A DNA stretch of 42,559 nt from Candidatus Kaiserbacteria bacterium (GTDB lineage Bacteria > Patescibacteriota > Minisyncoccia > Phycocordibacterales > UBA2100), in contig JACPLD010000001.1 in the NCBI GenBank assembly GCA_016186765.1, positions 1 through 42,559 of the forward strand. The letters are read 5' to 3'. Under the pieces are notes generated by a model, which saw only the letters and a list, made by a program, of their open reading frames with translations, was not told where the DNA came from and searched no databases. Positions 1 through 42,559 of the stretch are shown piece by piece. A program made the position numbers and the translations under genes. How positions within the stretch are numbered: the first letter of the stretch is position 1; each line of letters begins with the position of its first letter.

Positions 1-1
1 G

Positions 2-85
2 TGCCGGGAGAGAGACTCGAACTCTCATGACCTTGCGATCTCACGATTTTGAGTCGTGTGCGTCTACCAGTTCCGCCATCCCGGC
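2..85 (-). tRNA. tRNA-Leu (anticodon CAA)
   Basis: Read on the minus strand this folds as a class II tRNA. The 7-bp acceptor stem is GCCGGGA with TCCCGGC. The anticodon stem CACGA/TCGTG encloses loop CTCAAAA, giving anticodon CAA, which reads Leu codon UUG. A long variable arm and T-arm GAGAG-TTCGAGT-CTCTC follow. The discriminator is A at position 2. The window ends before it can be seen whether CCA is encoded. Confidence 0.95.
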
Positions 86-95
86 GCGATTCAAT

Positions 96-126
96 ACTAT
101 ATACGAAATACGATATACGGTATACT
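96..126. promoter_or_regulatory. divergent promoters of tRNA-Leu and parB
   Basis: On the plus strand TATACT (121-126) ends 6 nt before the parB ATG at 133, so the parB mRNA would be leaderless or nearly so. On the minus strand TATAGT (101 down to 96) lies about 10 nt upstream of the tRNA 5' end. The motif ATACG is iterated between them. No clear -35 for parB was found. Confidence 0.55.
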
Positions 127-132
127 TTGCGC

Positions 133-1080
133 ATGACCGCGTACTTCAACAACTCCATTTTTTGGGTCGAAGTCGACAGGATAAAGCCGAATCCGTTTCA
201 GCCGCGCAAGAGCTTCGACGAAGCTTCACTTGCGTCGCTTGCCGAGTCGATCCGAAGCTATGGTGTCCTTCAGCCGCTCACGGTTACGCGCAATGAGATC
301 GAAAAGCCTGGAGAGGGAATCTCTGTCGAGTACGAGCTCATTGCCGGAGAGCGACGACTTCGTGCGGCAAAATTGGCGGGTATTCAGCAAGTACCGGTCG
401 TCATCAGAAGTGGCGAGGACGACGATCGCCTCAAGCTTGAGCTCGCGATTATTGAGAATCTACAGCGTGAGGACCTGAATCCAGTTGATCGCGCGCAGGC
501 GTTCAAGCGACTCGTTGAAGAGTTTGGCTTGAAGCACATTGAGATAGGCAAGCGGGTAGGCAAGAGCCGCGAGTACGTGTCGAATTCACTGCGTATTCTC
601 CTTCTGCCGCAAGACATGCTCGGTGCTCTCTCGAAAAGCGAAATCAGCGAAGGGCACACACGCCCCCTACTCATGCTTATGGACAGACCTCAAGAACAAC
701 GGGCGCTCTTCGTCGAGATCATAACGCGCAAGCTCAACGTCCGTGATGCCGAGCAGCTCGCACGGCGTGTGACGCCCGAGAAGACCCGCAAGTCCGACCT
801 CACTCCCGAACTTCTTTTGCTTGAGCGCGAGCTCACCGAAAGACTCGGCACTCGCGTGCGCATAGAGAAAAAACAAGAGGGAGGGAAAGTTACAATTGAT
901 TTCTTCTCAGTTGACGATCTTGCGCACATTAGGAAAGTGCTCACGCCCCAAGAGCCGGCCTCGCAACGTGTGTCGTTGCAGCCAGAAACGCCGGAAGAAG
1001 TCAGAGCAGCGGAAGGAGTTCCAGAGAAGGCAGGTGAGCAGCAGGATGATCTCTACTCAATAAGAAATTTTACGGTTTAA
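133..1080 (+). CDS. parB: ParB/Spo0J-family chromosome partition protein
   Basis: DNA-binding CTPase-type partition protein that loads at parS sites and organises the origin region. The 315-residue product has the N-terminal ParB domain (GVLQPLTV near 44-51, ELIAGERRLRAA near 68-79 with the GERR box) and the central helix-turn-helix region (IENLQREDLNP near 108-117, IGKRVGKSREYVSNSLRIL near 138-156). The C-terminal dimerisation part is short and charged. The open frame runs back to 49, but ATG at 133 is chosen because upstream codons lie in the tRNA and a -10 hexamer ends 6 nt before it. No parA lies in the window and no canonical parS was seen. The stop overlaps the convergent rel stop in a shared TTAA. 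Confidence 0.93.
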   Translation: MTAYFNNSIFWVEVDRIKPNPFQPRKSFDEASLASLAESIRSYGVLQPLTVTRNEIEKPGEGISVEYELIAGERRLRAAKLAGIQQVPVVIRSGEDDDRLKLELAIIENLQREDLNPVDRAQAFKRLVEEFGLKHIEIGKRVGKSREYVSNSLRILLLPQDMLGALSKSEISEGHTRPLLMLMDRPQEQRALFVEIITRKLNVRDAEQLARRVTPEKTRKSDLTPELLLLERELTERLGTRVRIEKKQEGGKVTIDFFSVDDLAHIRKVLTPQEPASQRVSLQPETPEEVRAAEGVPEKAGEQQDDLYSIRNFTV

Positions 1081-2621
1081 GGCGCGGTTTCTTTCCTTGC
1101 GAGCGCGGCACGAATGTGTTTTTTTGCCATGCTCGTTTTGGCGATATCGTGCCATTTGCGCGTGGGATGCGAAGAGGGTTTCGTAATTATTTCCACGAGA
1201 TCTCCATTCCGCAGAGGCGTGTCGATGGAGACCATTTTGCCGTTCACCCTCGCGCCCGACATGTGGTTTCCGAGATCGGAGTGCACGGCATAGGCAAAGT
1301 CGATCGGGGTGGCGGCGACAGGTAGATCGATAACGTCCCCTTTTGGCGTGAAGACGAAAACCCGGTGGCTGAAGAAGTCGGTTTTCAGGGTGTCGAGGTA
1401 CTCTTCGGATGCACTTCCTTCTGCGTGCGCGTGCGCGAGCTCCTTTACCCATTCAGGGACTGTGCCAGTGATACTTTCTACGGCGGGTGCCGATTTCTGT
1501 GAACTCCTGCGCCACAGCGGAACGAATTGGCGTATCCATTCAAGACTGCCCCGGGAGCTCTCGATGCCGCTTTGCACTTCTTTATAGGTGAGGTGTGAGG
1601 CGATACCATACTGTGCCTCGCGATGTTGTGACTCGGTGCGGACCTGTATCTCGAGAGCACCGCCGTCGCCGGTGTAGACGGTCGTGTGGATGGATTGGTA
1701 GCCGTTCGGCTTCGGGAATGCGATGTAGTCCTTTATCTTTCCGGGCACGGGTCGCCAGTGCGCGTGGATGATGCCGAGGGCTGTGTAGCAATCGGCGAGC
1801 GAGGGGAAAATGATCCGAAGGGCGAGGACGTCGTGGATCTTGCTGATATCCCAAGCTTTTCGTTCGAGCTTGCGGAAGAGGCTATAGGTGCCCTTGATGC
1901 GCGCCTCGGTGCGAAATGTCCGGAGCCCTGCCTCGGCGAGTTCTCGCTTGAGATCCCGTTCCGTTTTCTCGAGGCGTTTCTCGTTCTCGTTCCTGCGTTG
2001 CTTGAAGAATTCTCGGGTCTTTTCGTATTCCTTAGGGTAGGCGAAAGAGAACGCAGCATCTTCGAGTTGCTGTTTTGTGACACTCATACCGAGTCTGTCC
2101 GCGATCGGCGCGTAGATCTCAAGTGTTTCTTGAGCGATACGACGGCGCTTCTCTTCGCGGGGCACGTGCTCAAGCGTCTGCGCGTTGTGCAGGCGGTCCA
2201 TGAGTTTGATGATGAGTACGCGGATGTCCTTGGCGGTCGCTGCGAAAAGCTTCCGCAAACTTTCGGTGTGTCGCTCTAAGCCACGGTAGCGGAGTGTACC
2301 GAGCTTCGTCACGCCTTGCACGAGCGAGAGTACCTCGGCGCCAAATGTCTCCTCAATGATTTTCGGTTTTATACCGGCGTCCTCGATCGTATCGTGCAAA
2401 AGTCCGGCGGCTATCGCCCGCACGTCCATTCCTGCGACGGCGAGCAAGTAGCCTACCTCAGCGGGGTGCACAAAGTAGGGGTCTCCAGAATACCGCTGTT
2501 GCGCTTTGTGCGCGTCTCTCGCGAATTCGTAGGCCTTTGTCACGAATTCGACATCTGCGTCGCTTTTTCCCGCCATCGCGGCAAGGATCTCAGACAGAGG
2601 ACGAATGGTAGCGGGAAGCAT
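1077..2621 (-). CDS. rel: RelA/SpoT-family (p)ppGpp synthetase/hydrolase, ACT-less
   Basis: Stringent-response enzyme making and degrading (p)ppGpp. The HD hydrolase domain has H52 and the HD pair H76-D77 followed by TIED, so hydrolase residues look intact. The synthetase domain shows RIKGTYSLFRKL, the IHDVLALRII strand with its Asp, PKPNGYQSIHTTV and EIQVRT with the catalytic Glu. A TGS domain (VFVFTPKGDVIDLP) closes the 514-residue protein. The helical/zinc-finger and ACT regions of long Rel enzymes (usually over 700 residues) are absent. The start at 2621 has TACTAT 6 nt upstream and no Shine-Dalgarno, suggesting leaderless expression. Bifunctionality is inferred from motif retention. Confidence 0.93.
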   Translation of the reverse strand: MLPATIRPLSEILAAMAGKSDADVEFVTKAYEFARDAHKAQQRYSGDPYFVHPAEVGYLLAVAGMDVRAIAAGLLHDTIEDAGIKPKIIEETFGAEVLSLVQGVTKLGTLRYRGLERHTESLRKLFAATAKDIRVLIIKLMDRLHNAQTLEHVPREEKRRRIAQETLEIYAPIADRLGMSVTKQQLEDAAFSFAYPKEYEKTREFFKQRRNENEKRLEKTERDLKRELAEAGLRTFRTEARIKGTYSLFRKLERKAWDISKIHDVLALRIIFPSLADCYTALGIIHAHWRPVPGKIKDYIAFPKPNGYQSIHTTVYTGDGGALEIQVRTESQHREAQYGIASHLTYKEVQSGIESSRGSLEWIRQFVPLWRRSSQKSAPAVESITGTVPEWVKELAHAHAEGSASEEYLDTLKTDFFSHRVFVFTPKGDVIDLPVAATPIDFAYAVHSDLGNHMSGARVNGKMVSIDTPLRNGDLVEIITKPSSHPTRKWHDIAKTSMAKKHIRAALARKETAP

Positions 2622-2627
2622 GAAAAA

Positions 2628-2637
2628 ATAGTACTAT
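2628..2637. promoter_or_regulatory. palindromic double -10 shared by rel and the 2671 gene
   Basis: ATAGTACTAT is a perfect 10-bp palindrome giving TACTAT on both strands. On the minus strand (2633-2628) it ends 6 nt before the rel ATG. On the plus strand (2632-2637) it lies about 34 nt before the small gene at 2671. The two promoters would overlap face to face and compete for polymerase. Confidence 0.5.
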
Positions 2638-2670
2638 CAGGACCCCGAAGGTCAAATGAAGGAGAATTCC

Positions 2671-2859
2671 ATGAGCGATTTGTTCCCGCGGGAGAGTGAG
2701 ACAAGCGAAGCCGACGGATTTGATGCTCCTTCTGGCGAGGGCACCGACGTATCGTCACTGAAGTGTCTGAAGCCCCTCCAATGCGGTGGCGTTGTGGAAC
2801 AACGTTCCCCGCTGGAGGCAGGGACGCCGTGTCCCGTTTGCGGTGGCCCGACAGCGTAA
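2671..2859 (+). CDS. small zinc-ribbon-like protein (hypothetical)
   Basis: 62-residue protein of unknown function. Shine-Dalgarno AAGGAG (2659-2664) sits 6 nt before the ATG, which decides this start over an upstream in-frame ATG at 2656. The N-terminal half is acidic and rich in Ser, Glu and Asp; the C-terminal half has LKCLKPLQCGG and ends GTPCPVCGGPTA, four cysteines that could bind one zinc ion. It stands alone between rel and topA on the opposite strand, with a possible -10 at 2632-2637 and a terminator-like hairpin at 2885-2915. I do not recognise the family; zinc binding is inferred from cysteine spacing only. Confidence 0.72.
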   Translation: MSDLFPRESETSEADGFDAPSGEGTDVSSLKCLKPLQCGGVVEQRSPLEAGTPCPVCGGPTA

Positions 2860-2884
2860 AAGCTCGCTTCTCTCCCCACCCCTT

Positions 2885-2915
2885 GTCGCCGGTCGGCATC
2901 CGCTTGGCCGGCGAC
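2885..2915 (+). terminator. hairpin after the 2671 gene
   Basis: Perfect 8-bp stem GTCGCCGG (2885-2892) with CCGGCGAC (2908-2915), followed on the plus strand by the pyrimidine stretch TCTATTTCTTCTT. It sits 26 nt after the small plus-strand gene. It also lies directly behind the topA stop, where no U-run follows, so it is better assigned to the plus strand. Confidence 0.6.
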
Positions 2916-2916
2916 T

Positions 2917-5112
2917 CTATTTCTTCTTGTGCGGATGGTGGTTGGGACAACTCTTATTTGAGCATCGCTCCGGTATCGTCTTTGTGCCCTCCATCATGAG
3001 TGAGCCGCACTCAGGGCACGTGCGCCCCGTGGGACGGGCCTTGATTGCATATTTGCACTCGGGGTAATTGGAGCATGAGTAAAAGACGCCGAAGCGACCC
3101 TTGCGCTCGACCATTTCGCCTTTTTTACACACGGGGCAGGCAACACCCGTTTTGGCCAGCTCTTCCTCCGCGGGATCTTTTTTGACGAACTTGCATTTGG
3201 GATAGTTGGAGCAGGCGATAAATCGGCCAAAGCGCCCCTCGCGTTCTATCAACTGTCCCGGCTTTCCGTTCTTTGCCTGCGGTGAGCTTGTCGAACCGCA
3301 TTGTGGACATGGCTCGCCGATCTCTTTTGGAGGAGCTATCTCGCTTCCGTCCTCCTTGCGGGCGCCGAGGCACTCCGGAAAGCGCTTGCAGCTCATGAAG
3401 CGGCCGCTCCGAGAGAGCTTGTAGACCATAGGACCACCGCACAGCGGGCAGGGAAATTCTTCCGGGGCATCGCCCATGTTGGTGAGCTTCTCGATCGTGC
3501 TCTTGCTTTTTACAGCCTTCGTGAACGGCGTATAGAAATCTTTGAGTGTTTTTTTGTACTCTCGCTTCCCTTCCGCTATCTCGTCGAGCTCGTCCTCCAT
3601 TTCTGCGGTGAACGTATCACTGATGTAGTCTTTGAAGTGCTCTTCGAGGAAGGTGGAGACTACGTCGCCCGTGTGCGTGGGAACGAGCGTACGGCCTTGC
3701 TTTTCCACATAGCCGCGGTCCTCCAAAGTCTTGATGATGCTCGCGTAGGTGGATGGCCGGCCGATGCCCCGCTTTTCGAGCTCTTTCACGAGGCCCGCCT
3801 CCGAGTAGCGCGGCGGCGGCTCGGTTTCTTTCTCATCCACATGCGCTTGTATGAGCGTGAGCGGATCGTGTGCCGCCACTTTCGGCAGCTCTATTTCTTC
3901 GCCGCGCGCAGCTGGATCGCACGCAAGCCAGCCATCGAAGATGATGCGCGAACCGTTCGCGGTGAAATCGGGGATCGTCCGGCTCTCCACATTCCCGACG
4001 ATCTTCGTTCGGAGGATCCGTGCATCTGCCATTTGGCTTGCGAGCGTACGTGCGCGGATAAGCGCATACAATTTTTTTTGATCGTCGGTCGAACCCGCTG
4101 TCCGCTTTCCTGCGTCGGTCGGTCTGATCGCTTCATGCGCTTCCTGTGCGAGCTTGCTTTTCGTTTTGTACGTGCGTGCCTGATGGTATTTCTCGCCGAA
4201 TTCTTTCGTGACGACAGCCGCCAAGTGTCCGAGTGCTTCCTTTGCAAGATTCGTCGAGTCGGTGCGCATGTAGGTAATGAAGCCGCTCTCGTAGAGTTTT
4301 TGCGCCGCGCGCATCGTGCGTGAGGGAGAGAAACCGAGACGTGTCGAGGCGGCCTGCTGCATGGTGGAAGTGGTGAACGGGGCGCGCGGCGCACGCGCGG
4401 CCTCGGACTCGGCGACGTCCACAACGCCCCACTTCTCCGACTCTGCCGTCTTGAGGATACGTCCTGCTTCTTTTTGGTCGGTCGGCTCTTCGGTGCAGGT
4501 AGCGGTAAAGCGTTCTTTCTTCTTGGTCTCAAGTTCCGCGCTTATGACCCAGAATTTCTCTGGTACAAAGGCGCGGATTTCGCGCTCGCGTTCCATGAGA
4601 ATGCGAAGCGCGGGGGATTGCACGCGGCCTGCAGAGAGGCCATAGCGAACCTTTTTCCACACCAAGCCCGAGAGATCGTAGCCAAAGAGGCGGTCCAAGA
4701 CACGCCGCGCTTCCTGGGCTTTCACGAGCTCGTCGTCGATACCACGGGGGTGTGTGAGTGCTTCCTGCACTGCATGCTCGGTGATTTCGTTGAAGACGAT
4801 GCGCTTCGGATCCTTGAGGCCGATGGTTTCCGAAAGGTGCCACGCGATCGCCTCCCCCTCACGATCGGGGTCTGTTGCGAGGATCACTTCGTCCGCCTTT
4901 TTAGCTTCTTTGTGTAAGGCGTCGATGACATGCTGTTTCTCTTTCACCACTTGGTAGCGCGGCACAAATCCGCTTTCGATGTCTACAGCGTCCTTGTTTG
5001 ACTTCGGCAAGTCGCGAATGTGTCCGACGCTCGCGCGCACCGTAAAACCCTCGCCGAGGTACTTTTCAATTGTCTTCGCCTTCGCGGGCGACTCAACTAT
5101 GACAAGCTTCAT
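2917..5112 (-). CDS. topA: DNA topoisomerase I
   Basis: Type IA topoisomerase relaxing negative supercoils through a 5'-phosphotyrosine intermediate. The 731-residue protein has the Toprim domain (IVESPAK with E7; LATDPDREGEA with D81, D83, E85) and active-site Tyr281 in GFITYMRTDST. The C-terminal third carries four topoisomerase-type Cys4 zinc ribbons (CPLCGG...C...C; CPQCG...C...C; CPVCKKG...C...C; CPECG...C...C). The second ribbon is enlarged by the peptide STSSPQA, encoded by a palindromic repeat at 3278-3300. A TTGACA-18-TATCAC promoter lies just upstream and no Shine-Dalgarno is seen. It is third in a same-strand series after dprA and the EEP gene. Confidence 0.97.
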   Translation of the reverse strand: MKLVIVESPAKAKTIEKYLGEGFTVRASVGHIRDLPKSNKDAVDIESGFVPRYQVVKEKQHVIDALHKEAKKADEVILATDPDREGEAIAWHLSETIGLKDPKRIVFNEITEHAVQEALTHPRGIDDELVKAQEARRVLDRLFGYDLSGLVWKKVRYGLSAGRVQSPALRILMEREREIRAFVPEKFWVISAELETKKKERFTATCTEEPTDQKEAGRILKTAESEKWGVVDVAESEAARAPRAPFTTSTMQQAASTRLGFSPSRTMRAAQKLYESGFITYMRTDSTNLAKEALGHLAAVVTKEFGEKYHQARTYKTKSKLAQEAHEAIRPTDAGKRTAGSTDDQKKLYALIRARTLASQMADARILRTKIVGNVESRTIPDFTANGSRIIFDGWLACDPAARGEEIELPKVAAHDPLTLIQAHVDEKETEPPPRYSEAGLVKELEKRGIGRPSTYASIIKTLEDRGYVEKQGRTLVPTHTGDVVSTFLEEHFKDYISDTFTAEMEDELDEIAEGKREYKKTLKDFYTPFTKAVKSKSTIEKLTNMGDAPEEFPCPLCGGPMVYKLSRSGRFMSCKRFPECLGARKEDGSEIAPPKEIGEPCPQCGSTSSPQAKNGKPGQLIEREGRFGRFIACSNYPKCKFVKKDPAEEELAKTGVACPVCKKGEMVERKGRFGVFYSCSNYPECKYAIKARPTGRTCPECGSLMMEGTKTIPERCSNKSCPNHHPHKKK
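3278..3300 (-). repeat. family A palindromic repeat inside topA
   Basis: Read on the minus strand: TGCGGT, core TCGACAAGCTC, ACCGCA; the outer 6-bp arms are perfect inverted copies. It is translated in frame as CGSTSSPQA, right after the CPQC zinc ligands, where related TopA zinc ribbons run directly into the ...EREGRFG segment. The TTCGACAAGCTC core recurs at 16260 and, degenerate, at 12947. Confidence 0.7.
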
Positions 5113-5120
5113 GGCGGCTA

Positions 5121-5150
5121 GTGATACTTCAGAAGCGTATCACGTGTCAA
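5121..5150 (-). promoter_or_regulatory. topA promoter
   Basis: On the minus strand TTGACA (5150-5145), an 18-bp spacer and TATCAC (5126-5121); the ATG follows 8 nt later at 5112. A start point about 7 nt after the -10 would give a leaderless message. Confidence 0.65.
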
Positions 5151-5171
5151 ATGAAGCGATGTTGTAACTGT

Positions 5172-5993
5172 TCAGTTTGTATATACCTCTGCGAGCTGTC
5201 TGCTTTCAATCGGAATGCTCTCAAGATCGAGCTCCACGTGAATCGGATAGTGATCGGAACCGTGGCGCTCTGCTACAACGCGCGACGATTCTACAGAAAG
5301 ATGCTTCGAAATGAGTATATGGTCTAGCTGTCTGCTGATGAGGTGCGTTCGCTGGCCGCTTAGCGGATTTACGAGACCGAGTGCTGCAATGCGCTTCTCA
5401 AACTCGATGCGTTCGCGCTGGTAGCGAAGCGCATCGCTCACGCGTCCACCGAGGAGCCAGTTGAAGGGCGCGACAAACGGCGTGTCGAGAATGTTGAAGT
5501 CGCCACATACCAGGGTCGGCAGATGCGGGTTGTACTCACGCATTGCGGTCTCGAATTCGCGGCGTCGCGCTTCTGGGTGCGCGAGCGTGAGGTGGAGACA
5601 AAACACGCGCACAGGATTCGAGAAGCCGTCGATCTCGATATCTGCAAAAAAGCCATGACGGTTTCTCACACGCGACCAATGAATGGGTCGCATCGCTTGC
5701 ACAAAAAACCGCGTGCGAAGAGGCTGGTACGGCATCTCAAGCGCAAACTTACTGTGCGAGACGATTGGGTGACGACCTAAAATAACGAGATAGTTTCTTT
5801 CGATCCTGTCCGGATACACGCGATCAACATCGGGCGCGAACGCAATGTTCACGGGCAGTTTCTGAAGTCGGTACAGGAATTCGTCTGGCACTTCTTGCAA
5901 ACAGAGCACGTCGAAATCGAGGTTCTTGATGAACTCGAATGCCCGCTCGAGCTTTCCGTTGCGGAAAAATATGTTCCACGAGTAGATTTTCAT
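5172..5993 (-). CDS. endonuclease/exonuclease/phosphatase (EEP) family hydrolase
   Basis: Metal-dependent phosphoesterase of the DNase I/exonuclease III fold. The 273-residue protein shows the family landmarks: N7 in YSWNIFF, E34 in CLQEVPDEF, D165/N167 in VCGDFNIL, and D247-H248 in GSDHYPIHVEL. No signal peptide is visible, so it is probably cytoplasmic. Its ATG is one nucleotide after the dprA stop (TGA-A-ATG), implying translational coupling. The substrate cannot be told from the sequence; linkage to dprA favours nucleic acid, but lipid or sugar phosphate hydrolysis also occurs in this family. Confidence 0.88.
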   Translation of the reverse strand: MKIYSWNIFFRNGKLERAFEFIKNLDFDVLCLQEVPDEFLYRLQKLPVNIAFAPDVDRVYPDRIERNYLVILGRHPIVSHSKFALEMPYQPLRTRFFVQAMRPIHWSRVRNRHGFFADIEIDGFSNPVRVFCLHLTLAHPEARRREFETAMREYNPHLPTLVCGDFNILDTPFVAPFNWLLGGRVSDALRYQRERIEFEKRIAALGLVNPLSGQRTHLISRQLDHILISKHLSVESSRVVAERHGSDHYPIHVELDLESIPIESRQLAEVYTN

Positions 5994-5994
5994 T

Positions 5995-6861
5995 TCATCG
6001 GATTCGAATGACCCCCAACTCCTCTATGATAAGGCCTTTGATCTCCATGGTCGAGAGCAAGATGTTGGCATCTGTGACTGGTAGCCCGAGTGCCTCGATG
6101 AGCTCGCTGCGAGAAAGGGGAGAGCTGATGATTTCAATTACCCGCCTCTCCTCCTCCGACAAGTCCTCGCGCAGTGAGGTAAGGGTCTCGGATGCCTCGC
6201 GCTTCGCGATGCCAAGCGCAACCAAAATATCCTCCGCGCTTGTCACCGCGGTCGCGCCGAGACGCAAGAATTGATGCGTTCCCTTACTCTCCTCCGAGAA
6301 GATGGAGCCGGGTACGACGAGCAGCTCGCGATTATACTCCACGGTGAGCCGCGCGGTGATGAGAGAGCCGGAGAGCTCTTTCGCCTCGACGATCAAGGTG
6401 GCGCGGCTCAAGCCCGCCATGATCCTGTTGCGCTTCGGGAACGTCCAGTCTGCCGCTTTCGTTTCGGGCTCTTCCTCGGAGAGAAGCGCACCGCCTGCTT
6501 TGAGGATCTCGCGCGCGAGGCCGACGTTTGCGCGCGGGTAGAGCGTGTCCCAATCCAATCCGCTTCCTGGCACTGCAACGGCGGGAAGCCCGACTTCAAG
6601 AGCGGCTCGATGGGCTGCCGCGTCCGCTCCGTACGCGAGCCCACTCACGATGACTATTGGATAGCCTCGAAGGCCTTCGATAAGGTGTTTGCACGCAGCG
6701 ATACCGTACGGTGTGAGAGCGCGGCTGCCGACGACGCACAGCCAGGAAAGGTCCTCGCTCGGAAACGTGCCGCGGAGGTACAGCTGCTTCGGGGCGTCGG
6801 GAATTTGGCGCAGGAGCGTCGGGAATTCGCCAGGGGAGAGCAGTTTGAGTTCATCGCTCAT
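5995..6861 (-). CDS. dprA: DNA-processing protein DprA/Smf
   Basis: DprA protects incoming single-stranded DNA and loads RecA during natural transformation. The 288-residue product has the Rossmann-like core with WLCVVGSRALTPYG, IVSGLAYGADAAAH, VAVPGSGLDWDTLYP, FPKRNRIMAGLS and ELSGSLITARL, all typical of the family. The C-terminus (about 215-288) fits the winged-helix domain common in DprA (LSEEERRVIEIISS...). Upstream on the minus strand is TATGAT about 11 nt before the ATG. It heads the dprA-EEP-topA-rel series and diverges from serS. DprA is widely retained in CPR, consistent with DNA uptake as a nutrient or gene source (inference). Confidence 0.95.
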   Translation of the reverse strand: MSDELKLLSPGEFPTLLRQIPDAPKQLYLRGTFPSEDLSWLCVVGSRALTPYGIAACKHLIEGLRGYPIVIVSGLAYGADAAAHRAALEVGLPAVAVPGSGLDWDTLYPRANVGLAREILKAGGALLSEEEPETKAADWTFPKRNRIMAGLSRATLIVEAKELSGSLITARLTVEYNRELLVVPGSIFSEESKGTHQFLRLGATAVTSAEDILVALGIAKREASETLTSLREDLSEEERRVIEIISSPLSRSELIEALGLPVTDANILLSTMEIKGLIIEELGVIRIR

Positions 6862-6892
6862 ATGGTGCTATCATCATAGGCACAGAAAGGAG

Positions 6893-6955
6893 AAAGCAGA
6901 AGACAGTATGCAGTGAATTTCACGCGTTCTGCTTACTGCTTACGGCCTACTGCAT
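6893..6955. repeat. degenerate GCAG-type short repeat cluster
   Basis: The dprA-serS gap holds iterated heptamer-like units: GCAGAAG and GTATGCAGT on the plus strand, then TCTGCTTACTGCTTACGG and CTACTGCATTCTC, which read in the opposite direction. Left and right halves are roughly inverted copies. This makes up most of the 98-bp divergent promoter gap. Confidence 0.5.
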
Positions 6956-6959
6956 TCTC

Positions 6960-8249
6960 ATGTTGGATATCAAGTTTATCCGAGAAAATAAGGACATTGT
7001 CGCTGCTGGGGCGAAGAAGAAACGTATTCAGATAGACCTCGACAAGCTTATCACGCTCGATGACAAGCGCCGGGAGCTCCAGAACAAAATCGATGAGAAG
7101 CGCGCGGAGCAAAATGCGGCCTCAAGCGCGATCGCGGCAGCAAAAGATCCTGCCGAGAAACAAACAATTGTCGCGCGCATGCAGGAGGTGAAAGAGACAC
7201 TTCGCCTTGAAGAGGAATCCCTGCAGGAAATCCTCAAAGAGTGGCGGATTCTGATGGTGCAGGTGCCGAATGTTCCCGACGTGTCGGTTCCGGAAGGTGA
7301 TTCTGACGCAGATAACAAAGAAGTGCGTCAATGGTCTCCCGCCTCCGGCTTTGGGGGCGAGAAGCCACAGTTCGATTTCGAGCCGAAAAGCCACACGGAG
7401 CTTCTTCTCATGCACGACATGGCCGATTACGAGCGAGGCGCAAAGGTTGCAGGATTTCGCGGGTACTTTCTCAAGAACGATGGCGCACGCATGGTGTGGG
7501 CTTTGGAGCGGTTCGTGCAGGACAGGTTCGCCGATAAGGGCTTTGTGCCGATGATCGTGCCATCGCTCGTGCGCCGTGAGAGCTTCGTCGGCACGGGCTA
7601 CCTTCCGCAGAGCGAAGAGGATCTCTACAAAACGCAAGACGGCGAGTACCTCGCGGGCACGGCGGAAGTCGCGACGATGGGTTATCTCCAGGACGAGATT
7701 TTGGAGAAGAAAGATTTGCCGCTCAAGTTCTTTTCTTTCTCACCGTGTTTTCGTCGCGAAGCGGGGAGCCATGGCAAGGACACGAAGGGCATATTTCGTA
7801 TTCACGAATTCGTGAAATATGAGCAGGTTGTTTTGTGCGAGGCAAAGCATGAGGAGTCCATTCGCTTGCATGAGGAAATTACTGAAAACGCGGAGCGTCT
7901 TTTGCAGGAGCTTGAGCTTCCGTACCATGTTGTCATCAACTGCGGAGCCGACCTTGGCTTAGGGCAAGTAAAAAAGTATGACATTGAGACATGGATGCCG
8001 AGCGAGAAGAAGTATCGGGAGACGCACTCTTCCTCATACTTTCATGATTTCCAGACGCGCCGCCTCAACATACGGTATCGCGATGAGGGCACCTTGCGCT
8101 ATGTGCACTCCCTGAACAACACCGCGCTCGCGACACCGCGCATCCTTACGCAGATCGTCGAGAACAATCAGCGTGCCGATGGCTCGATCTCGATTCCGGA
8201 GGCTCTCCGGAACTACATGGGGAAAGATGAGATCAGGCAGAATCGTTGA
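6960..8249 (+). CDS. serS: serine--tRNA ligase
   Basis: Class II aminoacyl-tRNA synthetase charging tRNA-Ser. The 429-residue protein begins MLDIKFIRENKD and has a long N-terminal coiled-coil arm (about 30-105), then the catalytic core: AGTAEV region near 240, motif 2 FRREAGSHGKDTKGIFRIHEF, and motif 3 NTALATPRILTQIVENNQ. Length is normal for bacterial SerRS. TACTGC ends 6 nt before the ATG and there is no Shine-Dalgarno. It is followed by ftsQ, whose chosen start overlaps the serS 3' end. Confidence 0.97.
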   Translation: MLDIKFIRENKDIVAAGAKKKRIQIDLDKLITLDDKRRELQNKIDEKRAEQNAASSAIAAAKDPAEKQTIVARMQEVKETLRLEEESLQEILKEWRILMVQVPNVPDVSVPEGDSDADNKEVRQWSPASGFGGEKPQFDFEPKSHTELLLMHDMADYERGAKVAGFRGYFLKNDGARMVWALERFVQDRFADKGFVPMIVPSLVRRESFVGTGYLPQSEEDLYKTQDGEYLAGTAEVATMGYLQDEILEKKDLPLKFFSFSPCFRREAGSHGKDTKGIFRIHEFVKYEQVVLCEAKHEESIRLHEEITENAERLLQELELPYHVVINCGADLGLGQVKKYDIETWMPSEKKYRETHSSSYFHDFQTRRLNIRYRDEGTLRYVHSLNNTALATPRILTQIVENNQRADGSISIPEALRNYMGKDEIRQNR

Positions 8250-9159
8250 TCTAAGGAGGCGGAAACCCGGCATTTCGATGCATCCGCTCAGATTCCGAGA
8301 CGCGCCAAAGCGCGAGACTCTCCGCGTGCGCCGAAGGAGAGTACGCGCGATCCTCTTACTTGCGCTTGCAGCTTTTTTCGCACTCGCCGCGTACGGTGTG
8401 AGCGCGCTTTCATATCTGCCGCGTTTTTCCGTTGACCACATAGAGGTGAGCGGAGCAAACGACATTCGGGGGGAACTCGTGCGCGCGTACGTCGCAACGA
8501 AGCTTTGGGACGGCTCGCTCTCTTTCCTCTCGAAGAGCAACATTTTTCTCTATCCCCGGGCTGAAATAGAAACGGCGCTCAAGGAATTCTTTCCTCGTGT
8601 TGAGCGTGCAAAGATCTCGCGTCAAACGCTCCTTGGAAACGCCATCACCGTTTCGATAGAGGAGCGGAAGCCTTTCGGCAAGTGGTGCCCCTCGACTTCG
8701 CTCGGGGCAAGTCCGGAATCGTGTTATACGATGGACGGTGGGGGATTCATATTTGCGTTTGCCTCGACAACCCCCCGATTCGACACGATGTATGAATTCG
8801 AAGGCTCGCTTTCTTCCACAAGCCCTTCTCTAGGGCAGACCTACCTGCCGGGGCGATTCTCCGGAGTGCTCGCGCTTCTTGAGCGACTCGGCCAGGCGGG
8901 ATTTTCTCCGCAGAGAATTTCTGCCGAGAGCTCCCCTACGCAGGGAGGCGATCAGGATTTCTCGGTCGCGCTCGCAGAAGGTTTTCGGCTACGTGTTTCG
9001 TTCGGAGCGGACGTTGGTGCGATAGTGAAAAATCTTGAGCTCGTACTTTCGTCAGAGACGCTGCGAGGCAGGGAAGACGAGCTCGAGTACGTCGATCTGC
9101 GATTCGGCAATCGGGTGTATTACAAATTGAAAGGGGAAGAACAGCACAGTGTCGAATAG
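8227..9159 (+). CDS. ftsQ: FtsQ/DivIB-like cell division protein with POTRA domain
   Basis: Single-pass inner-membrane divisome protein. With the start at 8227 it has 310 residues: a basic cytoplasmic tail, one membrane segment (about 41-62) and a POTRA domain (about 68-138, FSVDHIEVSGAND...ISRQTLLGNAITVSIEERKPFGKWC), followed by a beta domain ending near the C-terminus. It lacks easily scored catalytic motifs, so the call rests on architecture. The start is uncertain: ATG 8227 overlaps serS by 23 nt; ATG 8278 is the alternative, with AAGGAGG (8253-8259) too far upstream for either. A family A repeat at 8687-8708 adds the peptide CPSTSLGASP between two cysteines of the extracytoplasmic domain. 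Confidence 0.82.
   Translation: MRSGRIVDLRRRKPGISMHPLRFRDAPKRETLRVRRRRVRAILLLALAAFFALAAYGVSALSYLPRFSVDHIEVSGANDIRGELVRAYVATKLWDGSLSFLSKSNIFLYPRAEIETALKEFFPRVERAKISRQTLLGNAITVSIEERKPFGKWCPSTSLGASPESCYTMDGGGFIFAFASTTPRFDTMYEFEGSLSSTSPSLGQTYLPGRFSGVLALLERLGQAGFSPQRISAESSPTQGGDQDFSVALAEGFRLRVSFGADVGAIVKNLELVLSSETLRGREDELEYVDLRFGNRVYYKLKGEEQHSVE
8687..8708 (+). repeat. family A palindromic repeat inside ftsQ
   Basis: GCCCC and GGGGC arms flank TCGACTTCGCTC. It is read in frame as CPSTSLGA, giving the same S-T-S tripeptide phase as the copies in topA and the redoxin. It lies just after KPFGKWC in a loop-like segment. Confidence 0.65.
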
Positions 9160-9165
9160 AAAAGA

Positions 9166-9191
9166 GGGGGCAGGCCAACGCGGCCGCCCCC
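9166..9191. terminator. bidirectional intrinsic terminator between ftsQ and the 9200 gene
   Basis: GGGGGC-A-GGCC, loop AACGC, GGCC-GCCCCC: a 10-bp GC stem with one bulged A. It is followed by TTCTTCGTT on the plus strand and by CTCTTTTCTATT on the minus strand, so it can serve both convergent genes. Confidence 0.88.
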
Positions 9192-9199
9192 TTCTTCGT

Positions 9200-9400
9200 T
9201 CATGTCTTGACGACCTCCTCGGAGGTCAGACCGAGCACTTGCTCGGCTCTCGCCCGGACTTGAGGAGAAACCTGCTCCTTGCGCTCCCGAAGGATCGCTG
9301 CAATTTGCTCGTTCGCTCCCTCGCAATAAGGTTGAAACGCGATCAGAAGCATCAGCGCTCCATCAGCCGGAATCAAGACTTTCCCGTTTTTCCCCACCAC
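9200..9400 (-). CDS. small helical protein of unknown function
   Basis: 66-residue protein starting with GTG at 9400. Support is unusually complete: TTGACA-17-TATGAT promoter at 9475-9447, Shine-Dalgarno AGGAGG (9412-9407) 6 nt before the GTG, and the terminator at 9166-9191 just after the stop. The N-terminus is GKNGKVLIPADGALMLLIAF; the rest is predicted helical and charged (ILRERKEQVSPQVRARAEQVLGL). A second GTG directly follows the first. No family is recognised and no signal peptide is evident. It stands alone, opposite ftsQ and dnaX. Confidence 0.75.
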   Translation of the reverse strand: MVGKNGKVLIPADGALMLLIAFQPYCEGANEQIAAILRERKEQVSPQVRARAEQVLGLTSEEVVKT

Positions 9401-9446
9401 CTGGGTCCTCCTCTAGAGTACGGAGACGGAAATTACCTCCATTGAA

Positions 9447-9475
9447 ATCATACCTTGCGCTCACCGAAGTGTCAA
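9447..9475 (-). promoter_or_regulatory. promoter of the 9200-9400 gene
   Basis: Minus strand TTGACA (9475-9470), 17-bp spacer, TATGAT (9452-9447). Near-consensus sigma70-type promoter with a leader of about 40 nt that contains the Shine-Dalgarno. Confidence 0.78.
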
Positions 9476-9510
9476 AAGTCAGTATCCGACTGTTCCTACA
9501 TGTATATATG

Positions 9511-9516
9511 TATAAT
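9511..9516 (+). promoter_or_regulatory. dnaX -10 element
   Basis: Consensus TATAAT ends 7 nt before the dnaX ATG at 9524, placing the expected start point at the start codon. No good -35 was found. It lies 36 nt from the divergent -35 of the 9400 gene. Confidence 0.7.
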
Positions 9517-9523
9517 GCGCCGT

Positions 9524-10576
9524 ATGGCAAAAAAAGGCTCGAGCTACGCGACGCTCTATCGTAAGTATCGGCCGCAAAGCTTTACAGAAGTGCGCGGGCA
9601 GCCGCAGGTGACAGAGACGCTCGAGAAGGCGATCAAGAACAAAAAGATCGCGCATGCGTATCTCTTTTCGGGCTCGCGCGGGACGGGGAAAACCTCTGTC
9701 GCGCGCATTCTCGCCAAAGAGCTTGGTGTCTCGGAGAAAGACCTCTACGAAATAGATGCAGCCTCCAATCGTGGCATCGACGATATCAGACTTTTGCGTG
9801 AGGGCGTCTATGCAATGCCCTTCGAATCGCCGTATAAGTTTTACATCATCGACGAGGCGCACATGCTCACGAAAGATGCTTGGAACGCATTTTTAAAAAC
9901 GCTCGAGGAACCGCCCGCGCACGCCATCTTCGTCTTGGCAACCACGGAGCGCGACAAAATACCGGAGACTATTCAGTCGCGCTGCGAGATATATTCTTTC
10001 AAACAGCCGACGCGTGAGATGCTTGCCGAGATTGTCGAGGGTGTCGCGAAAAAGGAGGGATTCACACTCGAGCGCTCTGCTTCCGAACTTATCGCGCTCC
10101 TCGCCGAAGGCTCCTTTCGCGATGCGCTTGGGATTCTCCAGAAAGTGCTTGCGGTATCGGAGAATAAGAACGTTGAGGTCGCAGAGGTCGAAGCGGTAAC
10201 GGGCGCTCCGCGAGGAGAGCTCGTGCGAGCGTTGTTAGAGGGCATTGCCAAGAAGGACGCGAGCGCAGCATTGAAAGCCATACAAACCGCAGTTTCCGAG
10301 AACATGGACGCACGCACGCTTGCAAAACTTCTCATCCATCGCATGCGTGTCGTGCTCTTGATGCGCTATGCACCAGATCTTGGTGATTCACTCGCGCGAG
10401 AGCTCAGCGATTCCGACGTGGCGCTCGCCCGCTCGCTCGTCAAAGAATCCGGCGTCAACTCAGATACTCTGCGCGCGCTCCTCGCAGCATACGGGACGAT
10501 GGCCTATGCCGCGCTGCCGCACTTGCCGCTCGAGCTTGCGATAGTTGAGATTTGCAGCTCTAAGGGATCGGTATGA
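9524..10576 (+). CDS. dnaX: DNA polymerase III clamp-loader subunit gamma-like, minimal
   Basis: ATPase of the clamp loader that places the sliding clamp on DNA. The 350-residue protein has Walker A GSRGTGKT (50-57), Walker B with DEAH (110-113), NAFLKTLEEPP and sensor/arginine-finger SRC (152-154). The four-cysteine zinc module normally between Walker A and IDAASN is missing: the chain runs straight from AKELGVSEKDLY into EIDAASNRG. The tau-specific C-terminal domains are absent too. ATG 9524 (MAKKGSS) is chosen over the upstream in-frame start because TATAAT ends 7 nt before it. The stop overlaps the next gene by ATGA. Confidence 0.94.
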   Translation: MAKKGSSYATLYRKYRPQSFTEVRGQPQVTETLEKAIKNKKIAHAYLFSGSRGTGKTSVARILAKELGVSEKDLYEIDAASNRGIDDIRLLREGVYAMPFESPYKFYIIDEAHMLTKDAWNAFLKTLEEPPAHAIFVLATTERDKIPETIQSRCEIYSFKQPTREMLAEIVEGVAKKEGFTLERSASELIALLAEGSFRDALGILQKVLAVSENKNVEVAEVEAVTGAPRGELVRALLEGIAKKDASAALKAIQTAVSENMDARTLAKLLIHRMRVVLLMRYAPDLGDSLARELSDSDVALARSLVKESGVNSDTLRALLAAYGTMAYAALPHLPLELAIVEICSSKGSV

Positions 10577-11115
10577 AAGCAATTGCGGGCATCTTTGTTC
10601 TCCTCATCGTGGTGATAGGAGCGTACCTATTGTTTGGAACACGATCTCCGAGCGTCGAAGGCGCTAGATATGCTAATGCAACATATGGCATTTCGTTCGA
10701 ATATCCGAGTGCGCACGCTTTGCAGGAAAGGGAAGTTGGCGACGCTCATCGGTATCACTACTCGATAACGCTTATCGACAAAGAAGCGCTTGCTACATTG
10801 CCGCAAAACGGTGAAGGGCCTCCGACCATCAGTGTCGATATATTCCAGAATAATTTGGACCAACTCTCGATCGAGCAGTGGGTGCGCGGAACGAACTTCT
10901 CGAACTTTAAACTTTCACCGGATGGTCTGCTCGCCTCAACGACTGTCGCGGGCGTTCCCGCACTCTCCTACACGTGGGATGGTCTTTATCGCGGCGAAAG
11001 CACGGTATTTACGCACAAAGACAACGTCATCATGCTGTCCGTTACCTACCTCTCGCGCGACGACCAGATTCGCGCAGACTTCGCCCGCGTACTTTCAAGC
11101 TTGACCTTGTTCTAG
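10573..11115 (+). CDS. membrane-anchored hypothetical protein (PsbP-like fold possible)
   Basis: 180 residues, one N-terminal hydrophobic segment (about 4-22, GIFVLLIVVIGAYLLFG), then a soluble extracytoplasmic domain. The pattern Y-G-I-S-F-E-Y-P-S, a central beta-rich stretch and the terminal phrase ...ADFARVLSSLTLF resemble short PsbP-like lipoproteins common in bacteria. This is a resemblance only. It shares ATGA with the dnaX stop, so the pair is co-translated, although no functional link to replication is apparent. Confidence 0.75.
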   Translation: MKAIAGIFVLLIVVIGAYLLFGTRSPSVEGARYANATYGISFEYPSAHALQEREVGDAHRYHYSITLIDKEALATLPQNGEGPPTISVDIFQNNLDQLSIEQWVRGTNFSNFKLSPDGLLASTTVAGVPALSYTWDGLYRGESTVFTHKDNVIMLSVTYLSRDDQIRADFARVLSSLTLF

Positions 11116-11130
11116 CTGGGGGACAAGGAT
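11115..11130 (-). repeat. partial copy of the tRNA-Gln 3' end
   Basis: These 16 bases match 15 of 16 with 11233-11248, the 3' acceptor/T-arm end of the tRNA-Gln gene. Nothing else of a tRNA can be folded here. It is either a remnant of a duplicated tRNA or chance similarity. Confidence 0.4.
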
Positions 11131-11133
11131 GTC

Positions 11134-11155
11134 TGGGAAACCCACGGTTTTCCCA
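11134..11155 (+). terminator. weak hairpin after the 10573 gene
   Basis: TGGGAAA (11134-11140) pairs with TTTCCCA (11149-11155) around an 8-nt loop. The downstream tract TTCCTTCCTCC is pyrimidine-rich without a true U-run. It is 19 nt after the stop. Confidence 0.4.
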
Positions 11156-11233
11156 TTCCTTCCTCCACGGAGAACTCCCGTTCCCCGACCCCTTCCCAAT
11201 CCAAGCCCCGCAAAATTCACGGAGCTCATTTTG

Positions 11234-11304
11234 CTGGGGGACATGGATTCGAACCATGATTAACGGCTCCAAAGGCCGCTGTCCTACCGTTAGACGATCC
11301 CCCA
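11234..11304 (-). tRNA. tRNA-Gln (anticodon TTG)
   Basis: Minus strand: acceptor TGGGGGA pairs with TCCCCCA (T1-A72 as in bacterial tRNA-Gln), discriminator G. Anticodon stem GCGGC/GCCGT (one G-T pair) encloses CTTTGGA, anticodon TTG. T-arm is CATGG-TTCGAAT-CCATG. The genome reads CAA rather than CCA after the discriminator, so CCA must be added post-transcriptionally. Confidence 0.94.
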
Positions 11305-11507
11305 AACTCCCTAACGATAGCAGCAGATAGTCAAAGAATGAAGTCGCTCGTTTATCAGAGACTAAATGATAAGATTGTCTCCATGTCTGAGCGGCCACCT
11401 CAAACGGCGCGACCGCTTTATCTTTTCAAGTTCAACATGAAGAGGTTTGACATCGCGGGCTTGAAGAAAGCGTACGAGCAAGGATGAGCAGTTTCGAATT
11501 CGCGCGG
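11305..11507. other. gap upstream of the helicase promoter; one doubtful 34-aa ORF
   Basis: About 200 bp between tRNA-Gln and the helicase promoter. The only plus-strand frame with some coding look is 11383-11487 (34 residues, MSERPPQTARPLYLFK...AGLKKAYEQG); it has no Shine-Dalgarno and no good -10 at the usual distance. A minus-strand frame spanning 11362-11646 has no coding character. I see no known RNA family here. Confidence 0.3.
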
Positions 11508-11536
11508 TTGACAAGGACTTCTCTTTCTGGTACCTT
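11508..11536 (+). promoter_or_regulatory. DEAD-box helicase promoter
   Basis: Consensus TTGACA (11508-11513), 17-bp spacer, TACCTT (11531-11536). Predicted start near 11543, leaving an unusually long leader of about 135 nt for this window. Confidence 0.6.
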
Positions 11537-11542
11537 TGCATG

Positions 11543-11678
11543 GTCTGACATTCTCTATTGGTTTTTTGTCTTGGGAGATCCAAGGCCGCCGCAAAGCTTA
11601 GGCGTGAACCTATCCCGAGATCGTTCGACAATATTTTAGGGGCCAATCAGGCCCAAAGCCCGTACATCGGGCATACAT
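11543..11678 (+). promoter_or_regulatory. structured 5' leader of the DEAD-box helicase
   Basis: Contains a series of short hairpins: CTTGG-GAGAT-CCAAG (11570-11584), TAGG-CGTGAA-CCTA (11599-11612), GGGCC-AATCA-GGCCC (11640-11654) and GCCCG-TACAT-CGGGC (11658-11672). The last ends 6 nt before the ATG. No Shine-Dalgarno is present. Hairpins at the ribosome entry site suggest control of translation by RNA folding (inference), possibly by the helicase itself. Confidence 0.5.
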
Positions 11679-12938
<1,260 letters not shown>

Positions 12939-12946
12939 TTCGACGA

Positions 12947-12964
12947 TTCGATAAACTCACCGCA
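12947..12964 (+). repeat. degenerate family A repeat downstream of the helicase
   Basis: TTCGATAAACTCACCGCA differs at two positions from TTCGACAAGCTCACCGCA, the minus-strand sequence inside topA. A further AAGCTCAC follows at 12968-12975. It fills most of the 44-bp gap before the next gene. Confidence 0.55.
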
Positions 12965-12982
12965 AGCAAGCTCACTACAACT

Positions 12983-13132
12983 ATGTCGAAGAATTTCTAC
13001 AAGGACGGCAAATGGATAGACAACCCGAACGAGGTGGTAGTGGTCGTGTGCGAATGCGGCAACAAGTACATCAAAACGCGCGAGGAGCAGACTGCGTGCC
13101 TCCGCTGCTTCGTCAAAAGAAAGCATGAGTAG
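12983..13132 (+). CDS. 49-residue zinc-ribbon-like protein
   Basis: Very short gene, MSKNFYKDGKWIDNPNEV..., with two knuckles, C-E-C-G and C-L-R-C, that could hold one zinc ion, and a basic tail (FVKRKHE). Its last 8 nt overlap the next gene (ATGAGTAG), which supports both frames being real and co-translated. No Shine-Dalgarno is visible. Small zinc ribbons of this kind often act on nucleic acids or ribosomes, but I do not recognise the family. Confidence 0.7.
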   Translation: MSKNFYKDGKWIDNPNEVVVVVCECGNKYIKTREEQTACLRCFVKRKHE

Positions 13133-13406
13133 GCCTGCGCGCATTCGCGATGACGCGCCGAAGCGGGAAAAATTCGATTTCCAGAAAATGAAGGCTGCCG
13201 CCGCCAACAAGGATCCTGCTGTGCGGAAGCAGGCGTTCATCGAATATTTTGAGCGGTTCGCGGAATTTCCCTCGTACCTCTTCGACAACGAGCAAAAAAT
13301 TGATGACCGTCTCCTCGAAACAATGCAGGACCTTCTCAAGGATCCGGAGACGAGCAAGGAGATGCACAAGGGCATTACCGATCTCTTGGAGAGGCTTGCG
13401 TCCTGA
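13125..13406 (+). CDS. conserved-looking 93-residue hypothetical protein
   Basis: Hydrophilic, mostly helical protein, basic at the N-terminus (MSRPARIRDDAPKREKFDF) and acidic later (LLETMQDLLKDPETSKEMHKGI). No signal peptide, membrane segment or cysteine. It overlaps the zinc-ribbon gene by 8 nt and probably forms a two-gene unit with it downstream of the helicase. Function unknown; no homology is claimed. Confidence 0.68.
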   Translation: MSRPARIRDDAPKREKFDFQKMKAAAANKDPAVRKQAFIEYFERFAEFPSYLFDNEQKIDDRLLETMQDLLKDPETSKEMHKGITDLLERLAS

Positions 13407-13427
13407 AATCTCCGGTATATTTATCCT

Positions 13428-13541
13428 ATGACAAAACGTGCGAGTGTCGACATCAGGAGAAAGAAATCGCGTTCAAAGAAGACAGCGAAGCGCTTGGCGG
13501 CCAAGAAGGCCATGCTTGAGGCCAAGGGCTACAAGTGGTAA
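13428..13541 (+). CDS. 37-residue highly basic protein
   Basis: MTKRASVDIRRKKSRSKK... continuing with AKRLAAKKAMLEAKGYKW: about 40 percent Lys plus Arg. TATATT (13416-13421) ends 6 nt before the ATG, the same spacing as at many genes here, which supports independent leaderless expression. Such a tiny, strongly basic product suggests RNA, ribosome or DNA binding (inference). It could be a lineage-specific ribosome-associated peptide; it does not match a ribosomal protein I recognise. Confidence 0.6.
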   Translation: MTKRASVDIRRKKSRSKKTAKRLAAKKAMLEAKGYKW

Positions 13542-13601
13542 GCGGTGCTGGAAACGGCCGACGCTACGACGATGCTGGGAACACAGGCTGATAATCAGAT
13601 T

Positions 13602-13627
13602 GCTCTGTCGATTGTAGACGATAGAGC
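13602..13627. terminator. possible hairpin before the hydrolase gene
   Basis: GCTCTGTCG (13602-13610) pairs with CGATAGAGC (13619-13627) with one G-T pair and an 8-nt loop. No U-run follows, so termination is uncertain; it could also be an operator, since it lies just ahead of the -10 at 13640. Confidence 0.3.
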
Positions 13628-13651
13628 ACACCAGTTTGCTACACTTTCAGA

Positions 13652-14509
13652 ATGGCAGTGTCGCAGCTATTCATCTATTTCCTTTTTTTCTCTGCGGGAT
13701 TTGTTCTGGTGTCGCTCTGGAGTTTTTGGCTTTCGGTCCGGCCGCCGCAGATAACGCTGGGATTTACGCCGGATGAGTTCGGTCTTTCTGCCGAGGATGT
13801 GGTGCTCACGGCTGACGACGGCGCGAAGCTCGCAGCGTGGTTTATTGGAGAAGGAGCGGGAGAGAGCAAACGTGCAATCATACTTCTGCATGGCTACCCG
13901 GCGGAGAAATCTGACATGCTCAGTGTGGCTCGCGCGCTTCACCCCGAGTTCGCCGTCCTTCTCATGGATTTGCGCTCGTTCGGAGAGAGCGAGGGCGCCT
14001 ACACGACGCTGGGACTTAAGGAGTCTCGCGATGTCGCCAAGGCACTCGATTTTCTTACCGAGAGAGGTTACGGGCATATCGGGATATTTGGCTTCTCGCT
14101 TGGCGGCTCAACGGCGCTCCTCGCGGCGGCAGAGGATTCGCGTCCTCTCGCAGTCGCGAGCTATGGGGCGTTCGCCGATCTGCGGATGCTTGGTCACGAG
14201 ACATACCGCTCTCTTCTGGTTCTTAAGTATCCATTGGTGGCTCTCATGGAGCTGTGGGCGCGCCTCCTCTTTGGCGAATGGGCAGACCCCGCGGCGCCCG
14301 TCGGCGCCGCAGAGCGGCTCACGATCCCCGTTCTCATCATTCACAACAGGGAGGACGAGCAAATATCGTTCACCCATGCGGAGCGTCTCCGCGAAGCGCT
14401 CTCGAATAACGAAGCGGCCGAGTTCTACGATGTAAAAGAAGGGCGGCACGGAGTGCTCCCTGCCGATTTTGAGCAGCGGGTGAAAGCGTTCTTTGTGAAG
14501 TCGCTCTGA
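13652..14509 (+). CDS. membrane-anchored alpha/beta hydrolase
   Basis: Serine hydrolase of unknown substrate. One N-terminal membrane segment (about 5-26) precedes an alpha/beta-hydrolase domain. Landmarks are the oxyanion-side HGYPAEKSDM, LMDLRSFGESEG, nucleophile elbow GFSLGG, acid candidate in HNREDEQI and the terminal histidine in EGRHGVLP, so the catalytic triad looks complete. 285 residues. TACACT (13640-13645) ends 6 nt before the ATG. Similar proteins are annotated as dienelactone hydrolase- or BAAT-like; esterase or peptidase activity is equally possible. Confidence 0.88.
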   Translation: MAVSQLFIYFLFFSAGFVLVSLWSFWLSVRPPQITLGFTPDEFGLSAEDVVLTADDGAKLAAWFIGEGAGESKRAIILLHGYPAEKSDMLSVARALHPEFAVLLMDLRSFGESEGAYTTLGLKESRDVAKALDFLTERGYGHIGIFGFSLGGSTALLAAAEDSRPLAVASYGAFADLRMLGHETYRSLLVLKYPLVALMELWARLLFGEWADPAAPVGAAERLTIPVLIIHNREDEQISFTHAERLREALSNNEAAEFYDVKEGRHGVLPADFEQRVKAFFVKSL

Positions 14510-14558
14510 ATGTTCATGCGACTCAGCATTTTGTATACTGCGGTATTATTCTCATTGA

Positions 14559-14936
14559 ATGCATATGATCGCACACACGACGCTTCCAGTTTCTGATTAT
14601 AAAAGATCTAAGCAATTTTACGTCAGCGCGCTCGAGCCGCTCGGGTACACGAACAACATGGAGTATGGCGAGGCAGCCGGCTTCAACGACGGCAAGAATA
14701 CCGACTTTTGGATTTCGGGGCAAAAGAAAGTTGTTCCGACGCATATTGCGTTTGAAGCGAAAAGCAAGGACGAAGTGGAGCATTTCTTTAAGGCGGCGCT
14801 TGCTGCGGGCGCAAAGGATAATGGCGCGCCTGGATATCGCAGGGACTACTGGCCGGGATACTACGCAGCGTTCGTTCGAGACGTCGATGGTCACAACATC
14901 GAAGCGGTCTGGTATGATTACAGTCAGGCGAAGTAG
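14559..14936 (+). CDS. VOC (glyoxalase/bleomycin-resistance) family protein
   Basis: 125-residue single-module vicinal oxygen chelate protein. The start MHMIAHTTLPVSDYKRSKQFY and the end ...AAFVRDVDGHNIEAVWYD are the two halves of the family signature, with possible metal ligands H6 in the first half and Glu in HNIEAVW. TATTAT lies 9 nt before the ATG. Substrate unknown; glyoxalase, dioxygenase and antibiotic-binding activities all occur in this fold. Confidence 0.88.
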   Translation: MHMIAHTTLPVSDYKRSKQFYVSALEPLGYTNNMEYGEAAGFNDGKNTDFWISGQKKVVPTHIAFEAKSKDEVEHFFKAALAAGAKDNGAPGYRRDYWPGYYAAFVRDVDGHNIEAVWYDYSQAK

Positions 14937-14970
14937 AAGGACGAGAAAGAAGATTTGATACACTGTAACA

Positions 14971-15147
14971 ATGGCAAAGACAGAGTCGCGGGTACAGCTA
15001 AGAGAAAGTGATCCGGCCCCAGCATTTGAGCTACAGGGCACGCGGGCAGACACTCTGAATTTCAGCGTCAACAAATTGACGCCCGAGGAGCTTGAGCTCA
15101 CCTACATGGATCGTGGCGGAGTCCTTCGATTCACGAAAGTCCAGTAA
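14971..15147 (+). CDS. 58-residue hypothetical protein
   Basis: MAKTESRVQLRESDPAPAFE... ending YMDRGGVLRFTKVQ. TACACT (14959-14964) ends 6 nt before the ATG, matching the local leaderless pattern. The stretch DPAPAFELQGT resembles the opening of AhpC/TSA redoxins, but no catalytic cysteine follows, so it may be a decayed redoxin start or a coincidental match. No Shine-Dalgarno. Confidence 0.5.
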   Translation: MAKTESRVQLRESDPAPAFELQGTRADTLNFSVNKLTPEELELTYMDRGGVLRFTKVQ

Positions 15148-15173
15148 TTGTAGACTCGATACGAGTTTTGTTG

Positions 15174-15179
15174 TATAGT
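15174..15179 (+). promoter_or_regulatory. -10 element of the 15232 gene
   Basis: TATAGT, with the expected start near 15186 and a leader of about 46 nt that contains Shine-Dalgarno AAGGAGG (15220-15226). No strong -35 at 17 bp. The leader repeats TTAGGCGCGA / TAGGCGCTTA. Confidence 0.5.
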
Positions 15180-15231
15180 GCAGGTCGGCCTTAGGCGCGA
15201 TAGGCGCTTAAGTGCGAAGAAGGAGGATGCC

Positions 15232-15786
15232 ATGAAAAGCCTTTTGTTTCGCTGCGTCGTTGCAGCGATTGCGCTCACATGCGTGGGCGCACCCTACAGT
15301 GCTCGCGCAGGAGACCCGGTAGAAGTCTACCGGCAAGGCGAGCAGCTCGATTTCGGTCTGGCCGAGAAGCGTTTTGCCTGCCGCAACTTCCAGCTTGTCA
15401 CCGACTTCGTCACGTCCGTCCGCGACAAGTTTGGTGGTGACAAGGGCCTCGAAATGCTTTGGAGCCCGGTCCAGCGTGTCTCAAATGACGGCACGCTTGT
15501 GCTTAGTCCCGAACTCGAAGCGAAGCTGCCAGACCTGGCTGAGGCGGTGCATAATTTTTGCATCACGGCGCCGCCAAAAGTTATCGTTCTGGGAGCGTTC
15601 GACTACATCAAAGTCGGCAAGACCGATGAGGCAGTCGTAACGTTGGTACTTGATTCCCATGGTCAAGCATGGGCTCTCTACTACCTGAACATCAGGGTTG
15701 TGACGCCGCTTCCTGGGAGTGAGGATGCCAAGCGTTACGGGGCGATACTGGATTTCCTGGCTGCCCCATCGGCTCAGGAACACTAA
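15232..15786 (+). CDS. exported protein of unknown function
   Basis: 184 residues with a Sec signal peptide (MKSLLFRCVVAAIALTCVG..., cleavage likely after ARA near residue 25). The mature part is a soluble domain with two cysteines (in FACRNF and HNFCIT) that could form a disulfide. Start chosen by Shine-Dalgarno AAGGAGG 5 nt before ATG. It forms its own unit with a -10 upstream and a strong terminator behind. CTG leucine codons look more frequent than in the surrounding CTC/CTT-preferring genes, hinting at acquisition. Family not recognised. Confidence 0.78.
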   Translation: MKSLLFRCVVAAIALTCVGAPYSARAGDPVEVYRQGEQLDFGLAEKRFACRNFQLVTDFVTSVRDKFGGDKGLEMLWSPVQRVSNDGTLVLSPELEAKLPDLAEAVHNFCITAPPKVIVLGAFDYIKVGKTDEAVVTLVLDSHGQAWALYYLNIRVVTPLPGSEDAKRYGAILDFLAAPSAQEH

Positions 15787-15802
15787 AGCATCTCTTCGAG
15801 GA

Positions 15803-15835
15803 GCCGGCGCGCAGCGCGCCGGCCCTTGTTTTTTT
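15803..15835 (+). terminator. intrinsic terminator of the 15232 gene
   Basis: Perfect 9-bp stem GCCGGCGCG (15803-15811) with CGCGCCGGC (15815-15823), loop CAG, then CCTTG and seven T. One of the strongest terminators in the window. Confidence 0.93.
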
Positions 15836-15876
15836 AAAAGTCTACCACTTATTTCGATGTGTGCGATGATGAGAAT

Positions 15877-16473
15877 ATGGTAAAAACGGCATCATTCAGC
15901 AGGATGCAACAGGGAGACGCAGCGCCGGCATTTTCGCTCGCTGGCATCGACGGGCGGACGTACTCGCTTGAGGACTTTCGCGGCAAGAAAGGTATCTTTG
16001 TGCTTTTCATGTGCAATCACTGTCCGTACGTGAAGGCGCGAATGGACGAGGTTGTATCACTCCACCAAGAGTTTGGCGAGCGAATCGCGTTTGTCAGCAT
16101 CAACGCGAGCGATCCGGATTATTCCGGAGAGGGGTTGGAGAACATGAAAGCGTTTGCGAAGGAACGAGAGATGACCTTTCCATACCTGATGGACGAGGAC
16201 GGTGCTGTTGCAAAAGCATACGGTGCCACGTGCACGCCCGATCCGTTCCTTTTCGAGGCTTCGACAAGCTCAGCCTCGACCCTGAGCGGAGTCGAATGGG
16301 TCAATGCGGAAGGGAAGCTCGTGTTCCATGGGAAGCTCGTGGACGCTCTCGAGCCGCAAGACGTGGTCCATGAGCACACGATGCACGAGAACATGCGAAA
16401 GCTTCTCGCAGGCGAGCCGATCGAGCCGTGGTTCGACCCGAGCGTAGGCTGCTCCATCAAATTCAAATCATAG
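15877..16473 (+). CDS. thioredoxin-fold (AhpC/TSA-type) redoxin
   Basis: Cytoplasmic thioredoxin-like protein of 198 residues, from the family with the CxxC site inside FMCNHCPYVKARMDE. The order is typical: GDAAPAFSLAGIDG, catalytic CNHC, FVSINASDPDY, FPYLMDEDGAVAKAYGATCTPDPFLF, EGKLVFHGKLVDA. Between PFLF and the final strands a family A palindrome (16260-16296) inserts EASTSSASTLSGVEW in frame. ATG 15877 is chosen over 15859 because it gives the normal N-terminus. It probably reduces disulfides or peroxides; the partner is unknown. Confidence 0.9.
   Translation: MVKTASFSRMQQGDAAPAFSLAGIDGRTYSLEDFRGKKGIFVLFMCNHCPYVKARMDEVVSLHQEFGERIAFVSINASDPDYSGEGLENMKAFAKEREMTFPYLMDEDGAVAKAYGATCTPDPFLFEASTSSASTLSGVEWVNAEGKLVFHGKLVDALEPQDVVHEHTMHENMRKLLAGEPIEPWFDPSVGCSIKFKS
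16260..16296 (+). repeat. family A palindromic repeat inside the redoxin gene
   Basis: TTCGAC-AA-GCTCAG (16260-16273) and CTGAGC-GGA-GTCGAA (16282-16296) are inverted copies apart from the short spacers. It is translated as ASTSSASTLSGVE with no stop. It is the longest family A copy here. Confidence 0.8.
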
Positions 16474-16492
16474 GAAAGGGTGAGGAGCAGGG

Positions 16493-16532
16493 GGCACGCT
16501 TTGACACTGCACTACCTGCTTGCTAGCGTGCC
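16493..16532 (+). promoter_or_regulatory. aspartokinase promoter with flanking inverted repeat
   Basis: Consensus TTGACA (16501-16506), 17-bp spacer, TAGCGT (16524-16529), 7 nt to the ATG. The promoter is framed by GGCACGCT (16493-16500) and its inverted copy AGCGTGCC (16525-16532). The repeat could be an operator, but 8-bp arms 24 bp apart may be chance. Confidence 0.5.
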
Positions 16533-16536
16533 TTGA

Positions 16537-17916
16537 ATGGCGCGCGATGTAAAAGTTTTGAAATTTGGGGGGACTTCGTTGGGTTCTCCAGAAGCGGTAG
16601 AGCGAGTCGTTTCGATCATCCAACAAGCTGCCGCCTTCGCTAAAAGCTCCGGCGTGCCGAGGGCCGTCGTTGTCTCCGCGATGGGTGATGTCACCGATAC
16701 ACTCATAAAAATTGCAAACGTGGCTTCGCGCGAAGACCAGTCGTACAAAAAACTACTCGCGAGGCTCGAGCGAAGTCACATCAAGACGGTAAGGAAACTT
16801 GTGAGCGCTCGTAATCAGCAGAGCGCGGAGGAAGTTATTCATCGCATGTTTCGATACTTGAACGAAGCAGTGACGGGAGTTGCGCTTGTGCGCGATCTTT
16901 CGCCGCAGGCGATCGACTACGTCATGAGCTACGGTGAAAGACTCTCCGCGCACCTGCTCACCGAAGTGCTTAATGATAGAGGTATTGTCTGTGAGTATTT
17001 GAATGCACGCAAAATCATTACAACGGACGATCACTTCGGTGCGGCATCGGTTGACTTCAAAACGACCAACGCGAACATCAGGAAATATTTTCGCGTCCGA
17101 AGGAAGATCCAAATCGTAACGGGCTACATCGGCGCGACACGCGATGGGAAAACAACCACACTCGGACGCGGCGGAAGCGATTACAGCGCGGCCATTCTCG
17201 GGGCTGCGCTTCACGCGAAGGTCTTGGAGATTTGGACGGACGTCTCTGGGCTCTTCTCTGCCGATCCACGTCTCGTGAGAGGCGCCAAGGTTGTGCATGA
17301 GCTCGCGTTTGAAGAGGCGGGGGAGCTTGCCTATTTTGGCGCGAAGGTCCTGCACCCCAAAATGATTCTCCCCGCGATGCGAGAAAAAATCCCAGTCCGC
17401 ATTCTCAATACATTTCGGCCTTCCGATAAAGGCACGACAATCGTTTCAGGTTTTGCACAGCGGCGAAGCAAAAGTCGCACCGTGGAGGCTCTCACATTCA
17501 AGCGGCCGGTCATCGCCATTCATGTACATTCTCCTGAATTCTTTGACTCGAATGGTCTCATGACGCGCATATTTGAGGTGTTCGATAAGCACCGCACGAG
17601 CATCGACCTCGTGGCTACCTCAGTCGCTGGCGTTTCGCTCACCATCGACAACGACAAATACCTCAGCAACATCATTGCCGGTCTCAGTAAATACGGCGAA
17701 GTCAGAGTGGAACGCGGCAAAGCTATAGTCTGTGCCGTAGGGGGCAGCGTAAAGGCCGCCGGTGTCGCAGGCAGGATGTTCACCGTGCTCGGCAAGCGCA
17801 GTATTCCCGTCGAACTCATTTCGCAGGCCGCTTCCGGTGTCTCCATCACGTTCGTCGTGCGAGAGCGCGACGCCAAAAAAGCTCTTAAAGTTCTTCACAA
17901 GGAATATATAGAGTGA
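16537..17916 (+). CDS. lysC: aspartate kinase
   Basis: Phosphorylates L-aspartate, first step to aspartate semialdehyde. The 459-residue monofunctional enzyme has KFGGTSLGSPE at the N-terminus, SYGERLSAHLL, GYIGATRDGKTTTLGRGGSDYSA (kinase core), EIWTDVSGLFSADPRLV, and two C-terminal ACT domains (from about 325; VIAIHVHSPEF, IDLVATSVAGVSLT, VCAVGGSVKAAGVAGRMF), implying allosteric feedback. The N-terminus continues through a helical segment longer than in LysC of E. coli. asd follows 94 bp later on the same strand, so the pair makes aspartate semialdehyde. The rest of the lysine, threonine or DAP branch is not in the window. Confidence 0.95.
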   Translation: MARDVKVLKFGGTSLGSPEAVERVVSIIQQAAAFAKSSGVPRAVVVSAMGDVTDTLIKIANVASREDQSYKKLLARLERSHIKTVRKLVSARNQQSAEEVIHRMFRYLNEAVTGVALVRDLSPQAIDYVMSYGERLSAHLLTEVLNDRGIVCEYLNARKIITTDDHFGAASVDFKTTNANIRKYFRVRRKIQIVTGYIGATRDGKTTTLGRGGSDYSAAILGAALHAKVLEIWTDVSGLFSADPRLVRGAKVVHELAFEEAGELAYFGAKVLHPKMILPAMREKIPVRILNTFRPSDKGTTIVSGFAQRRSKSRTVEALTFKRPVIAIHVHSPEFFDSNGLMTRIFEVFDKHRTSIDLVATSVAGVSLTIDNDKYLSNIIAGLSKYGEVRVERGKAIVCAVGGSVKAAGVAGRMFTVLGKRSIPVELISQAASGVSITFVVRERDAKKALKVLHKEYIE

Positions 17917-17948
17917 CGCTCGCGGGCATAAGCATTTTGGAGTCGCAT

Positions 17949-17966
17949 ATCCGCCTGCTGGCGGAT
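17949..17966. repeat. 18-bp palindrome between lysC and asd
   Basis: ATCCGCC-TGCT-GGCGGAT, perfect 7-bp arms, 32 bp after the lysC stop. No U-run. Unlike the other repeat families here in sequence, but similar in size and GC content. Confidence 0.6.
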
Positions 17967-18010
17967 TGCTCCCGCTCGCTTAGAGTTGCGAATGAAGGTA
18001 TAAATCAAGT

Positions 18011-19102
18011 ATGAAAAAAATTTCTGTCGGTATACTCGGCGCGACCGGCATGGTCGGCCAGAAATACATTCAACTCCTCGAAAACCATCCGTGGTTCGAG
18101 GTCGTCCACGCGGCAGCATCGCCGCAGTCGGCGGGGAAGAAATATAAAGATGTGCTCAAGAACGGATGGATTGTCGGTGGAAACGTTCCCGCACATGTCG
18201 CACAGCTCACCGTCGAAGATGTGGGCGACGTTTCGAAGGCCGCAAAGAAGTGCGCTTTTGTGTTCTCGGCATTTGAAATGCCGGAGAAGGATCTCATCAG
18301 GAAATACGAGAACGAGTATGCGGCCGCCGGAATGCCCGTTTTTTCAAACGCTTCTGCGCATCGCGGTACCGAGAACGTGCCAATACTCATCGCAGAGATC
18401 AATCCGCATCACCTCGAGATCATTCCCGCGCAGCAAAAGGCATATGGCTGGAAGAAAGGCTTCGTTGTGGTGAAGCCCAACTGTTCTCTCCAGAGCTACC
18501 TCACACCGATCTACGCGCTGATTGCCGCTGGCCACAAGGTAGAAAAACTCATCATTACAAGCATGCAGGCGGTTTCTGGGGCGGGGTATCCAGGCGTTGC
18601 GAGCTGGGATGTTATCGATAACGTTGTCCCGTTTATTTCCGGAGAAGAAGAGAAGACAGAGCAAGAGCCCTTGAAGATTCTGGGCGAGGCGAAGGAAGGG
18701 AAGTTTGTTCCATTTAAAGGTCTTACCATTTCCGCGCACTGCAACCGTGTCCCTGTTTCCGATGGCCATCTCGCGTGCGTGAATATTCTCTTCGGCAAGA
18801 AAAAGCCGGCGCGCGAGAAGGTTCTCGATATCTGGAAGAAGTTCCGTGGCGAGCCGCAGAAACTCAAGCTACCCTTTGCTCCGGAGCAGCCGATCATCTA
18901 CCGCGAGGAGCCGAATCGTCCGCAGCCGAAGACGGATCGCGATGCCGACAAGGGAATGGCCGTAACCGTGGGTCGCCTCCGGCTAGACAGCGTCTTCGAT
19001 TTCAAGTTCGTCGCGCTCTCCCACAACACAATCCGCGGCGCTGCCGGCGGCGGCATTTTGAACGCGGAGTTGGCGTTGAAGAAAGGCTACGTAGAGCCAT
19101 AA
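18011..19102 (+). CDS. asd: aspartate-semialdehyde dehydrogenase (archaeal/fungal type)
   Basis: Reduces aspartyl phosphate to aspartate semialdehyde with NADPH. The 363-residue enzyme has the Rossmann start VGILGATGMVGQKY, catalytic Cys158 in KPNCSLQSY, SMQAVSGAGYPG and the histidine segment ISAHCNRVPVSDGH. The end ...HNTIRGAAGGGILNAEL is typical of the archaeal/fungal-like Asd subclass rather than the E. coli type. It follows aspartokinase and a short palindrome. The gap holds no clear promoter, so co-transcription is likely. In a CPR cell the product may feed peptidoglycan DAP or homoserine, but this is inference. Confidence 0.94.
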   Translation: MKKISVGILGATGMVGQKYIQLLENHPWFEVVHAAASPQSAGKKYKDVLKNGWIVGGNVPAHVAQLTVEDVGDVSKAAKKCAFVFSAFEMPEKDLIRKYENEYAAAGMPVFSNASAHRGTENVPILIAEINPHHLEIIPAQQKAYGWKKGFVVVKPNCSLQSYLTPIYALIAAGHKVEKLIITSMQAVSGAGYPGVASWDVIDNVVPFISGEEEKTEQEPLKILGEAKEGKFVPFKGLTISAHCNRVPVSDGHLACVNILFGKKKPAREKVLDIWKKFRGEPQKLKLPFAPEQPIIYREEPNRPQPKTDRDADKGMAVTVGRLRLDSVFDFKFVALSHNTIRGAAGGGILNAELALKKGYVEP

Positions 19103-19115
19103 AGTGGCGTAAATC

Positions 19116-19144
19116 TTGCGATTCAGTGATAGCCATGGTATAGT
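19116..19144 (+). promoter_or_regulatory. promoter of the BTLCP protease gene
   Basis: TTGCGA (19116-19121), 17-bp spacer, TATAGT (19139-19144), with TG one base upstream of the -10 (extended -10). The leader of about 45 nt carries Shine-Dalgarno GGGAGG 6 nt before the ATG. Confidence 0.7.
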
Positions 19145-19194
19145 TTCCGCAGTGCCGTCCAATCCCGGATCGCACAGCAATCGGGAGGTAACCG

Positions 19195-19842
19195 ATGCGT
19201 GTACGCATTATTGTTGCTCTCGTGATTGCGCTGTGCGCACTTGCGGGAGAAGTGTCCGCGGATGCTCCGCGAATGACGATCGGCGCCACAGCTAGTGCGC
19301 CGGCAGGATGGGTCCAGTTTTGCAAGAGTTTTGAACATGAGTGGGATTGCGATGTTCGGTCAAAAGTTCCACACGTAGTCACACTTACGCAAAATAAGTG
19401 GGATAGCCTCGTGCTGGTAAATTCATCGGTCAATGGCTCGATTAAGCCGAAGACTGATGAAGAACACTGGGGTTTCGACGATCCCACGTATGTTTTCAGG
19501 GATCGCGAAACCGGTATAAAGAGCGTGGACAGGTGGTCGTATCCGGATGACGGATACGGCGACTGCGAGGATTACGTCCTGCTTAAGCGCTGGAAGCTGG
19601 CGCAGGCAGGCTGGCCGCTCGATGCGCTTCTCATCACTGTCGTGCTCGACAAGGAGAATACGGGCCACGCCGTGCTCACGGTTGTCACCGACATGGGCGA
19701 GTTCATTCTCGACATCAAGGAGCCGGACATCCGGCTCTGGTCGGAGACCGGCTATCGCTTCAAAAAGCGACAGTCGCAGACAGATCCGAACGTCTGGGTC
19801 GCGATTAGCGACCCATCGAACGTCGGATCGGTCCTACCTTGA
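19195..19842 (+). CDS. exported transglutaminase-like cysteine protease (BTLCP/LapG-like)
   Basis: Secreted cysteine protease of the bacterial transglutaminase-like family, whose best-known member LapG cleaves surface adhesins. 215 residues: signal peptide (MRVRIIVALVIALCALAGEV, cleavage near SA-DA), GWVQFCKSF, VNSSVNGSIKPKTD, catalytic C124 in YGDCEDYVLLKR, H158 in GHAVLTV and D173 in FILDI; it ends YRFKKRQSQTDPNVWVAI. The whole pattern is like proteins common in alphaproteobacteria, with an insertion near 94-108. It has its own extended -10 promoter, Shine-Dalgarno GGGAGG and strong terminator, and more CTG codons than neighbours. Lateral acquisition is likely but not proven. Confidence 0.9.
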   Translation: MRVRIIVALVIALCALAGEVSADAPRMTIGATASAPAGWVQFCKSFEHEWDCDVRSKVPHVVTLTQNKWDSLVLVNSSVNGSIKPKTDEEHWGFDDPTYVFRDRETGIKSVDRWSYPDDGYGDCEDYVLLKRWKLAQAGWPLDALLITVVLDKENTGHAVLTVVTDMGEFILDIKEPDIRLWSETGYRFKKRQSQTDPNVWVAISDPSNVGSVLP

Positions 19843-19876
19843 TAGTCCTTGGACACTCCAGGGACTATTTCTTTTT
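19842..19876 (+). terminator. intrinsic terminator of the BTLCP gene
   Basis: 12-bp stem ATAGTCCTTGGA (19842-19853) with TCCAGGGACTAT (19857-19868), one G-T pair, loop CAC, then TTCTTTTT. It begins at the last base of the stop codon. Confidence 0.93.
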
Positions 19877-19915
19877 AGCGGGCATGATGTCAGAAAATAG
19901 GCTACAATACCGCCC

Positions 19916-21454
19916 ATGCTATCGGAGCCCGTACGGGAGCTGGTCGCTAAAGTCCATGCCGCCGAGGAGCTCTCTTCGGCTCCCCGGGGCGAGGTTCTCG
20001 AGCTCTCGACCATCGTGGGCAAGGCGGCCTCGCTCTACGAAAAGCTCCGCTACCTCATCGACTATCGCGAGGAGCACACGATCCGCCGCGCCGCGCTTGA
20101 GCGCATTCTCAAGCGTCGCGTTTTTATCGAGCAAAAAGCCGAGAGCGGCCTTGTGCTCTTGCAGGAATTGGTGGACGGCAAATACATTCTGAAGGAACTC
20201 GCGACCGAGGAGATCGCGCAAGACATCGATCGGATCATCGCACGCTACCTCGAGCTCTCGCACCTCGCGAAGGCAAACGGCTCGGTAGGCAGGCGTCTCG
20301 TCAGCTTCGCGGCGACAGAGATTGACGCGCACATCTCGCCGATCGAGTACGCGATAGATCACGAGAGTGCCGAGGCTCTCTACAAGAGTCTCAAGGGCCG
20401 CGCGAGCGCCTATGGGTATTCCGAAGAAGAAACGAATGCGCAACTCTACTGCGCGTGTTGGAGGGCGCTTCTGGGTGCGGACGATGACCGTCTCTCCTAC
20501 GCGCTATGGCTTCTCTACGTGCCGGGGTGGAATAATGGTGCTGACATTCGGGAAGTCGCGCAGAAGCTGTTCTCGATCATCGGAAACATTCGCCTCTCAG
20601 TGAAAGGCAATCTGCAGTGGCGCATGGCGCCCAAGATCAAGAACGAGGCCATCTACTTCCGCATTATACGCCGTGTGCTCGAGCTGCATCGCGGTAGCGC
20701 ACTGCACATACTCGAGAATCCAACGCAGCTTGATCAATTCACATGCGATTTTCTCGAGGAGACGTACGAGCATGAGAACGAGCGCATCCAAAAGAGTGGC
20801 ATTCGCGCCGTTATGTACCTTTTCGTTACGAAGATGGCGGTGGCGATCATCGCAGAGCTCCCGTACGAGATTTTTGTGCTCGGTGGGATCCACTACTTCC
20901 CGCTCGCGGTGAACGTGCTTTTTCATCCACTTCTGCTGTTTGCGCTTACCCGCCACGCGGGCGCATTGGATGAGGCGAACACGAACGCGATAATCGAAGG
21001 TTTGCATGCCGTTTTGTATGAGGGGAGGGTGCGTTCGGTGCGGGTGAAAAGTGCATACACGGGCTTCACCGTTGCCTTCAGTTTTGCCTACCTTGTACTC
21101 TTCATCATGGTTTTTGGGGGCGTTATCGGCGTGTTGCAACTGTTGAAGTTCAATCCCGTTTCGATCAGCCTCTTTCTCTTTTTCCTCGCACTCGTTTCGT
21201 ATTTCGCCTTCCGCATCCGCTACCGCGCCCGCCGCTGGAAGCTCGTGCGCGAGCAAGGAACGATCGCGATCATCCTCGGAGTATTCGCTGTGCCAATAGT
21301 GCGAGCAGGCGAGTGGCTCTCGCGGACGTTTTCCTCCATCAACGTCTTTGTGATCATCCTCGACTTCATCATCGAGACGCCTTTCAAGCGCCTGCTCCAT
21401 TTTGCTAATCAGTTTCTTATCTACCTACGTGAAAAGGGGGAGGAAATCAGGTAA
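19916..21454 (+). CDS. large polytopic membrane protein of unknown function
   Basis: 512 residues. The N-terminal 300 are soluble and helical (EPVRELVAKVHAAEEL...), the C-terminal part has about five or six membrane segments (about 317-345, 352-370, 410-436, 440-458, 475-492, with an amphipathic end). TACAAT (19903-19908) ends 7 nt before the ATG. There is no signal peptide and no recognised catalytic motif. The layout, a helical cytoplasmic domain followed by a membrane bundle, would suit a scaffold or sensor, but nothing firmer can be said. Stands alone between the BTLCP terminator and gdhA. Confidence 0.8.
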   Translation: MLSEPVRELVAKVHAAEELSSAPRGEVLELSTIVGKAASLYEKLRYLIDYREEHTIRRAALERILKRRVFIEQKAESGLVLLQELVDGKYILKELATEEIAQDIDRIIARYLELSHLAKANGSVGRRLVSFAATEIDAHISPIEYAIDHESAEALYKSLKGRASAYGYSEEETNAQLYCACWRALLGADDDRLSYALWLLYVPGWNNGADIREVAQKLFSIIGNIRLSVKGNLQWRMAPKIKNEAIYFRIIRRVLELHRGSALHILENPTQLDQFTCDFLEETYEHENERIQKSGIRAVMYLFVTKMAVAIIAELPYEIFVLGGIHYFPLAVNVLFHPLLLFALTRHAGALDEANTNAIIEGLHAVLYEGRVRSVRVKSAYTGFTVAFSFAYLVLFIMVFGGVIGVLQLLKFNPVSISLFLFFLALVSYFAFRIRYRARRWKLVREQGTIAIILGVFAVPIVRAGEWLSRTFSSINVFVIILDFIIETPFKRLLHFANQFLIYLREKGEEIR

Positions 21455-21522
21455 TCACTCGCGGCAGTGTTTTCATTGGGTCATGTGGAAAAAATCATGC
21501 GAACCGATACAATCCCGTGATC

Positions 21523-22854
21523 ATGACGAACAATCCGTGGGAGCAGGCGCTTGCGGAGCTTGAGAAGGCTGCGGCACACGCGAAGGTTCCGCGCTCGCTC
21601 GTGGAGCGCCTCCGGAAGCCCGATCGGGTTATCGAGGTTTCGGTTCCCGTCATGATGGATGATGGCCGAAGGGAAGAATTTCATGGCTACCGCGTGCAGC
21701 ACAACAACGTGCGTGGCCCGTATAAAGGGGGATTGCGCTTTCATCCAAAGGTGAATATGGACGAGGTGAAAGCGCTTTCGTTCTGGATGACGATCAAAAA
21801 CGCCATCGTAGATGTCCCGTTCGGGGGTGGAAAGGGAGGCATCACGGTCGATCCGAAGGGGCTTTCGGAAGCAGAACTGGAGCGTCTCACTAGGGGCTTT
21901 ACCCGAAAGCTCGCGCCGTACATCGGACCCGAGCAAGACGTGCCGGCGCCAGACGTGAACACGAACGCGAAGATCATGGGGTGGATCCGCGATGAGTACG
22001 AGCGAGAAGTCAAAAGTCAAAAGGTAAAAGGCCTGCCTGCCGGTAGGCAGGGCAAAAGTGATATGCCGAAGGGTTGGTTCGATGCGGTAGTGACAGGAAA
22101 GCCAATGGAGAGAGGTGGGTCGCAAGGCCGTGCCGAGGCGACGGGCCTCGGCGGCTTTTACGTGCTCTCGGAGATCATGCGACAAACAGGCCGCGCGCAT
22201 CGAGGTGCTTCCGTCGCGATCCAAGGTTTCGGCAATGTTGGCAGCCACCTTGCACAGAGCCTTAAGGATGCTGGTTTCTCGATCGTCGCGCTTTCCGATT
22301 CGAAGGGTGGCATCTACATCTCGAAAGGAATTCCTGATCTGAAGGCAGTTACGGAGTGCAAGGAAGGAAGTGGGAGACTCGCGGGGTGCTACTGTGTGGG
22401 AAGCGTCTGCGACCTCTCCAATGTGGAAGTCTTGGGCGGCCGCGACATCACCTCCGAGGAAGCGCTCACGCTTCCTGCCGACATCGTCGTTCCGGCTGCT
22501 CTCGAAAATGCCATCACGAAAGAAAACGCTGCCGACATTCAGGCGGGCATTGTTCTCGAGATGGCCAACGGCCCGACGACCCGAGAGGCGGATGAAATAC
22601 TCGGTAAGAAAGGCATCCTTGTAATTCCGGATGTGCTCGCCAACTCTGGCGGTGTCGCCGTCTCGTACTACGAATGGCACCAAAACATGCGCGGAGAAAC
22701 GTGGAAGAGAGAAGAGGTACTTCGGAAGCTCAAGGAAAAGATGCAGAGTGCGACACGCGCTGTGTATGCTACGTCGAAAGAGCACAACGTTTCGCTTCGC
22801 GATGCGGCATACATTGTCGCTCTCGAGCGTCTTGCCGAATCCACATCTATCTGA
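21523..22854 (+). CDS. gdhA: glutamate dehydrogenase (Glu/Leu/Phe/Val family) with repeat-encoded insert
   Basis: Interconverts glutamate and 2-oxoglutarate plus ammonium. The 443-residue protein has GPYKGGLRFHP (66-75), catalytic K104 in FGGGKGGI, EQDVPAPDVNT, GKPMERGGSQGRAEATG, the nucleotide fold VAIQGFGNVGSHLAQ and ANSGGVAVSYYEW near the end. Between DEYERE and the conserved VVTGKP segment lies an insert of about 20 residues (162-183, VKSQKVKGLPAGRQGKSD) encoded by a family B palindromic repeat. ATG 21523 fits better than GTG 21517 because TACAAT lies at 21508-21513. Cofactor preference was not assigned. Confidence 0.94.
   Translation: MTNNPWEQALAELEKAAAHAKVPRSLVERLRKPDRVIEVSVPVMMDDGRREEFHGYRVQHNNVRGPYKGGLRFHPKVNMDEVKALSFWMTIKNAIVDVPFGGGKGGITVDPKGLSEAELERLTRGFTRKLAPYIGPEQDVPAPDVNTNAKIMGWIRDEYEREVKSQKVKGLPAGRQGKSDMPKGWFDAVVTGKPMERGGSQGRAEATGLGGFYVLSEIMRQTGRAHRGASVAIQGFGNVGSHLAQSLKDAGFSIVALSDSKGGIYISKGIPDLKAVTECKEGSGRLAGCYCVGSVCDLSNVEVLGGRDITSEEALTLPADIVVPAALENAITKENAADIQAGIVLEMANGPTTREADEILGKKGILVIPDVLANSGGVAVSYYEWHQNMRGETWKREEVLRKLKEKMQSATRAVYATSKEHNVSLRDAAYIVALERLAESTSI
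22032..22051. repeat. family B palindromic repeat inside gdhA
   Basis: CCTGCCTGCCGGTAGGCAGG, one base from a perfect 20-bp palindrome, flanked by AAAAGG-type A-rich units (AAAAGTCAAAAGGTAAAAGG before, GGCAAAAGTGA after). It encodes GLPAGRQGK. A second copy with the same flanks is at 30480. Confidence 0.85.
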
Positions 22855-22948
22855 TGTTTCGATGGAACAGACATTGTCATCGTGATATTATCAAGCAAGT
22901 TGACGTATTTTCGAATATTACTCGCTTTTAGTAACTCCCTTTGATTTT

Positions 22949-24637
22949 ATGCGAACGATGAAGATTCTTGCTCCCGTTATTGGCATACTTTTACTTGCCT
23001 TGCCTGCCTTTGGGCAGAGCATCGACGTAGAAGCTCAGATCGCATCCCTTCGCGCACAAATCAAACAGCTACAAGCATTGATCGCACAGTTGCAAGGGCA
23101 GTCCGGAAGTTCTCCTGCATGCATCAGTCTCTCGTACAATCTTTATGCTGATCAGACTGACGCAATGACAAATGGGGAAGTATCGAAACTCCAGCAATTT
23201 TTGGCGCAGGACTCTTCCGTTTATCCCTCCGGCTTTGTCACGGGCTACTTCGGTCCCATGACAGAAGCAGCAGTACAGCGTTGGCAAGCAGCACATGGCA
23301 TTGTGTCGTCTGGCTCGGCGGACACAACAGGATACGGATATGTCGGCCCAAAAACCCGCGCAGCGTTAGCGTGTGGCGGCATTCCTTCTTCGAATCAGCC
23401 ACCAGTCGTTCCATTACCGGTCACAAACAGTACCACCCCGGCGTGCAGTATCGTTGCGACGCCCAATCCAGCAAGTTTCGGGCAGACGGTGACGCTCACA
23501 TGGACTTCACAAAATGCTGTGAGTGCTCAATGGCAATCAGACACGTCAGGCAAAGATAACATCGCGGTTCCATCAAACACCCCAGGCACGAGCGGCGCAG
23601 CATATGTGATCGCCAACGTTCTTGGCAACCCCTACATCACACTTAAGGTCTTTGCGGCGAACGGTACTTCAAATATGTGCACGGCAACATTCGGTGTCCC
23701 GTCTCAATATCCCTCAATAGACGGACATGCCAATTCGTATGCGACGATCGATTCAGGTTCACTTACCACATCGTCACAAAATCCGACGATCACCGGTACA
23801 GCAAATATGAATGGCGTCGCAGTGCAAATTTATGATTCCTACAACGTGATAGTGTCTGGCAATGGTTTCGTGCCTGTTGTGAATGGACGCTGGTCAGTGA
23901 CTATTCCGCAAACGCTGCAACCAGGCGTATACAAGGTCGAGGTATTGGGAGCACCGATTCCTACAAATGCAACTCTTACGATCGTCGCGCAATCTCCTCC
24001 AACACCCACAGTAAATTTCCAAACTTCTCCTAATTCAATTTTGGTGGGGCAAGTCGCAACACTTTCATGGAGCTCAAGCAATGCTAATCGTTGCTACCTT
24101 CAAAGTAACTCAATCTACGAGCCGTGGCAGGAAACAGTTGCTGTAAACGGATCAAAGACGGTCATGCCGAACCAGACGACCTCGTACCGACTGATCTGCA
24201 CGAATGATCCAGGAACAGGGAAGGATGGACCATCAACTGAGAAAACCATCACGGTCAACCTTACTAATCCCACGCATGTGTTCAACGGATCCGGAGTCCA
24301 AATCAACTCTGGTCCGAATGCTGCTGCATACTTGGCAGCTGTAAACGTTGTACCGGGCAGTTCATTCACAATGTCTGGCACTGCATCCGTAAACGGGCCT
24401 CTCACGGTAGTGCTCGTTGAGATAAAGTATGCGGGTGGTACCGATTGGAATTCGGTCGGGAACTTGGTGAAAGATGGAAATGGCTATCTCGCCGTATCGA
24501 ACTCAGCTTCTATATCTGGAGGAGGCTGGTCAGCGGCGTTTGGGGGGCTTCCAGAAGGGTACTACCACATCCTTATATATGACGCGTCATACAATCTGAA
24601 AGGAAGCGGCTTTCTTGTCTCAACTTGGAAAGGTTGA
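22949..24637 (+). CDS. exported peptidoglycan-binding surface protein with Ig-like repeats
   Basis: 562 residues: signal peptide (about 1-23, ending ALPAFGQS), a coiled coil (IASLRAQIKQLQALIAQLQG), a peptidoglycan-binding-1 type domain (GEVSKLQQFLAQDSSVYP...GYFGPMTEAAVQRWQAAHG...GYVGPKTRAAL, about 75-140), then proline/threonine-rich linkers and several beta-sandwich repeats with the pattern (T/S)LSW(T/S)S.NA...W..D (near 185 and 375), typical of Ig-like surface repeats. It is probably anchored to the cell wall and exposed. Base composition is a little more AT-rich than neighbours. Its exact role is unknown; attachment to a host cell is a reasonable guess for CPR. Confidence 0.85.
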   Translation: MRTMKILAPVIGILLLALPAFGQSIDVEAQIASLRAQIKQLQALIAQLQGQSGSSPACISLSYNLYADQTDAMTNGEVSKLQQFLAQDSSVYPSGFVTGYFGPMTEAAVQRWQAAHGIVSSGSADTTGYGYVGPKTRAALACGGIPSSNQPPVVPLPVTNSTTPACSIVATPNPASFGQTVTLTWTSQNAVSAQWQSDTSGKDNIAVPSNTPGTSGAAYVIANVLGNPYITLKVFAANGTSNMCTATFGVPSQYPSIDGHANSYATIDSGSLTTSSQNPTITGTANMNGVAVQIYDSYNVIVSGNGFVPVVNGRWSVTIPQTLQPGVYKVEVLGAPIPTNATLTIVAQSPPTPTVNFQTSPNSILVGQVATLSWSSSNANRCYLQSNSIYEPWQETVAVNGSKTVMPNQTTSYRLICTNDPGTGKDGPSTEKTITVNLTNPTHVFNGSGVQINSGPNAAAYLAAVNVVPGSSFTMSGTASVNGPLTVVLVEIKYAGGTDWNSVGNLVKDGNGYLAVSNSASISGGGWSAAFGGLPEGYYHILIYDASYNLKGSGFLVSTWKG

Positions 24638-24644
24638 CCCGACC

Positions 24645-25042
24645 GTGGCTTCGCTTTCCTCATATGCTCCGGTTGTTCTTCGCTTTGGGCTCGTCGCGCT
24701 CTTTTGTGGTTTGGCGTCTCACAAGTGGACGATCCGAATGCGTGGGTCTCGTGGGTGCCGGAGTGGCCGACTGCGCTTTTCAAGATCGACGCGTACTCGG
24801 TTGTTCTTCTCAATGGCATCTTCGAATCGATTCTCGGCATGATGCTCTTGCTCGGTCTTTGGACGCGGTGGGTCGCTCTTTTTCTTTCTTTGCACCTCTT
24901 TTTCATTGCGTACGAGATTGGTTACAACGATATCGGGGTGCGGGATTTCACCCTTGCGGTTGCGACGCTTTCGCTCGCGCTCTGGGGAGACGATTGTTTC
25001 AGCATACTGAGTCTTTTTAGAAAGCGAGAGCAAAACTTTTAA
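24645..25042 (+). pseudogene. DoxX-family membrane protein interrupted by a -1 frameshift
   Basis: From GTG 24645 the frame reads VASLSSYAPVVLRFGLVALF, a DoxX first membrane helix, then turns into nonsense. One base back, the frame from TTG 24704 reads LWFGVSQVDDPNAWVSWVP and continues with the remaining helices to the stop at 25042. Adding a single T to the run at 24702-24705 would restore ALFLWFGVSQ. DoxX proteins are four-helix membrane proteins linked to redox or sulfur metabolism. The break may be a real mutation or a homopolymer sequencing error. The gene starts 7 nt after the preceding stop. Confidence 0.72.
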
Positions 25043-25072
25043 ATTCTGCTCCGTTAGGGTAGAGTCCTACCA

Positions 25073-25837
25073 ATGGATCGTTTCATCCAAAAAATCGCGA
25101 AAGACGCTGGCCGGGCGGTCTTAAAGCGCTTCGGCAAAGAGGGTGTGCATCGTACGAAATCTCACGCGCGGTGGGATGTTGTAACGAAAGCCGATCTCCT
25201 CTCCGAAAAAATAATGATCTCGGCGATCCGAGGGACATACCCTCACCATGGGATAATTTCTGAAGAAAGCGGAGCGATCAATGAGAGTGCCGAATACGTC
25301 TGGATCCTGGATCCCATCGACGGCACCTTGAATTACTCGTTAGGTGTTCCTGCGTTTGGCGTCATGGTGTGTCTTGTGCATAAGGGGCATGTTCTCTTGT
25401 CTGCTATCAACATGCCGGCGACCAAGGAATTCTTTTTTGCAAAGGCGGGCCGTGGCGCCTATCTCAATGGCAAAAGAATACATTGCACAAAACCCAAGCG
25501 GCTTCGGACGACATTCGGCATGCACGGCACAACACTGAATCCGAGAACAACCCGCTTTCTCCAGCGTGTACTGCGTTTTAGCGTCCGCGGTCATATCTTA
25601 CTCGGCTCATTTTCGGGTCCTGCCAATGCATGTTATGTAGCGGCTGGCCGCAGGGATTGGGTTGTGTCCTTGAGCGGCAAAATCTGGGATTTTGCTCCTG
25701 TGTATCTTCTCCTTAAAGAGGCGGGGTGCACAGTGACCGACACGAAGGGTAAGCCATGGACGATGAAAAAGCTGGAATTGGTTGCTGCGAATCCTGTTCT
25801 TCACAAGCAACTTTTGAAATTGACCAAGGGTGTGTAA
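25073..25837 (+). CDS. inositol monophosphatase family phosphatase
   Basis: Mg-dependent, lithium-sensitive sugar phosphatase family. The 254-residue protein has the metal-site motifs ISEESG (Glu), WILDPIDGTLNYSLG (DPIDGT) and SGKIWDFAPVYLLLKEAG (WDxAP). TAGAGT (25060-25065) ends 7 nt before the ATG. Possible substrates are inositol-1-phosphate, fructose-1,6-bisphosphate, PAP or NADP; the sequence does not settle this. The YqfO-like gene starts 7 nt downstream, probably co-transcribed. Confidence 0.9.
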   Translation: MDRFIQKIAKDAGRAVLKRFGKEGVHRTKSHARWDVVTKADLLSEKIMISAIRGTYPHHGIISEESGAINESAEYVWILDPIDGTLNYSLGVPAFGVMVCLVHKGHVLLSAINMPATKEFFFAKAGRGAYLNGKRIHCTKPKRLRTTFGMHGTTLNPRTTRFLQRVLRFSVRGHILLGSFSGPANACYVAAGRRDWVVSLSGKIWDFAPVYLLLKEAGCTVTDTKGKPWTMKKLELVAANPVLHKQLLKLTKGV

Positions 25838-25844
25838 AGGCTAC

Positions 25845-26156
25845 ATGTATAAAGTCGTCGTGTATGTGCCAGTTTCTGATGCGGAGAACGTCCGAAAGGC
25901 GATAGGAGACGCAGGCGGCGGGAAGATAGGCGCGTACACACACTGCAGCTTTTCGACGCGAGGGACGGGCAGGTTTGTACCGTCCGCGGAGGCGAAGCCC
26001 GCAATCGGAGAAGTAGGGAGGCCGCAAGAAGTCGAGGAGGAGCGCATCGAGTTTGTGTGCGAGACACACTGTATTGATGAAGTTATCGCCGCGATACGAA
26101 AGGCCCATCCCTACGAAGAGCCAGCGATTGAAGTGTGGAAGGTTGAAATGCGCTGA
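25845..26156 (+). CDS. stand-alone YqfO/NIF3-insert-like domain protein
   Basis: 103 residues matching the CutA-like domain inserted in YqfO (NIF3-family) proteins: VYVPVSDAENVRKAIGDAG, then GAYTHCSFSTRGTGRFVPS, PAIGEVGRPQEVEEERIE and the end AIRKAHPYEEPAIEVWKVE. The NIF3 metal-binding domains are absent. ATG 25845 is chosen from the family start, not the upstream ATG at 25830. It trails the IMPase gene by 7 nt. Its biochemical role is unknown; related domains form trimers and bind metals or nucleotides. Confidence 0.88.
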   Translation: MYKVVVYVPVSDAENVRKAIGDAGGGKIGAYTHCSFSTRGTGRFVPSAEAKPAIGEVGRPQEVEEERIEFVCETHCIDEVIAAIRKAHPYEEPAIEVWKVEMR

Positions 26157-26176
26157 AAGAAGCAGTATCATGCGAT

Positions 26177-27646
26177 ATGAAAAATCTGGGCGAGAAGTGC
26201 GCGGTATTCGGGGTTTACGGAAAAGGTCTCGACGTCGCACGGCTCTCCTTCTTCGGACTCTTTTCGCTCCAGCATCGCGGACAAGAAAGCTCCGGGATCG
26301 CGACCTCTAATGGCGACACACTCACGCTGCATAAGGCCATGGGGCTTGTCTCGCAGGTTTTCACTGACGAGCTCATCAAGAGTCTGAAGGGGCATATCGC
26401 CGTCGGACATAATCGCTATTCGACGACCGGCGGCTCGAAGGTAAAGCACGCGCAGCCCATGCTCGCTGCAGGTTCTTCGTCCATTCAAAAAGTGCTCTAC
26501 GAAGATCCCCACCCGAGTCTCCACGATTCGGTCTCACTCTCCTCGATGCCAGATGATGGCGCGATCGCGCTTGTGCACAACGGCAATCTTCCGAGCACGA
26601 ACGCGCTAGAACACTTCTTACGTAAAAAGGATATTGATCCTTCGGATTTCTCCGATTCGCGGATGATGGTGGAAGCGATCGCAGCTTGCATGCGCGACGG
26701 AGTTGAGCTCACGAAAGCGGTCAAAGAGATCTTGCCGCTCTTTACCGGCGCATACTCGATTCTCATCATGTCGCGGGACAAGCTCGTAGCGCTCCGCGAC
26801 CAGTGCGGCATACGACCTCTCGCACTTGCGCGTTTGAACGGCGGTTACATCATTGCCTCGGAAACCTGTGCTTTCGCTCCCATCGGCGCGGAGTTCGTTC
26901 GCGAGATCAACGCGGGAGAAATGCTTGTCATCGACGAGAGAGGGATCCACAGCGAGCAAGTATTGCCGCCAAATCCGAAGCTCGACATTTTCGAGTTCGT
27001 CTACTTCGCGCGCCCAGATAGCGAGCTTCTGGGCAAGTCGGTCTACGAAATGCGTAAGGCATGCGGGATTCAGCTCGCAGCGGAATACGGAATAGAGGCT
27101 GACGTTGTCATTCCGGTGCCCGAGACGGCGGTTCCTGCCGCGATCGGCTATTCCCAGGCGACGGGCATTCCGATGGAAGCGGGGCTTACGAAGAATCGAT
27201 ACATCCACCGTACCTTTATCACCCCAGAGCAGCACGTGCGCGAGCAGGGTGTGAAAGCAAAGCTCACACCGCTTCCGGCGATTATCCGTGGCAAGCGGGT
27301 GGTTGTTATGGACGATTCCATCGTTCGTGGGACGACGTCGCGGCAAATCGTCGCGATGCTCTTTGAGGCGGGCGCCAAAGAAGTCCACTTTCTCGTTTCC
27401 TCGCCACCGGTAAAGTTCCCAGATTTCTACGGCATTGATACCCCGCGGCAAGGCGAGCTCATCGCGGCGACCAAATCAGTCGAGGAAATAGAGCAGTATC
27501 TCCGCGCCACCTCGCTCCACTACCTTTCGTATGAGGGGATGATCAAGGCAACCGGTCTTCCCGAAAACGTATTTTCTACCTCCTGCTTTACCGGCGTCTA
27601 TCCAATAGATATCTGCGAGCGCGCGAAAGAGATTCGTTACTCCTAA
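26177..27646 (+). CDS. purF: amidophosphoribosyltransferase
   Basis: Catalyses PRPP plus glutamine to phosphoribosylamine, first step of purine synthesis. The 489-residue enzyme has a short propeptide (MKNLGEK) before nucleophile Cys8, the Ntn glutaminase domain (LQHRGQESSGIA, GHNRYSTTG) and the PRPP loop VVMDDSIVRGTTSRQI. It ends STSCFTGVYPIDIC. The FPDFYGIDTP segment lacks the Cys seen in Fe-S-containing enzymes, suggesting no cluster. TATCAT (26166-26171) ends 5 nt before the ATG. No other purine gene is in the window, so it may be orphaned or part of a scattered pathway. Confidence 0.95.
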   Translation: MKNLGEKCAVFGVYGKGLDVARLSFFGLFSLQHRGQESSGIATSNGDTLTLHKAMGLVSQVFTDELIKSLKGHIAVGHNRYSTTGGSKVKHAQPMLAAGSSSIQKVLYEDPHPSLHDSVSLSSMPDDGAIALVHNGNLPSTNALEHFLRKKDIDPSDFSDSRMMVEAIAACMRDGVELTKAVKEILPLFTGAYSILIMSRDKLVALRDQCGIRPLALARLNGGYIIASETCAFAPIGAEFVREINAGEMLVIDERGIHSEQVLPPNPKLDIFEFVYFARPDSELLGKSVYEMRKACGIQLAAEYGIEADVVIPVPETAVPAAIGYSQATGIPMEAGLTKNRYIHRTFITPEQHVREQGVKAKLTPLPAIIRGKRVVVMDDSIVRGTTSRQIVAMLFEAGAKEVHFLVSSPPVKFPDFYGIDTPRQGELIAATKSVEEIEQYLRATSLHYLSYEGMIKATGLPENVFSTSCFTGVYPIDICERAKEIRYS

Positions 27647-27715
27647 ACCGCGTCCAGCTGATTTTTCCGTCGGACTAGCATACTGCAGCGATCATGGTCT
27701 AATGTGGTTCTTCAC

Positions 27716-27763
27716 TTGACCCCCATTCCCCACATCCCTATACTTTACTTTATGGTAAAGTAT
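27716..27763 (+). promoter_or_regulatory. arsR promoter with overlapping 24-bp operator palindrome
   Basis: Promoter TTGACC (27716-27721), 17-bp spacer, TATACT (27739-27744), 7 nt to the ATG. A perfect inverted repeat ATACTTTAC (27740-27748) and GTAAAGTAT (27755-27763) with a 6-bp centre covers the -10, start point and start codon. This is an excellent position for an ArsR-family autorepressor. Confidence 0.82.
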
Positions 27764-28084
27764 CGGGATGGGGAGAAAATGCTTGATGCGCTCGGCTTGC
27801 CGCTGCGTCGGAGCATGGTGCGTCGTCTATGGCACGGAGGTGCGATGTCTCTTTCGAAGCTCGCTGCGCCCTACGAACTCACGCTTCCGGCCGCTCTGAA
27901 GCATCTTCGTGTCCTCGAAGACTCTGGCATCGTCAAATCGCATAAACGCGGACGCGTACGCGTGTGCATATACAACCCTTCTGCCCTCAAAGAGCTCGGC
28001 GGCTGGCTTGCATCGCACAGCGCATTCTGGGAGTCGAGCTTCGATCGCTTTGAGGCAATTATTAATAAAAAGAAAAAGAACTAA
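27752..28084 (+). CDS. ArsR-family transcriptional regulator
   Basis: 110-residue winged-helix protein: MLDALGLPLRRSMVRRLW, then GAMSLSKLAAPYELTLPAALKHLRVLEDSGIVKSHKRGRVRVCIYNPSALKELGGWL, followed by a C-terminal helix (SHSAFWESSFDRFEAIINKKKK). No metal-binding cysteine cluster is present, so it belongs to the effector-unknown ArsR group that pairs with SRPBCC genes. ATG 27752 fits the promoter and family start, rather than 27704. The 24-bp palindrome over its own start codon suggests autorepression. The SRPBCC gene begins 2 nt after its stop. Confidence 0.92.
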   Translation: MVKYRDGEKMLDALGLPLRRSMVRRLWHGGAMSLSKLAAPYELTLPAALKHLRVLEDSGIVKSHKRGRVRVCIYNPSALKELGGWLASHSAFWESSFDRFEAIINKKKKN

Positions 28085-28086
28085 CT

Positions 28087-28518
28087 ATGGCAGATGTAAG
28101 ACTGACCATTACCCGCACCTTTGACGCAAAGCCTGAGGAGGTCTTTGAGGCGTGGATCGATCCGAAGATGGTCGCGCAATGGTATGGACCGGAAGGATTT
28201 ACGAACGAGATCCACGAGTTCGACGCTCGTGAGGGTGGCGTGTACCACCTCACCATGAAAGGCCCGAATGGCGAGACGCATCCGCTCCGTGGCGTTTTCA
28301 AGACGATTCAGCGGCCGACGAAGCTCGTGCTCACGTGGCAATGGCAAAACGGGGAAGCATGGGGCACGGAAACGATAGTAACGGTCGAGTTCAAAGCGAT
28401 GGGGAACAAAACGGAGATGACGATGATGCACAGCGGATTTGCCGACGAAAAGCAAAAGGAGATGCACGATCAAGGTTGGTCATCGAGTTTTGGTAAGCTC
28501 GACAAGGTAGTTGGATAG
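28087..28518 (+). CDS. SRPBCC (AHSA1-type) ligand-binding protein
   Basis: 143-residue helix-grip protein: LTITRTFDAKPEEVFEAWIDPKMVAQWYGPEGF at the N-terminus, GGVYHLTMKGPNGE, KLVLTWQW, and DQGWSSSFGKLDKVV in the C-terminal helix. These proteins bind hydrophobic ligands in a deep cavity. The gene starts 2 nt after arsR, the standard ArsR-SRPBCC arrangement, so both are probably induced together when the unknown ligand removes ArsR. Confidence 0.92.
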   Translation: MADVRLTITRTFDAKPEEVFEAWIDPKMVAQWYGPEGFTNEIHEFDAREGGVYHLTMKGPNGETHPLRGVFKTIQRPTKLVLTWQWQNGEAWGTETIVTVEFKAMGNKTEMTMMHSGFADEKQKEMHDQGWSSSFGKLDKVVG

Positions 28519-28563
28519 CCACTCCTACTGGACGAAGAGACGGTCGTCTTGTAGTGTAGGCCG

Positions 28564-29802
28564 ATGTCATACACGCCGAGTGAGACGATTCTTAAAAAAT
28601 ACGCTGATGTTTTAGTGAACTTTGCGCTCGGTGGAGGAAAGGGGATCAAGAAAGGTGACGTCGTACGCGTTTCCGCGAGCGAATCCTGCAAGCCTCTCTA
28701 TATCGCGGTGTGCAATGCTGTGGTGGACGCGGGAGGTCATGTGCTCTCGCACTACGGTCCCGACGACGAACACGGCGACAAGCGCCGCAACATCAGCGTC
28801 TCCCGCTATTTCTACGAACACGCGAGCGACGAGCAGATCAGATTTTTCCCAGAGAAGTACCTCAAAGGTCTCGTCGAGCAAATGGATCACTCGGTCTTTC
28901 TGCTTGCGGAAAAAGACCCGCATGCCCTGAAGGGTGTGGACCCAAAGAAGATCATGGCGCGGGGCGTCGCGCTGAAGCCTTTCATGGACTGGAGGCACGA
29001 AAAGGAGTGGAAGGGAAAATTCACCTGGACAATAGCGCTCTATGGCACTCCTGCGATGGCGAAAGAAGCGGGCCTTTCCGAAAAGGAATACTGGGATCAA
29101 ATAATCAAAGCGTGTTTCCTCGACCAGAAAAATCCCATTGCGAAGTGGAAGAGAGTCTACCGTGACATCGAAAAGTATCGCAGCCGACTGAACAAGCTCT
29201 CGCCGCGGATCGATCGGTTGCATGCAAAGGGCCCCGATATGGACCTCTGGATAAAACTTGGTGACAAACGTCACTGGCACGCCGGAAGCGGTCGCAACAT
29301 CCCGAGCTTCGAGATTTTCACATCGCCTGATTGGCGCGGTACGGAAGGGTGGATTCGGTTCAATCAGCCGCTCTATCGCTATAGTAACAAGATTACAGGC
29401 ATACAGCTGTGGTTCAAAAGGGGCCGCGTTGTCAGATCTTCGGCGAAGACGAATGAGAAGCTCCTTAAGGAGATGATCGCAACGAAAGGCGCAGATAAGA
29501 TCGGAGAGTACTCGCTTACCGATTCCCGTCACTCGCGCATTACGAAGTTCATGGCGGAGACCTTGTTCGACGAGAACATGGGCGGACGGTTCGGCAACAC
29601 GCATCTCGCGCTTGGGATGAGCTACCGCGATACCTATGCGGGCGACGTCGGCAAGCTCACCGACAAGGAGGCGAAGCGTCTCGGCTTCAACGATTCATCG
29701 GTGCATACCGACATGATTTCGACTACCCGCCGCACCGTGACCGCGCATCTTAAGAACGGCAGGAAAAAAGTAATCTACAAAGACGGCAAATTCGTGCTGT
29801 AG
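28564..29802 (+). CDS. M29-family aminopeptidase
   Basis: Metal-dependent exopeptidase releasing N-terminal residues from peptides. The 412-residue protein matches the family through NIPSFEIFTSPDWRGTEG, GRFGNTHLALGMSY and SSVHTDMI, which carry the Glu, His and Asp metal ligands. No signal peptide, so it is cytoplasmic, where it can recycle imported or degraded peptides. TAGTGT (28552-28557) ends 6 nt before the ATG. Length is normal for the family. Confidence 0.9.
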   Translation: MSYTPSETILKKYADVLVNFALGGGKGIKKGDVVRVSASESCKPLYIAVCNAVVDAGGHVLSHYGPDDEHGDKRRNISVSRYFYEHASDEQIRFFPEKYLKGLVEQMDHSVFLLAEKDPHALKGVDPKKIMARGVALKPFMDWRHEKEWKGKFTWTIALYGTPAMAKEAGLSEKEYWDQIIKACFLDQKNPIAKWKRVYRDIEKYRSRLNKLSPRIDRLHAKGPDMDLWIKLGDKRHWHAGSGRNIPSFEIFTSPDWRGTEGWIRFNQPLYRYSNKITGIQLWFKRGRVVRSSAKTNEKLLKEMIATKGADKIGEYSLTDSRHSRITKFMAETLFDENMGGRFGNTHLALGMSYRDTYAGDVGKLTDKEAKRLGFNDSSVHTDMISTTRRTVTAHLKNGRKKVIYKDGKFVL

Positions 29803-29811
29803 AATTCGGTG

Positions 29812-30471
29812 ATGAAGACCGTCTACTTTGTCCGGCATGGAGAGAGCACGGCGAATGCCGGCTTTCCGACCTATCAGGGCGAAGCAAGCAAGCTCAGCGA
29901 AAAAGGCATTGAACAGGCGCACTTCATCGCAAAACGCTGCAAAAAGCTCCACGTCGATGTGCTTATCGCAAGCACGGCAACACGCGCGAAGCAAACTGCG
30001 GACTACATAGCTAGCGAAATTAGCAGAGACGTTGAGGTCAATGAACTTTTTACCGAACGGAAACTGCCAAGCGAGCTTGTCGGACGCTCACGTTCGGATC
30101 CCGATGCGCAAGCAATGGAAGAGGCATGGCTACAATCGTTCTTTCAAGAGGATGTTCGTGTCGGGAGCGGAGAGAACTTCTCCTTGCTGAAGGCCCGCGT
30201 CATGTCTGCGCTCGACTACCTACGTGATCGGCCTGAAGAACACATCCTCGTTGTGACGCACGGCTTTTTTCTCCACATGACTGCAGCCCTCGTCATGCTC
30301 GGGGAGGCGGTGTCGGCCGAGGAATTCGGAAAAGTCGCCCCTGCTATGTGGATGGATAATACCGGCCTCACGCGCATTGACCATCGGGATGAAGTCTTGA
30401 GACGCATCGATCGGAAGCGCCATCGAGGGTGGGTTTTGAGGGTGTGGAACGATCACGCGCACTTAGGGTAA
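29812..30471 (+). CDS. histidine phosphatase superfamily protein
   Basis: 219 residues. The catalytic RHG signature is near the N-terminus (VYFVRHGESTANAGF), with supporting SEKGIEQA, STATRAKQTADYI and the second histidine in VVTHGFFLHM. This is the phosphoglycerate mutase-like branch: cofactor-dependent mutase or broad phosphatase. The gene is 9 bp after the M29 stop, probably the same transcript. ATG 29812 is chosen over GTG 29809. The substrate cannot be told. Confidence 0.88.
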   Translation: MKTVYFVRHGESTANAGFPTYQGEASKLSEKGIEQAHFIAKRCKKLHVDVLIASTATRAKQTADYIASEISRDVEVNELFTERKLPSELVGRSRSDPDAQAMEEAWLQSFFQEDVRVGSGENFSLLKARVMSALDYLRDRPEEHILVVTHGFFLHMTAALVMLGEAVSAEEFGKVAPAMWMDNTGLTRIDHRDEVLRRIDRKRHRGWVLRVWNDHAHLG

Positions 30472-30479
30472 GGCAAAAG

Positions 30480-30499
30480 CCTGCCTGCCGGCAGGCAGG
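30480..30499. repeat. family B palindromic repeat, intergenic copy
   Basis: CCTGCCTGCCGGCAGGCAGG is a perfect 20-bp palindrome 9 nt after the phosphatase stop. Flanks AAGGCAAAAG and GGGCAAAAGTGAAG match those of the gdhA copy, so the mobile or amplified unit is about 45 bp, larger than the palindrome. Confidence 0.9.
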
Positions 30500-30533
30500 A
30501 TAAAGGGCAAAAGTGAAGCTCTGAAATGTGTGA

Positions 30534-30561
30534 AAGAAGACGGCTGTAAGGCCGTCTTCTT
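30534..30561. terminator. symmetric terminator-like hairpin
   Basis: AAGAAGACGGC (30534-30544) pairs perfectly with GCCGTCTTCTT (30551-30561), loop TGTAAG. The A-rich start and T-rich end give a U-containing 3' side on both strands, as in many bidirectional terminators, though no separate U-run follows. Confidence 0.65.
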
Positions 30562-30642
30562 GCATTGAGGCATGCACATTCCCGCTGTCTTCAATGGTCG
30601 AATTCACCTCGGTTACATAATTATAAGAAACGATTGAAATCT

Positions 30643-31029
30643 ATGGCAAAAATTGAACACATTGACGAAGTGCCCTCCCGACGCGCGATCTATCTGGGTG
30701 CAGGAGTCATTGTCGCGCTTGCAATCGCGCTTGCGACCGTTACCCATGCTGATGAGCGTGGCGAGCGGCCGGAAAGACCGGAGCGTCCCGAGCGCGAAGG
30801 CGGCACAGCACTCTCTGGCACAACGACCTCAACGTGGACAGTTCACGCGATTCATGTCGAGGATAAGACTCGTCACCCGAAACCGCCTAAGCCACCGAAG
30901 GTTCTCGCGATGTCGACCGTGCAGACGAGCGCTACGACGACGGCTCAACTGCGGATCGACGCATTGCTGCGTGTCATTGAAAGGCTGCAGGCGATTGTCG
31001 ATCAGTGGAAGGTTAGGTTCAGCCTCTAG
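30643..31029 (+). CDS. membrane-anchored charged-repeat protein, hypothetical
   Basis: 128 residues: a short cytoplasmic N-terminus, one hydrophobic segment (about 16-34, AIYLGAGVIVALAIALATV), then an extracytoplasmic part rich in R-P-E-R repeats (GERPERPERPERE), a Thr-rich stretch and K-P-P-K-P-P-K, ending in an amphipathic helix (RIDALLRVIERLQAIVDQW). ATG 30643 (MAKIEHIDE) is preferred to the upstream ATG at 30565. It lies between two large hairpins, so it looks monocistronic. Low-complexity composition prevents a family call. Confidence 0.7.
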   Translation: MAKIEHIDEVPSRRAIYLGAGVIVALAIALATVTHADERGERPERPERPEREGGTALSGTTTSTWTVHAIHVEDKTRHPKPPKPPKVLAMSTVQTSATTTAQLRIDALLRVIERLQAIVDQWKVRFSL

Positions 31030-31038
31030 GCCCCTCTT

Positions 31039-31073
31039 AACACTATCCCCGCCAGAAAAGCGGGGGTAGTGTT
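31039..31073. terminator. long hairpin after the 30643 gene
   Basis: 14-bp stem AACACTATCCCCGC (31039-31052) with GCGGGGGTAGTGTT (31060-31073), one G-T pair, 7-nt loop. No U-run follows on the plus strand. Its position 10 nt after the stop suggests a transcript end or 3' stabiliser. Confidence 0.6.
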
Positions 31074-31128
31074 ATGCACGCTTCGGCCAAACTCACCACA
31101 AGTGTGTCCATGATATAGTCATACTCCC

Positions 31129-31650
31129 ATGAGTGGAGCGTTGAAGTTCATCATAGGCTGGATGGCGGTTTTTCTTTTCCGCCTCATTCCCTTCCGTCCG
31201 CCCAATTTCGAGCCGATGCTTAGCGTTGTGATGCCTTTCTCGAAGCACTATGGTGTCACGGGCAGTTTTCTTTTTGGGTTCCTCGGCATCGTTCTCTACG
31301 ACGCGGTAACGAGCGGATGGGGGACGTGGACATGGGTAACGGCAATCTGCTACGGTCTTTTGGGGGTCGGCGCACACTATTTTTTCAAGAACCGCGACGC
31401 CTCGGTAAAAAACTTCCTCGTGTTCGGTGTTCCGGGAACGATAGCTTACGACACGGTAACGATGATGATCGGTCCAATTTTTAACGGCCAATCACTTGCC
31501 GTTGCCTTCGTCGGGCAAATTCCTTTTACCTTGATGCACGTCTTGGGCACTGTCGTCTTCGCGACACTCCTCAGTCCCGCACTCTATCGCTGGGTCGTTT
31601 CTAACGAGGCGATGGAATTTTCTGGAGTGCGACGTTCTATTGCGCAGTAG
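31129..31650 (+). CDS. ECF-transporter S-component-like membrane protein
   Basis: 173 residues with about five membrane helices (3-18, 44-60, 70-88, 104-120, 128-150). The pattern FRPPNFEPMLSVVMPFSKHYG...FGFLGIVLYDAVTSGWGTWTWVTAICYGLLG resembles substrate-capture S components of energy-coupling-factor transporters. No ECF ATPase (A/A') or T gene is nearby, as expected for group II S components that share a module. The ligand, perhaps a vitamin, is unknown. TATAGT (31114-31119) with an upstream TG lies 9 nt before the ATG. Confidence 0.75.
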   Translation: MSGALKFIIGWMAVFLFRLIPFRPPNFEPMLSVVMPFSKHYGVTGSFLFGFLGIVLYDAVTSGWGTWTWVTAICYGLLGVGAHYFFKNRDASVKNFLVFGVPGTIAYDTVTMMIGPIFNGQSLAVAFVGQIPFTLMHVLGTVVFATLLSPALYRWVVSNEAMEFSGVRRSIAQ

Positions 31651-31659
31651 ACCCAGGTG

Positions 31660-31702
31660 TATACCCCGTGAGATAGAACCCCGGTATCTCATGGGGTATA
31701 CT
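31660..31702 (+). promoter_or_regulatory. pyrB promoter region with 41-bp inverted repeat
   Basis: Arms TATACCCCGTGAGATA (31660-31675) and TATCTCATGGGGTATA (31685-31700) pair over 16 bp with one G-T mismatch around a 9-nt centre. The pyrB -10, TATACT (31697-31702), lies partly in the second arm and ends 7 nt before the ATG. It may be an operator, or a terminator of the upstream gene placed against the pyrB promoter. Confidence 0.65.
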
Positions 31703-31709
31703 CACTCCG

Positions 31710-32621
31710 ATGAAGCTGCACCATCTCATTGAGACCCAACAATTCGACCGGAGCTCGCTCAAGCAACTTTTTGATCTCGCCACCTCGCTCGAAGGCAAGC
31801 GCGAGCGCTCGCTCGAGGGCAAGATACTCGCCTCGCTCTTTTATGAGCCTTCGACGCGTACGCGGTTCTCGTTCGAGTCAGCGATGCTCCGGCTTGGCGG
31901 TGACGTTCTGACCATGGAGAGCGTGCGCGACTCCTCTTCCGACAAGAAAGGGGAGACGCTCGAAGACGCCATAAAGGTCATCAATCACTACGCCGACGCC
32001 ATCGTACTCCGGCATTCGGAGACCGGCTCGGCTGCCCGCGCAGCGGCGGTTTCCAAGGTTCCTATCATCAATGGTGGTGATGGCAATCTCGGGCAGCATC
32101 CCACGCAAGCCCTTCTCGATCTCTACACGGTGCAGCGCGAGCTTGGCCGCCAGGATGACATCCACATTGCATTTGTCGGTAATCTTAAATATTACCGCTC
32201 TGCTCGGTCGCTCTCCTATCTCCTCAGCAAGTACAAGAACATCCGCATCACGTTCGTCTCAGTGCCGGAGCTGCAGATGGGTGATGATGTCAAACAGCAT
32301 TTGCGCGAGAACAATGTGCGTTTCCAAGAGACGGATGATATGCAAAGCATCATCAGAGATGTGGATGTTCTCTATCAGACGCGGATAGCCAAGGAATGGA
32401 TAACAACGGGTGATTACGAATCGCTCAAGGGCCGATATGTCATCACGCGCCCTATAGCAGATTCTATGAAAAAGGGCGCCATCATCATTCATCCGCTACC
32501 GCGTGTGGACGAGATAGCGATAGAGGTGGACGATTCCCCACATGCCGTGTATTTCAAGCAGGTTGGCTACGGACTCATCGTCCGCATGGCCATACTCAAG
32601 ACCATTCTCAACGGAAAATAA
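31710..32621 (+). CDS. pyrB: aspartate carbamoyltransferase catalytic subunit
   Basis: Joins carbamoyl phosphate and aspartate to carbamoyl aspartate, the committed pyrimidine step. 303 residues with LFYEPSTRTRFSFESAMLRLGG (carbamoyl phosphate site), SSSDKKGETL, GDGNLGQHPTQALLDLYT and HPLPRVDEI. It is normal length for the catalytic chain; no regulatory pyrI follows. Its 3' end overlaps the convergent uppP stop by 14 nt. It is preceded by the inverted repeat at 31660. Neighbouring pyrimidine genes are absent, so the pathway is scattered or incomplete. Confidence 0.96.
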   Translation: MKLHHLIETQQFDRSSLKQLFDLATSLEGKRERSLEGKILASLFYEPSTRTRFSFESAMLRLGGDVLTMESVRDSSSDKKGETLEDAIKVINHYADAIVLRHSETGSAARAAAVSKVPIINGGDGNLGQHPTQALLDLYTVQRELGRQDDIHIAFVGNLKYYRSARSLSYLLSKYKNIRITFVSVPELQMGDDVKQHLRENNVRFQETDDMQSIIRDVDVLYQTRIAKEWITTGDYESLKGRYVITRPIADSMKKGAIIIHPLPRVDEIAIEVDDSPHAVYFKQVGYGLIVRMAILKTILNGK

Positions 32622-33375
32622 AGAAAAAGAAGAGAGCTGCTACGAATATCCGGTAGATGCCGAATGGAATGAACGAGCGGGTCCGGACGAATGCGAGAAA
32701 CAGCTTGATGGTAAGCAGCGCGATCACGAACGATGTTACAAATCCGATTGCGAGTGAGAGAACATTGGCGCTCGAGAGGGAGCCGGCATTCTTGAGGAGA
32801 TCGTATCCCGTTGCGGCGAGCATCGTCGGGACGGCAAGGAGGAACGAGAACTCAACTATCGCTACGCGTCGTATACCCAATGCTAATCCTCCCACTATCG
32901 TTGCTGCGGAACGCGAGACGCCGGGTACGATAGCGATAGCTTGGAAGAGCCCGATGAGGAACGATTGCGTATAGGAGATCTCCGAAGGAGACGCTGCGCC
33001 ATCAGATTCTTTGTGGATTAGCTCGAAGACGATAAGTGCGATGCCCCCGAGGAGAAGTGCCCATAGCACGATCACCTCACTTCCCAGAAGGTACGATTTC
33101 ACGAATGGATATGCAGCAAAACCGATGATGCCTGTGGGAATGAAGCCGAGCACAAGACGTTTCAAAACTTCGAGTTCTAGGAAGGATTTCCAGTAGAGCA
33201 CGGCAACAGAAAGAATGGCACCGAGCTGAATCGCGATTTCGAATGTCTTGAGAAAATCGGATTCGGGAATGCGCAAAAGTTCGCTCACGAGAATGAGATG
33301 CCCCGTGGAAGAAACGGGCAGGAATTCGGTTGCTCCCTCGACGATGCCGAGAACAAAGCTTTCAAGGATGCCCAT
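32608..33375 (-). CDS. uppP: undecaprenyl-diphosphatase, BacA type
   Basis: Integral membrane phosphatase turning undecaprenyl diphosphate into the monophosphate carrier for wall and surface polymers. The 255-residue protein begins with the signature GIVEGATEFLPVSSTGHLIL and later has the second signature ...AIVPGVSRSAATIVGGLALG, with about seven helices. Its start overlaps the upstream PAP2 stop by 14 nt, so dgkA, PAP2 and uppP read as one operon for recycling undecaprenyl carrier. It converges on pyrB. Confidence 0.96.
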   Translation of the reverse strand: MGILESFVLGIVEGATEFLPVSSTGHLILVSELLRIPESDFLKTFEIAIQLGAILSVAVLYWKSFLELEVLKRLVLGFIPTGIIGFAAYPFVKSYLLGSEVIVLWALLLGGIALIVFELIHKESDGAASPSEISYTQSFLIGLFQAIAIVPGVSRSAATIVGGLALGIRRVAIVEFSFLLAVPTMLAATGYDLLKNAGSLSSANVLSLAIGFVTSFVIALLTIKLFLAFVRTRSFIPFGIYRIFVAALFFFFIFR

Positions 33376-33916
33376 TGCGGACTATTTTCGCATACTTCCA
33401 TCCCAGCCACACGCAAAACGAGCCCAAGAGTACTCCTCCAAGGACGTCACTTGGATAGTGAACTCCAAGGTAAATACGACTCAACGATACGAGAATGATA
33501 GTGAGTGCCATTCCTACAATGCCGACATATCGCCATATCTGTCGGTCGATACGTCGCCACGCGAGGAGTAAGAGAAAACCGTACAGCGCAACGGCAAGCG
33601 CAGCGTGAGCGCTTGGAAATGAATACCAGGTCTCGAGATAGGCTTGAAATTCGCCCGGTGGCCTCGCACGCTCGACGAGTCCCTTTAAGATAAGTATCAG
33701 TATTCCTGCCGACGCTACAGAAATCGAAAGGCCGAACGCATATGCGTATTTTCGCTTCGAAACGAGTATGAGCACTACGCATACAGCGACTGCGTAGATT
33801 AGCCATGCGCGCCCAAGCATGCTTATCCATATGAACATTGCTATGAGATTTGAATCTCGCACCGTAAAAAGCGCCTCAAGTATTCGCATGTCGAAGGCGG
33901 ACAGAGCCGCCATCAT
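33362..33916 (-). CDS. PAP2-family phosphatase (probable undecaprenyl-PP phosphatase)
   Basis: 184-residue membrane phosphatase with the three PAP2 motifs: KGLVERARPP, YSFPSAHAALAVAL (PSAH) and SRIYLGVHYPSDVLGG, in about five or six helices. It fits the BcrC/YbjG type that dephosphorylates undecaprenyl diphosphate on the outer face. Overlap with dgkA by ATGA and with uppP by 14 nt ties it to lipid carrier recycling. Phosphatidylglycerophosphate phosphatase is an alternative. Confidence 0.9.
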   Translation of the reverse strand: MMAALSAFDMRILEALFTVRDSNLIAMFIWISMLGRAWLIYAVAVCVVLILVSKRKYAYAFGLSISVASAGILILILKGLVERARPPGEFQAYLETWYSFPSAHAALAVALYGFLLLLAWRRIDRQIWRYVGIVGMALTIILVSLSRIYLGVHYPSDVLGGVLLGSFCVWLGWKYAKIVRNGHP

Positions 33917-34275
33917 ATGAGCGCAAAGAGGCGAGGCACAAAAATGATGGTGCCAATGATGAAGGCTGCGGCGGACGCAATGAGGACCGCTGCTGCGGCG
34001 AGATCTTTGATCTTCCTAATGTGAGGATCTGGGTCGCCCTTCACCATGTCGCAAAACTCCTCGAGTGCAGTATTAAAAGCTTCAGCCGCGAGCACGAAGC
34101 CGATGATGAGAATGACCAGAGCCCATTCGATGGGGGATATCGCAAGAAACCATCCGAGGAAGAGCACGAGAATCGCGACTGCTATTTGCAGCTTGAAACT
34201 GAATTCTTCCCGCCACGCGATCTGTATGCCATTCAATGCATACCGAACGTTGTGTACCTTTTTCTCGAGCGCCAT
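33913..34275 (-). CDS. dgkA: diacylglycerol/undecaprenol kinase (DgkA family)
   Basis: 120-residue, three-helix membrane kinase with the family motif AAEAFNTALEEFCDMV and the end ...KDLAAAAVLIASAAA. In Gram-positives the homologue phosphorylates undecaprenol to the monophosphate; the linkage with PAP2 and uppP favours this over diacylglycerol kinase. The open frame runs further upstream, but ATG 34275 (MALEKKVHNV) is chosen because consensus TATAAT ends 7 nt before it and the family starts here. Confidence 0.92.
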   Translation of the reverse strand: MALEKKVHNVRYALNGIQIAWREEFSFKLQIAVAILVLFLGWFLAISPIEWALVILIIGFVLAAEAFNTALEEFCDMVKGDPDPHIRKIKDLAAAAVLIASAAAFIIGTIIFVPRLFALI

Positions 34276-34282
34276 CCTCCGT

Positions 34283-34288
34283 ATTATA
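34283..34288 (-). promoter_or_regulatory. dgkA operon -10
   Basis: Consensus TATAAT on the minus strand, then ACGGAGG and the ATG at 34275. The GGAGG is adjacent to the ATG, too close for a normal Shine-Dalgarno; a leaderless message fits better. No clear -35 was seen. Confidence 0.7.
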
Positions 34289-34351
34289 CGCTGCCTTTTT
34301 TGCTGACGGACATCTTGCCGAAGAGAGAAGGGTAGATGCCGTTGTCCCCAT

Positions 34352-34386
34352 CCAAATTTGCAAGAAACTTGCAAATTTGGTAGGGT
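34352..34386 (+). promoter_or_regulatory. predicted Fur-family operator over the fur-ZIP promoter
   Basis: CCAAATTTGCAAG (34352-34364) and its perfect inverted copy (34368-34380), with AAA between. It contains TTGCAA-N5-TTGCAA (34358-34374), the layout published for the Nur (nickel Fur-family) box. TTGCAA at 34358-34363 can serve as -35, 17 bp before TAGGGT (34381-34386), so the palindrome fills -35 and spacer. The ATG follows at 34397. An attenuator hairpin is the alternative. Confidence 0.8.
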
Positions 34387-34396
34387 GGGTGGGTTC

Positions 34397-34846
34397 ATGG
34401 GGCACGGTTATAAATATTACAAAGGAAGCGACAGAAAAGTCTTACAGGCCGTTTTACGCGACAAGGATTTTTATTCCACTGAGGGGCGCCTGCAACTGCT
34501 CTCGTTTCTAAAAAAGGCCTCGGCACCAGTATCTGTTCCCGAAGTCACCAAGCAGATCGGCAAAAATCTTGTCGAAGCCAATGTCTACCGCGCGCTTGAA
34601 GCGCTTGCCGACGCCGGAGTTCTTGCTCGTTCCGACATCCGACGCGGCGGCGCACACTATGAATATCCTCATTCGCACCATCACCATATCGTCTGCAGCA
34701 ATTGTGGCCATACTGAGGAGGTCGAAGATTGTGGTGGTAAGTCGATGGAGAGACGCGCATTTCGTAACTCAGAGTCATTTGCGGAAGTTCGGACGCATGC
34801 GCTCGAATTTTTTGGCTTGTGCAGAGCCTGCGCGCACGCGCGATGA
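34397..34846 (+). CDS. Fur-family metal-responsive regulator
   Basis: 149-residue DNA-binding repressor. The N-terminal winged helix runs FYSTEGRLQLLSFLKKASAPVSVPEVTKQIGKNLVEANVYRALEALADAGVLARSDI, with the family NVYRxLexL phrase. The C-terminal half has the structural zinc site CSNCGH and C-terminal CRACAHAR, and a histidine cluster YPHSHHHH. ATG 34397 is favoured over 34358 because the latter lies in the operator. Overlap with the ZIP gene by ATGA shows an operon. Zinc (Zur-like) is the most likely signal given the partner; nickel and iron remain possible. Confidence 0.92.
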   Translation: MGHGYKYYKGSDRKVLQAVLRDKDFYSTEGRLQLLSFLKKASAPVSVPEVTKQIGKNLVEANVYRALEALADAGVLARSDIRRGGAHYEYPHSHHHHIVCSNCGHTEEVEDCGGKSMERRAFRNSESFAEVRTHALEFFGLCRACAHAR

Positions 34847-35598
34847 TTATGCTCGAAGTACTTGCTGCCTCGCTTCTCGTCATGCTCGTCTCGCTGTCGG
34901 GAAAGCTCATCACATGGCACGGCGTAGGACCTCTCATCGAGCGCAATCTGCACTTTTTTGTAAGTTTTGCAGCAGGCGTTCTCCTTATCATCGCCTATAG
35001 TCTTTCGACAGAGCTTGTCGAGCATGCGGGTTCGCTTTCGACAGGACTGCCGTGGATCGCGATAGGTGCAGTCGTCGTGCTTGTCGCCTTTCGCTACATT
35101 CCGCAGTTCCATCATCACCACGACAAAGAAGACCACCCTCATTCGATGATCGATGTCAATCGCCTCTTCGCGAGCGATGCTGTACACAATATTGGCGATG
35201 GTATCGTGATCGTTGTGTCGTTTGCCGCCTCGCCCGTGCTTGGTATCGCGAGCACCATAAGCATCATGGTGCACGAAATGCTCCAAGAGATCTCGGAATT
35301 CTTCGTGTATCGGGAAGCCGGCCTACCGGTTCGCCTCGCACTCACCTTAAATTTCATTACCTCAGGCACCATTCTCATTGGTACATTTGGTGCATTCTTT
35401 CTCTTGGAGAGATTCGAGGCGCTCGAAGTGCCGCTGCTTGGTCTGTCAGCAGGTTCTTACCTCGTGGTAGTCTTTCATGATCTCATTCCGCACTCGATCT
35501 CGAAGGGTAACGGCCGCGCTCATCTCGCAAAACACGCAGCGTTTTTTGTGGCAGGTCTCGCCCTCATGGCGGTTCTCGTCACGTTTCTCCCGGCATAG
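34843..35598 (+). CDS. ZIP-family metal transporter
   Basis: 251-residue membrane protein with about eight helices. A histidine-rich cytoplasmic-type loop (FHHHHDKEDHPHS) follows helix 3. Metal-path motifs are SDAVHNIGDGIVI (canonical HNxxDG) and MVHEMLQEISEF (HExxxE). ZIP proteins bring zinc and related divalent metals into the cytoplasm. ATG 34843 (MIMLEVL) overlaps the Fur stop. Under the palindromic operator, metal depletion would raise both regulator and transporter (inference). Confidence 0.93.
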   Translation: MIMLEVLAASLLVMLVSLSGKLITWHGVGPLIERNLHFFVSFAAGVLLIIAYSLSTELVEHAGSLSTGLPWIAIGAVVVLVAFRYIPQFHHHHDKEDHPHSMIDVNRLFASDAVHNIGDGIVIVVSFAASPVLGIASTISIMVHEMLQEISEFFVYREAGLPVRLALTLNFITSGTILIGTFGAFFLLERFEALEVPLLGLSAGSYLVVVFHDLIPHSISKGNGRAHLAKHAAFFVAGLALMAVLVTFLPA

Positions 35599-35630
35599 CG
35601 CGTCGAAATTCTAGTGCTAGGATAGCGGGC

Positions 35631-36050
35631 ATGCAGCCAGTGTGGCATGGGGCTATCGGACTCGGGCTGATCGTAGCCTTTTTTTGCGTCCTCGGAGTGA
35701 TTGCATATCAGCTCTACGGACCGGGTATCGATTTCGATGTTCCGGATTATTTGCTTCCAGCCGGCTGGGCGACCACGACCGGGCAGGCGGTTGTAGGAGA
35801 CCCGCTCGCAGACTATGCGGGAGCGCTGTTCGAATGTGCTGATGAAAAAGCCCTCAAAGCAGAATTTCTCGATGGGAGCATTCGCCTCGTACTTTCTGAC
35901 GGTCGACAGCTGAGCCTTCCGCAAACGGTTTCGGCAAGTGGCGTGCGATACGCGAATACGGATGAAAGCTTCGTATTTTGGAACAAAGGGATTACGGCAT
36001 ATATTGAGGAGAGCGGAACGCAAACATACTCATCCTGTCTGCAGCAATAA
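35631..36050 (+). CDS. MliC-like lysozyme-inhibitor domain protein
   Basis: 139 residues: one N-terminal membrane segment (8-28), linker, then an MliC-type domain (about 66-138): FECADEKALKAEFLDG, VRLVLSDGRQLSLPQTVSASGVRYAN, ESFVFWNKGITAYIEESG and Y-S-S-C. Two cysteines (C69, C136) could form the family disulfide, and the SASGxxY serine and FVFWNKG lysine match residues used by MliC/PliC to block the lysozyme active site. TAGGAT ends 7 nt before the ATG. It is anchored outside the cell; protection against host or predator lysozyme is inferred. Confidence 0.85.
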   Translation: MQPVWHGAIGLGLIVAFFCVLGVIAYQLYGPGIDFDVPDYLLPAGWATTTGQAVVGDPLADYAGALFECADEKALKAEFLDGSIRLVLSDGRQLSLPQTVSASGVRYANTDESFVFWNKGITAYIEESGTQTYSSCLQQ

Positions 36051-36079
36051 GAAGGAGCTGCGTGGTATGATGATTTTTC

Positions 36080-37528
36080 ATGGGTGAAGCTGATATCCGC
36101 GCCGAACGTCTCAAAAAGCTCGAGATACTCAAAAAGGCCGGCATGGATCCGTATCCTGCCGAAAGTGAGCGCGACACGTCTATCGCTGAGTTTCTTGCTG
36201 ACTTTGGAGCGCTCATGAAGAAAAGCCGCACTATCAGGCTTGCGGGCCGCATTATGGCGCGCCGCGGGCAAGGCGGAATAATATTTGCTGACGTCTCAGA
36301 TGGGACCGGCCGCGCACAGATTGTTCTGCAAGCAGACAGTAAAGTGGATATCAAACTTTTCGATCAGGCGGTTGACGTGGGAGATTTTGTCCAGTTCTCC
36401 GGTACTGCATTTCAGACAAAACGCGGCGAGAAATCGCTGAAAGTTGGAAGTTGGAAAGTGCTTGCGAAATCTCTCCTTCCTATTCCCGATGAGTGGTATG
36501 GCCTCAAAGATGAAGAATTAGTCTTACGGCAGCGGTATCTCGATATCCTTCTCAACGACGACGTGCGAGCAATGTTCGAGCGCCGCGCGAAATTCTGGCA
36601 GGTAATTCGGGATTTCTACCTTAAGCGTGGGTTTCTCGAAGTTGAATCTCCTGTGCTGGAAAATACGCCGGGAGGCGCCGATGCGCGGCCGTTCATTACG
36701 CATCACAATGCTTTGGGCATCGACGTCTATCTGCGCATCTCGCTCGAGCTATGGCACAAGCGGCTTCTCGTTGCGGGGCTCCCGAAGGTCTTCGAGATAG
36801 GTCGCGTATTTCGCAATGAAGGGCAGTCACGAGAGCATCTGCAGGATTTTACCTTTCTGGAATCGTATGAGGCCTACAGCGATATGCAAAAGGGAATGCA
36901 ATTTGCACAAGAGCTCTACCGGTATGTCGCAAAGGAAGTCTATGGCAAGTATACGTTCGAGATCGGCGATCATACTATCGATCTTGCCGAAGATTGGCCG
37001 CTCGTTGATTTCAGTGACGTCGTGCGAAAGGAATTCGGCATCAGTCCGCTGACAGCAGACGAATCGGAAATTATGCACGCGGCTTCGAGGGCGGGAGCAG
37101 AAGCCCATGCTCTTGCGAACAAAGAGCGTGCTGTTGACTACCTCTGGAAGAAGACTCGTAAGAGAATTTCTGGTCCTGCGTTTCTGGTAGGGATTCCTGT
37201 GTACCTTGAGCCTCTTGCGAAGCGCTCTACAGAGAATCCCGGGACCGTCGAGCGGCTGCAAGTCATCATCGCTGGCACCGAGATGGGCAAGGGCTTCAGC
37301 GAGCTCAACGATCCTCTCGATCAGCGCGCCCGCTTCGAGGAGCAGCAGAAGTTGCGCGACCAAGGCGATGAAGAGGCGCAACGCTTGGATCTCGACTACA
37401 TCCGCGCAATGGAGTATGGCATGCCGCCTGCCTTCGGCTTTGGCGTTTCGGAGCGACTCTTTGCTTTCCTCGAAAATAAACCTGCTTACCTCGCGCAGTT
37501 ATTCCCCCTCCTGCGCCCGAAGCAATGA
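36080..37528 (+). CDS. lysS: lysine--tRNA ligase, class II
   Basis: Charges tRNA-Lys. The 482-residue class II enzyme has the OB-fold anticodon domain (TIRLAGRIMARRGQGGIIFADVSDGTG), then motif 2 KVFEIGRVFRNEGQSREHLQDFTFLESYEAY. Motif 3 is divergent: PPAFGFGVSERLFAFLENKP in place of the usual GxGIDRL, keeping the Arg. TATGAT (36066-36071) lies 8 nt before the ATG. Its stop overlaps msrA by ATGA. Length is near normal. Confidence 0.93.
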   Translation: MGEADIRAERLKKLEILKKAGMDPYPAESERDTSIAEFLADFGALMKKSRTIRLAGRIMARRGQGGIIFADVSDGTGRAQIVLQADSKVDIKLFDQAVDVGDFVQFSGTAFQTKRGEKSLKVGSWKVLAKSLLPIPDEWYGLKDEELVLRQRYLDILLNDDVRAMFERRAKFWQVIRDFYLKRGFLEVESPVLENTPGGADARPFITHHNALGIDVYLRISLELWHKRLLVAGLPKVFEIGRVFRNEGQSREHLQDFTFLESYEAYSDMQKGMQFAQELYRYVAKEVYGKYTFEIGDHTIDLAEDWPLVDFSDVVRKEFGISPLTADESEIMHAASRAGAEAHALANKERAVDYLWKKTRKRISGPAFLVGIPVYLEPLAKRSTENPGTVERLQVIIAGTEMGKGFSELNDPLDQRARFEEQQKLRDQGDEEAQRLDLDYIRAMEYGMPPAFGFGVSERLFAFLENKPAYLAQLFPLLRPKQ

Positions 37529-38091
37529 AGACCGTTTACGGTGAGCGAAGTCGAACCGCTGTTTTTGGAGGCGGATGTTTTTGGTGCACAGAGGCAGTAT
37601 TTCAAATGCTGAAGGGGGTTACAAAGGTCGAGCCTGGTTATTCCGGGGGGAAAATGGACGATCCGACTTATGAGGCTGTCTCAAGCGGGACGACAGGACA
37701 CGCAGAGGTCATTCGTGTGACATACGATCCTGTCCTCATCTCATATGACGATTTGCTCACTGTTTTCTTCGGCTCTCACGATCCGACGAGCATGAATCGG
37801 CAAGGCGGAGATGTGGGAGAGCAGTACCGCTCGATAATCTTTTATCAGACCGATGACGAGCAACGTGTCGCCGAGAAGAAGATTGCAGAGATAAATGAAA
37901 GCCTCAAGGATGGTACACGCATCGTCACAGAGCTCGCGCCATTCAGAAATTTCTACAAAGCAGAGGATTACCATCAGAATTACTACAAGACCAATACGAG
38001 CGCTCCCTACTGCCAGCTCGTTATCGAGCCCAAGATCGAAAAAGTTCGCAAGCGCTTTGCTGAGCTGCTCAACGACAATGCAAAGAAGTGA
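37525..38091 (+). CDS. msrA: peptide-methionine (S)-S-oxide reductase
   Basis: Repairs oxidised methionine. The 188-residue protein has catalytic Cys18 in FGGGCFWCTEAVF, then VEPGYSGG, TGHAEVIRVTYDP, FFGSHDPTSMNRQGGDVGEQYRS and the C-terminal PYCQL. The N-terminus carries VYGERSR between MKT and AVFGGG, from a family A repeat (37539-37558) that lies between start codon and catalytic site. The ATG overlaps the lysS stop (ATGA). Confidence 0.95.
   Translation: MKTVYGERSRTAVFGGGCFWCTEAVFQMLKGVTKVEPGYSGGKMDDPTYEAVSSGTTGHAEVIRVTYDPVLISYDDLLTVFFGSHDPTSMNRQGGDVGEQYRSIIFYQTDDEQRVAEKKIAEINESLKDGTRIVTELAPFRNFYKAEDYHQNYYKTNTSAPYCQLVIEPKIEKVRKRFAELLNDNAKK
37539..37558 (-). repeat. family A palindromic repeat at the msrA N-terminus
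   Basis: CGGT and ACCG arms around GAGCGAAGTCGA. It is the reverse of the GGTTCGACTTCGCTCACC-type core seen in ftsQ, so this copy is inserted in the opposite orientation, yet leaves the frame open (YGERSRT). Confidence 0.65.
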
Positions 38092-38509
38092 ATTCGAAAA
38101 ATTGGTGGCCGAAGGATATGAGCGTCTGCCGAAATGGGTCCAGCAGAAAATAAAAAATGTTGGTCTCCTCGTTGAGGATGAGCCGTCAGAGGAAGACCGA
38201 AAAGCGCAAGGACTCTCCGACGACGAGACGCTTCTTGGCCTCTACAAGGGCATTCCTCTCTCCGAACGTGGGGAGCACTACGGTGTGGGCCCAACTATGC
38301 CCGACACGATTACGCTCTATCAGATTCCGATCGAAGATGCCGCCGAAGAATTAAGGACTTACGATGTCGTTAATAACGACTTACGAAGTCGTTATTTGGA
38401 AAACGTCAGGAAAGTTGTGGCAGAAACCATTTGGCATGAGTTTGCACACCATTTTGGGATGGATGAGGGAGAGGTGCAGGCTCGGGAGCATCGACGGAAA
38501 GATTTTTAG
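38078..38509 (+). CDS. zincin-like metallopeptidase family protein
   Basis: 143-residue minimal metalloprotease: FEKLVAEGYERLPKWVQQKIKNVGLLVEDEP at the N-terminus, LLGLYKGIPLSERGEHYG, TITLYQIPIED, and HEFAHHFGMDEGEV with zinc ligands H120, H124 and Glu121. Between PIEDAAEE and the helix before the HExxH site lie about 15 extra residues (LRTYDVVNNDLRSRY, 92-106) encoded by a tandem palindromic repeat. ATG 38078 overlaps msrA by 14 nt. No signal peptide. Substrate unknown. Confidence 0.9.
   Translation: MQRSEFEKLVAEGYERLPKWVQQKIKNVGLLVEDEPSEEDRKAQGLSDDETLLGLYKGIPLSERGEHYGVGPTMPDTITLYQIPIEDAAEELRTYDVVNNDLRSRYLENVRKVVAETIWHEFAHHFGMDEGEVQAREHRRKDF
38356..38396 (+). repeat. family C palindrome and tandem copy inside the zincin gene
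   Basis: AATAACGACTT (38372-38382) and AAGTCGTTATT (38386-38396) are perfect 11-bp inverted arms around ACG. GACTTACGATGTCGTTA (38356-38372) and GACTTACGAAGTCGTTA (38378-38394) are 22-bp-period direct repeats with one mismatch. The element is translated in frame. Confidence 0.85.
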
Positions 38510-38556
38510 AGCACAGATATTTTTCTGCTGAGAAATTTCTCTCCTTAGCTGGGGTA

Positions 38557-38640
38557 GGAACCTCCGCCATGCAATTTTCCGCCTGCGAAACTCGCTACGC
38601 TCAAACAGTCCTCGTCGAAAAATTGCATGGCGGAGGTTCC
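38557..38640. repeat. 84-bp element with 22-bp perfect terminal inverted repeats
   Basis: GGAACCTCCGCCATGCAATT and two more T (38557-38578) recur as a perfect inverted copy at 38619-38640, with a 40-bp centre. It fills most of the zincin-tyrS gap and makes a very long hairpin in RNA. No ORF inside. It resembles a miniature inverted-repeat element more than a terminator, as no U-run follows. Confidence 0.9.
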
Positions 38641-38714
38641 AGAACGACGCGCTCCGCGAGTCTCTAAAAACCTTCCCGCCGCCACTCCCTTCGCATGGTA
38701 TAGTGGTGGCAAAT

Positions 38715-39968
38715 ATGGCGAAACTTTCGGCAATTCTCAAAGAGCGCGGCTATGTGTATCAGTTTTCTTCCGAAAAACTCGAAGAGATTACCGACGGCCC
38801 CAAGCGCACGCTCTACCTTGGCATTGACCCCTCCGCTGATTCGCTTCAAGTTGGTCAGCTCCAAGCGTTCCTCGTTCTTCGGTATTTTCTCGAGGACGGG
38901 CACAAAGTAATCCTCGTCATCGGCCGCGGCACGGGAATGATAGGTGATCCTGGTGGCAAAGCGGCAGAGCGAGCGTTACTCGACGCCGAGACGGTCGCTC
39001 GGAATGCCGAGAAAATTTCGGAACAGGTGAAACGATTGTTTGGCTCCGAGGATTTCACGCTTGTCGATAACGCCGAATGGCTAGGGAAGCTGCATCTGAT
39101 CGAATTCCTCCGAGAAGTCGGGAAGCATTTCACGGTAAATGCGATGCTCCAGCGCGACTTCATCAGGGACCGCGTCAAGGATCCGGAGAAAGGCATTTCG
39201 TACACGGAATTTTCATACGCGCTCCTGCAGGCCTATGACTACCTTTACCTGCACGAGAAACATGGTTGCGACCTTCAGGTTGGTGGCTCGGATCAGTGGG
39301 GCAACATTATCTCTGGTGTCGATTTTATCCGTCGCAGGACGGGTGAGGTTGTGTATGCGTTTACGTGGCCACTCTTGGTCGACAAAACCACTGGCCGGAA
39401 ATTCGGCAAGAGCGAAGCTGGCACCATATGGCTCGAAGCGGCAAAAACCTCGCCGTACCAGTTTTACCAATTTTGGATCAATGCGGAGGATGAGAATCTT
39501 CGAGAATATCTCTTAAAAATGACCATGCTCTCGAAGACAGAGATCGACGCGGCACTCGAGCTGCACAAGCGTGATCCGAAGGAGCGGCACGGCCAGCAGA
39601 TCCTCGCGCTCGAGGTGACGAAGCTCGTACATGGAGAGGAGGAAGCAATGAAAGCGGAGCGTATCTCGCAGGTCCTGTTTGGCGACGGAAATGTGCGAGG
39701 GCTCGAGCGCGATTCACTTGAGATGCTGAAGAGCACTGCGCCTTCACAACAAGTTCAGACGGGATTCCCTATCATAGACGCGCTGGTGGCCGCCGGGCTA
39801 TGCCACTCTAAAAGGGAGGCGCGCCAATTCCTTGCGGACGAGGCTGTCATGCTGAACGGCCAAACGATCACCGACCCGAAGCGGAAGCTCGGGCCGGATG
39901 ATTTTTATGAGGGGATTGCTCTGCTTGCGCGAGGCAAGAAGAATGTGTGCGTGCTAATGCTTTCTTGA
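38715..39968 (+). CDS. tyrS: tyrosine--tRNA ligase with QVGQ in place of HIGH
   Basis: Charges tRNA-Tyr. The 417-residue class I enzyme has LYLGIDPSADSLQVGQLQAF, where the HIGH-like motif reads Q45-V-G-Q48, then the tyrosine site (SYALLQAYDYLYLHEKHGCDLQVGGSDQWGN), KFGKS loop, and C-terminal S4 RNA-binding domain (CHSKREARQFLADEAVMLNGQ). All other landmarks are normal. ATG 38715 is preferred to GTG 38703 because TATAGT (38699-38704) would leave the latter untranscribed. Confidence 0.94.
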   Translation: MAKLSAILKERGYVYQFSSEKLEEITDGPKRTLYLGIDPSADSLQVGQLQAFLVLRYFLEDGHKVILVIGRGTGMIGDPGGKAAERALLDAETVARNAEKISEQVKRLFGSEDFTLVDNAEWLGKLHLIEFLREVGKHFTVNAMLQRDFIRDRVKDPEKGISYTEFSYALLQAYDYLYLHEKHGCDLQVGGSDQWGNIISGVDFIRRRTGEVVYAFTWPLLVDKTTGRKFGKSEAGTIWLEAAKTSPYQFYQFWINAEDENLREYLLKMTMLSKTEIDAALELHKRDPKERHGQQILALEVTKLVHGEEEAMKAERISQVLFGDGNVRGLERDSLEMLKSTAPSQQVQTGFPIIDALVAAGLCHSKREARQFLADEAVMLNGQTITDPKRKLGPDDFYEGIALLARGKKNVCVLMLS

Positions 39969-39980
39969 TAGAGTAGCCGG

Positions 39981-42050
39981 ATGGCGGGCTTTAAACTCAA
40001 ATCCGACTACAAGCCGGCAGGGGATCAGCCGAAAGCGATTACTGCACTCGTCGCAGGTCTTAAGGAAGGGGAGCGAGATCAGACGCTGCTTGGTGTCACT
40101 GGCTCGGGTAAAACCTTCACGATCGCAAATGTCATCCACGCGTGGCAAAAGCCGACACTTGTCATTGCGCACAACAAGACGCTCGCTGCGCAGCTTGCGG
40201 CAGAGTATCGTGATTTTTTCCCAAAGAACGCCGTGCATTACTTTGTTTCGTACTATGACTTCTATCAACCGGAAGCCTACGTACCGATCACCGACACCTA
40301 CATCGAGAAGGAAGCCGACATCAACGAAGATATTGAACGCTTGAGGCATGCGGCGACACAAGCGCTCCTCACGCGCAGAGACGTCATCATTGTTGCCTCG
40401 GTTTCTTGTATCTATGGCCTCGGCTCTCCGGTGGAGTACGAAAAGGTCAATCTTAAGCTTAAAAAGGGCGAGATGATGACGCGCGCGATGCTTACGCGCA
40501 TGCTTACCTCCATATACTTCGAGCGCACGACAGGTGATCTCTCTCCGGGAACGTTCCGCGCGGTCGGGAGTCGCGTCGAGCTGATGAGAGCGAGCGAGCG
40601 GGTGATATATCGGCTTGACCTCGAGGGAGGGAGCATCGGGAAGATAGAAGAAATTGATGCAACGACACGAGAAATCGGCGCGAAGCACGATGCGGTATTC
40701 GTCTTTCCCGCACGCCAGTACGTGACGCCGAAAGAGGTTCAGGACGCGGCACTTGCCGATATTGAAGTCGAGTTGGCCGAGCGCCTCAAGGTTCTCCAAG
40801 CTGCCGGAAAGATTCTTGAGGCAGAGCGTCTCAAGCGTCGCACCCGCCAAGATATCGCTATGATCGGCGAATTTGGATTTTGCAGCGGGATCGAAAACTA
40901 CTCGCGTCACTTCGATCGCCGAAAAGCAGGCGAACCCCCGTATACGCTTCTGGACTACTTTCCTCATGACAAAAATGGAAAGCCCGAGTTTCTCACGGTC
41001 ATCGATGAATCACACGTGACCGTACCGCAGATCGGCGGCATGTATGCAGGTGATCGCTCGCGTAAGGAAACGCTCGTCGAGCACGGATTTCGCTTGCCGA
41101 GCGCAGTGGACAATCGACCGCTCACGTTCGAAGAATTCGAGAAGCGAGTTGGGCCGGTGGTCTACACATCAGCGACGCCTGCTGAGTATGAGCTGCAGCG
41201 CAGTAGCAAACCTATCGAGCAAGTCATTCGTCCGACAGGTCTGGTGGATCCTGAGATCATTGTTCGTCCGATTGTCGCAAGTGGCGGGTTCGCGGGGCAG
41301 GTCAAGGATTTTATCGTGGAAGCTGAAGCCGTGACGAAGCGGGATGCTCGCTCGATGGTCACCGTACTTACGAAGAAAATGGCAGAAGACCTCTCTCAGT
41401 TCCTCGTCGAGCGAGGAGTGAAGGCGCGCTACGTTCACAGCGACGTAAAGACGATCGAGCGCATCGAGATACTCCGGGATTTCCGGAAGGGAGATTTCGA
41501 TGTGCTGGTCGGCGTCAATCTCTTGCGCGAAGGACTCGACCTTCCGGAAGTCGAGCTTGTGGGCATTCTTGACGCCGACAAGGAGGGCTTTCTGCGCAGC
41601 GAGACGTCGCTCATCCAAACGATCGGCCGTGCGGCGCGTAATGTGCGAGGCCGCGTCATACTCTATGCCGACACGGCCACGGGCTCGATGGAGCGCGCGA
41701 TCGGAGAGACGAACCGACGTCGCGAATTGCAAATGGCGTACAACAAGGCGCATAAGATAACGCCGAAGACCATTGAGAAACGAATCCACGATATCACAGG
41801 CGATATCGAGCGTTCGCGCAAGCGAGCCATCAAAGAACTTACGGAGATGGATACACACGCGTTCACGGGCGATACAGAGAGGATGGTCAAGGAAAAGCGT
41901 CGGCAGATGCACGAAGCGGCCGACCGGCTCGATTTCGAGACAGCAGCTATACTGCGCGATGAGATTAGAGCACTGGAAGAAGAGGCCCCAAAGAGCGGCA
42001 AGCCGGGAACGGGGCAGGCAGGAGGCAAAGTGCAAAAGGCAAAAATATGA
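39981..42050 (+). CDS. uvrB: excinuclease ABC subunit B with repeat-derived tail
   Basis: Damage-verification helicase of nucleotide excision repair. 689 residues: Walker A GVTGSGKTFT, beta-hairpin YYDFYQPEAYVP, DE-A-D-type Walker B (VIDESHVT), helicase motifs SATP, GVNLLREGLDLPEV and QTIGRAARN, and the UVR domain (VKEKRRQMHEAADRLDFETAAILRDEIR) that contacts UvrC. A short Gly/Lys-rich tail (GKPGTGQAGGKVQKAKI) follows the usual end and comes from a family B-like repeat. TAGAGT (39969-39974) ends 6 nt before the ATG. It overlaps murB by ATGA. Confidence 0.97.
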   Translation: MAGFKLKSDYKPAGDQPKAITALVAGLKEGERDQTLLGVTGSGKTFTIANVIHAWQKPTLVIAHNKTLAAQLAAEYRDFFPKNAVHYFVSYYDFYQPEAYVPITDTYIEKEADINEDIERLRHAATQALLTRRDVIIVASVSCIYGLGSPVEYEKVNLKLKKGEMMTRAMLTRMLTSIYFERTTGDLSPGTFRAVGSRVELMRASERVIYRLDLEGGSIGKIEEIDATTREIGAKHDAVFVFPARQYVTPKEVQDAALADIEVELAERLKVLQAAGKILEAERLKRRTRQDIAMIGEFGFCSGIENYSRHFDRRKAGEPPYTLLDYFPHDKNGKPEFLTVIDESHVTVPQIGGMYAGDRSRKETLVEHGFRLPSAVDNRPLTFEEFEKRVGPVVYTSATPAEYELQRSSKPIEQVIRPTGLVDPEIIVRPIVASGGFAGQVKDFIVEAEAVTKRDARSMVTVLTKKMAEDLSQFLVERGVKARYVHSDVKTIERIEILRDFRKGDFDVLVGVNLLREGLDLPEVELVGILDADKEGFLRSETSLIQTIGRAARNVRGRVILYADTATGSMERAIGETNRRRELQMAYNKAHKITPKTIEKRIHDITGDIERSRKRAIKELTEMDTHAFTGDTERMVKEKRRQMHEAADRLDFETAAILRDEIRALEEEAPKSGKPGTGQAGGKVQKAKI
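42014..42046 (+). repeat. degenerate family B repeat at the uvrB 3' end
   Basis: GCAGGCAGG (42014-42022) is half of the family B palindrome, followed by GCAAAGTGCAAAAGGCAAAA, like the A-rich flanks of the copies at 22032 and 30480. It supplies the last codons of uvrB and the sequence just before the murB ATG. Confidence 0.6.
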
Positions 42051-42559
42051 ATATACAAATTCAGGAAAACGTGCCGCTTGCGCCGATGACAACCTTTGGC
42101 ATCGGTGGGCCTGCGCGCTTTTTTGCCGAGGTGCAGGTGGAAGAAGAGATACGAGAGGCAATTGCGTGGGCGAAAACGAGGAATGTCCGCCTGCTTCTTC
42201 TCTCCGGTGGCAGCAACATTCTCGTTCCCGACGAAGGACTCGACGCTCTCGTTGTTCGGCTTACGTCCAACGAATTTTCATTTGCCGGCTCGGAGCTCGA
42301 AGCTGATGCGGGGTGCGACCTATTTCAGCTCATCAAAGCGGCGGCGGAGCGTAAACTCGGCGGATGGGAGAAGTTGGCCGGAATTCCAGGCACGATAGGC
42401 GGCGCAGTGCGCGGAAACGCGGGTGCCTTCGGCCCGGAGATCAAGGATTTCGTGACGCGTGTGCGGGCGTTTGATACCGAACTGTGCGATGCGCGACAGT
42501 TTGACAACAACGCCTGCGACTTCTCCTACCGCCACAGCTTTTTTAAGGATCATCCTGAG
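42047..42559 (+). CDS. murB: UDP-N-acetylenolpyruvoylglucosamine reductase, 5' part
   Basis: Reduces the enolpyruvyl group to give UDP-MurNAc for peptidoglycan. The first 171 codons are present and the frame is open at the window edge. The FAD domain is clear: MTTFGIGGPARFFAEV, LLLLSGGSNILVPD (GGSN), and AGIPGTIGGAVRGNAGAFG, then YRHSFFK. The catalytic Ser and Glu of the C-terminal part lie beyond the window. ATG 42047 overlaps the uvrB stop (ATGA), so the two are co-translated. Confidence 0.96.
   Translation, partial: MNIQIQENVPLAPMTTFGIGGPARFFAEVQVEEEIREAIAWAKTRNVRLLLLSGGSNILVPDEGLDALVVRLTSNEFSFAGSELEADAGCDLFQLIKAAAERKLGGWEKLAGIPGTIGGAVRGNAGAFGPEIKDFVTRVRAFDTELCDARQFDNNACDFSYRHSFFKDHPE

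Follow-up and report, generated by a model that had tools for sequence, protein, structure and literature searches.

A Fur-family regulator and a ZIP importer behind one putative operator

The fur-ZIP gene pair described here is probably an autoregulated (autorepressed), Zur-like zinc-uptake switch, in which a Fur-family regulator and a metal importer would share one promoter overlapped by a palindromic operator. The palindrome, its conservation, the promoter layout, the synteny, and the lack of a convincing second site are established by sequence. To our knowledge, gene regulation in Patescibacteria (CPR) is poorly known. An operator that is defined by its sequence and linked to zinc-type importers in many families provides a handle on metal sensing in these reduced, mostly uncultured cells, whose zinc regulons become readable from genomes. 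The features of the locus are listed in Table 1.

Table 1. Features of the fur-ZIP locus, numbered within the window (the whole 42.6-kb stretch of DNA that was analyzed)
Feature	Position	Strand	Basis or remark
Perfect palindrome, proposed operator	34352..34380	.	CCAAATTTGCAAG-AAA-CTTGCAAATTTGG; 13-bp arms, 3-nt center
-35 element TTGCAA within operator	34358..34363	+	Alignment of 63 sites; inferred
Conserved core TGCAA-N5-TTGCA, patescibacterial box	34359..34373	.	Site comparison across relatives
-10 element TAGGGT, 17 nt past -35	34381..34386	+	TAnnnT peak at same offset in relatives
Fur-family regulator, 149 aa, sole one in genome	34397..34846	+	PF01475, 61 bits (curated cut-off, 23.1 bits)
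C100-x2-C103, first half of structural Cys4 zinc site	34694..34705	+	65/65 order homologues
C142-x2-C145, second half of structural Cys4 zinc site	34820..34831	+	65/65 and 61/65 homologues
ZIP-family metal importer	34843..35598	+	PF02535, 54 bits; start overlaps fur stop

The palindrome upstream of fur was the longest perfect inverted repeat of the window when gaps of 0 to 7 were scanned. In 20 first-order Markov resamples, the longest arm reached only 8 to 11. The 29-bp perfect palindrome of the original prediction was confirmed and lies beyond all resamples. With mismatches allowed, the pairing extends to 18-nt arms (34347-34385). The genome (755 kb) has a single copy of TTGCAA-N5-TTGCAA, and its likeness to the Nur box, also part of the prediction, agrees with the published form (PMC3919588). 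Elsewhere in the window, a 25-nt inverted repeat (38557-38640; 96% complementary, 34-nt loop) and a 23-nt inverted repeat (27726-27777; 87% complementary, 6-nt loop) were observed.

The two genes were expected to be translationally coupled, and the ATGA overlap of the fur stop and the ZIP start at 34843-34846 fits this. The ZIP gene is the only PF02535 match over the cut-off in the genome; a second match is sub-threshold and carries three in-frame stops. ZnuA was not found in the genome, and since completeness is 96%, gene absences are likely rather than certain. With one Fur, one clear ZIP, and no ZnuA, the idea of a self-contained metal-uptake switch is supported. Divergent from fur, on the minus strand (32608-34275), adjacent genes encode BacA/UppP, a PAP2 phosphatase, and a diacylglycerol (undecaprenol) kinase, a cluster that likely serves lipid-carrier recycling.

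The box is conserved upstream of fur in relatives

For a motif-free count, every 5-mer gapped palindrome was tallied in the upstream regions of 65 order-level fur genes. TGCAA with a gap of 5 ranked first by far, with exact matches in 33 of the 65 loci. The next-ranked palindromes were other registers of the same site, and the first distinct one was the variant TGCGA (6 loci); in 100 shuffles of the upstream regions, no palindrome exceeded 3 loci. When up to one mismatch was allowed, TGCAA-N5-TTGCA preceded fur in 48/65 order-level loci (0/65 in shuffles) and in 37/70 phylum-wide loci (2 in shuffles), counts that overstate the independent cases because the fur loci are kin by descent; the boxed loci span many families. 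The same search upstream of 31 Verrucomicrobiota Fur loci gave 0/31, a contrast with Patescibacteria that partly reflects differing mixtures of Fur subfamilies. Among 60 close relatives, exact W-TGCAA-N5-TTGCA-W was found in 19 of 23 genomes with fur versus 7 of 37 without it (p = 2e-6), and the reversed control pattern in few genomes of either group. Box sites away from fur in relatives were mostly inside coding sequence and were taken as chance.

Thus, the core recurs near fur-like genes across Patescibacteria, as would be expected of the lineage-type operator originally proposed, and the lack of conservation named as counterevidence was not observed. The three closest orthologues deviate, with one mismatch in L003, two in L040, and a shifted even palindrome in L039, which suggests operator drift within the genus. 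In L039 (1405-1520), the palindrome ACGCAACTTGTTGCGT has a gap of 4 instead of 5, a possible change of operator spacing. A DNA alignment limited to the four nearest upstream regions gave no useful information. Tandem boxes with starts about 46 to 56 bp apart were seen upstream of fur in L051, L046, L047, and L052 (genomes G010, G199, G209, and G215) and may allow cooperative or two-promoter control.

In the genome of the window itself, two other exact core sites were found, both within genes, and a whole-genome core search revealed no convincing second box. Core matches with one mismatch were considered as a genome-wide regulon and dropped, as they numbered 130 versus 93 for the reversed control and were mostly noise.

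Promoter layout and a probable leaderless mRNA

When 63 boxes were aligned in the fur direction, the pattern was TTGCAAATnATTTGCATTT and then TAnnnT, which spans +15 to +20 relative to the center and lies 17 nt after TTGCAA. TAnnnT was present at exactly the expected offset in 24/63 sites and 1 base closer in 11 more, compared with 11 at most for upstream offsets in the AT-rich flank. In the window, TAGGGT is a poor consensus match, and a generic sigma-70 consensus scan called no promoter at the fur-ZIP locus; the promoter claim therefore rests on comparison with relatives. Their common arrangement supports the earlier suggestion that the palindrome covers the -35 and spacer of the fur-ZIP promoter.

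The start codon, as predicted in the relatives' loci, lies 6 to 8 nt past the -10 in 28 of the 38 loci having such a -10, and exactly 6 nt past it in 21. For the window, the distance from TAGGGT to the fur ATG is 10 nt. In the 28 loci, transcription would start at or beside the start codon, implying a fur mRNA that is leaderless or nearly so in the boxed relatives. For this phylum, the boxed fur promoters offer a candidate case of leaderless transcription with good support.

Zinc-type importers accompany the box

The genes beside the box bear on its function. Among 70 phylum loci, an exact match to the degenerate box YGCRA-N5-TYGCR was found in 30/35 with a ZIP, ZnuA, or ZnuC neighbor versus 9/35 without one (table 30/9/5/26; odds ratio, 17; p = 7e-7), with neighbor classes assigned by profiles seeded on our own sequences. 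Other types of Fur paralogue in the phylum mostly had neither the box nor a zinc-transporter neighbor. The boxed fur genes adjoin ZIP, ZnuA/ZnuC, YibE/F, or a CobW-type GTPase; the last of these, COG0523-like, adjoins the box in L053 and L054. Locus L097 of G002 holds a second ZIP gene, separate from the first, that is likewise preceded by the box (TTGCAT-17-TATACT).

A YibE/F-like membrane protein (PF07907) recurs by boxed fur-ZIP genes, in at least 26 of 95 Fur loci (for example, L004:4182-5360 and L048:1899-3029). This synteny suggests a role for YibE/F, a protein of unknown function, in zinc handling. PF07907 was not found in the genome of the window, and YibE/F was ruled out as a member of the window's own system.

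A Fur fold and its putative metal-site residues

The AlphaFold model of the regulator (pLDDT 83) matches the Fur family, with winged-helix and dimerization domains, and both predicted CxxC zinc sites are present (C100/C103 and C142/C145). The nearest named relative is a Kaiserbacteria MAG (62% protein identity). Where E. coli Zur has Cys88, the regulator has Tyr88 (Y in 54 and F in 9 of the 65 homologues), and Glu89, which aligns with Glu81 of Fur, does not vary (65/65). H94-H97 and H134-x2-E137 are conserved among the homologues, and the alignment shows an H-x-x-E plus HHHH pattern common to the regulator and Mycobacterium tuberculosis Zur. The E. coli Fur ligand pattern at the dimer site, HHxDH, is not matched in the alignment; His96 sits at Asp89 of E. 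coli Fur and is kept in 60/65 homologues. C112 is kept in 47/65, at a position where E. coli Fur and Zur have no Cys, and may be the alternative Cys of a Zur-like N2OS sensory site.

Zinc and competing explanations

The conserved ZIP, ZnuABC, and COG0523-type GTPase neighbors indicate zinc. As profile and fold comparison leaves Fur, PerR, Zur, Mur, and Nur alike for the regulator, the case for zinc rests on this genomic context, from which we infer zinc specificity. Counting against it are Tyr88 in place of the sensory Cys, the invariant Glu89, and the PDB profile and fold searches, in which Fur and PerR ranked above Zur. The weaker or changed boxes of the closest orthologues and the poor -10 of the window also weigh against the switch. 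The same autorepressor might instead sense iron or manganese in a Fur- or Mur-like manner, with the ZIP protein importing that metal. These best matches favor this explanation, as does Glu89 with His95 and His97, which is closer to the Fur site than to the Zur Cys site; moreover, ZIP proteins can have a broad range and carry Fe or Mn. However, in relatives ABC importers of the ZnuA/ZnuC type take the place of ZIP or CobW-type GTPases are added, and His96 and H134-x2-E137 resemble Zur, unlike E. coli Fur, which makes an iron or manganese switch unlikely. The importer swap is not decisive against manganese, because ZnuA-family proteins can carry Mn as well. Iron, manganese, and peroxide genes were not seen as conserved neighbors, where the systematic search covered zinc-type classes.

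A Nur-type nickel switch, at which the original prediction hinted, is very unlikely: the layout equals the Nur box tTGCaa-N5-ttGCAA, but the Nur targets described with that box are superoxide dismutase genes (PMC3919588), while the neighbors here (ZIP, ZnuABC, and COG0523-type GTPases) point to zinc, and Nur (3eyy) is not the closest by sequence. Slimmer still is the chance that the palindrome functions as a hairpin in RNA or DNA, whether terminator or attenuator, and not as an operator. Its single-strand folding is strong (z -5.8), but a terminator scan made no call at the locus, the palindrome would lie upstream of the inferred transcription start, and both the sequence TGCAA-N5-TTGCA and its spacing to the -10 are conserved beyond mere complementarity.

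Proposed mechanism

For the zinc-uptake switch, we infer that the regulator binds DNA and represses, that zinc is its co-repressor, and where transcription starts; the scheme is as follows. A Fur-family dimer carrying metal, in all likelihood zinc, would bind the palindrome at TGCAA and TTGCA, two halves that would form a 7-1-7-like site. Because the palindrome includes the -35 and spacer, the bound dimer would shut RNA polymerase out of the fur-ZIP promoter. When zinc is scarce, metal would leave the dimer and the promoter would open, yielding one mRNA, leaderless or nearly so, for the regulator and the ZIP importer, coupled at ATGA. With both genes on one promoter and joined at ATGA, the loop would be closed: importer and repressor would rise together at low zinc, and both would be switched off once zinc is back. 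As no convincing second site was seen, the zinc-uptake regulon of this genome may be the two-gene fur-ZIP operon alone, which relatives appear to extend with YibE/F, ZnuABC, or a CobW-type GTPase.

Comparison with known systems

The operator is apparently an unreported, new variant within the Fur family. Among the papers searched, none dealt with a metalloregulator, its operator, or Zur in Patescibacteria, and none besides the Nur paper printed the searched forms of the box; a similar logo may exist elsewhere, for instance in RegPrecise. More tentatively, and with the odds against it, the locus could represent a phylum-wide subfamily of metalloregulators, with an operator of its own that covers the -35 and spacer in leaderless promoters, a C112 sensory site unlike known Zurs, and YibE/F as an additional, so far unrecognized component of bacterial zinc handling.

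With Fur, Mur, and PerR, the regulator shares the fold, the Glu at the Fur Glu81 position, the His cluster, and the Cys4 site. The classical Fur and PerR boxes differ from the patescibacterial box. In the canonical Zur scheme, a metal-loaded dimer on the box blocks RNA polymerase and is released by metal loss; Zur regulons as listed include ZIP, ZnuABC, and COG0523-type genes, autoregulation is known in some species, and strict conservation of the sensory residues is not seen across Zurs (PMC6103462). The system described here resembles Zur in its Fur fold, Cys4 structural site, 7-1-7-type palindrome, box over the -35 of zinc-importer promoters, and ZIP/ZnuABC/COG0523 synteny. Unlike Zur, it has no sensory Cys at the E. 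coli Cys88 position, its box differs from the E. coli Zur motif (the only Zur motif compared; PMC6103462), and it would combine a one-operon regulon with a leaderless promoter. Nur of Streptomyces coelicolor shares the layout tTGCaa-N5-ttGCAA and a box overlapping the target promoter, but is nickel specific and controls sodF (PMC3919588), whereas the patescibacterial box accompanies zinc-type importers and probable autoregulation.
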